From: Apostichopus japonicus
Lineage: Eukaryota > Echinodermata > Holothuroidea > Aspidochirotida > Stichopodidae
Assembly (NCBI RefSeq): GCF_037975245.1
Contig: NC_092569.1
Location: forward strand, 20,267,001-20,331,000
DNA length: 64,000 nt
Direction: 5' to 3'
Part shown: positions 1 through 64,000 of the stretch, one piece after another
Numbering within the stretch: the first letter of the stretch is position 1
How the letters are laid out: each line of letters opens with the position of its first letter
Notes under the pieces: generated by a model
Told to the model about the DNA's origin: nothing
Database searches by the model: none
Seen by the model: the letters and a program-made list of their open reading frames with translations, nothing else
Made by a program: the position numbers and the translations under genes

Positions 1-1526
1 CAGACAATTCATTTTGTTATGCTGTAAATCGTTAACCCAATGCCATCAGTCAATATTGTACAGTAAACCATATGAAATGAGCCTTTAAACATCTCGCGTC
101 AATAAATTAAATTGGGATGCCGACTTTGTCTAACACGTTGACCATTGGCTCAGTTCATCAATTGCACACAAAATCTTCATAGGAAAACATGTTGTGGATA
201 AATGACATGTTGTCAAGGATATAATAATAAAGTCTTCCCCTTTATCTTAAACTAAGGGAAATCGAAAGTAAGATTCTGCCAAAGTCATCGTTTAGTATCT
301 AACGGATGATAAATTTGTATCGTTATAGGTTTTTTCCTGGCTTTAATGTTATTGCTCTATATGAAGATATTAAAATATGAAGGGGTTTCACAACCGTCTT
401 TGTTATCTTAAACTGCAATTTGTGTTGAATTTATTACACATTGGTGGTAGCACACTCAAGCGATGAAGGAAAGATCTTTACGGTGGATGGAAACGTTACC
501 CTGTTGCTTCACTCCAAGAACATAGCAAGGGTTTCAAATGTGAAAACATCACATTACCCTTTCGGGGTAAAAAGTTGTCTTAGTTTATATTAACTATGAC
601 AGTACAATAATATGAAATAGCCCAATGTTTGTATCCAGTTAGGTATATTTCTTATAACAGTAGCCGTTACCCAATAATCCTCTAATATTATACGCTTTGT
701 TCAGAATATCAAAACGTTACAATTCATTTCATGAAAGCATGTACACATAAATATACTTTAATTTGTAGTTGATTGAAACAGGTCTAATATTCATCATTGT
801 TTGGCAGGGAACGAATATGAAATATCTATTCTTATATTATCTGGCTTAGTTGCATGTAAAGTATTGTATTAACTTTCGTTTTTGCGTTGATTGCCTTTTT
901 GGACAGTTGGACAATTCTGAAAGGGAAAGTTAAACAAACGATAAACCATTTTCTAAAAAGACAATGTCATGAGAAGGTCTTATTCAGTTTTGCTTATCCT
1001 CAGTTTGCATTCAACCCAATTTTAATTGAATTGAACTGACACATATATAATGGGCATTCATATCCATGGATTGTTATTATTATTTTTACTGCCTATGGTG
1101 TAACATACTTCTACTTCACAACTAATAGCACAATGGACAATATGTGTTGTAATAATACATGCATGTGGCGCGTACCGAGCGACATTCGATATTTTTTGAA
1201 ATGATAACTTACTGTGGGTCACTGTCCAAAAGAGACGAAGATGAGACGATGAAAACAGAAAATAAAAAGGGCCCCATCCCCCACCCCGCCTACCCATCCC
1301 CACGTCTACAATGACTCTATAGTAAGTTACAACAACTAATATTCTGAATTATTACATATTTTATGGAGAAGAACGTTGCGACTTCCGTAATGGTCACTCA
1401 TTGAATCCCAGCAATTCTTGTGTCATGCATATATATGCGTGCCAAAGTGCAATTTCTAGCTATCATGATTGTTGTTTTTCTTTGACATAATAATCTTACT
1501 GTATAAACCGTACCCATCAACACGCT
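1..1526. other. Intergenic; nothing recognised
   Basis: AT-rich sequence downstream of the first WSC receptor gene. The only open frames are short, compositionally biased and lack splice context. I see no RNA gene or mobile-element hallmark. Confidence 0.6.
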
Positions 1527-1826
1527 CTATTCAGAACTGTTCTCCTTGAGTGTAGCATACATTATAGTGTTAGAAGCAGAATGATGACAACATGAACTAA
1601 CATTCTTAGTTGCGGTCACACTTTCCCTTTGCAAAGAACTAGGACCCTGAAGCTGTTCGAAAAGTCGTTTAGCATTTAAAAATGTCGAATTAACATCATC
1701 ACTATCTGTGGAGTGAATATCATTGATACCCCTACGAGCTGTCGTGTCCCTTTCAATATGTTCTTGCCCTTCTTTATTTAGAAAAACTGTCTTCTTTTTT
1801 CCGACATTTAAGAATGTCTGTTTCAT
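1527..1826 (-). CDS. Possible continuation of the receptor 1 tail in the next frame
   Basis: This frame overlaps the end of the last exon of the WSC receptor ending at 1774 and runs on for about 82 further residues. It is hydrophilic, rich in Ser, Thr and Asn, and ends SNTIMYATLKENSSE, where IMYATL fits the ITIM consensus. The third WSC-type gene (stop at 16913) ends similarly with EVYATME. The two frames meet at an A6 run near 1798-1803; one base fewer there would join them. It may therefore be the true C-terminus cut off by an indel or assembly error, or the target of an alternative acceptor, or an unused relic. Confidence 0.4.
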   Translation of the reverse strand: MKQTFLNVGKKKTVFLNKEGQEHIERDTTARRGINDIHSTDSDDVNSTFLNAKRLFEQLQGPSSLQRESVTATKNVSSCCHHSASNTIMYATLKENSSE

Positions 1827-4800
1827 AGTTGAGTTTATCTTGCGTTAGGCAATCTGTCACACCTGGTATTTGATGCGCTCTACATACCTCAATATCAACG
1901 ACAGCGTAAGGCTCTATGAGTTTATGGAAGTATGTTGAACTATTTTCGCTCTTCTCGTCTTCTTCAATATTTTGAAGTTCATCAACCTCTTCATGATCCT
2001 GAGAAGATGGAGAACTATATGATTTCAATATTTCTTTTACTGATTGGTCAAAGAATTGACATGAAGCTCCTCTACATGTCTTGTATGTCGCCACAGCAGG
2101 TTCAACTTCAAGATTGCTATCTTCAATTGCAATATAAGTTGAAGGTTGATCCATATCGACAGGAGCAGATATTTTGAAGGATCCTACGTGATAAGAATGT
2201 CTAACACAGCATCTATTCCTTTCCATTGTAATTTCATTTTCATTATCTACATTAGAGGCGTCACAGTTATTTATTCCGCTACTTGTGCATGACAAATACG
2301 AATCCAGTGGACACTCCCGTGCTCGTCGCCACCATCGTGTTATGCTCCTTAAAGCACCTGGGCGGCATCTGTGAATAATAATATGAAAAAAAAACATGAA
2401 ACAAGACAAGAACAATAAAGAACCCTCAAACTAAAACAGTACATATATCTTTGAAAATAGCCCCTCGTCTTCCACTTCCTATCTCCCTCGGGCCAATATT
2501 TAATCTGCACCAACACAATGACAGTTGTAAGTAACGCCGTAGTTCTTCTTAACAATGTTTCGCTTTGCAGCATAGGCATTGGTAATACAGGAATAATGTT
2601 CAAGACAGGGGTTATTCACATGATCGGCTGTTTTGGTAATTCCTCCCTATATTCACAGTTTTTTTTTGGTAAGTTTTTTCATTATGTAATTTTCCCAATG
2701 TTGGGGTTTGCTTGTACAAAAAAAATACTGCATAATGATTATGGAGTTTCCTAGAGTTGTCCAGTCCCCAAACTATGGCGTCGAGCTAAAGCGTATGACA
2801 AACGTTTGGCATAGACCATTATATACTTACTTGGAAATGAAATAGACCGAGCCAATAACCGACATGCACCCAAGGATAAATGACGTAGAAGATATAAGGA
2901 AACAAATTCTACCGAAACCGCTTTCTGTAAATTAAAATGATTCATCAGATCAAACCAAATAAATTGGATACTGGATATTCCGTGAATCAACATTAGTTTC
3001 ATTTTACACTGCCATTAACAGTTTATGCAAAACGATATAACTTTTTTGTCTTATTTAGAGTACATTGATTTCAGTTCTGTAAGCTAATTACAATTGTTTT
3101 AGCAATAGAATTTTGAATAGAGACAATAACTCAACTAATAATAATTTTATACCTCGATAACTTGTTAATCATTAAATGTACTACATTCAATTACAAATGT
3201 CTTCGACTTACCGACATATTGCTGTAACTCCCAGCAGGAATTATTCAAAATAATAATTTTCAAAATATTATATTTTAGTTGGAAACGACAGTACTTGGAA
3301 CGTGATTCTGCAACATTTCTTGTATGTTTAAAAGTCATAAATCGGACCCTTTTCTTAAAGTTCATCTTTCATACGAAACCCAAAGTATAATGTATATATA
3401 TATTGTTTCTTGTTATAATTTCAAGGACTTGAATAAATGTATTTCAAACTCAACGACCTTGTATACATATTTCATGTAACATTTATATAGCAAATAAGAA
3501 AAGGGATTATTTAAGAATAGTTTGCGATATACAAGAAGGTAAATATTGTTACCAACAGTGGCAGCAAAACTGGGTACAGATAAACATCAAGTGTGAACAT
3601 AATAGCAAATACTTATGATACTGGCACGATTAAAATGTCACCATTACACTATTTTTACCACAACGTTGAAGAAGATAGGTCAAAATTCATCCAAATCCTA
3701 TGAAATGTCGAATTGAGAGTGAAATAGTAAGAAAAAGTTGAACTTACTCCTCTTAGCAGCCTTTTGTTTCCAAATTGCAATTCTTCCACTGCCTCCGCAT
3801 TTTTCGGCTCCCGAACAAAATACACCATTTTCAAAGCAAGACGTCTTGTGCACATCTTTAGAAGGGAGTACGTCTTCGCACAAGCATTCGTTACCTCCAA
3901 TGAGACCGTTGAATGAATGTGACATACATTTACGTTGACATAACTCTAAAGTTAAATCCGGAAATTTACCACCGAAATGGAAGATTTCTGAACTATCATT
4001 TGAAGAATGATGAAAGCAGCCCTGGTATTGATCGTCTTAATATGTAAATGAATATGAAATATGCAAACACGTAAATTAGATATTCGGATATTCATTTAAT
4101 GAAGTAATACATGTTGATCAATGAAATCGAATCTGAAATACAGACTCAATGACGATCGCACAAGAAAACGACACTGTAAATTGAAATAGTTCACGATGTT
4201 CCTTGAGTAATTCATCCGAGGTAAAAACTCAATAACAGACTCCAGAAAGACAACATAATAACATTGTTAATATACAATTTTTAAAAACATACACAATTAC
4301 GACCTCACAATGGATTGCTACGTCATCGTTTAATTGAGTTCTACACGGTGTTCTTTCATTGTGTAATATGAAGTACTAACTCAGAAATGAACTCCAGAAG
4401 ACATAGTTATGACAAATTCAAATTGAGTATTACATGCTGTTCTTTGATGCAGAATCTAGAAATACAGATGCCCTAACGACCTCACCAGTAATCATTACGT
4501 TATCGTTTAAACGAGTACGACACGGTGTTCTTTCATTATGTTTTTTGAAGTACTAACTCAGAAATGGAATATAAACAATGTCTAGCTTTAATGTGATATG
4601 GGGAATAATAAAATCGAAAGCAATTGACATTGTTAACATGTGAAAGTATATGCTGCCTAAAATCCAAGCTGTAACATTGCCGTGGTAACTTAGCAAACTT
4701 TACAATGAGCAAAGCTAGTGTACATTTTATTGGGCTTGAAAGATTAATTTAATAACTTTTTTATTTCCGTTAATGTTACTTTATTGAATGTATTTTTTTT

Positions 4801-6008
4801 TTTATTTGCATGATAGAAATTTTGGAAGTTGGTGTAAGATGGTTGCCAAGACAAATGAAGATAAGATGAGAACAATTAAGTCACGTGATGTTATTGTCCA
4901 CAGGCTATTACATCGTTTTACGGCGTATGATATATCGTATACGTGACCATAGAAAAACCTAATAGAATATAACAGTATCAATATTTTCTCTTCTGAAGTG
5001 CTTTGATATCTTAAATGGAGATGAGTCATTTTCTTTCCATAAGCATATAAGAAATGTTGGTTTAGAGGTATGCAAACCCTATCCTTAAAATGTTGACAAC
5101 AGTCGCTGTCTTTATATCCTACCTTGATACACGGCCAGAGCCTGTTCTCCGCCACATTTCACAGCTCCCGCACAGAATGTATTGCACTCTATGTCAGAAA
5201 CATTTGTGAGTTTTTCATATAGGCCGTCATCCCCGTTTCTGCAGTGGCAATATGTTCCATTTTCCAAGCCGAAGTGTGTATAACTCCCAACGGCACAAAA
5301 CCGAGAGCAATTTGAATGGCTTAAATCACTTTGATAGAGCCGTATTTCAAATTTTTCGTCAAAGTTACCAGAAAAGCATCCTAAGTAGTCTCTGTCTGTT
5401 TAAGAACAAACAAAAATGATCTTGGTCGGATTGGGTGAAGCGATTTACGAAAATAATATGATGACATCGAAAAGAAAAACTGGTTTACTGAGGTCACGAA
5501 ATGGGTCAGCCAACATTTCTCAAAAAGTTAACCGTCTTGAGAATTTTCATTGATTTACACTATTAGTTTTATCTTAAGTTGAAAATGTGCACGTCTTTTC
5601 TGCACGTCTTCCTCTTCTATGTCATAAATGCTCTTCAAGACAAGAAGCATTTTCGTTAATGTTTAGCATGATTATACCTTTATATAAACTTTTGCCATGT
5701 TTACGCATTAATGAAACACTGAATAGTAGAAGGTATACCGTTCTGGAATTCTCTTTATCCAGAAATTATAGCAATTTAAATGTTCCTTATTCTAACATAG
5801 TTGAAATATAATGATGTTGAAAAGAAAAGCATTGTGAATTTCAGAGGAATTCGCCCGTATTCTACTATGAAGGTTGTATTGTAGATTCATTATGTAACAC
5901 AGAACGAGTTCATATTTTTCAGACAACAAAAGTGAGCTCACCTGCAAAACACAGCATTGTTTCACACAAAATCACAATTATAAATACTTCAGTGCTTGAG
6001 AAACACAT
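1774..6008 (-). CDS. WSC-domain transmembrane receptor, 5 exons (receptor 1)
   Basis: Exons on the minus strand: 6008-5942, 5395-5123, 4035-3748, 2924-2831 and 2368-1774, joined in phases 1,1,1,2 to 1317 nt (438 residues). The 67-nt first exon encodes a signal peptide starting MCFSSTEV and ending before a GTGAGC donor. Exons 2 and 3 each encode a WSC module with eight cysteines (residues about 23-113 and 114-209); WSC modules are known as carbohydrate-binding extracellular domains. Exon 4 encodes one membrane helix (about 215-239, ICFLISSTSFILGC...), followed by basic RPGALRSITRWWRRAR, so the tail is cytoplasmic. The tail (241-438) is acidic and contains STYIAI, which fits the ITIM consensus [SIVL]xYxx[ILV]. 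No stalk exon was found between exons 3 and 4, though direct joining keeps frame. The stop TAA lies inside an AATAAA. A second open frame directly downstream suggests the tail may once have been longer. Ligand and signalling role are inferred. Confidence 0.82.
4200..4570. repeat. Diverged tandem repeat of about 177 bp in a receptor intron
   Basis: Two related units, about 4300-4390 and 4477-4566, share the order ACGACCTCAC, CGTTTAA, ACACGGTGTTCTTTCATT and GAAGTACTAACTCAGAAATG. Further partial similarity lies around 4190-4260 and 4420-4470. The repeat sits in the intron between the two WSC exons of the receptor at 6008->1774. No coding potential is seen. Confidence 0.6.
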
Positions 6009-9000
6009 GATCAAATGTATCCATGTAATCCTGTGCAAAGATTATGACTTCAATTCCACCATAATATGGTACAGAGGAAACTGTCTCATTTCAATCATGA
6101 ACAGTTATTCGTACATTGTGCCTCATGCCGTATTTGCTACAAACCAACCTTCCAAGTTGTCTTCGTTGATTAAGAACATAACATATATGAGAATATGCCT
6201 TTATCGACTGCACGCTAACCTATACCGAAACCAAAAGCATCGATATGCTTCATTAGTATTCTGCATTCAGGTATATTTAAAGAGAATATTAAGATATATC
6301 GGTTATAAAGAAACCGAAACATGCTTACATGCATTTCAGTGATTTAGAAATATATGCTACATTATTAAAATGAATAACTTTGTATTCTATGCAATTCTTA
6401 TAGCAAGGCCTGCATTGAAAAACCGAACAGAAAGTATTACCTGAGATAACACTCGCATGCCTAACACTTTATACTGTTTTAGTTTGCTACAGTAATTGAC
6501 ACTGATATCGTAGTCCTGCGGATTATTTTAGCATTATTCGCTTCTCAATCTTTCTTGTATATGTGCACCCGGTTTATAGCCTTATCATTGAAACTCAGTT
6601 TAAAGATTTATCAGTTAAAAGTGCGAGAAACCGTTAATCAGTTAAAACTGAATGTGTGTAAAAATTTCTTAACATGTGTTATTTCCTACCGAGAAAGAAT
6701 TAACAACAGAATGCCGAAACACACGAAGCGGCGCATAACGATTGATATGTGTTAACTCCTTACCAAGACAGGATTTGATTGATTCGTGGCAATTTGCCAT
6801 TTTGCCAATTTGCCAATTTGCTACAAGTCGCTTATGTGGGTTTCTACTGTCCTGGCCAATACGATATGATAGGACAATGGCAGTCCTGTAAAGTGATTCG
6901 ACTTATTAGATTCTACATTGTTATGTCATGGTTTTCCTTAACCTATCCGGGAAATTTTAATATCGTGTTACAGTTGAAAGAATCCGAAAAAGACTTAAGT
7001 CATGTTTTTTAATAAATAAAGACATGTGATTTGTATTCATATATTGAACAATAGCGTATATAGGCAGTCCACAAGGCGCAGAGTTCTCTTTTTGGTTCGG
7101 AGGGTTAAAGCTTCAATACACGCATTGAAAGGCACGGGGACGATGTGTGTGGTGGCCGTTGGTGTCCAAAGTCCTCGGAAACTTGATTTCGGTGTTTTCT
7201 TCTTTATTGGTTACTGAACTCGTTTTCAGAAATATGCTGTTTTAATTGAACACCGTTTCCTCTTTATATTAAAACATGGGATATTAAAATATCTAAAGGT
7301 GAATATTGCCCTCATTTCCATTTGAAGTTTAACTGAGATTGACATTTGCCTATTGCAAAGAAGAAAAGAAATCACAATAAATATAAAAACCTTTATTTGA
7401 AGGAACTACATAGTGAAGTAAACCGGCCCATCGCTTGATTGCTCAACATTCAGTGACAACTTCCGTGCGTAATAATTTTGTCCTCGCCACGGAGGTTTGT
7501 GGACGTAAAGTTTGTTATCAAGAAAATGCATATTGTCATGCATATTGAAATCCCTAAACTGTCTCACGAAACAATTTCAACTTGATAATTTGTTATGCCA
7601 TTTCATCATATCATATCAATATCATTAACAGTAGTTTTACAATAGTTATCTTCTGTCGTTGCTGATTTCCAGATCTCTGCGTTAGGTTGTAAATTGATAT
7701 GGTATCATTATTTTCGATTTTTCGTTGTGATTACGCATTTGCAAGAGGACAGTTCCATGGGGTCAAATTCAAATACGGATTTACCATATTGTTATGTAGT
7801 AACTTCAAAGTTGTATCAATACCGTTCTATACTGAGTTCAATATATCGCGAGCGGCTCATCACAGTTAATTTACTCCATTACTCCTATTGATAGCGGTAA
7901 GGAAATGTATAGATTAGAGAAGGACCTTGCCACATTACAATATTATGTGTCAGTTAGCTATTTCGTCTACATCTGCCCTTGTTGGCAGATGCTTTCAAAA
8001 ATTACATTCCTAAAACAAGTGTTTGTATTTATCATTGAAATTGTGACATCTGGAATATTAGCTCAATCTGTCAATGCTCGTTGCATTTTGAATTTTAACA
8101 ATTTCTCTTTGAGTAGAAATAGTAGTTTTCTTTTCTCTGTAGATAACTGTTTTACAGGAAATAAGGAAAGACGAAAGCCTTGTTTACATTACTTATAATC
8201 ATACAGTCTGCTGTTCACAGATGCATTCACAAATTATCGCTAAATTTAAACCAGAAATGCAAAAGTGCACGGTGCTTATGTAAATAGTCGTGCGTTTGTG
8301 GTATCTGAGACTAGAAGGTTGCGGTCTTTAGATATCATGGTTCCTAAAGTTTCCACGATTTTATCTATGTCACTGAAATGAAACGACCTCTCAATTGTAT
8401 GTTTAAATTCAATGTATGTTTAAATTTAAATTCATTTCAAATAGTGAATTGTACCATCTATCTTTATTTATGCACCGGCTAATTAGTTGATATGTATTCG
8501 TGAGTTTCCTTAATTTGTTGTAAGATTAAGGGTTTAAAATGTTTGATTTTATTTCCCACTTTCACATTATTCCAAACAAGACCAAACATTTAAAAGGAAG
8601 AAAAAGATAATCTTCCAACAATTGTGAAAAACAGAATACACACTTTGCTAATAAACTATAAATATATCAATTAATGAACTCGTCCATGTACATTATTATC
8701 ATGCATAACAATAACCCTTGACCTTATCCAGGAAGAACCCCCGAAAAAGTGCAGTGATTGTTTGAAATAAACATCAGATATATATCAACTGTTTCAGGCA
8801 TTCCCTTAGGTCATCATTATTATAATCCAAAGTAATAACCGTTGACCTTCGCGAGGCTTGTGATGATGTGATGTGATTGCTGGTGATGATGTGATGCGAT
8901 TGGTTGAGAGAAATAGTACTGCAACCAATCTTACGTTTTAACTGTAAAATAGTAAAGAAGGCGAGAGATCCAAGTTTGAATCATCCTTCCCTTTGGCTGC

Positions 9001-9960
9001 AGATAACTGTATTTGCCCTTTGCCCTCCTAATCCTGGTAGTGGGTTCTTCTTCTCACGTGAAGCACCTAAGTACAACATATGAGATATTATTGAGATATC
9101 TTGTCACAATCAAAGCGTTACAGACAAGTACGAGTAAACACACATTAACAAGCATACCGTCATGGCTTTTTTTTACGATACAAATCAAAACCAAACATTC
9201 AGATCTTCGACATATAAAGTGCAAACAAAAAATAGTTGTAGTGTTCAGCTCTTGTTAAATGAGTATAAACCAATTTATCTCTCCACGTTGTTCTAGTCCT
9301 AATGTTGATGGAATTGATATATTCATTGATAACAGTGCAATACCTCTTGTCGGTCAATCGCGCTATAAATTTCTCTGTGTTTATCTTGAGTGCCAACGAA
9401 AGTTGTAGCATAATATTGGCACTCATATTTAGACAACATTTGACAGTGTTGTTGTTAGATTTATTGGTGATAGGGGTAAATATCCATGAGCAAAACAATA
9501 TACATGTTAAATCTCCAATAAAGTTTGTATGATGATTTTTTAAAAATTTAATGTGTTAATATATCGCACTCCCTAAAATAGAACCAACGTTTAAGTGACT
9601 TCCTGTTTGTCACGAAACACTGTTAGTGTAGAGAAGAGGGCAACGAAAGTTGATTTATTTGTTGCAGACAATAATAGTATTGAATGAAACCAAAAGATAA
9701 TCATAACAATGTCAGTAACATATTGAAAGAAAATTAAAGAAAGGGGTTGATAAGTTAATTTCATACTGATGATAAAATAGCTCCTGTATATTGCTATAAA
9801 CTGCCACGTATCGAAACCGATGTTGTACATTAAACCGACATATTTTATTAGTAAACTGTGAATCTGCTGCAATTCAGGTAAAGGAAGAAGGAAAATAAAA
9901 ACAGTAAGAAAGAGAGTAAAAAATAAACAGTGCTATTGTTGAGTGAATAAAACGACGTAA
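6009..9960. other. Intergenic between two WSC receptor genes
   Basis: AT-rich spacer between the first exon of the receptor starting at 6008 and the 3' end of the receptor ending at 10323. Short open frames occur on both strands, but none has domain features, good exon borders or similarity to the neighbouring exons. A small GTGATGATGTGATG-type repeat lies near 8861-8905. The promoter of the 6008 gene should lie at its low end, but no TATA element can be assigned with confidence. Confidence 0.5.
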
Positions 9961-10080
9961 TTGAAAGCAATGAAGCCTGTCATTTGGGAGGTCATGGGTT
10001 CGATCCTCGGCATGCCCAATTAAGGTGGGTGATTTTTTTGATCCAGGCGAAGTTCCCATCTGAACTGGCCTTAAAAATTG
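9961..10080 (+). repeat. tRNA-derived SINE-like fragment
   Basis: GGTTCGATCC at 9997-10006 matches the RNA polymerase III B box of tRNA-derived SINEs. It is followed by a short tail with GATTTTTTTGATCC. The antisense translation includes EDRTHDLPNDRL, a kind of peptide that tRNA-type SINEs often give in automated translations. I cannot place a good A box or a cloverleaf, so this is a degenerate fragment and not a tRNA gene. Confidence 0.45.
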
Positions 10081-10322
10081 TTTACAATTTAATAATTATC
10101 CAAGACTGTAAATCGGAAGTGTAAGTAATAACCCATTTATGGATTAGGCATACGTGGCTGCCTAGCGTTGTAAAGTAACTGCCTTCCATGTCGATATATA
10201 CACTCGCTTCAATCTTATATACTTAAAGTTATAACTAAGCGAAATCAGCTATAACACTAAACTCCACTTCGTGTTCTCAATAACGGTAACAGTGGAAAAA
10301 AAACTCCTCGTACATTTCGTGT

Positions 10323-13300
10323 TTAGATATCATATAACCCTAATCCATACGCATCAAGTGAGTCAGCTTCCTGTGAAGGTCCCGTCTCCCTTCCTACCGT
10401 TACATTGCCTGTATCTTGTAAGGAATGATCTATTGATTCACAAAGAGTTCCATGATATGATTCAACAACATACTCCACGTCGGTCATATCATCCGGGTTC
10501 TCAGCTAAATATGAATGACGTACATCTATATTTGGTCTCCTTTCGTTATCATATTTAATTGTCGGTTTGGGGCGCATCTGCGTAAGGTACCAACGTGAAA
10601 TCGTAGATCTGGTGGCAAAATGTAAGATTAATGAAGATAAACTAATTTTAAAGAGAGAGAAAAAATACACCAAGTCTTCATGACATTACGGCATGCAGAG
10701 GTGCGCTCGAAGTTGTGTCAAAGTGAAATGGTGTACCCAATGTAGAGATATAAGACTATTTGGTCATTTTGATGGATCAGAAAAAGTTGAACACGCGCAT
10801 TATCTATCTGTGTTGACATATTCTGATGTAGAAACTCAATTCTTATATAAACTATTCCAAATTTATCTTATTTGATTTTTTCCTTGATGTAGGATTTTTT
10901 CGGTCACATTAAAATATTGTTCATTCATACTTAGTAAAGATTCCTAAATCCTATTGGTCCGTTCAGGTCAGCTGACCGTGGTTAATCCTGTGAGTAACGC
11001 ACGGTAAAATTACCGGTGGATGAATACAATTGTTACCATGTTTTGTCGTCTGCTTTGCTGAGCTATTGAAATTCATCAAAAACACAAAATCTTGTTCAAA
11101 AGTCTTGCAAGATGCCATCACAGGTAAAGGACGCGAAACCATGGATCCGCACTCGAGTCTAGGCCAAAGTGTAGGCTGCACAGCTGTTGCCTCCAACAAT
11201 GACATTAACGTTACTGCTGCTGTTAGGGCTGAAACGTCTAACATGTCCAAACTGTTTTCCAAATGTTCTTTCCAAAGTCCTGCGAATGTTTACTTCCAAA
11301 ATTCATAGTAATATCCGTATTAAAACACCAAACAGTTGTGGATGCTTTGAGTTTAAATATATCCAGTATCTGTCCGTAATTAAATGTTCGCAAGGTCTTT
11401 ATGTTGCTCATAGTGTTATAAAGTTAAAGTTAAACGACCGCAGTGCCAAGCACTGTGTAGTGTGTACGTTCAAGTGAGTGTACGTGTTCAATACAAGGCC
11501 TACTATGTTATCGTATGGCTGTATACCATACGTACATGTTTGTCCCTAGAATGGTTGCTATGGGAACCAGAAGCTGTAGGGCATTGATATGATGAAGCTA
11601 ATTAGTAATTGTTTGTAGTTCCTTGTTATTGAGACCTTTCAAAAATAGTTTTATGGCCGCAATATTGCCAAAAATTAGTTAAATATTATTATGGTTCATC
11701 TTTTATGAATGACAGCCTTTCAAAGACGTTTCCTTTATCATTATTCACTATCGTTCAGTATTACTTTATAATTGCACATGTACATTAATGTTATGCTGGT
11801 TGTTAATCGTTAATTCGACTTACGGGGCATCACTTTAATAAATCTTCGGTTATATTTAACCAAAAATGTTTTTTTTTTATGATTTTTCCCCCACACAAAT
11901 GGTAGTGTATGAATGAACGGGGTTAATCAACGGTCTAGCGTGCGTTACTCACAGGATTAATGCACGATCGGGGGATAATGCAAGCGATGCACGAGGGCGG
12001 AGCCCGAGTGCATCCACGCTAGACCGTTGATTAACCTCTTATTGAAAACCTCACAGACGCAAGGAAACTCGTTCGGGAGCTGCATGATTTCCTTGGGGTA
12101 AACTCATGCCGCATGTATATGCCAACAGATGACAACAACAGTCATGTTTTTTTCAATAAATATTTGCAAGGATTGAGTATCAGCATGCCTATTCATTAGT
12201 CTATTTCATTGTTGAAAACGTAACCCTTGCTCTTTCTCTATATATCGTGGTATTTTGACATTGCGTCATGTAGTATAGATAGAGGAACGGTGATGGGTCC
12301 CATCTCTCACACTGGACCGGGGCTTCTGAATCCTTAGCATTACACAATTGATATATTATTATTGTTATAACTAGTTTATTTTATGATATAGTAGAATATC
12401 GATATTTACCTGCACAATACAATTCCGGCAATCCCACCAATTAACACTCCTACAACAAACAGGAACGCTGTGATGAAATACCTGCTGGAAGTCACGACAG
12501 CAGGATCTGTGCTAATGAACAATACAAGCTTTCATAAGGTAAATACAAATAAATAAAACGAGTAGTACATAACCTACACACACACAGGGGAGTAAGAACT
12601 TGGGGGCAAAACATCAGAGGGGCACTTTCTCAACCACCACTCGTTATGCTATATACGATACACACCGGCCATGTCACTTAAATATATATAATGTGTTAGT
12701 ATGCTATCAATACTAGTATGGTGCACGTGACTCTATCAACCTGCATACTGTACTACATACTGTACTTCTGTCCATCCATAATTTAGAACTTTCCGAAAAA
12801 ATCCTCCTGTGTTCATTACTTGAACAAAAGTCTTTAGCAACCTCGGTTAAATCCTTAGCATGTACAGTTTAAAGATAAATAATTAAAATAAAATATTAAA
12901 ATTAACAAACGCTTAAGATATCCAAAAGACAGTTCTTCATCAAAGGGGAAAATATTTATTTACCAGTAGGGCACATTTGCTATTTTGAAAAAAAGTGGGG
13001 AGCACGTGCCCCTAGTGCCCCCTGGTCCTACCCCCTGCACACACATATGTATATGTATACCATAAAATACACACACACACCTATGTATTATATATATATA
13101 GCAAAGATTAAGTTGTTCATTTCCTGCTGTAATACTGCTCAATGCATGAAAGTAGAGCAAGTGCATAATATAGTATACGTAGCCTATATTTTATGGTAAC
13201 CTACATCACGTTGCTACTCGAGGTTGACGGTCAATGCGGCGATCATCATACAACAGCATAGTTAAGCATGATCATTCTCGTTGGTTAACAATTTTCTCGC

Positions 13301-15717
13301 TTTGATAATTTGCTTAGGTCATTGTAAATTGGATTCGTTAACCTGTAACCAACTAATATACAATCCCACGTGAAAGGTAATACATACCTTGAGATGGAGT
13401 TGCTTCGGTTGTCAAGTTGACCTCAACAGGAATCGAGTATGGTGCTAACATAGAAAAGAGAAAAATTTATAGTAAACAGAACATCTGATTCAAACTATTT
13501 CAACATTTCCTATTTAAGTAAGTAAATTTGAAGCAATTTTCACCCTGAGGAAATGTTTTCAATGTAAAATATGTCACGTCACAGAACGGTTTTTCCAAGC
13601 TCTAAATTCGTGATAATTATATGACTGGGGCAATTTTGTAATATTACCACGAATAGCAATAGACTCACTTATATTTTTTAGTTCCTTAATGTGGTCCCAG
13701 ATTGCAACATATCCATAACCTCCACAAGTCTCCCCACCTGGACAAGTTATTCCTCCCTCTACACATTGGTGGTCTTCAAGAAACTGAGAGTTGTTTCCGT
13801 CGCGCGGAGACTCGAAGCTACAGAAACATTTGTTTCCTTCTGCTAAGCCAATGAAAGGATAGGCTTGACAACGTTCCATGCATGATCTAAGAGTTAGTTC
13901 GGTAATTGATCCCATGAAATGAAAGTCATGGTCAGTCGTATGGTTCAAGCATCCAAAATAAGTAAAATCTGTAGGAAAACAAAACAGGCCAAGTAAATAT
14001 TTCAGACATTGCAGTCCTGGATTCTGCTGTAAATTTAATTTAAAAGAAGCTTTGTTTTTACTTGTGTTCTAGCCGATATTGTCTACATACGATGTATTGT
14101 TCGTATATCTTCAAGACTCAACTTGATGTGTGTTACTTGTACAGTACTGTGGTTCCTACGAACACTTTATTTAAACAGAAACATCTATGAGTGACTTGCA
14201 ACAACAACATTGGAGCTCTTCGTGACGTGTTTGAAAAAGTTGATTTCATAATAATGTGTTCATAGTTCTTAAAGAAGATCAAATTGACCTCATGTCGACG
14301 AAACAATGAAAGACAATATTTCAGTGACTTACAGTAGCATCAATGCGATGCATTTGTATTTTGTTTTTATGTGTTTGCTCTTAATAGTGTCAATTTAAAT
14401 GTTTTGTCATATTTAACCCACCTTATGTTTTTATATTTAACAACTTACTATTGTAGACCGCCATTGCCTGTTTACCACCACACGTTGGTCCACCTGAACA
14501 CAAAGTATCGCACCGTGTATCTGTAACAGTATTGTAAGCCTGGTATTGACTTCGATCCGTCCCACAATAACAGTAAGATCCATACTGAAGCCCCAATAAA
14601 GTATAGGTATCCACGTCGCATATTCGGGCACAAAGTGAGACCGTTAGATCGGTTCGGATTTTTCTTACATCAAGTACACTGGAATGGTTACTGCTATAGC
14701 AACCAAGGTAGTTCCCACCTGTTGGTAGAATGAAACATGCGGTCACAGAATCATCCTTAAAACAAATTCAAAAAAGGTATTGTAGTAACATGAATACGTT
14801 AACAAGTAACATTCACATTTAGTTTGTTATTTTTACGAATAGATTTACTAGTTAAACTCTAAAAGAACATAATGTTAGAATAACAGAAAGGACAACACAA
14901 ACATTGGAAGGAAACTGACACGTTCATGGTGACGTATTCCGTTAATAATAAGTTTGAAGTAAATATATCCAAAATCTTTGACTGGAATTATAAGAGACGA
15001 AGACACTGTGTATATTTAACAATATTATATCTGATTAGAAAGTTGAAAACATTATTTTGAGATACATACAGATAGTTTCTGTTGATGAGTTGTCGATCAA
15101 TATAACTTAGTGTTTGTTGCTATGACAAGTCTGCAGTACATTTATTTCAAATATATGCTAATTATTGTTTTATACATTATCTTACTTTCACCCAATATCA
15201 TGGTATTTCTTCATTACAACTTTACAGAAACAGATACAACATGTCTTGTGCATTGGTCTTAGTTGTCACGTTAAGGCCTTGTTATTGTAAAAAAGGGCAA
15301 CCTGTGTGAATTAACTCAGTAAACCACGAGTGTTAATACATCTGATTTACTCAAAAAAAGTAACACATTTCATATTTTCTACTTCCAAGGAGTTTCGACG
15401 AAAAACCTCCTTGGGTATTTCAAACTTTTATTTGATACAGAATATCGATTATAGATGTAAAATAGCATTCCTTTTATTCTTGTGCAGTATTTACACGAAA
15501 ATATGAGAGAAAACAAACGTTTAAAAGACTGCCAAAATCTGAGGTTTTACTCCCAGAAAATAAATCATTTGCATAGACTATTTATTATGGTAGGAAATAA
15601 ACGTTTGCTGAGTATTACGTTCATACAACACAAAGATTTTCGTTACTTACCAACTGAACTGACAGCCGATATTCCTACCAAACTCATACACGTCACAAGC
15701 GTTGTTACATAACCCAT
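10323..15717 (-). CDS. WSC-domain transmembrane receptor, 6 exons (receptor 2)
   Basis: Exons: 15717-15651, 14718-14449, 13968-13669, 13444-13388, 12506-12410 and 10608-10323. Phases are 1,1,1,1,2 and the total is 1077 nt (358 residues). Exon 1 (67 nt) is a signal peptide starting MGYVTTLVTCMSLVG. Exons 2 and 3 are WSC modules (about 23-112 and 113-212), each with eight cysteines and a C-terminal TCGG. Exon 4 is a short Thr/Pro stalk. Exon 5 is a membrane helix (FITAFLFVVGVLIGGIAGIVL) followed by an Arg. The tail (264-358) has eight tyrosines but no strict ITIM. The TM exon uses the acceptor after 12507; the AG five bases upstream would break the frame. The exon plan matches the gene at 6008->1774, so the two are tandem duplicates. 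WSC modules bind glycans in known families; the ligand here is unknown. Confidence 0.88.
10982..12036. mobile_element. Possible non-autonomous element with nested inverted repeats
   Basis: A 22-nt segment starting TTAATCCTGTGAG at 10982-11003 recurs as an exact inverted copy at 11939-11960. The right side is also the loop of a second perfect 22-bp inverted repeat (11921-11942 with 12015-12036). That loop contains shorter hairpins around GGGCGGAGCCC and GATGCAC/GTGCATC. The span lies in the last intron of the receptor gene at 15717->10323. No protein-coding content is visible. It could be a MITE-like element or part of a larger repeat; terminal duplications were not identified. Confidence 0.5.
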
Positions 15718-16912
15718 ACTTTCCCAAAGCGGACGAGTTTCTGCTTTAAATTTTCTGTTCAGATGTATGAAATATTGTTTTTATTAATTCTTATCGACGA
15801 CAGCGTTGACTTTTGTATTCGTGTGTACAAGCAGTAATGGTCAGGTTTACAAAATGCATACACTCTTGAATGAGAAACAATGCCTAGCACAAAAACTCTT
15901 TACAAATTCTTTATGGATTTGTGTTAATTAGTAACATTTAACGTTTATAGAGTGAATGAATGTTACTGATGTAACAGTAAAACAGACAGTAAATTATTAG
16001 CTAGCTTATATAGTCAGAATAATTATCAAAGCATCGCACAAGGAAATGATGCCTTCTGTCAAGGTTGTCCGACGAGGTCTGATTAATTCCACATACAGTA
16101 AGTTTACGGCTGCTTTTTGGCAGAAGACTGTAATTGCTCTGGCTGGAAATCGTTTCTTCGACAGTTCAATCCAAACGAACCAGTATTTTGCTTTCAAAAT
16201 TAAGAAATACTCCTTTAAGAACTAAATTTATTGGTGTAATCAGCATTTCAGCGGTGCAGAGCTTTTTGGTTTGCTCCTCTTGTTTCGTTGTTTTTTTTTA
16301 GCATGTTAACATTAAGCCTAATTAGGTTTGGTAAAGCTGGGTATGATTTTTCGATGTCAGTTATTATTATGACATGTAAGACAACAACACTCTCGCTGCA
16401 AAATACATTTGTGAATCAAATTTGGTGAAAATAGCATTCAGGAGATCTAGTCTAAACTTATGCTGTTTTTCGGTACTAAATCAATTTAATCAATAAATTC
16501 TGAAACTGACTGAATAATGGCGATTTGCTAAAAGATAACTTGTTTCCTTTTTTTTTTATATATCATCAATTTTGAGTTGAAGATATCAATACAAACATGA
16601 TTGTCAATTAGTAGCAATTGATTCTTGTTTATTGCTTAGTTCGTGATATTTCTTATCAACGTGATTGAAAGAACTTTACACTAAATAAATAAGACAACAT
16701 AAACTTTCGTTGATCGTTATTTCAAAATACTACTCCACAGACGATCTGCCGATTTAAAGCCAAACGAACGTCGTCTTCCATATTTAATCAAAATTGTTAA
16801 TCGGTAGTTGCCAATTCCCGCGCATGCGTACCGATCACGAGCAATGACTTTTAAAGTATGTATAAATAACCTAACAAATGCAATTTTTTTGTATCTGTGT
16901 GTTGCATTGAGT
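15718..16912. other. Intergenic between receptor genes 2 and 3
   Basis: AT-rich spacer from the start codon of the receptor at 15717 to the stop codon of the next minus-strand gene. On the minus strand an AATAAA (about 16634-16629), roughly 280 nt past the 16913 stop, could serve as that gene's polyadenylation signal. The promoter of the 15717 gene should lie at the low end; no element is assignable. Confidence 0.4.
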
Positions 16913-18599
16913 CTACTCCATCGTTGCGTATACTTCGCCTACATCGAAATATATAATAGAATCACAATCCGCATAATATCTATCAGCTTTGTCGATGAAC
17001 GACGCAGATTCAGAACCACACGTTTTTTCCCGATGAGATCTACTGGTATTAACATGATCATCCTTTTTATTAAAAGACAGTGACTTCAGTTTCAGAGATT
17101 TCTTTAACTCTGCTTTACCCACAGTATCTTGTATCGCAGACGGGTTATTATCATCTGCTTGGTAATAGGTAGAATCTCCAGGTTCGTATACTGCTGCTGC
17201 TGAGGTGTCAGTCAAAACTTTAGGAGGATCTCGCTGAAACTTCGATATGAAGAAACTTGTTGCATTTATCAGCTTCGGGCTGTCAGAAATCAAGAGAGAT
17301 ATAAAGGTCAAATATAGTGTTGGGAAGTTCGTTTCGTGAAAGACGTTAGACGTTATTCTGATTACAAAATCCAGGAGGTAGACATATTTCGGTCTATGAT
17401 CACAGAATGGAGTGAATTGCTATATATGATCTACAATATGCAACATTCCGTGTGGAGATATTTATATTTTACTTACCACAATTCGACGAAGCATGAGCAG
17501 ACATGAATAATAAAAGACACATATTTTAGTATATTATATGAATTTACACAGTACCTTAGTGTTAGATATGATGTTACCGATCAAGCTGCAAAGCCAATGC
17601 ACAGAATTCCAATGACAGCAATGAAGAGAAAAACTGAACCGTTTCCCCTGATTAATTTAAGAGAACCATGATTATGATAACAGTTTCTATTTAGAGAAAG
17701 CTTATATTACTACACTGCATTGTGTATATATTTCATTCCTTGCATCTTTTTATTGCTCCGTTCTTTTCAGTATCATCTTTTTTACACATGAGAAGATATG
17801 TGATAGCTGTTGGTGTTATTTTACCATGAACGGATTATTACTACGTAAGATAAATGGATTAAAATCAAATGAAGACATTAGCACACAAAGAATCTGCGTG
17901 CGAAATGACAAGAAGATATTAACTGGAGGACCAAACAGTACAGCTGAGGGCAATTAAAAGGAAAAATCAATTAATGAAAATAATTATTTTAAGCTATCAT
18001 CTTAAGATGGTTGTGTTAAATTAAAATAGAAAGTTCGTCCTCAAAGATAAATTTGAATATATAGCAGAAAGTTATTGTATATCACAGTCGTATAATACAA
18101 AGGTTAAACTAACACTATCACACGTAAGCACAGAATGGCAGGAAACAAGATAATTTTACTTTCAGTTTCCAAATAGATTGAAATGTATATTCCTGGAAGT
18201 AACAGAATACAACTTGTTTAAAGTATATAAAATGAAAGGGACTTTGAAGAAGCCATTTGGTGCAGCCAAAATAATGAATTTCTTGATCATTTCAAAATGA
18301 CAACAAAATTAAAAAACTAGATGAAATGCCATTCGCCCTAAAATTTCCAAATGAGTCATGTAGGCCTTCTACAAAATTCGGCAATATTTGTGAATTTACA
18401 TAATCCTTTTAACAAATCATTGCTTTTCTGTCATAACCGTAGGCAAAGTGAAATTGAAATGTTCATCATCATAAAAATACAACATGTTATGTGTTTTACA
18501 TATTTATGTGTCCTTATTTGTACTCACTTGCAGTGATGTATGACTCATTATAATTGGTATTAACTAACAATTTCTGTGTAGACTTCTGACTTAATGGAT
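16913..18599 (-). CDS. Third WSC-type receptor, partial: stalk, TM-region and tail exons
   Basis: Three exons follow the stalk/TM/tail plan of the two neighbouring receptors: 18599-18528 (phase 1 to 1, Ser/Thr/Asn-rich stalk), 17653-17584 (phase 1 to 2) and 17279-16913 (tail, stop at 16913). The tail has paired tyrosines (STYYQADD, DRYYAD) and ends DSIIYFDVGEVYATME. IIYFDV fits the ITIM consensus, and the VYATM end resembles the end of the alternative frame at 1527-1826. In the middle exon the phase-consistent frame (ETVQFFSSLLSLEF...) is a mediocre membrane segment, while a frame one base off (VFLFIAVIGILCIGFAA) is a much better helix but meets a stop. No signal peptide or WSC exon was found up to 28 kb; a transposon sits at 19438-24352. 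It may be a pseudogene or have distant 5' exons. Confidence 0.55.
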
Positions 18600-20442
18600 C
18601 TGAAAGAGAAAAAAAAGGGGTGTATAGAAAAATACTGTTGTAAAAGCTGCTTGTCTGCCTAACTACTAGTTTGATGATTAATCACATATACTTTATTTAA
18701 TTAGTATACTTGTAAAATCAACACTACATAATAAGGTTAAGGCTTATCAATAGCATAATGCTGACGGCCCCATGTATTGCTTATCATATAAAGACAATCG
18801 ACATGCGTTGGTACGTGGTTTTATTATGCTAGACCTAAACTAGGGATGAAACGTTATTCAGCCCACGGTGATGTTAAGAAGATCTTTGGTTTTTAATACG
18901 GCAAAACAACTACAATGGTATACCGTGGTATGTAGATTTCTACATGGCCCACTTGGCCCATGGTACTATGTGATTACATTAGCCGTAGCTAAATTAAACT
19001 TGAAGATATATTACACTCATCAGCAGTGGTGGTTAATAATTCATTTTCTGTTGAATAATTTTCTGACGTGAGACTGTTGTCTGATGACACAATTGAGGTT
19101 ATCCGTTCGTGGTCAGTGGTCCTTCCCTCACCTGAGTGTGAAGCAAAATCCAACTAGATATAACATATCCTTCATGTAAACACCTAACACACCTTACAAC
19201 TATATGTTTGCCTAAAGTTTGGGACAATAAGATAGTATGACACTGGACCGTTACAGAATCGAGAAGAGATTATACACATATGCTAGCAGTTATACACGTC
19301 AATTGATTATATAATGAAGCAGTAAACATGAATCTTCTTTCACGTATATCTATCCTGTGTGAGATCAGAATGATTCGATAGGAGTAGTCGATATAGTTTT
19401 ATCGATGTAAGTCTCTTAGACGATTGACTTCCATCTACACTGAAAAAATAAACTAGTCAATATTGCCACGGACTAACGTTAAATTAGTCTGTAACGATAG
19501 TCAATGCACACGGACTAGCAAAAATCTTCGTTTCATCGCTGCTTCTTAGTTAGTTTACACTGACTAAGGAAAATATAATCGCAGCTTAGTCGGTGGCGAC
19601 GGACTAAGGTATTTTAACCCATGGACTAAGAACGATACGGACACCCGATTTACGCCATAATCGTAGCTTAGTCGGTGTCGACAGACTAATGTATTTTAAC
19701 CCAATTCGATTCACTTCAATTTGGAAACCGAGAGGCAACGGCAGCTTGCTGGGCTTGGCATAGTTTCATACGATCACTCTAAGCAACTTTCAACCGTAAA
19801 TCACCCAAGAAGGTTTTTAGAAGAATGGAGGTATTAACTGCATCATCGGCCTACCTGTTATTCCTTTAATTTGAAGGTAAACTTAAAGTTAATTGTTAGG
19901 CCACTGGCACTAGTACTGTATTATGGTTAGTGTAACGCTACCGTTGTCACGTTGGCGTTTCGCAATACACAAGTGCAATGACAGTGAGTAGCCTATAGGC
20001 TTCTACTGGGTACTGCAGTGCATTCTCAACACTAAAGTGTGCATCCTAAACACCAATTAACAATGTGTTATGTGTGTATCGGGCTAGATTGAACAGTGGC
20101 ACATAATCTTCTTATTTATTCCCAAACAAATGCTGGAACTATAAGGCTCAATAGTTTATTTGAAGTCTACACTCATTTGGTAAAGATTTCCTGTAATTTC
20201 CCATGTGAATCTAAATGGGTAGGCTTTGTGATATTGAATAAGCAAGGCTAGACCTTCAAACGTACAGTCACAGTAGGCTGAACAAATTATGTTGGCTAGT
20301 CAACGGTATTATATGTTGCGAGCAGTCAGGATGCACGCTTCAGTTCTATTTAACCTTTTCATTTATCATTTTTTAGTATTTAATTTCCGGTCATGCCCAG
20401 GAAACAATTGCGACATTCCTTCACGGTCGACTTGCTTACTGT

Positions 20443-20980
20443 AAGAAGTATTAACCGTTTTTTCTCAGGAAAGCTTGATAGTCTGAAGTTATTATAACAT
20501 GTGCTTTTAGTATACTGCCAAAAGAGTAAGTTGTTGTATTTGCATTGATATTTTATGTAGAAGTAACGGAAAATTGAGTATGTTTAGTTTGGTCTAATTG
20601 CACGTTTTTTTTCTGTCCAATGTAGTGCAGGGTTCACTTGCGCGAATTCAAATTATTCTGTTTATGTATATGTATATGCATCGATTCTTAGATTATGATG
20701 TTTTTTTGAAGAAGAAGTATTAACCGTTTTTTCTCAGGAAAGCTTGATAGTCTGAAGTTATTATAACATGTGCTTTTAGTATACTGCCAAAAGAGTAAGT
20801 TGTTGTATTTGCATTGATATTTTATGTAGAAGTAACGGAAAATTGAGTATGTTTAGTTTGGTCTAATTGCACGTTTTTTTTTCTGTCCAATGTAGTGCAG
20901 GGTTCACTTGCGCGAATTCAAATTATTCTGTTTATGTATATGTATATGCATCGATTCTTAGATTATGATGTTTTTTTGAC
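20443..20980. repeat. Near-identical 269-bp tandem duplication
   Basis: AAGAAGTATTAACCG starts at 20443 and again at 20712. The two copies are essentially identical for about 269 bases; the visible difference is one T in a T run after GCACG. It lies inside the CACTA-like element and must be recent or under concerted change. Confidence 0.9.
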
Positions 20981-21956
20981 ATTTATTTGTAATTCAAGCA
21001 TATCTGTTTAGTAGCAAAGTTTAAAGGTTAAGATTAATTAGTTTTCTCTTTTTGATCCTAGATTGAATGAAACTCATTGGCGTAAATAATAGATCAGATG
21101 ATACAGTTTAACACAGTTGCTAAAACTCTGGGTATTCTCTAGTCTTCGCCGGTCCATTATATACTTTAGTACTACTAGTAAGACTATATCAAAACGACCG
21201 AAGACAAACTTAGTGTATCAAAGTACTGATTCTCCTCTAGCCTAGGTCTAAACAGGCTTGTTATGTGAGCAAGCAAAATAACAACTAAAAACGATTAGGC
21301 CTATAAATAAGTTGGCTCAGTGCATTTCTGTTTCTAAAATTTTATATTTTTAAAGATCATAAAAACAAACAAAGATTTAGCCCATGTTTTATTATCTCTG
21401 TATTCTGGGCATTTGATTCTGGTTGCAATGGTGATGACACTCTCGTTCAAATTTTCAGCTTTATACACTCTCGTTCAAACTTTGGGATTGTTTTTTGAGA
21501 CTATAGTGGAAGCAAATCTCACATAACTTTGTGGTGACAACTTTATTTTATTTTATTTTCAAATGATGAATACTTTGCTGTTTCTTTCTTCCAGCAGGAA
21601 TTGAAAAGCCAAATATCTAAGTCAAGGGTGAGCTTTCCTGTGATGTACGACACCAGTGTGGAGGCAACAACAGAAGAGGAGAACTGTGTTATATATGGCT
21701 TAAAGACATGTGTTAAGATGATATATTGGTACCCTTCGCAGAACGAAAGAGTTTATCCAAGAGTCCAAAAAGCAAAGGAACAAGTACCATAGAGAAAAAA
21801 GATGGAAGAGTGAGTTTGACTATTGTACCCAACTGTTTAATGATATTTAAGATACTTTTCATAACCTGTTTTAAAAAAAAACCCAGTCTAGTATATCATT
21901 TACGTGCAAGCTTCATAAGTTTGGTCAAATTTTCACTGATCTGTAGAGCGGGAGTC

Positions 21957-23324
21957 CAGAGGGTTTGGTTAGCTGGGAAGGTAACCAATTGCCTGGTACA
22001 TCACAATGTTCACAATGCATTCCTGTATATGAAACCTGATGACTGGCAAACCGACTGTGGTGGATGTGGCTGGGAGAGCAATTTTAAAGTCACCTAATAG
22101 CTAACCTAGAGCAGCTTTCATGGTAACCACATCAAAGTAAGAACAATGTGTCAGGTATGGCCCCAAGAGCAACAAATGGCCATTGCCAGTAATTATTGGT
22201 GGTGGGGTACCCCTGCCAGTGATCTATAATTGACCCCTCACTGCTGACTTAGGTCAGCTCATGAGGTAACCACTTGAAACCTACTGGAAAATGTTGGTTA
22301 GGACTTCAGATACAAGGGATGGGCATTGCCAGTAATTTTTATTGGTGGGGTACCCCTGCTAGTAGACCCCCAATATGCCCATCCCCTCATTGACCTAGGT
22401 GAGCTCATGATTTGACCAGTTGAAACCTACAGGAAAATGATAGGTATCACTTCATATGTAAGGATGGGCATTTCCAGTATTTTATATTGGTGGGCCACCA
22501 CTGCCAGAGTCCGCCAATCCCTTACATATAGAATCCTGTCAATAATTTTCCAGTAGTTTTCAACTGGTTAAATCATGAGCTGACCTAGATCAATGAGGGG
22601 GGGGGGCTTTTTGGGGGTCTACTGGCAGGGGTACCCCACTAATATAAATTACTGGAAATGCCCATCCCTTAGATATATATAGAGTCCTGCCAATAACTTT
22701 ACAGTAGTTTTCAACTGGTTACCTCATGAGCTAATCTAGGTCAATGGGGGATGGGCATTTTGGGGATCTACTGACAGGGTTACCCCACCAATGTAAATGA
22801 CTGGAAATGCCCATACCTTACATATGAAGTGATACCTATCATTTTCCAGTAATTTTTCAACTGGTTATCTCATGAGCTGACCTAAGTCAGTGAGGGAATG
22901 GGCATTTTGGGGGTCTACTGGCAGGGGTACCCCCCCCCCCCCAATATAAATTACTGGAAATTCCCATCCCTTACATATGAAGTGATACCATTTTCCAGTA
23001 GTTTTCAAGTGGTTACCTCATGAGCTGACCTAGGTCAGCCTTGAGGGGTCAATTATAGATCACTGGCTGGGGTACCCCACCACCAATAATTACTGGCAAT
23101 GGCCATTTGTTGCTCTTGGGGCCATACCTGACATATTGTACTTACTTTGATGTGTTACCATGAAAACTGATCTAGGTTAGCTATCAGGTGACTTTAAAAT
23201 TGCTCTCCCAGCCACACCCACCACAGTCGGTTTGCCAGTCGTCTGGTTTCATATACAGGAATGCACTGTGAACATTGTGATGTACAAGGCAATTGGTTAC
23301 CTTCCCAGCTAACCAAACCCTCTG
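21957..23324. mobile_element. Nested 1.37-kb foldback / long-inverted-repeat element
   Basis: The left end starts CAGAGGGTTTGGTTAGCTGG at 21957, and the right end is its inverted copy finishing at 23324. Inverted identity continues for more than 250 bases. The interior holds repeated units in both orientations around GGGGTACCCC, TGCCCATCCCTTAC and CATGAGCTGACCTAGGTCA, so the whole unit is an imperfect palindrome centred near 22640. Short open frames occur symmetrically in both arms and are by-products. The CAGAGGG ends recall hAT MITEs, but I could not find an 8-bp target duplication. Confidence 0.75.
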
Positions 23325-24352
23325 GGATCCCGGTCTATTGGGATCATTATTAACATGATTAACATAATTATTAAGCTTTGAGAAATAACTTGGTGTTATG
23401 CTGTGCAAAGCTAATAATAATTTGGTAAAGCTGCTATTCCTGGCTTATAATTTGAGGGACCTAGATTTAAATGTATACCTCCCAATATGTTATAAAATTT
23501 TAATGTAAATGTATGTTTATGATAATGTGAGTTATCATGTGCTATATCTGTATCTGTGCTTACACGTATATCATATTTTCTGTTCACAGGTCAATAATGG
23601 TGCAGATTTTGGCTTCCTGAAGACAAGTGGGAGGCCATTTGTAGTTAAGAGAAACACTCTTTGTTCGTGAAGACTTAACTGGTGTCGATTTGGGGTACCA
23701 CTTTAAAACGAAAGTCATGAGGAACCCTTGCCCAAGACTCAACTTTGCATTATTGTGCAGTGCTATACTTTTGCGATTCATGTTTGATCCATTAACTTGT
23801 CTTAACTTTGTTGGAAAAAAAATCAGATTTTCAGATTTTATTTACAGTGATTTCTTCTCTATCTGTCGAAAGTCAGCCTTTTGTAGAGATCAGAAGTTTT
23901 ATCAGAAATAAATACTGCCAACGTACACATTATTTGTGTTTCTTCTGCTCTCTTTTCTTTCAGTGATACTAGTCAGTGAAACTAGTCGGGTTTAATTCTT
24001 TCAGTGAATCTAGTCAGTGCAACTAGTCAGTCGATACCGACTAAGAAAGGTTAGTCGGGAGAGGCACCATCCTGACTAATGTAAAACCTGCTATAAACTA
24101 GTCGGTGGCTCATATAAATTAGTCGGTAAAGACCGACTAATGTCACCAACTAATGTAACTGACTAATAAACATTTACAGACTAAAAAATTGTTGATCGAC
24201 TAAGCTGACGGACTAAGATGACCGACTAAGAAATACAACTGACTAAGGAATAAATTAGTCGGTATAGCAACTGACTAAGGCTATGTTAGTCGGGAGAGGC
24301 ACCAGATGGACTAACGTTTTGTTAGTCGGTGAACCAATTTAAGTTTTCAGTG

Positions 24353-27300
24353 TAGTTACAATGGAATGTTACATGGCTTTTATCAGAGCAAGGTAAAACG
24401 TAAAATTCAGCGAAAAAATACAGACCACAAAACAACTCAAAGGACTTGAAGATTACTCAGTAATGAATACATTGAAAGATGACAAACCTTTGATAAAGGA
24501 GAAAGCGCTGACCAAACAAGCAGTTAGCAGTAAAATATGTTTGCTATTCATAGTCTCGTGTGGCTGATGAGAAAACAAACTTTTCGAAAAGTGTCTGACA
24601 ATTTCCTCTCAGGTAACAATACCGAACTACCGCAGGTTCTTGTCTACCTTATCTGAGATTAAAGGAAAATTCACTGTATAAGAGCAAACAATGTCATTGC
24701 GATTTTTTTCTTTTGCTGTGTTATTAAAATTAAATGGGATCAGTTTCTCTAAGTAGATCAAAACGTGATTAAGTCTTAAACAATTTGAATACCTCGTAAA
24801 CTTAAACCTGATTCTTGCAAATTGTTAAGTAACTGCAAAACGAAGGATGTGGTGCTTTGTCATTCGATCTATTAGGATTTGATAATTATAAGTACAATGC
24901 AATGCATGTTTAAAGTCAACCGCACACTGTCCGACTGAATGATATGCGACTTACCTCAACTCGGCCGTTGAAACGTACTAAGATAATCAAGGAAAACCGA
25001 AAACAAACTGCTCAACATGTTGCGTTTACTCGACTGTTCGAAGGTGACTACCTTGGGATGTCAAAAATGTAACTTATTAAAGCACCGTCAATAACATATG
25101 GAACATCGGTCGTCGTTAACAGACAACATCGCGGGAACAGCGCGGGAACAAATCAACTCAAATGGTAAGGAAACGTGCCAATTACTTACTTTGTCAATAC
25201 CGGTCATCTTCAAATGTTGCAACTTATTATAGCAAACACGTCTTTCATCACCCGGAAATTATATGTTGTCTTCGTCGCTATATAATAAACTGAACGATGA
25301 AAAGGAAACTGTCATATAGAGTTCAACAACCTCTCGATTGTTTTGACAACTGTATTCAGTTAAGAAACACTTAAACGGTAATTCAAGATTTAATCTTCAT
25401 CGACAGAGATGACAGTTCTGAAAAAAATACTTAAAATGAAAGTTGTTGTCAAGTACGGAACTGTTTAACGAAGAAAGAAAAGTATGATCATTAATTTAAA
25501 AGTACGTTGTTAAATTTGAATTGAAAGAGAAACACTGTCAACATTACCTGTAAATTGCAGGGATATCCCTGAAGACAAAGATGTTAGCGACATTAAATAT
25601 CCAAAAAGGATAGTTCAAATCAGTTGTCCGTTCGATAAATTGGTCGTAAAAATTCCCTGATCATATAAACTGTAGTGGTTGTGTTCACTGTGTAGTCAGC
25701 AGAATAAATCGTTCGAAGCATTAACTGACAGATGCATAATAGTAGACCTTCTGTTGTAATAACACTACGTATCAATGCAATCCTACATACAAATCCCCTT
25801 ATCATACAGGTGTAGATTTACCCTGAGAGTGATTAAGGATCAAATTATGTATACGTAGTATATTTAAAACGTTTGTCGAGTCACTTTTTGAGAGTCAGAA
25901 ACTCTCTTGAGTTCATAAAACATATATAGTTGGCAGAGTATCAAGTTTGAACAAGATGATGTTCGAAGCATCTCATTGTTCGTCTTGTTAATGAGTTACT
26001 GTTAAGAATGCCTAAGCATGATAATGCGTTGATTAATGTATAACCATTGATCAAAGATTTCAAAAAAAGAACCATGTTTTAACATAACTTGGCAGCAAGC
26101 ATTATTGGATTGATGTAATTGCCTACGTTGGAAGTACTACTATTGCGTCGACTGACGCTAAACTTGAAACGGCGAGAAATGTCACCTTCACAGACACAGC
26201 ATAAATAGAAACACATTGTACAGTATTAAAAGCATAACAACGTTTCATAAAGGGATTTACTCACCGACGTTTTACTTAAAGTGACATTCAATGTACCACA
26301 AATTAACTATATTCTGTATGATCGTGGAAGGAAAGTCTTTAAAATAGTTTGAAGTATGATCTGATGAAGAATGTGTACAAACCACACGGTATGTTGTACA
26401 ACGATATAATATAGTTTAATATGGCAAGATGGCAAAAAGTGGTTTGAACTGTAAAGAAGAAAAAGTACAGGCAAGTTCACCATGAGTCGAAAGGGTAAAT
26501 GTTTCTTCTTTTTTATGTGCTAGGATAAAATGTACAATAAACGTTGACCTAGTATATTATATGGTTAATTCGTACAAAGACTTACATTTGTCACATTGGT
26601 ACCTTTACTTACTTATATAACTTCCCGAGTTTTCTTGTAATTACAACATATCTGTTTAATTCCTACAAGTTAAACAAGAGGGTTATCCGTGGAGTTGCAT
26701 ATTTCAACGCCTTTAAACCGTTTAAGAGGAGTTTTTGACACAACATTGCCCTTTGCCTCGAATCACGTTACCTTTGACCTCGGTTCCCACGGCAACCACC
26801 TATTTTGATAGAACTAGACCATTTTCATTATACCCATGGCGGTTCTATGTCAACTCAATGTGTTCCCTTGGAGTTAAAACAAGAACGAATTTTCAAGAGA
26901 ATACAATTTTTATAAATTCCTGTCTATGAACCATATGCCTAAGTTTGAGCTCAGAACCCGTATCTCATACATACTGCTTTTAACAGTCTAAGCACGTCAG
27001 CAGGAGAATAATATCTCTTTTTCGAACAATTAAAATCCCATTGTCCATTGAAGTCAGACCAGTATTGTACGTTGAAACGCGCTTTTTGTTTTTGGTTTTG
27101 AGCGTTTCACAACTTTTACCAGGTGCCTTGAAACATTCCTTATTTTATTTTTAGCCATAAGTTAAAGTTTTTAGATATTTGGGAGATTGTCTATAAATAA
27201 CAGCCGGTGGTTAACTTTGAACATTTCCTTCGTCCTTTGAGGGAGCTGTAGAGTGGGAAATATCTTTTGACGATTTTTCTAAAAGAAGAGAGCCGAGGGT

Positions 27301-28696
27301 AACCACCAAGGTGTCTTGTTTTGGCTGCCTTCCTCAATTTGTGTCTTCCTATACACTATACTCTAAGATTTCTATATTTCCCCATTCTCAATAGAAACAC
27401 ACACTCTTTCAGTAAGGTTGTTACAAACGGTGTTTGAATTTCTTTCAGTACTTTTCTCAATGGAATAAACCGTTTGGTACGAAGTGTCTGGCCATAAGCA
27501 AGGGTACGCTTATTATGTAAAGGATCATATTAAAGGTACATGTTCTGGAAAAAAAGTGGCTTTAACATAAGGGCCATGCTCCTCTTGTACTTCTCCAGTG
27601 AGTTTATTTATTAATATTACCTAAGGGATATAATCAAATTCAAAAGACGTAATAAATTCAAGTTCCTCTGGGTAAACCTTGTTACGATCTTTCATAAGGT
27701 CATAAAAGGCTTCATGCCCACTGGGCAATCACCGATATAATGACAACATACTGTAGACTTAAGTTGGCAGAGCTCCATAATCTGTCTTCAACTGTAGTAT
27801 TATTAAACTTGAAATGAGAAAATAGGTCGCAGTCAAATTGATTTGTTGCCCAGTATTGATTTCACATAATGTTTCATAATCTCTGTGCGTATCAAAAGAA
27901 ATTAACTACCGCCACTATGACTATATAAGAACATACGTTGTCATCTTAGTGAAACTAAAATACACACATGAATGTATGCTTCGCGACAAACAGTCAAACG
28001 CAATCAGTGGCAAACTTAGTGCCAAGAGACGGTTTAGGAGTCTATTTATTAACTTCAATATGAGTCGATAAGGTGCTTGACTGTCATATGAATTCAAGCA
28101 GCATTGGAAAAGTTTAACAGTCTGTTGTTGCTTCCGTGCACTCTATCCCGTTGTTGTCCGACTAGAAATTCAGAGTAAGCATTTGCATAACAATGTTATG
28201 CAAACTTTACTCATTAGTTTCTCTTTAAAGTGCTTTGGTTGTTTACAAGTTGTCCAAAAACAGTTTGCATATTATGCCAGATATTGCATTACTACTTTCT
28301 TCTGTAATGAATATTGAGCCTGATATGGCCGATACATATTAACTTGACACATTATCAGCATCATTTCAGCAATATTTAATTCTGCATTTTTGTTATCTTG
28401 TAGTAGAAAAGTTTGTACGTTGAAAAGAAATGTTACAATGAAAGTCATGAGCTACCTCGTTCATATCTAAATCAAAGAGGGGGGAATATCTGCTAAGGCA
28501 TATGTACTGATGAAAGCCTATTTAGGCTAAATATGTACAAGTTAGATTTTGTCTCTCTTATTGTGTTTTTAAAAGTTTGTTTTCGTTCTAGTATAGCCTT
28601 TGAAGAAGATCCTGCTAAGATCGAAACTTCAGACAGTCTAACGTTTACGTAGTGGGTATACATCCAACTGAACTGCCGGTCCATCTGTTTATCTTA
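24353..28696. other. Intergenic; nothing recognised
   Basis: AT-rich sequence between the CACTA-like element and the (ATT)n tract. I looked for missing 5' exons of the partial minus-strand receptor (signal peptide or WSC cysteines) and found none. The GTAAGT-type donor near 24962 (minus) follows a frame that stops just before it. Confidence 0.5.
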
Positions 28697-29194
<498 letters not shown>

Positions 29195-29353
29195 GGGAAC
29201 GAGGATGGCCTTTTAACTGTCAAGAACGTTCTGTAAGGGGCTCTCAATTTTAACGCTTATTCTCCACTTCTTCCGCATTGAGCAAGTGTTTGATTACCAC
29301 CAACCCGGAATATCAACTATATTCTAACTTTTTCTTCGTGAATTTGTGCCGTT

Positions 29354-30136
29354 ATGGTGAGAGGTAGGCCCAAAGGAAGCAAAAATAAGCCAAAGGTAAC
29401 TTCAACTAGGCCTACAGTAAGCGACATGGCTAGTAAAAGGCCTACCATGCTAAGTCAACGCAGTAGACAACGTGGTTCGAGCTCTGAATCAGAGACGACG
29501 CCCAGCTGGAAAGAGGCATTTGAAACATTTAAGTTGTCATTACGTAACGATTTCGAAAAAAGCATTGGCATGTTGGAAAGCAACCTGGAAAAAGCTATTG
29601 AATCCTTATCTGAACGCGTGGAGGAGATAGAGAAAAGAGACGAGGATTATACAAATCGCTTCTTAGGAATTTCTAAAGCTCTCGAGAAGGCCAACGTCAC
29701 CATCAATGAAAATGCCGAATGTATTAACAATCTTGAGCGGCATTCGAGGAGGAACAACTTCAGAGTCGTGGGAATCAAAAGAACTGAAAACGAGAATTGT
29801 TCGACTATTTTACGAGAAAAGGTCCTTTCAAAGTTTCCAAATGGCCACGAGATACGTATTGAGAGATGCCATCGGGATGGACGGGGTGTCGGAGATAAAC
29901 CGCCTCATATATTAGCGAGATGTCTGTCCTTTCAGGATAAGATTATTATAATGAAGTCGTGGAGAACTCACCTGAAGGATCAACAATTTTTTATTGTAGA
30001 CGATCTTACGAGGCTGGATCTAGAGGAGAAAAAAGCCCGATCGGCTAAGGTGAAGGAACTGTATTCAACTGGAACAAAACTACGATTCGTGGCGGGGAAG
30101 TGGCGGGATGCTCGGGGGAAACCGTACCCTTTTTAA
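29354..30136 (+). CDS. LINE ORF1 protein, RNA-binding chaperone type
   Basis: The frame is intact at 260 residues. Residues 2-12 (VRGRPKGSKNK) look like an AT-hook. Residues about 20-50 are Ser/Arg-rich. About 55-125 is a heptad-patterned coiled coil (EKSIGMLESNLEKAIESL...). It is followed by RRNNFRVVGI, typical of the ORF1p RRM, and a C-terminal segment with IERCHRDGR and PHILARCLSFQDK that corresponds to the L1 ORF1p CTD. L1 ORF1p trimerises through its coiled coil and coats the element RNA. ATG at 29354 is the first in-frame start, just after GCCGTT. No frame damage is seen. Confidence 0.85.
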   Translation: MVRGRPKGSKNKPKVTSTRPTVSDMASKRPTMLSQRSRQRGSSSESETTPSWKEAFETFKLSLRNDFEKSIGMLESNLEKAIESLSERVEEIEKRDEDYTNRFLGISKALEKANVTINENAECINNLERHSRRNNFRVVGIKRTENENCSTILREKVLSKFPNGHEIRIERCHRDGRGVGDKPPHILARCLSFQDKIIIMKSWRTHLKDQQFFIVDDLTRLDLEEKKARSAKVKELYSTGTKLRFVAGKWRDARGKPYPF

Positions 30137-30446
30137 ATAAACAAACATCGTCGTGGAATCCACTAGTGAACTTTACAGATGTTCTGTAACTCATTAAACT
30201 AACATCTGGATCATATTTAATTGTATTTTTCTGACGAGTTTTCTAAATTGATCCCTTTACTTTATATGGAATGTTCGATTGTTAAGTCAAGGTTAGTCCT
30301 CATTCCTTTTTTCTCGAGTGCAAACAAAGCACTCTCTTTTGTGTTGTCTTGTTGTTGTTGTATTGTTGTTGTTTTTGTCTTTGATAGTTTGTCTGTGTGT
30401 TTTGCTTTAGTCTGTTTTGTGTTTGGTTTTTTCTTTAGTCCTTAAA

Positions 30447-33400
30447 ATGCATGATATCATCTCTGTTTGTACCTTTAATGCTCGTGGTTTAAATGATTTA
30501 AAAAATAGGCGTAAGGTGTTTACTTGGCTACATAACCAAAAGTTCTCTATTTCTTGAATTCAAGAAACACATTGCATTGACGCTTCTACAAGTTTTTGGA
30601 GTAATGAATGGGGTGGAAAGGCTTTTTTTTGTTTTGGATCTGTAAGAAGCGCTGGGTGTGCTATACTGTTTAATCCTTCCCTTAGCCTAGCAGTTGTTAA
30701 GCATTTGTCAGATTGCAACGGCCGCTACATTGTTATTGATATTGTTATTAATGACACAGTTTATACTATTGTTAATGTTTATGCCCCCAATAGGGACGAT
30801 CCGTCTTTTTTTAGCAACATATATAGGTGTCTAGCGTCCAATTTTACTTGCATAAACATTATATGGGGTGGTGATTTTAACTTAGTTCTGGACCTAGATC
30901 TCGACAAGGCAGGGGGCACAAAAAGAACAAATTTTAGAGCGAGAGAGATACTCTTTGAATGCATACAGGGACTTAATTTAGTTGATGTATTTAGGGAGAG
31001 GAACCCAAAGAAGTACCTTTTCACATGGTTTTCCAATATTATTGATGGCCTTAGTTGTAGGTTAGATTTTTTTTCTGGTGTCAACCAACTTGCTAGCTTT
31101 GTGTAACGACTGTTATACTTTATCGACCATTCAGTCTGATCATAATGCGTTAATTTTTAAGATGCGTGCTTCGACTTTTAAGAGAGGCGGGGGGTTTTGG
31201 AAATTAAACACTTCCCTATTGAAAGAAGCAGATTTCGTAGAAGGAATTCGTAAGTTAGTTTCTGGTGCCTTGGCAGAATGGGATTTAGATGCAACTAATC
31301 CACAACATTTTTGGGAATATTTAAAATTCCTCATTCGTTCCTGGTCCATGAAATATTCTAAAGAAAGGTCTCGTCTTGTGAGGGAGAGGGAAAAAACGTT
31401 ACAAAAATGTATTGTTTCATTAGAAACTGAATACAATTTCAACCCCACTCCGTCCCTTAAACTACAAATTTCAAACGCTAAGCACAGCCTTGACGACATT
31501 TACGAGGGCAAAATTGATGGTATTATTATTCGCTCTAGAGCGAGATGGGTTGAACAAGGTGAACGGAATACACAATACTTTCTAAATTTAGAGAAGCGAA
31601 ACAGTGAGCGCAAGTCAATTAAAATTCTAGTTGATGACAATGGGACTGAGTTTACCGATCTCCACGCAATTCTAAACGTTGAGCGAACTTTTTACGAAAA
31701 TTTATATGCTACTTGTAATGATGCTTGCTTGGATAATACTTTTACTGAGTCGCTTCATATTACGGGTTTGAACGACGATTCAAGAAATAATTGTGAAGGT
31801 GCCTTAACTGAAGAGGAATGTTGGAATGCACTTAAGAGTATGGCTTCTGGTAAGGTACCTGGCAGCGATGGTCTGCCAGCTGAATTTTATAGATTTTTTT
31901 GGCCAGAAATTAAGTCTTTCGTTGTTATGTCGCTGAACTCGGGATATCTGATAAGTAAACTTTCTTCGGAGCAAGGCAGAGCTGTTATTACTTTACTTCC
32001 TAAAGATGGTAAAGACATTAAGAAAATTAGTAATTGGAGGCCAATCTCACTTTTAAATGTAGACTACAAAATTGCTGCTTCTTGTATTTCTGCAAGACTC
32101 AAAGAGGTCTTGCCGCATGTTATCCATCATGATCAAACCGGCTTCCTTAAAAACCGATATATAGGAGAAAATATTCGACTGATCCTAGATGTTATACAGT
32201 ATGCACAGGATAAAAATGTGCCAGGTTACATTCTTTTCGTTGACTTTGAAAAAGCCTTCGACAGCGTTAATTGGAATTTTTTGTACCATACACTTCAACT
32301 TTTCAATTTTGGGGATAGCATTATTCGTTGGGTTAAGACCTTTTATGCAAATTGTACGGCTTGCGTTTTGAATAACGGGGTTTCATCTGGCTTTTTTCCT
32401 GTTAAAAGGGGGATGCGCCAAGGCTGCCCCTTAAGCCCATACCTTTTTGTGTTGTGTGCAGAAATTTTGGCTTTGAAATTACGAGCTGACCGTATGTATG
32501 TCGGTTTTCCAGTAGGCAATGTTAACATTAAAGTGTCTATGTATGCAGATGACACAACTATTTTCCTGGACAATATCGATCGTTCTTTACAGAGAGTTGT
32601 TGAGATACTAACAGAGTTTAAACAAGCTTCTGGTCTGAAGATCAACTTCGAAAGGTCTAACATTCTTCCTATCGGCGATAATAATGAGAATGGTAATGGT
32701 CAGAGTGCTTATAATATTCCCTTTACAGATGGTCCTATTAAGGTTCTTGGTATTACACTTACGAATAATAGAAGTGACCTCTTTCCCTTAAACTATTTGC
32801 CAAAACGTTCACGTTTGAAAAGTGTCCTAAATATGTGGTCTCCTCGTGATCTGACTCCCTATGGTAAAATTGTTATCATAAAGAGTTTTGCTCTGTCACA
32901 ACTTGTTTTCCTCTTCTCTGTTCTGCCTAACCCTCCAGAATCATTTTTAAAGGAACTAAATAGTTTACTGTTTAACTTTATTTGGAGAGGAAAGGGCGAC
33001 AAAATAAAGAGGAAAATTTTAATGCAGCCACAGGAAGAAGGCGGCTTGAATATGATTAACGTGCATGATTTCATGAAAAGTATGAAAATCACTTGGATTA
33101 AAAGATATACAGATCATAATTTTGGCCATTGGAAAGTCCTTTTCGACTATTTTTTGAAAAGCGTTGGTAAGGATTTTCTTTTTAGCTGTAATTTCAAGGG
33201 AAATGATATTTTTAACAAGGTTAAACACGAGTTTCTTCGCAACTGCTGTTGTGCTTGGAGCGATCTCACCTTTGAAACCCCGGTGGCGAATTACGGTGAT
33301 CAGATTATCTGGAACAACAGTTTTATCAAGATTAATAATGAAGTAGTTTGGTACAGGAAGTGTTTTAATTCAAATGTGCTTTATGTCCGGGATTTTTATG

Positions 33401-34176
33401 ACATGTCTGGCAGGCCTCTATCGTATACTGCTTTTATTGCTAAATTTAATTGTCCAAGCTTCCCCTTTACTAAGCTGAATGGGATTATACATTCTATCCC
33501 ACGTACGTGGGTACCATCCAGATATTCATTGCAGCTGCCGAAGCAACCATGTAGTCAGCAGGTTATGTTAGCGCAACTATATGGTACTACTAAGATTTGT
33601 CAATATGCTTATAATAAATTTAACAGCCGTTGTATTGAGCAACCACGTGGTTGTTTAAAATGGGACAATGATTTTAAAGGCACCACTTTAAACTGGAGTG
33701 AAATTTTGGGTTCTTGTAGCAAGATTAGAGATACTAAATTAAGAAGCTTTCAGTACAAGTTTATCCATCGTATCATTACTACAAATAGTTTTCTTAGTAA
33801 AATTAACATTATTGACTACCCAAGTTGCAGTTTTTGTGGCGAGTCTACTGAAACTTTAGACCACCTTTACTGGCGCTGTAGCGCAGTTGGAGATATTTGG
33901 AACAAAATATATCTTGAAATCTTTAATTCAAAAGTTGAAGTTGAGTACGAACACGTGTGTTTTGGTTATGATTACGAGAACAAAATGAAATGGTATAGCC
34001 TGACAATGTTTTATGCCAAATATTATATTTACCTTTGCAGAATTAACAAAAGCGTTCCAAGTTATGATATTTTCAAGCATAAGCTTTCATTTTTCTTGAG
34101 TGTTGAAATGTATATACTTATCAATAACAAAAAGCACAAAGAAATTAAACTGCTAAGGGATTCTTTGCATTATTGA
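30447..34176 (+). pseudogene. LINE ORF2: endonuclease-reverse transcriptase, two lesions
   Basis: The frame opens at ATG 30447 (HDIISVCTFNARG), the start of an AP-like endonuclease. Endonuclease motifs IQETH, NVYAPN, GGDFN and CRLDFF follow. A TGA at 30555-30557 interrupts it just before IQETH, and a T8 run near 31067-31074 shifts the frame. The next 1032 codons (from 31078) are open and hold the reverse transcriptase: ITLLPKDGKDIKKISNWRPIS, FVDFEKAFDSVNW, RGMRQGCPLSPYLF and the catalytic YADD (32542-32553). At the C-terminus, CSFCG...HLYWRC (33826-33879) is the zinc knuckle common in this group. With only two lesions the copy is young. Either lesion would stop a functional full-length product unless read through. 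Confidence 0.88.
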
Positions 34177-34286
34177 TAAAGGAAATGTCCTTTTTGGTGT
34201 CATGAAGCGAACTTTTTCTTTCTTTTCAACTTAATATGTTGTGCAGAAGAGATGGATGCAAATAAAAATTTCAAAAAAAAAAAAAA

Positions 34287-34335
34287 ATATTATTATTACT
34301 ATTATTATTATTATTATTATTACCATCATTAATGA
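34287..34335. repeat. (ATT)n continuation after the LINE poly(A)
   Basis: Imperfect TATTATTATTACTATT repeats directly follow the poly(A) of the LINE. This is probably the right half of the microsatellite into which the element inserted. Confidence 0.85.
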
Positions 34336-35210
34336 TTATAATTGATATGTCGAACGTCTCATAGTTGGATCGTTTAATCGGTAATAGTGAGTGAAATGGT
34401 GGATGTAAAATGTAGACTTATGGCTAATGTTAACTGCATCGATGTATTTGAGTTCAGGTAGTTTGAGTTTTCTTTTAACATACATAGATATGTCTTTCCA
34501 TCAAAGATACTAGAAGGAAATCTATTTAAAACATTGAGGAAGAAGAACTGATGTAATGTAAGCTTTGCCCGTTTTACAAAATGTACATACTGAGAGGAAT
34601 TACTTTTTAACGAGCTAGAATAAAATACAGTACATTAAAAACATTACGCAAGCAGGATCAAGAGTCGCTTTGAACAAAGGTTTACGTCTTTCACATTAAT
34701 ACTAAAATTTTATATAAAATGATATTTCTAAAAAAAAAAATTGCATTTTGGTGGCATTTTAACTATTCCATATCAAGTTGACTTTAACCAAACATCGTAA
34801 ACGTATCAGATTTAATGATAATCACCATGATGATTTTAAAAGCCTATTTAACTAAATCCTACTAGAAGCCATAGACGTATCACCGATACTCCGCCCCCTT
34901 TTTTTTCTTGAAGTAGATGGAGGTCTAGCCAGTCAATTAATCAACCATATTTCGAGTTAGTGACCAGATATTGAGATGCAGCTCCAATTGTAGACAGTAA
35001 GGAATCGTTTTCACTAACTCAATGAAAGTATTTGCATGGGTTGCCACAGTAATGATACCATGTAGGATAGAAGGCGTCCATCGTAAATGCATTACTCTAT
35101 TAATGTGATGGTGCTATTTCTTTATTCGTAGCTTAGCAGCATATTTCCGATTTATAGGCTGGGTCTACAGAGCACAGGGGCACATACGCACATACGGTCA
35201 ATTACGCAGA
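34336..35210. other. Intergenic; nothing recognised
   Basis: AT-rich sequence between the LINE and the start of a duplicated block. No supported gene or repeat signature was found. Confidence 0.5.
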
Positions 35211-35252
35211 TACGTCGGTAATACAGGGGAAGGTAAAATCGTTGTACCAAAG

Positions 35253-36981
35253 GAAAGTAGTCAGGGACATTAAATGTCATCAAAAAATGTGTTGCAAACT
35301 CGTAGACCTTACTAGAGCAGACATGGCTTTGTGTTTTCAATTTAACAATCTATACCGTTAATCTCTGCTCCTTCATGTGTTGCTTCAATTTGAACAAATT
35401 ATAACTTTAACTTGTTATGGTCACAATCGTTCTTGTTATTCAACGCTGCTTTATCCATTGGCAGTTTGAGAAGGTGGCTGATTAAATTGCTTTTCATCCT
35501 GATTGTGTAAAGTCGTCATTTGTTACATACATAAATATTAACCTTATTGGCCAAAACATATATGATTAGTTTGATTTCTTATTATCATATTGCATATAAA
35601 ATAAAATCATGTAAAGTAGGAGATGATAAAAACTGGAATGATAATTACCAAAACACCCACTTGGCAGCTTCTCTATATGGGCAAACAGGACGCCATTATG
35701 AGAATCAAAAATAGAAGATTAATGAAAAGGATATAAATCGTACGTTGCTAGGAGGAACCGGGATTTGTCAACACTGTGAATAAAGAAGATATGACATAAA
35801 AGAAACCTGTTTATATTATTAATTGCTTTTCCACAGACTGATGTGTACTTAATTTGATTTACTATATACTGAATATGGCATTATATTGGCAGGTTTATGA
35901 TTTAAACCTACATTGTAAATATTCATTATTCTTCAACAGCCTGGTGCGTATTGAAGTTGATAAGCTATAAACTGCATATGGCTTTAGAGTACTAAGTGAG
36001 CGATTTGCATCTAAATTGTCTATAATAGTAAAAAGTTGCAATAAACAATGCAATATCACTGTCTGTCTATCTATCCGTTCTGTGACATAGGTATATTCCA
36101 AGAGTGTGTTTTGATGTGGGTGTGGATTTTATGGTGGCAGGAGGTTGGGAGAGAAGACCGTTACGGTTTGGATGGGGGGGGGGGCGGGGGGAGCTTCCTC
36201 AGAAGAACGCTATTTTTTGTATTCGATCTATCAAGAGCAACATGACTCTGATGACGTCAGCTAATGTTCATTACACTTCGTTTATTGATTAATAACATGA
36301 TTGTACAACATCTGACTTTATTTGACCGTACTAAGAAACACTCGATACTAATAGCTAGTAAAGTAACTACTGTTCATGTTCCACAACCGTGCATCGGTAA
36401 CTACTGCCCTGTGTTCGCAACACGGTAACATGTGTTACAGGTGGCACAGTAATTACTGCAAAGCTGTTACACGTCGCACTACGAGTCCGAAAGGTGGAAA
36501 TGCGCAGCGACTGGGTAACGAAGACTACTCACTAGCCGTACAATACGGAGTGCGTGGTCGGCGCTGGCACAACACGTAGCCGACACACTGCGGTGGTTAT
36601 TTTATACTGCACGCGAGATTCAGATGGTAGCCTAACTTTTCCTGAATCGTATTAGTAAATCCATTTGATTGAAACATTCTTCACGGACAGGTGAGTGTGT
36701 AAAAATCACAAATAGATACAGAACAGATACACAAAATGCAACCTAAGGTGGTGTAGGGGGGACCAGGATTTGCCTTATGGGTAGTTCCACGTCTAAATTA
36801 GGCATTTACATAGAATTATTACCAGCATTTACATTAACATGTGAACACATTGTTATTTTTTTCAATAAATCATCCTCGTTAAGTTATATGGAATTATATG
36901 TCCTGCACTGTTCACAACACGGAGAAATAATGTTTCTAAACGGAAGGTTCTAAACTATATCAAAAGAGATGTGAGAAAGCA
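35253..36981. repeat. Direct segmental duplication, copy 1
   Basis: From TCAGGGACATTAAATGTCA to GAAAGCATT, this block matches 62467-64000 in the same order and orientation with a few percent difference. Copy 1 has about 215 bp (36082-36298) that copy 2 lacks; this insert contains a G-rich stretch near 36175-36192. The block includes a short open frame at 36376-36579 that is conserved in the other copy. It is probably a dispersed repeat family or segmental duplication; no transposase and no terminal repeat were recognised. Confidence 0.85.
36376..36579 (+). CDS. Short conserved frame in the duplicated block (67 aa, unknown)
   Basis: The frame encodes 67 residues starting MFHNRASVTTALCSQ and ending GVRGRRWHNT, rich in Arg, Thr and Cys. 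The second copy at 63393-63596 differs by three bases and one residue (Asn to Tyr). It is locally more GC-rich than its surroundings. No domain, signal peptide or membrane segment is visible. It may be a small gene, an exon or merely a GC-rich part of the repeat. Confidence 0.25.
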   Translation: MFHNRASVTTALCSQHGNMCYRWHSNYCKAVTRRTTSPKGGNAQRLGNEDYSLAVQYGVRGRRWHNT

Positions 36982-37304
36982 TTATTATTAGCAAGACTAT
37001 TTTTTATCTGTGATAAATGTCGTGTACATATATCAAACAAAAACACTACCTCTTGCTTTAATAACACAAGCCTTTTGCCTTTGCAGTCATTATTAGTTAG
37101 CGATCCTTGCTGTAAATTCATCATTTACTCGTGTTGTATTGATTATGGATATGAATTACATGTCAATCATTTGATATATTATAAAATAGATATAGAACGA
37201 CACAAGAAACAATTGACATCTCCAGCATTTCCATGTTACGTATCTATGTTACGTATTAATTGAAACTATTAGTTGATCCCCTTACTAAGTCCCATTAGCA
37301 TATG

Positions 37305-37700
37305 AGCCGTATAAAATGCATATAAAATAAAGCCATGAAAAGTAGGAGATTATAAAAACCTGAATGAATATTACGAGAAAACAAAAAATCGACAGTTCCC
37401 AGTAAAGTTCAAACAAGACGCTATTATAAAAAGCAAAATAGAAGATTAATGAAAAGGAAATAAATCTAAGATTGCTAGGAGAAACCGGGATTTTAAAGAC
37501 TGTTAATGAGGGAGAAATCAATTATGAAAGAAACCTGATATAGAACGACACAAGAAACAATTGACATCTCCAGCATAAGGGCAAATATAGCCTCATTATG
37601 AAAAAGAAAATAAAAAGAGAAAATTAATAAAGAGGATAACAATGTATATTGTGCCTTTTCTAGGATGAACAGTCCTTTTTCATTCACTATGTAAAGAGAA
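37305..37700. repeat. Diverged copies of the duplicated-block repeat
   Basis: 37305-37530 resembles 35585-35800 and 62815-63025, sharing GCATATAAAATAAA, GTAGGAGAT.ATAAAAAC, AGAAGATTAATGAAAAGGA and TTGCTAGGAG. A further shorter and more diverged unit lies at about 37556-37700. This indicates an older repeat family of about 200 bp. Confidence 0.65.
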
Positions 37701-38372
37701 AAAGGAGAAAGAAACGAAAGCCGTCCATACTCATTAATATGAATTTAACAAGTCGGTTAATTAATATTTGTCCTGATTATACTATAAGGCATAGACGATA
37801 TTAACTCCAGCTATATGCTTCGTGTGGCTTTAGATTGCGAAGTGTTTGAATTACGCCTACATTCAAAGTGACTTATTGTAGTAAGGTACATGTCTGTATC
37901 AACTCCTGTTTGTTTCTGTTCACGTGACAAAAACATAAAAATGCATGATCCTATATTTCCCGAGCATTACATGTCGAACACACATACTATTCATGACCGA
38001 CTATTTAAGATGTGGTTAGTAAACTCCATAGAAATTGAACGGTAATTCATAGCATCGTACCATTCTGTTTACACAGAAACTTATACACCTGAGTAACTTT
38101 GACCATGATAATATTAACATGACGTGGTACAGTAATACTTCTATACGGATAATAACCTATGTTATCAGTAACATTGATTTAATGTATAATTGATATTATT
38201 ACAAACAGTGGTTTTCGTGTAATGGAAGACCCGACTGAAAGGTATCTTTACCGTTTCGATTTCATTGATAAAATAGTTCGAGGTGAATCTTTGCAGCTGT
38301 AGATCATTTACCACCATCCTTCGTAACAATCTCATAAACAAAATGTTTGAAAATGAAACTCACCCCACTCAA

Positions 38373-38523
38373 TCCGTCCGTCCGTCCGTCCGTCCGTCCG
38401 TCCGTCCGTCCGTCCGTCCGTCCGTCCGTCCGTCCGTCCGTCCGTCCGTCCGTCCGTCCGTCCGTCCGTCCGTCCGTCCGTCCGTCCGTCCGTCCGTCCG
38501 TCCGTCCGTCCGTCCGTCCGTCC
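38373..38523. repeat. (TCCG)n tetranucleotide microsatellite
   Basis: An essentially perfect TCCG tract of about 150 bp, ending in degenerate TCCAACCATCC. Open frames across it (poly Ser-Val-Arg-Pro and Asp-Gly-Arg-Thr) are artefacts. Confidence 0.98.
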
Positions 38524-38599
38524 AACCATCCATTCCGTCCGTCTATCTTATACCGGCTACTCCCATTTTCATAAGTGACAAAAAGGCTTTACAAAAAAA

Positions 38600-40638
38600 A
38601 AAAAAAATACAACCATGAGGGAATTGATGAATATCCATGAACCTTTTAATTGCTCGACAACATATGTCAATTTCTAAAAATCGATATAGCACATCAGAAC
38701 AGGTGCCAACATTCGGAATTAGACTCTGCTGAAATCTTAGAAAAATTTACATATGAACTTTTGTCATAACTAATAACCAATTAAAACGCCCTTTTTGTAT
38801 AATAAGAAAATAAGAAATCAAAGTCTCAGCTTTTTGACTGCATATGTGGAAAAGAAAACGAAACCGATTTTGGAACAAATTTAAATTTAGGAAATGAGTT
38901 AGAAACAGATTTAACTAACATTTCTTGGAGTTGATATCTACAGTTTATCAATACTGCGCAAAAATAATGTATGCTGAAAAGTATTATCGTCTACTTGAAA
39001 AAAATTAATGTACCCTTCCCTGCCTGTTGCGACCATCGTGTGTTGTAATAGGATGTTCTTTTTAATATGTTTTTATTTTCACTTCTTTATCAAAGTTTCA
39101 CAAGCTTTGAGACACTGAAATAGATATGTGTTTTCCCAAAAAACTAGACCCATGTTGATATTAATAACCAAAAATGGGATCTTTATTTCATTCACCTACT
39201 GAAAAACTCAACAAATATCATAAATGACCATTGCCACATATTTATGTGGTTGCGCACCCCTGCATGGTGCCTATATTCGAACCTCTTCTCCCCCACCTCT
39301 TCTCAAATTTTGGTAGATTAGATCAACAAATACAAATGTCCATCCTAAAACCAAGTGCATACATGACTATAAACTGAATATTTGTGGGACCCTAGACTTA
39401 TGTTACCATGTGATATTATACGGGCAACCCCCACCCCCCACCACCCACCAATACAACAGTTTTGGTGAAGACAATGGATCGAGCAAAGAATGTTTGGAAT
39501 ACTCATTCTGTTTCACTTCTTTCTTTTTATGCCAATAGTACAACACAGAGTGCAGCTGTAAGACTACGGATACAGCCAAGATACACAGTTAACCACGTTC
39601 TGTTCTAAACACTAGCAACTTTTACACGCGTATAGACCGCTTGAATTTGATACTATTAATTCAATATCCTGAGTAAATACACTCCAAGGATACACAATAG
39701 GCAATTTAAGTAGTGTAATACATGTGAAAGCAATATATGATTCCACATAAGTGTATACTGCATTAGTATACAACGTCAATGAACTTTGACCGTAACGATG
39801 GTGTTGGCGATGACAATGATAATGAGAATGAAACCAGTGCCAGGAAGTGATGAGCTGGATGTTAGGATGAGGACGATGAAGACAATAATGATAGACCAGT
39901 GAGGAAGCTGAAAACAACGAGGACGACTTCATAGATGACGATTGTGAGTATAGGGATTACGAGGATGAAGATGATGTTACAAGGATGGGGAACACGACAA
40001 AGAGGAGGACGGCGAAATTGATGAAATTGACAATGGTGACGATGATTATAAAGATAAGAATAAATGTTGTGACATGAATGAGGATGAGATGAGATGATAA
40101 CGGTATATACGATGACGTTGAGAACGATGCGGTAAACGAAAGCGATAAAGTGGGTGACGATGTAGGTGCAAATGATAATGACGATTGCGATGAACATACG
40201 ATGATGCATGTGGTCAAAAGTACAAAAAAATCAATGGATTGGTTAAAAGGGCACGTTAATAAGGAAAGTGTTATAAATTGATTCATTCTCGTCATCTTGG
40301 ATTAACATTTGACTTGTTCAGTACAATTTCTGCAAACTACAGTCAAACAAACCACCATTGCTTCAAAACTGCGAATCTCATGTGAACTCGTTTCCATGCC
40401 AATACGCTATTTACTTTTTATTTAAAATGACGTGTCATTAGTTACGAAGATCCAAATGACAAAATAGACATTAATATCAGCTAAGCGATCTAATTGGCTG
40501 TTTAACAGCCGTACACGACCGTCATTAAACCATCATGCCACTTCAGATTGTTAAAATCCGTTCGGTACGTCGCAGTTCTTGATCTGGATTTTGAAGTTTC
40601 ATATCATTTTACCGAGGTTTGAATCAGGAAACAGAAAC
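38600..40638. other. Region upstream of the fibrinogen-related gene
   Basis: No supported gene. About 39440-39560 resembles the intron-exon segments around exons 3 and 4 of the downstream gene (TTTTGGTGAAGACA, TTTGGAATACT.ATTCTGTTTCAC, then an AG), so it is a relic of the same exon duplication. About 39780-40200 is a degenerate GAT/GAC/GAG purine-rich repeat. The promoter of the gene starting at 40639 should lie at the right end; no TATA element is assignable. Confidence 0.55.
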
Positions 40639-49225
<8,587 letters not shown>

Positions 49226-51106
49226 TGCGTTATAGATGTTTAGAATAATTCTCAGCTTTGAATAATCTAGAGATAACTTTAACATCATACACAGAGAATG
49301 ATGATAAACTGGTCACCATCGGCAGTGAAACAAGTCATTAATGTTGAAAATAAAGAAACAAGACACATTAAAAATAGTTAATTGTTAAATATCCGTGTTT
49401 AGACCTCCTGCTATCATTTTTATAATGATGTATATTTAATGTTTGTTACACAGAGTGAACCTGTAAGTATATGTGGTAAATAGCTACTTTATTTCCCTCT
49501 ATTTTACTTCAATGCGTAATATTTAGATTGACATTACGATTAAAGTTAGTGTCTGGAATTTAGCAACTTCTGTTTGTTTCTTTGGTTGTTTTGTATCAAA
49601 ACAAATTATGTTATAATGACTGGTAACCTTTCATAACTCACAGATCACTAGTGGATTGACTGATGTTTGTTAATTGTAGCCTGTAGGTTCTTAATGATAA
49701 AAACAGATTTACGTTAGAGCTGATAATTATAACCTCAGCTGACAGACCTACTTAGAAACAGAAATCATTTTATTCCAGTTGCTAAATACATTAAATACAT
49801 ACATAAATTAAATACATCGGTTATTGCAAAGTGATAAGTAAAATAATGCCTTTGTTTTAAATTGTAACTGACATACTTTCTCACCAAGATTTCATCATCT
49901 ACTCTGGCTGTATTGAAACAAACTATAAATAAATTGAAAGCAGGAAAAGTTATCGTTGTTAACAATCTACATTAATGATTATAACACAGTCTATGTACTA
50001 TCATTCTTTATAAATCTTCTTTGTCGATCCAGAAATTATCGCAAATTTATTCGAAAAATATCCGCGAAGAAGAATACAACGGAAAGGAACATCAAGAAGG
50101 GGAGCTTGATATTAGTATATATTACGAATTGTTGTGCGACGAAATTAGTAATAGTCTCAAAATTGAAGGCAAAATCGGATAATGCCGGACGAAGAATTGG
50201 CTAAGATTTTATTTATTCGCTATTGTTCTTCAATAATGGTAAAGACGAAGCAAAACCAGATCAATTATTTATTTGTAGTTAATATCCATCCTATTTCCCC
50301 TTCCCTTATCATCGTGTTCAATAGTCATTGAGTATCATTTCACTTTAATCTATTACAAATGGTTACAGAAAGAAACAATTTAAGATCATTTCATAAATAT
50401 ATTTATAAATGTAATTTGGAGATTCGATGAATATATGTAGTCACTCAAAAGTCAGCTTATTTCTTGTTATTGCCCGCTCTTCGTCGTTCTTTGGGGGGTT
50501 GGGCACACAATTAGGATTTGGGGCACTTATCTCGTTAGGGCTGGCTTATAAAGGTTAGGAACAACTTCTCTATTAGGAAGTTGATTTAGATCAATAGGGA
50601 ACAAAATTTGGAATTGATAAATTTAAAAAAATGCAAATTATATGCAAATTATGATATGCAATTTAGAACGCACATTTGTTTTAAATGGAAAACACCAAAC
50701 TACCCAATAAAATCACTAATGACTTCAAAATTGACTTCAAAATATATGATAAAGGTTTTTCTGGGGTTGTTCTTTCAGATGATACCAACTTTTCTGAAAT
50801 CTGTTGAGGATTGACAGAGTTATGACTGATTTCATTTTAGTATACATGTTGTTTTCTTTGTTTACTTTCTACAATTACAGCCTAACGTTGGCATAACGTT
50901 AGGCCTAGCCTAGCCTTTGTTGTAAACAACGCTATTGACTTAAAATTTCTGGATCCTCGAGAAGGACCGAATCTTGATAAACTGGTTCGACCAGAACGTC
51001 CTGGTCCTCATCATCAATGGTATCGGTATCGGACCAATCTTCCCACATCTCTAGGACCTATTTGGCCGAAAATTTGGGGGAGCTGAGTGCATATTTGCAA
51101 GCGTAC
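49226..51106. other. 3' flank of the fibrinogen-related gene; otherwise empty
   Basis: Contains the probable polyadenylation signal near 49349 and then AT-rich sequence with only short unsupported frames. A few CTAGGCCTAGCCTAG-like motifs occur near 50890-50915 and again at 51890-51960. Confidence 0.5.
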
Positions 51107-52270
51107 TAGACTGGTTCCATTTCTCATAAAGAAACTTGTCGAAGGCATTTTTGAGTACAAGCAATTGAAATGGTTCTTCTTAGGTGAAATTTTATGCTGA
51201 TTACAGAAAGTCTGGTCCCCAAGCTAAATTTTGAAAAGAAGCATGCCTAATTTGCATAAATTCAAAATGGCCGACATTTTGATGAATTTTGTGCATAACA
51301 CAAGATTTAAAGGACGTAAAGACTTTGTTCTTGCGTCAATACCCTTGTTTGTAAGGTCAAAGAATGCAATTATAATAATAGTTGTATCATTGGGTCATAA
51401 GTTGACCCTTAATTTGCATAAATTCAGAATAGCCACCGTTTTGATGCATAACTGAAGATTTAAAACCCTTTGAATCCTAATGTCGGATGATCCAACAAAA
51501 CAAGCGATCAATTTCAACAACATTCTAGCTCCGTAACCCAGTACCCCCCCCCCCCCCAAAAAAAAAGCCTGAAAACGGTAGAGCTTTTTAATCTGTAGCC
51601 AGTTAAGCATAGGCCAATTCTAGAAGATTTTACAGCAGATTTTCCAAGGAATGGGTATATGGCCAGTCTGGGGTATTTTACTACATTGCGCAATCACAGA
51701 ATGACCGCACGGTGGATTCGTAATTAGTTTTCCAGTGAAAACAGCTCAAATACACGTACAAACAGTCAGAAAAAGACTGAAAAGGTCAGTATGAATGCAA
51801 GGAATAATACTAGGGTAATTATCTCAAGCTATTAAGCCAATTTCTTGGTGTTTCGGGATGAATGTCTGGTAGGTAGGCCTAAATCCTAGTTTAGTTTAGC
51901 CTAGCCTAGTGTGTGAAGTTAATAGGCCAATGAAGTTAATAAGCCTGGTCTAGGCCTAGCTTTATGTAGGCTTAGTCAGTTATTGTGTGAGGTTAATAGG
52001 CCAATGCTTTGATCGTGATTCACGACTGTTCAAACGTGATTTACGACTATTTTGAAGAATATCATGGCTCAAACGTAATATTTCTGGAATCCTGACTAAA
52101 TGCCCGTTCCATTGATATAGGTTGCCATCAGTGACAAAAATATCTAGTTTTAGAGTAAAAAAATAGTTTCATTAAATGCACTAAATAACTTTCGGACCAC
52201 AGGGTGTCACAATATTTGATTGTTTCATCACTTTTCAGATTACAAGACTTTAAAACGTGTTGAGTTGAGA

Positions 52271-55200
52271 ATGGATCCGGTAATTTGCTTGAAGAGACCA
52301 TCTTCTGTAGACACCACGCTATGCATACTTTGCCAAGAAAGAGGCGGTACACTTAGCAAACCCGGTACACAAGGAATGAACACTTTAACCAAAGCAACTG
52401 CAACTAGAAGAAAATCAAAGAATGATAACTTCCGGGAAGTAACTGACCGCCTTACAGGACTTTTGAACTCTGAACCAATACCAGCTTTAACATGGCACAT
52501 GAAATGTTACCGTCCATATACAGACAGTACCAAACTGAAGAGATTGGAACCAATATGTAGCTCAAGCAAATCTGCAGATGATGAAGCCTCCAGCAGCACC
52601 CCTTCGCAAACCTGGTCCTCAAAACGATGAAGTAGTGTAGCTCCAATTAACTGGAAACTTTGCATGTTTTGTCAGAAGTTTACTCAACAGAGACTTAGAT
52701 CTATTATGTCGCTTGAATTAAGTGAGAGCATATTAACAGATGTTAAGTTTCATCAAACAATGGGCATTCACCTTTCTGGTATAAATGATCTAATAGCTGC
52801 AGAAGGGCAATATCATCTGGAATGCTCGGGATATTTCCGACGATCCGTAGCAAAAACTCGTTCTTCCGCTGGAACTGATTTCTCTGATGTGCCAATGGAG
52901 TGGCTCTGTACAGAACTAAGATATGCAGCAGAGAAAGGCCACGTTCTTTGCCTAGATGATGTGTGGAATCGGTACATGACAATCGCAGAGGAGTCAAATA
53001 TACCGATACCGAAGTCATTTATTAGTCGCCGAGCTAATTTCACTACCAAATTGCGGTCGAAAGTTGAGGATGTCATAACCTTTGTAGTTTCAGAGGGACC
53101 TCGTTCAGAAACACGAACCGTTTTACTCCCAATAAAGTATACTGGTTCTGTAATGTATATCTGCCAATCAACCGCAGAAGCCAAGGATGACGATCTGCTA
53201 ACGATACCACCGTATGTGCCTGAAGACGACACTTTTATATCTTTGGTGCATGTAGCTCTGAAGATTCGTGGTGATTTGATGGCAAAAGAAGGCCACAAAG
53301 GTTTGTCAGTCAGTGAAGAAGATTCTCTGGAATGTATCCCAGATAGCCTCTATCTGTTTTTGAATCTTGTATTCAATGGTACCACTCAGCTTGAAAATGA
53401 AAACATAGGCGAAGGAGAGAGAGAGAATACAATGAAGCAAAGCATATTAAGTACAGCTCAAGATATTGTGTATGTTGCAAGTGGAGGCAAAAAGTGGACA
53501 CCAAAACACATTGGTCTAGCCAGTACACTTCATCAGGCAACACGGTCCAAAGTTCTGGTAGATTTATTTCACAAGGCTGGTCACACACTAAGCTATAAGC
53601 AAGTTCTGCAATTAGATACAGCATTGGCAGAAAGTACCCTGAAGTCGATGGATCCACAAACTGGAGCTGTTATGCCTCCAAACATTATGCAAGACAGATT
53701 TATGCACTTCACAGCCGATAATATCGACATTCTCGACGAGACTCTACATGGAAAAAACACTTTCCATGCCACCCAGATGGCAGTATGGCAGCGAGGGCCA
53801 TCAAATGATGTTCGCCTTAACGACATTACACGATCAAGCACAAGTAGCCAGACGTTAAAAGTGCCAGATGCAATGGATACCTTGATCCCCGTTAGTAAAC
53901 CTGTTCAAAAGACAGAGCCAGTGTTACCGGAATGCTGCGAACAAGACATCGTTCTAGAACAGTCAGAGTGTGCGACAAAGTGTGCCAGAGAAGCATTTGC
54001 TACCGACCTGACATTCAACATTTTGCGGCAAAGAGGGACAGTTACTTCCAGCTGGACAGTTTTCAACGAAAAAATTTCCTCTCAGTCTCAACCAATGACT
54101 TCAGTCGGCTATATGCCTATAATCCAGGCTCCAGCTCATGAATATGACACTCTCAATACAGTTGTTCGTAGGTGCTTCCAAGTCTCCGCACATGCAGGGC
54201 AGGAGTTTACAGTTCTTACTGTTGACCAAGCCTTATACTGCAAGCTAATGGAGCTCAAATGGGCCCACCCAGAAGAGTATAAGAACCTCATACCACGACT
54301 AGGAGGGCTTCATATATCAATGAACTTTCTCAACGTCATTGGAACACATATGGAGGGCTCAGGATTAGCAGAGGTATGGATAGAGGCAGGTATATTTGGA
54401 CAAAATACTGCCCAACAGGCAATGAATGGTAAGAGCTACAACAAGGCCACGAGGGCCCATAAACTGACAGTTCAGTCTTTGTGGCGTTTGCTAGGGCCAA
54501 GTATTCTACACCATATTGACGCTACTGACAAGCAAATGTATGGTGACATTTCACAGGCTGATACACAAGACCTGATAGGAATTCTCAACAGTAAGTCATT
54601 CGGAAGAATAATGGAAAATTTTGAAGAAAAGAGACGAGAGGAGAATGTCAACTTTGACTTCTGGTGGAAATACATAAAAATGGTTGAGACTCTCCTTATG
54701 TTCACACGTGCCCAGCGTGATGGTGTATGGGATCTGCACCTGTTTGCCTTCCGTGAGATGTTGCCCTACTTTCTTAGGTATGACCACTATAATTATGGGC
54801 GTTGGGGTCCCGTGTATCTTGCAGAGATGTCGCAGTTGCCAGCAGATGTATTAACTGAGTTTCAGCAGGGAAACTTTGTTGTGAAGGGATCAAATCGCCG
54901 ATTCAATCAAGTTGATCCTGATCAAGCGCAGGAATGGTTGAACGGAACAGGAAAGCGTGGTGGTGGAATAGTTGGAATTACCAAGACAAGTTCTGCACTC
55001 ACTCGCTGGGCTCTTTCTTACAATCTGCGTTCACATATTGCATTGGAAACCAGAAGGATGTATCACATGAGTCACACGGACCGGCATTGTCGAAATGAAG
55101 AAATGCCTAGCCGCCAGGAGAAAGACAACACTGATGAGCAGTCCCTCGTGTCTGTATTTCAACGATTCAAGGTTTTTGATCCTACTGTCCAGCCAACTGC

Positions 55201-56881
55201 TCTTCAAAGCATTGTGACGAAAGATCTGGCTGATGAACAAATTCAAGACTCGTTGTTAAATGCTCAGATCTATGGCAAGCGGCAGCTGCAGGAATTTGTC
55301 AAAGACAGACTTGTGATAGATCTAAATAAGTCCTCACCCAATAAATCACTTTATGACCCTATCACTAAAAACAATGCACCGACTTTTGAAACCCTGTACG
55401 AGGTCAAGATATCGGGTAGTGACAAGGATAAAGCAAAGATCCTGAAGACCAACAGGAACATCTTGCAACGTCTCATCATTGCATATGCAGGAGGGCGCGA
55501 AGTGGATCTTGATACTGTTCTGAAGCATGAACTGATGCCTGTACCACTCGCCCTTGCCAATGTTAATGGTACGCTTAGGACAGGGAACAAAGCAATCCTA
55601 GCCGACGTAATAACAGCGGAAGTCGAATGCCCTGCAAATATTGATTTCAACAAAAGTACTGCTTGCTTGGTGATAGATGGGCAGGTCAGAGTAATTGCTG
55701 TCGGCAAGCCAACTAATGCTAAGACGTTTGGAGACCTAGCAGATGAGTTTACAAAGTCTATATATCAATCGGGTTCTAACTATGGTAGAATAGATGTGGT
55801 ATTTGATAGATATCGTGAAGAGTCAATCAAATCTATGACACGACAAAGGCGCTCTAAAACCATAAGACCAATACGACGCGTAATTGAAGGTAGAGATGTC
55901 CCCCTCCCAAGCTCATGGTCCAATTTCATATCCTCACCAGACAACAAGTCAGATCTTGCGAGGTTTCTTTCCGAGCAACTCTTAGAAAATGCTCCACCCG
56001 ACAAGGAGGTAGTTGTAGCTGGTGGATTTGAGAATGAACAGGAGGTAAAATCTTCTCACACAGCAACTAACATCATTCCTCTCAGAGCGTCTCACGAAGA
56101 AGCAGATACTAGACTTGTCCTGCACGCAGTCAACATCCCTTTTGACACAGTTGTGGTTTCAGCACAAGACACCGATGTCCTTCTGCTCTTGGTTGCACAT
56201 TTTCACCGTGTCCAGTGCAACCACTTATGGATGATAGCTGGAACAAAGAAGAAAAGGAAGTACATTCCTGTTGATGCCGTTCGTCAAAAATTGACGACTG
56301 GTTCTGAAAATGCCTTACTTCCATTCCACGCACTAACAGGGTGCGACACAACTTCTTACTTCTTTGGTCACACAAAGAAAACAGCATGGAGAGTGTTTGC
56401 TACCCATTTTGAACTACTGAGTAGTCTTGGTGAAGGCTTGTTAAATACAGATAAGATATGATCCACAGAAAAGTTTGTATCCCTCATGTATGGTGTTGAC
56501 ACAGCTTCGGTAGATACTGCACGTCGAATCATGTTTGAGAAGGCCAAAAAACATGAGTCTTTGCCTCCGACCAGTAATTCGCTACATCATCATATCCAGC
56601 GTGTACACTTTCAAACTATGGTATGGAAAGAAGCTCACTGCCCAACACCTGATCTACCAGATCCAGCTGATATGGGTTGGAAGCGAGGAGATACAGGATT
56701 GCGACCCATTCTGATGACTCTGGATCCCATTCCCGACGTCTGTGTGGAACTGATTTCTTGCGGATGTACAACAGCATGTAATACCATGCAGTGCAAGTGC
56801 AGAAAGGCACGTATTCCTTGCATTGGCCAATGTGGCTGTAGAAAACGTGGACCCGAATGCTTCAACGTAAGAGACATTTAA
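52271..56881 (+). CDS. Intronless transposon protein with two in-frame TGA codons
   Basis: One frame of 1536 codons from ATG 52271 (MDPVICLKRPSS), interrupted by TGA at 52628 (codon 120) and 56459 (codon 1397). The longest open piece is 52664-56461. Two CxxC...HxxC modules lie at C18/C21/H76/C79 and C131/C134/H182/C185, one on each side of the first TGA. A conserved-looking core has TVDQALY (D652), LGGLHISMNFLN (677-688) and DHYNYGRWGPVYLAEM. HEEADTRLVLH (D1279), AQDTDVLLLL (D1300, D1302) and ALTGCDTTS (D1359) resemble the spacing of acidic motifs in PIN/FEN-like nucleases. Residues 1491-1531 form a Cys-rich cluster (CGCTTACNTMQCKCRKARIPC). An AG acceptor-like site just before the ATG could mark a 5' leader intron. 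I recall similar unnamed proteins in marine animals but cannot name the family. Confidence 0.75.
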
Positions 56882-57504
56882 TTGGTAGTTATTCAGAGAC
56901 ATAAATTTCATCCGTAAGTAAATGATCAATGAATTCTTTATGTTCCAATGTAATGTAAAAAGTATAAATTATCATTTTTAAACTCTAGAAACCGTTTTTG
57001 GCAAAGAGCGACATTAAAGGAATTGTCTGGTGGAAGATTTTGATACATTGTCCTTGTACTTATTATTTTTCTCTTTCTAACCATGTAAAAATTGTCCCCA
57101 TTTGATATTTTCTTCTTGTAGAAATCTGGTTTTCAAATTCACCAGTTTCTCACCAAAAGTACCGTTTGTTCGAACGCTTCAATATGGTGTTTGACGTAGT
57201 GCTTGCAGATAGGCAAAACAGGCGACTTGAAGTTAGCACTCCCAATTCCGCAGCAAATTAACTGACGTGTAAGCACATTGAATTGCCTCATATATATAAC
57301 GTACATACTCGCGAACGTATACCCATATACTACGATGCTCAGTTGGTGTACTTGTATAGCGTTACACATAGTACACTCACACTCAAACCACAGTTCATTA
57401 ACTGTTCTTCGAACTCGCTGAAATAAAATTCACGGATCAAATTAACAGTAAAAGGAAACTTATAAAGTATTCGTTAAACCGAAAGATGAAACTTGGCGGG
57501 ATCG

Positions 57505-58020
57505 ATGTCATCGCAAAACTGTCCGATTGTAAACGTTAGATAGAGTAGCCTATACACGCGAACATTCTTCGCGCTGGTGCTGGATACCGCGATGTATAAA
57601 CAACGAAGAGCCTGCTGTTAAAACTTATCTTGTGTTACACAATGACCACGAAACCACCGATCTACTAAATATATTGCGGCTTAAGGAGTTTTTTAAATCA
57701 TATCTAATTTATAAGAAATTTCACCGGAAATTATTGAAGAAATTGATCGAATCGTTGTCAGAGCAGAATATAGCGCTGAATAGCTTAGGCTTCGCAGAAC
57801 TGTCCGATTGTCAACGTTTGAGTACAGCCTACATGCGAACATTTTTCGCGTTGGAGCTGGATAGCGCGATGTATAGCCTGAACAACTCAGAGTCTGCTGT
57901 TAAAATTTACCTTGTGTTACACAAAGACCACGGAACCACCGCTCAAGTACATGGTGGCTTAAGGAGTTTTTGAAAACATATCTAATTTTTAAGAAATTTC
58001 ACCGGAAATTAAGGAAGAAA
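57505..58020. repeat. 281-bp tandem duplication inside the 7.7-kb element
   Basis: CGCAAAACTGTCCGATTG at 57512 recurs as CGCAGAACTGTCCGATTG at 57793. The two units stay alignable to AAATTTCACCGGAAATTA at about 57733 and 58012. A frame of 113 codons (57632-57973) spans both units but has no recognisable features. Confidence 0.85.
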
Positions 58021-58836
58021 TTTATCTGTACACACCCGCTGTTTTTGTTGTGATTACCGTATAGGTACTGTGCGGAGGGTGGGTTATGACGCAATCTGCT
58101 ATGGCAGAGCTGACGTCACGTATTGTACTGTTCAAATCATATTTGAAATGTCTATCCATAACGGTTAAAAAATCGTTTCTCTGTCAAACGCAACATTAGC
58201 GTTCTCATACTTTGACAACATGTTTGGAAAATTATTTACTATTTTTTAAGGTAACTTCTTTGGGCCACCAGACAATCCTTTTAATCTAAACCCGAGAAAT
58301 ACAGATTAGATAACTTTTAGAATGGCGTATTGTTGAACTTGTGCAAGATAGGTGTGAGCATATTACCCAATGATATAATTACGGTTATGAATGAATTTCT
58401 TGACACTGAAAACATAGGTATAGACACAACAATGAAGTCTCTACGGGTCTTGAATCTTGAGTTATGCATCAAAGCATCAAATTGGCGGCCATTTTGCATT
58501 GATGCAAATTAAGTGTAAACATTTATCATCCAATCATACAACTAATGTTATAAACGTAATCTTTGACACTGAAAACATAGGTATAGACACAAGAACGAAG
58601 TCTCTACGAGTCTTGAATCTTGAGTTATAAACCAAAATCATAAAGTTGTCGGCCATTTTGAATTTATGCAAATTAGACACATTTTTCCTCAAAATTCAGC
58701 TTGGGACCAGGCTTTTTGAAATCAGCATAAAATTTTCATAGAGAAACAATATTTCAATTGCTTGTGCTCAAAAATGCCTTCGTCATCATTTTAGGGGGAT
58801 CTTTATGAGAAATGGAACCAGTCTATACGTAAAGTA

Positions 58837-58864
58837 CACTGATCTGTACACTAACAGATCAGTG
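58837..58864. other. Perfect 11-bp hairpin near the transposon right end
   Basis: CACTGATCTGT (58837-58847) and ACAGATCAGTG (58854-58864) form a perfect stem around a 6-base loop, 12 bases outside the matched terminal repeat. Confidence 0.8.
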
Positions 58865-58865
58865 G

Positions 58866-60045
58866 CACAGTATGATGCAACAGCGGCGGTTGCGATCAAT
58901 TTTCAAAGGAATGTGAGGGCGCTATGTCATAACTATCAATGAGAAATGTTGCAGTGGCCTAAATATCTAAAAAAAGAAGAAAAATCACGTACCTAGGATG
59001 AAGCGTTCGGGAACGATAATATTTTCAAAAATGAACGGATTTGGACGATTTTGGTGTCAAATTACAGGAAATTTTGAGGACATTTGCATTTTTCTCAGAA
59101 CCCTCTATAGATATATTGCTGAAATGCTCAGAATATGTTCAAAACATGTTAGGGTTTATTCCAAATATAATGGGGGGGGGGGTTTGTTCAACTCTTATTT
59201 TCTGTCACGATTTTGTTGATGCGAACATTGATTTTTAGCCAAATTACGTCATTTTCAGATTGACCTTTGACCTTTGAGCCCCACCCACCAAAAAAAAATC
59301 ACAGTTACCCCCCTTTTTATTTATTTTATACACAAACGTATGGTCTTAGCTACATTTCAATACCTAAATGAATGTTGTAGGATGTAAGATGGCTGAGTAC
59401 TATTTTTTTTTTTAAATTCAATGATTATTTGGGTCCATATCAACCCAGTTTGCAATTGAGGGTTTTTAATCAATTCCAGATTAACCAACCCCTATCGTGC
59501 AACAGATATATTAAATGGATTATCCATCGGTAATATGCCAATTTACTTAATTCCCGACTCCCAAATCTGATAATTTACATAATCCGTCCTCGATATATCA
59601 CTTTAGAAACCTTTTGTAGTTTCCATGGTTATAGATGCTGTCATGATTCACCCCCCCCCCTTCTGTCCTCCCCCAGGAATCAGAATCGGAATCAGTTTCC
59701 CTATATCGGAACCAGCTTCAACGGTCCCACGGTCACACTTCCTCCTTTATCAGTTTATAAAATCCTGGATCCGTCTCAGACGACAATAGGTTCTTTCACT
59801 GACTTATGAAGGTTGAGTCATTCTCGAGAAAAAAATGTTTGATATTCTGTCTGTATATGTATGAGGGGGGGGGTGGAGGGGTGGTTCGAACGTTAGGCTG
59901 CGTTATCTAACTGATTTAGTATCATTGCCAGGCTACTAAAATGAATATGAACATCACAAATGACACTCGGGTAAATATATTTGACATGATAATACATATG
60001 GGAGTTGCTCTCATTCTCGAAATGAACGAAACATACGGAATGAAA
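58866..60045. other. Intergenic, low complexity
   Basis: Contains G8-G9, C10 and T10 runs (about 59171, 59649, 59402, 59865) and short frames without features. Nothing else recognised. Confidence 0.5.
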
Positions 60046-60235
60046 CGTTATGAGACGGTATGAAACGGAATTAAACGGTATGAAACGGTATAAAACGGAA
60101 TGAAGAAGGGAATGAACGGGATGAACGTGATGAACGGGATTGGTGGGATGAGCGGGATGAGCGGATTGAGCGGGATGAGCGGGATGAACGGGATGAGCGG
60201 GATTAGCGGGATGAGCGGGATGAACGGGATATAAA
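60046..60235. repeat. Minisatellite of 9-11 bp units
   Basis: The first half is built of ACGGTATGAA/ACGGAATGAA units. It changes at about 60110 into CGGGATGAG and CGGGATGAA units, repeated in tandem with single-base variants. Confidence 0.92.
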
Positions 60236-62440
60236 ATATATTTAAAAGTTTACTTACTTTGTCAGTGAACGATCAATATCCTTTTAATGAGTAGGTCAAA
60301 AATTGTTTCTGGTCAACAATAATGAAATTATAAAAACTGTTTACACCCGCTATTTAAACTAAGTACAGTATCATATAATTTTTTTTATGATTTTATGTAT
60401 GAAGCCTTTATGAATACAATATTTAATGTAATTGTTTCTTTTATCTTGTTTGTTTCTTTGTTATACTTTCTTTCATTGGATGTCAAAAAAAAAGGAACTG
60501 CACTAAAAGAAAGAATGTGAAAACCGAGAATACTCTCCGATAACGTTCACTTGGTTTAGTAGTGTAAATGTAATACGTAGATTGGAGTCACTCTAAATCT
60601 TCTAACTTATATCTATCACTTTCACATCAAACACCAATTAATATTTGTTTGACCTTAATAATTATTCGTGCAATTTACAGTGTGCAGCATTGCAAGTTAC
60701 AATACCAACGAAAACAAAGCACAGGATAGTATATGTAACTCGTACGTACTTTCATAGATGCGTAGTATTTTAATTTGCTTGCTAAGATCGTAAATATGAA
60801 TACCAGAATACCGAGCTATTTGAATAAAATGCAATAAAACCAGGATTATTCGAACTTTGAACTGTTAGGCAACGAATCCGAAATACTCGTAACTCTGCAG
60901 AAGAGCGTGACGTGAGTTGAACTATGTTATACGGTAAACGTTGTAGTGTGATAGTGATGTATTGATATAGTGATCAATTTCCGCACCGTCACTAATAAAC
61001 AACAGCTCATTATATGTTGGATGTTATTACAGGAAGCGTCAGCCCCGAACGATTGTAGTCAACAATCTAACACTGGGAGCGTATAGTCTGATGGTTTGTA
61101 CAAGGACTCGTCTATAGATTTCCGTATACATTGGATGGTTCAGTATAGAATTGAATGATCTTAGCACTAACCACACGCTATTGTTTAGGTACCATCACCA
61201 TACATAAAGCATGTTGTATACTTACTGTATTAATTGACGCTCTTTTCATTGTTTTTGATTTAATTTGTTGATTTCATTAGTAACATCAATGTCATATACA
61301 GTACGCCATATTCTTAAATCTATGCACAGTTGACTTCAAAGACTAACGAGAAAACAGCAATATCTGCCAGTGTATATTTGTTTGTGTATCGTCACTTTAT
61401 CGTGAATAACGAAGTACGCGAAAATTGTTTTATAATGATCCAATGGATTGCGTAGTTTATAGGCAGCTGATTTAAGTTCCCTTGAAAACAAACTGAGGAG
61501 AGAGTCTGAGTTTGGTTGATTAAAACTTTAGTCACGATAAACTAGTATTGACTGTCTTGGTATAGCTTTGATCAATGCTACTGTCATTCTATGGAAGAAG
61601 GAACAAAGGTATACTAAAGATATTCCAGAAAATCTGAGCTATTTACCTACCAACGATTACACAAGGTCAGCGTGAAGGAAGAAAAGTTGAGGGATGACCA
61701 TCGAAAGACGACCACGTAAGTATGCATTCAAAATGATGCATCTCGCGTCAGTATGGACAGCGGTAGATGTGGACACAGGCGTATACATGCCCCACCACTC
61801 CCCGTTTAATAATGCTTCAAAGGTGCCTCAAATAAGCTCATGCTTAGCATTGGATTGAACATGTACCTACAGTACAGATATGCGTCACTTTTTAGATGAA
61901 CGGCGAGGTAATTATGACGTCAGCGATAAGTTTGTTTTTCATTTGCAAGCGAAGATGTTCACAAGTTGTCATTGCGCAGTCGTCAACAAATCAAGAGTAT
62001 CACAGCACTTCCAGAAGATCGACGAAAGGTTGAACGTGACCGAGATCGCTTGATTAAACTCGTTCAAGGCGCTCTTCAAGACAAACAGAACATGACGTCA
62101 TGTGTATCCAACATCGACGGATCCAAAAGTAATCTCAAACTGTAGCAAAAGCTGAAAGCTAGGACAAATCGGTTTGTCTACAAACCTGAGATAATTTCCA
62201 TATTCAAATTTTAGTAACTGATTGATATACCAATATGGTTTTATCTATTTTGTGACTGTAACAGTTGAACAGAAAGTATTTTCATTTCTAGTTACATCAG
62301 CTGATATGATTATGAATCAGCAAAGTGACTTTGTGGGTGTTTTTTTTTTTTTTTTGCTGTAGGTTCTATTCAATGGCATTACAATGTAAGACTCTTGTTT
62401 CTCGATCACTGAAAAATCTTTATTCAGCTCCATACATACA
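60236..62440. other. Intergenic; nothing recognised
   Basis: AT-rich sequence with no supported gene. Short frames lack splice or domain support. A T15-16 run lies near 62340. Confidence 0.5.
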
Positions 62441-62466
62441 GGGTGGATATATACATACTGAAGGAA

Positions 62467-64000
62467 ATTCGTCAGGGACATTAAATGTCACCATGTGTTG
62501 CAAACTCGTAGACCTTACTAGAGCAGACATGTCTCTGTTTTCCAATTTGACAATCAATACCGTTAATCTCTGCTCCTTCATGTGGTGCTTCAATTTGAAC
62601 AAATTATAACCTTAACTTGGAATGGTCACAATCGTTCTTGTTCCACAACGCTGCTTTATTAATTAACAGTTTGAGAAGGTGGCTGATTAAATTGCTTTCA
62701 TCCTGATTGTGTATATTCGCCATTTGTAAAATATATAAATATTAACCTTATTGGCCAAAACATATATGATTAGTTTGCTTTATTATTATTATTGATTCCT
62801 TGTTTGCATGTGAACCGTACATAATGCATATAAAATAAAGTCATGTAAAGTAGGAGATGATAAAAACTGGAATGATCATTACAAAAACACCCACTTGGCA
62901 GCTCCTCTATATGGGCAAACAGGACGCCATTATGAGAATAAAAAATAGGAGATTAATGAAAAGAATATAAATCGTACGTTGCTAGGAGAAACCGAAATTT
63001 GTCAACACTGTGAATAAAGAAGATATGTCATAAAAGAAACTTGTTCATAAGATTAACTACTCTTTAGCAGACTGGTGTAATTGATTTACTATATACTGAA
63101 TATGGCATTATATTGGCAAGTTTATGATTTAAACCTACATTGTAAATATTCATTATTCTTCAACAGCCTGGTGCGTATTCAAGTTGATAAACTATAAACT
63201 GTATATGGCTTTAGTGTACTAAATGAGCGATTGGCATCTAAGTTGTCTATAATAGTAACAAGTTGCAATAACCAATGCAATATCACTGTCTGTCTATCTA
63301 TCTGTTCTGTGGTACGATTGTACAACATCTGACTTTTTTTGACCGTACTAAGACACACTCGATACTAATAGCTAGTACAGTAAATACTGTTCATGTTCCA
63401 CAACCGTGCGTCGGTAACTACTGCCCTGTGTTCGCAACACGGTAACATGTGTTACAGGTGGCACAGTTATTACTGCAAAGCTGTTACACGTCGCACTACG
63501 AGTCCGAAAGGTGGAAATGCGCAGCGACTGGGTAACGAAGACTACTCACTAGCCGTACAATACGGAGTTCGTGGTCGGCGCTGGCACAACACGTAGCCGA
63601 CACACTGCGGTGGTTATTTTATACTGCATGCGAGATTCAGATGGTAGCCTAACTTTTCTTGAATCGTATTTGTAAATCCATTTGATTGAAACATTCTTCA
63701 CGGACAGGTGAATGTGTGAAAATCTCAAATAGATACAGAACAGATACAAAAAATGCAACCTAAGGTGGTGGAGGGGGGACCAGGATTTGCCTTATGGGTA
63801 GTTCCACGTCTAAATTAGGCATTTACATAGAATTATTACCAGCATTTACATTAACATGTGAACAAATTGTTATTTTTTTCAATAAATCATCCTAGTTTAG
63901 TTATATGGAATAATATGTCCTGCACTGTTCAAAACACGGAGAAATAATGTTTCTAAACGGAAGTTTCTAAACTATATCAAAAGAGATGTGAGAAAGCATT
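62467..64000. repeat. Direct segmental duplication, copy 2 (runs off the window)
   Basis: Matches 35253-36981 in the same orientation from TCAGGGACATTAAATGTCA onward and is cut by the window end. It lacks the 215-bp segment found at 36082-36298. It carries the second copy of the 67-codon frame (63393-63596). Confidence 0.85.
63393..63596 (+). CDS. Short conserved frame, second copy (67 aa, unknown)
   Basis: Same frame as 36376-36579, with three base differences: two silent and one Asn-to-Tyr. The flanks have drifted a little more. Function unknown; a non-coding explanation is equally possible. Confidence 0.25.
   Translation: MFHNRASVTTALCSQHGNMCYRWHSYYCKAVTRRTTSPKGGNAQRLGNEDYSLAVQYGVRGRRWHNT

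Follow-up and report, generated by a model that had tools for sequence, protein, structure and literature searches.

The DNA analysed here (the window) is a stretch of 64,000 nucleotides from Apostichopus japonicus, and positions 51107-58825 in it are occupied by a DNA transposon whose boundaries are exact to the base (Table 1). Both ends read TAGACTGGTTCCATTTCTCATAAAGA (26/26 identical), forming a perfect 26-bp terminal inverted repeat. These tips sit within imperfect inverted repeats of about 370 bp, whose arms are 78-85% complementary, and the left arm additionally contains a direct repeat (51248-51287 and 51410-51449). An earlier note, made from the letters of the sequence, had delimited the same unit with its long inverted repeats, and both coordinates and repeats were retained here. 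The length of 7.7 kb given there holds for the span of the window copy only; the element proper measures about 6.45 kb because 1263 bp belong to a later insertion into the transposon. This insertion was bordered by TTAA on either side (57014-57017 and 58281-58284), its empty site was read in copy C2, and at least 40 further full-length copies were encountered in the genome with 97-99% identity.

Table 1. Features of the transposon and its flanks (window coordinates)
Feature	Position	Strand	Evidence or remark
Left target-site duplication, TAC	51104..51106	.	Matches 58826-58828; different 3-bp repeats flank the other copies
Left terminal inverted repeat, perfect tip (TAGACTGG..., 26 bp)	51107..51132	+	Reverse complement of 58800-58825
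Left long imperfect inverted repeat	51107..51473	+	Inverted pairs; corresponding end matches in other copies
Gene, first part with CxxC...HxxC module 1 (52322-52333, 52496-52507)	52220..52627	+	Stops at TGA 52628-52630
Main open stretch of 1276 codons, containing module 2, the core and the nuclease-like domain	52631..56458	+	Reading frame
CxxC...HxxC module 2 (CMFC...HLEC)	52661..52825	+	Sequence; retained in relatives reaching that far (by eye)
Core, homologous to DUF6589 region of related proteins	53402..54958	+	Profile comparison, motif reading
Putative FEN/XPG-like nuclease domain	55430..56458	+	Alignment A7, residue table, hhalign to FEN-1
In-frame TGA interrupting the window copy	56459..56461	+	Sequence
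C-terminal part, CXC-like Cys cluster from 56756	56462..56878	+	Pfam TCR in relatives
Nested 1263-bp insertion, outside the element proper	57018..58280	.	Missing in three other complete-ended copies
Right long imperfect inverted repeat; its perfect tip of 26 bp is at 58800-58825	58440..58825	-	Inverted pairs; end matches in other copies
Right target-site duplication, TAC	58826..58828	.	Matches 51104-51106

Three near-identical, complete-ended copies were found elsewhere in the genome, each with other 3-bp duplications, so that complete-ended copies at four places carry different ones. Thirteen copies from three families were fetched; the nine in which both ends could be read all displayed target site duplications of 3 bp (TAC, TGA, CAT, TAT and others), the two remote families included. 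By eye, the long imperfect inverted repeats are a property of the window family, whereas families B and C display short tip repeats only. Family B comprised three copies of 8392 bp on three contigs, which were 99.95-99.99% identical and contained an open frame of 1572 aa. The window element belongs to a recently active family of cut-and-paste DNA transposons. A large DNA transposon encoding a multi-domain protein with a PIN/FEN-like acidic set had been proposed beforehand, and this was supported by the copies, the 3-bp duplications and the conservation described below. Absence of the flanking repeats from other copies had been named as evidence against that reading; the alignment of genomic copies, which the same note had recommended, defined the ends and revealed the duplications, and the repeats were present in three complete-ended copies.

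Relatives in the genome were about 30% identical, with frames of 1551-1572 aa. A scan of genome contigs yielded two loci, L057 in a Planctomycetota bin and L058 in a Bathymodiolus symbiont bin, which are probably animal DNA within these bins; no relative was found among the viral contigs scanned. The dN/dS ratio between family C and L057 was 0.156 overall, 0.145 for the core and 0.122 for the nuclease-like domain. Within family A, ratios of 2.1 (dS 0.004) and 0.57 (dS 0.012) were based on too few changes to be of use.

The single gene is intronless, as had been noted, but it is not intact here. Two in-frame TGA codons interrupt it and the window copy is no longer able to make a full-length protein, although it might still be mobilised by the protein of an open copy. 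In one near-identical copy elsewhere the frame is open over 1552 codons. All protein parts listed in the earlier note were present: two tandem CxxC...HxxC modules (52322-52507 and 52661-52825), a core with Asp and His motifs, the EAD/DTD/GCD set and a CXC-like Cys cluster. The latter remained below the cut-off of Pfam TCR in the window copy (E 2), which was passed by two relatives (E 3.3e-7 and 1.8e-5). The core carries D, D, H and E motifs spanning 53714-54937, namely DNID (53714-53731), DQA (54218-54235), GxxH (54302-54319) and DxxxE (54917-54937). In core alignment A3, the first D was found in all eight rows covering it, the second in 10/10 and the E in 8/8.

Proteins from the same genome matching Pfam DUF6589 (PF20231) display the same two-domain order, and both domains are homologous to those of the window group by profile. 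Pairwise hhalign gave a probability of 99.9 (E 3e-31, 488 columns) for the core and 99.8 (E 3.1e-28, 296 columns) for the nuclease-like domain, against 0.1 in a control comparison of core with nuclease. The DUF6589 proteins compared were L061, L062 and L065, L064 and L066 being similar by eye; alignment A6 also includes L060, a sequence with 97% identity to L061. They differ from the window group by their third core motif (G[DE]WH versus GxFH/GxLH) and by their first nuclease acid (E versus D). Window-group proteins scanned singly remained below the curated DUF6589 cut-off, with E 0.015-0.1 in three of them and a best E of 0.0046 for six of the 14 members. Core and nuclease-like domains are, as judged from these alignments, conserved together across remote families. 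Pfam and PHROGs otherwise produced weak matches only, TCR excepted. PDB profile searches with both domains gave no match, and a PDB sequence search gave a single one (E 0.054) that was taken as chance. The profile searches suggested beforehand thus brought homology to the DUF6589 group, but neither a PDB nor a Pfam XPG match.

Motifs HEEADTR, DTD and GCD of the nuclease-like domain are located at 56093-56347, and its seven acidic positions at nt 55676, 55805, 56099, 56105, 56168, 56174 and 56345. Among the 13 sequences of alignment A7, six of these positions were identical throughout, while the seventh was D in ten and E in three. These do not represent 13 independent families, since the window element and L040 form one family and L020 and L057 are close. 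A7 left out L029, L058, L066 and L064, whose frame is lost ahead of GCD, as well as L027 and the second piece of L025, which by eye nearly duplicate L020 and L019. The degenerate frame of L029 displays DTE for DTD, with E replacing the second D of the DxD motif, and lacks GCD. L029 excepted, the seven acids typical of the N and I regions of the FEN/XPG superfamily appear to be present. By FEN-1 numbering they would correspond to the FEN-1 active-site acids; FEN-1, XPG and EXO1 display the same seven positions in the same order.

Profile comparison with FEN-1 gave E 0.0019 with the register kept over DxD, GCD and the stretch beyond, where GxGK...L of the nuclease-like domain aligns with GIGLKKAL of FEN-1. 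This score was reached by none of 200 column shuffles; that of the window group alone (alignment A2, E 0.081, score 21.2) was within the shuffle range. The alignment spans 88 columns and does not reach the N-terminal acids or the EEAD motif, which were assigned by motif reading; HEEADTR stands where FEN-1 has SEGEAQ. In contrast to FEN-1, XPG and EXO1, the domain is undetected by Pfam XPG_I and is joined to a transposase-like core. The genome contained four XPG_I matches, all of them away from transposon places, and three look by eye like XPG, FEN1 and EXO1 exons. XPG families were not detected at E up to 1 among 14 window-group and four DUF6589-group members. The three host exons alone gave probabilities of 0.1-0.2 against the nuclease profiles (control 0.25), and the FEN1-like exon had no match among phage and plasmid sequences. 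FEN homology is modest. On these comparisons, the protein is one in which a transposase-like core is joined to a FEN/XPG-like putative nuclease domain.

A possible mechanism can be outlined. DNA binding, probably at the repeat-rich ends, would fall to the CxxC...HxxC modules near the N-terminus and to the CXC cluster near the C-terminus. The core, presumably a DDD/E-type (RNase H-like) domain, would cut at the TAG...CTA ends and attach the 3' ends to the target strands with a 3-bp stagger. While the element is excised or the gap repaired, the fused nuclease might trim a 5' flap, an overhang or an intermediate resembling a hairpin.

A host gene lying by chance between inverted repeats is extremely improbable: its domains do resemble those of host genes (CXC, FEN-like), but repeats and gene travel together and occupy four places with different 3-bp duplications, and the duplication length is shared by remote families whose protein is related. 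Copies with target duplications of their own refute this reading. It is also unlikely that the C-terminal domain is dead, or a metal-binding domain of non-FEN type with a structural role, the core doing all the cutting. The FEN-1 similarity is marginal and neither PDB nor Pfam names the domain; against this, seven positions are acidic in 13/13 aligned sequences, they are ordered as in FEN-1, and constraint appears at least as strong as on the core (dN/dS 0.122 versus 0.145).

The elements could also form a separate DDE superfamily, its core not an Academ transposase; convergence or domain exchange would then account for the nuclease and the 3-bp duplications that it shares with AcademX. The link to AcademX is by description rather than by Academ sequence, and the low DUF6589 scores of single window-group proteins leave this group remote from anything named. 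This explanation nevertheless seems improbable: both domains have their homologues, likewise ordered, in the DUF6589 group (which need not itself be Academ), and duplication length and nuclease agree with the printed AcademX description. A bolder version, in which the DUF6589-type core and FEN-like nuclease family would be a distinct DDE superfamily with the fused flap nuclease as essential catalytic partner, for example for the second-strand cut at each end, is a long shot; if true, transposition would need two different nuclease folds in one protein. An Academ-type assignment is preferred here. DUF6589, a Pfam domain of unknown function whose name was not found in the literature searched, is now tied to the core domain of DNA transposons that were active recently. 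The part of the literature searched contained no test of an accessory-nuclease role in Academ-type elements. Near-identical family-B copies with intact frames exist in the genome and this question could therefore be put to assay.

Among known systems, Zisupton makes target duplications of 8 bp, unlike the 3 bp observed here. Academ is a known but little-studied superfamily, and the nuclease of AcademX is of XPG type. Kinship to Kolobok or Dada, a comparison also suggested beforehand, was rejected. Kolobok is described in PMC9587614 by TTAA duplications and by a C/DxxH motif between the second D and E, the latter being a criterion for Dada as well. The duplications observed here are not TTAA and the motif is missing from the window-group core, where a G stands three residues before the His in 10/10 rows. 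KolobokE, D and P, according to the same paper, combine like the present element a transposase and an accessory nuclease. Academ duplications are given as 3 bp in PMC5199201. PMC10045372 separates AcademH, which has a helicase and makes duplications of 9 or 10 bp, from AcademX, which has a nuclease and makes duplications of 3 or 4 bp. AcademH would be of the same superfamily if the window element is Academ; it was rejected on account of the 3-bp duplications and the lack of a helicase by Pfam, which up to E 1 listed no helicase family for 14 window-group members, some of them shorter than full length, or for four DUF6589-group members. The earlier note had left the choice between a diverged Academ-type element and a new superfamily; the former seems to fit better and the latter worse. 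With AcademX as described in PMC10045372, the window element shares 3-bp duplications (9/9 readable copies) and, at sequence level, a nuclease (seven acids, FEN-1 E 0.0019) in place of a helicase. These three traits agree with the printed description of AcademX. The window element is most probably an Academ transposon, and probably an AcademX one, of the autonomous-type cut-and-paste class.

The family-A copy was found to span exactly 51107-58825, as the earlier note had proposed, and was flanked by TAC on either side. The inverted repeats claimed there were also recovered: the outermost 26 bases were identical at both ends, and a repeat search of the window uncovered four linked inverted pairs (78-85% complementarity) between 51137-51473 and 58440-58785. 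The window corresponds to C9:20267001-20331000. Searching the genome (671.6 Mb, 35 contigs) with the left end yielded three more copies at 98-99% over the full query, plus diverged ones. These three displayed 98.5-99.2% identity to the window copy in the main aligned stretch and 97.6-98.4% at the right end. Seven family-A copies, including that of the window, were examined, three of which lacked a readable end. Aligning genomic copies, a check already suggested in the earlier note, defined the ends (TAGACTGG) and revealed 3-bp target-site duplications (TSDs) in the four both-ended copies (TAC, TGA, CAT and TAT).

The outer bounds of the presumed 7.7-kb unit were thus correct, while the element proper measured ~6.45 kb, the remainder being a nested insert. 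Window 57018-58280 was absent from all three other complete-ended copies, and the copy on contig C2 displayed an empty site with a single TTAA. This 1263-bp insert, with TTAA duplications and ends AGGAATTGTCTGGTGG, had at least 40 further full-length genome copies at 97-99%, and so is an element in its own right that targets TTAA and inserted into the window copy. Pfam assigned no domain to its 146-aa frame at a limit of E 0.01, and the insert looks like a recently active non-autonomous element driven by Kolobok or piggyBac. Elsewhere, the window contained a non-LTR retrotransposon, adjoined upstream by a long AAT/ATT-type triplet repeat array recognized from its repetitive frames, and a probable host exon whose open frame matched the WSC domain (E 2.7e-7).

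Coordinates of family-B loci and of other features of the window
Feature	Location	Strand	Remark
Family-B loci L015-L017	C8:38383072-38387787, C18:3680629-3685344, C19:23289981-23294696		
Non-LTR retrotransposon	window 29342-34176	+	
Retrotransposon frame, 264 aa		+	without Pfam match
Retrotransposon frame	window 30558-31106	+	Exo_endo_phos (Pfam)
Retrotransposon frame, 1036 aa	window 31066-34176	+	reverse transcriptase and zf-RVT (Pfam)
Triplet repeat array	window 28645-29256		
Open stretch with WSC domain	window 13574-14068	-	

A protein search of the genome, in which 36 of 266 candidates were scored, returned at least 52 matches, that of the window among them. Among them were remote families with ~30% identity and frames of 1551-1572 aa. 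Family B comprised three 8392-bp copies on C8, C18 and C19 (TSDs TCC, TGT and TAC, respectively), each having a further open stretch of 164 aa close to its left end; their 99.95-99.99% identity on three contigs indicates very recent movement. Two of the three family-C copies had readable ends, measured 8992 and 8987 bp as aligned and displayed TSDs ATG and TAG. End sequences were TAGACGGTGGGGC in family B and TAGTCAGTGGGCC in family C. Altogether, 13 copies of families A, B and C were fetched, and all nine readable ones were flanked by 3-bp TSDs.

Locus L057, a 1466-aa frame on a contig from a Planctomycetota bin, shared 83% identity with family C along 4.4 kb. A further contig, L058, from a Bathymodiolus symbiont bin, also encoded a relative of the transposon protein; both are probably animal DNA in bacterial bins. 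Comparison of L057 with family C gave a dN/dS of 0.156 overall, 0.145 in the transposase-like core and 0.122 in the nuclease domain. Selection maintains both domains.

The single intronless gene described previously held for the family and not for the window copy: copy C9:12398055-12404505 displayed 1552 open codons without stops, while the window frame was broken by TGA at 52628-52630 and 56459-56461. Frames of the C16 and C2 copies were in two pieces (196 + 1356 and 334 + 1156 codons, respectively). An alignment of 14 frames, of which several were partial, gave the protein layout, which comprised all four parts listed in the earlier note. CxxC...HxxC modules lay near the N-terminus; visual inspection found two of them in the window family and in L031, and one in L015 and L014. 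They were accompanied by the Asp/His core (WDNID, DQAIY, LGxFH and DxxxE), the nuclease-like domain and a C-terminal CXC cluster. The latter exceeded the Pfam cut-off in two of five singly scanned relatives (E 3.3e-7 and 1.8e-5), was detected at E up to 1 in five of 14 members and reached only E 2 in the window copy. Pfam DUF6589 (PF20231) was weakly matched in six of 14 window-group members and lay within the core in the three singly scanned members having it.

Searching the genome with PF20231 gave nine matches, eight above the cut-off. Five loci (L061, L062, L064, L065 and L066) were long single-frame proteins with DUF6589 followed by the same nuclease motifs, L064 displaying a frame shift before GCD. 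L065 (C13) and L066 (C19) were near-identical by eye. The group alignment comprised L061, L062, L065 and the shorter L060 (97% identical to L061); L064 and L066, judged near-copies on visual inspection, were omitted. In profile-profile comparisons, the core matched this group with probability 99.9 (E 3e-31, 488 columns) and the nuclease domain with 99.8 (E 3.1e-28, 296 columns), each E-value coming from a single pairwise comparison; the control, core against nuclease, gave 0.1. The D, D, H and E of both cores were superimposed. Matching in both domains, the two groups look like one ancient two-domain family, and the alignments suggest that DUF6589 is a transposase core. The name DUF6589 was absent from the literature searched. 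A third kind (L059, L063 and L068) displayed GGDQ, EDWH and DLRLEHIN motifs across several frames, with no helicase in these by eye. It resembles a gene that has decayed or is split into several exons, perhaps a relative that has multiple exons or was domesticated long ago.

Six acidic positions of the nuclease domain were invariant in all 13 aligned sequences from both groups, and a seventh was D in ten and E in three. Their order is that of the FEN-1 active site. The degenerate window-group frame L029, in which E replaced the second D of DxD and GCD was missing, was omitted from this set. Against a FEN-1 profile (four PDB FEN-1 chains and three host exons), the domain gave E 0.0019 along 88 columns, in which DxD and GCD were aligned in register, as was the segment after them; the core profile, used as control, gave probability 0.1. 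A rerun with slightly different settings gave E 0.004 and score 30.4, which none of 20 and none of 200 column-shuffled controls reached (maximum 24.2); the reversed profile scored 14.8. The window group alone gave E 0.081, and the three host exons alone did not significantly match the nuclease profiles. Pfam XPG_I matched at no transposon place in the genome, and PDB profile searches found nothing. Statistical support for FEN homology was modest; we judge a FEN/XPG-like domain very likely.

The transposon combined paired ends, 3-bp duplications, recent spread and a single protein with two conserved catalytic-looking domains. The core would probably function as a DDD/E transposase producing a 3-bp stagger, the nuclease trimming a flap or opening an intermediate. 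Kolobok and Dada were rejected, as the C/DxxH motif of these superfamilies in the consulted parts of PMC9587614 was missing here and the Kolobok TSD also differed. Excerpts of PMC4455052, PMC10294476, PMC10799480, PMC9004415 and PMC12210899 contained no Academ protein sequence, and Academ was compared by published description. Pfam scans of 14 window-group members, some of them incomplete, and of four from the DUF6589 group listed no helicase at E up to 1. Of the alternatives left by the earlier note, a diverged Academ-type element or a new superfamily, the former was favoured: AcademX, the nuclease-encoding lineage, was the best fit by 3-bp TSD, nuclease and absence of helicase (PMC10045372, consulted sections), and membership is probable. 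The same sections remark that TSD length in Academ lineages is seemingly tied to helicase or nuclease, which fits the 3-bp TSD and nuclease found here. The consulted text of PMC9587614 places Academ among DDD/E superfamilies and outside the five with C/DxxH, in agreement with the core motif of the present family.
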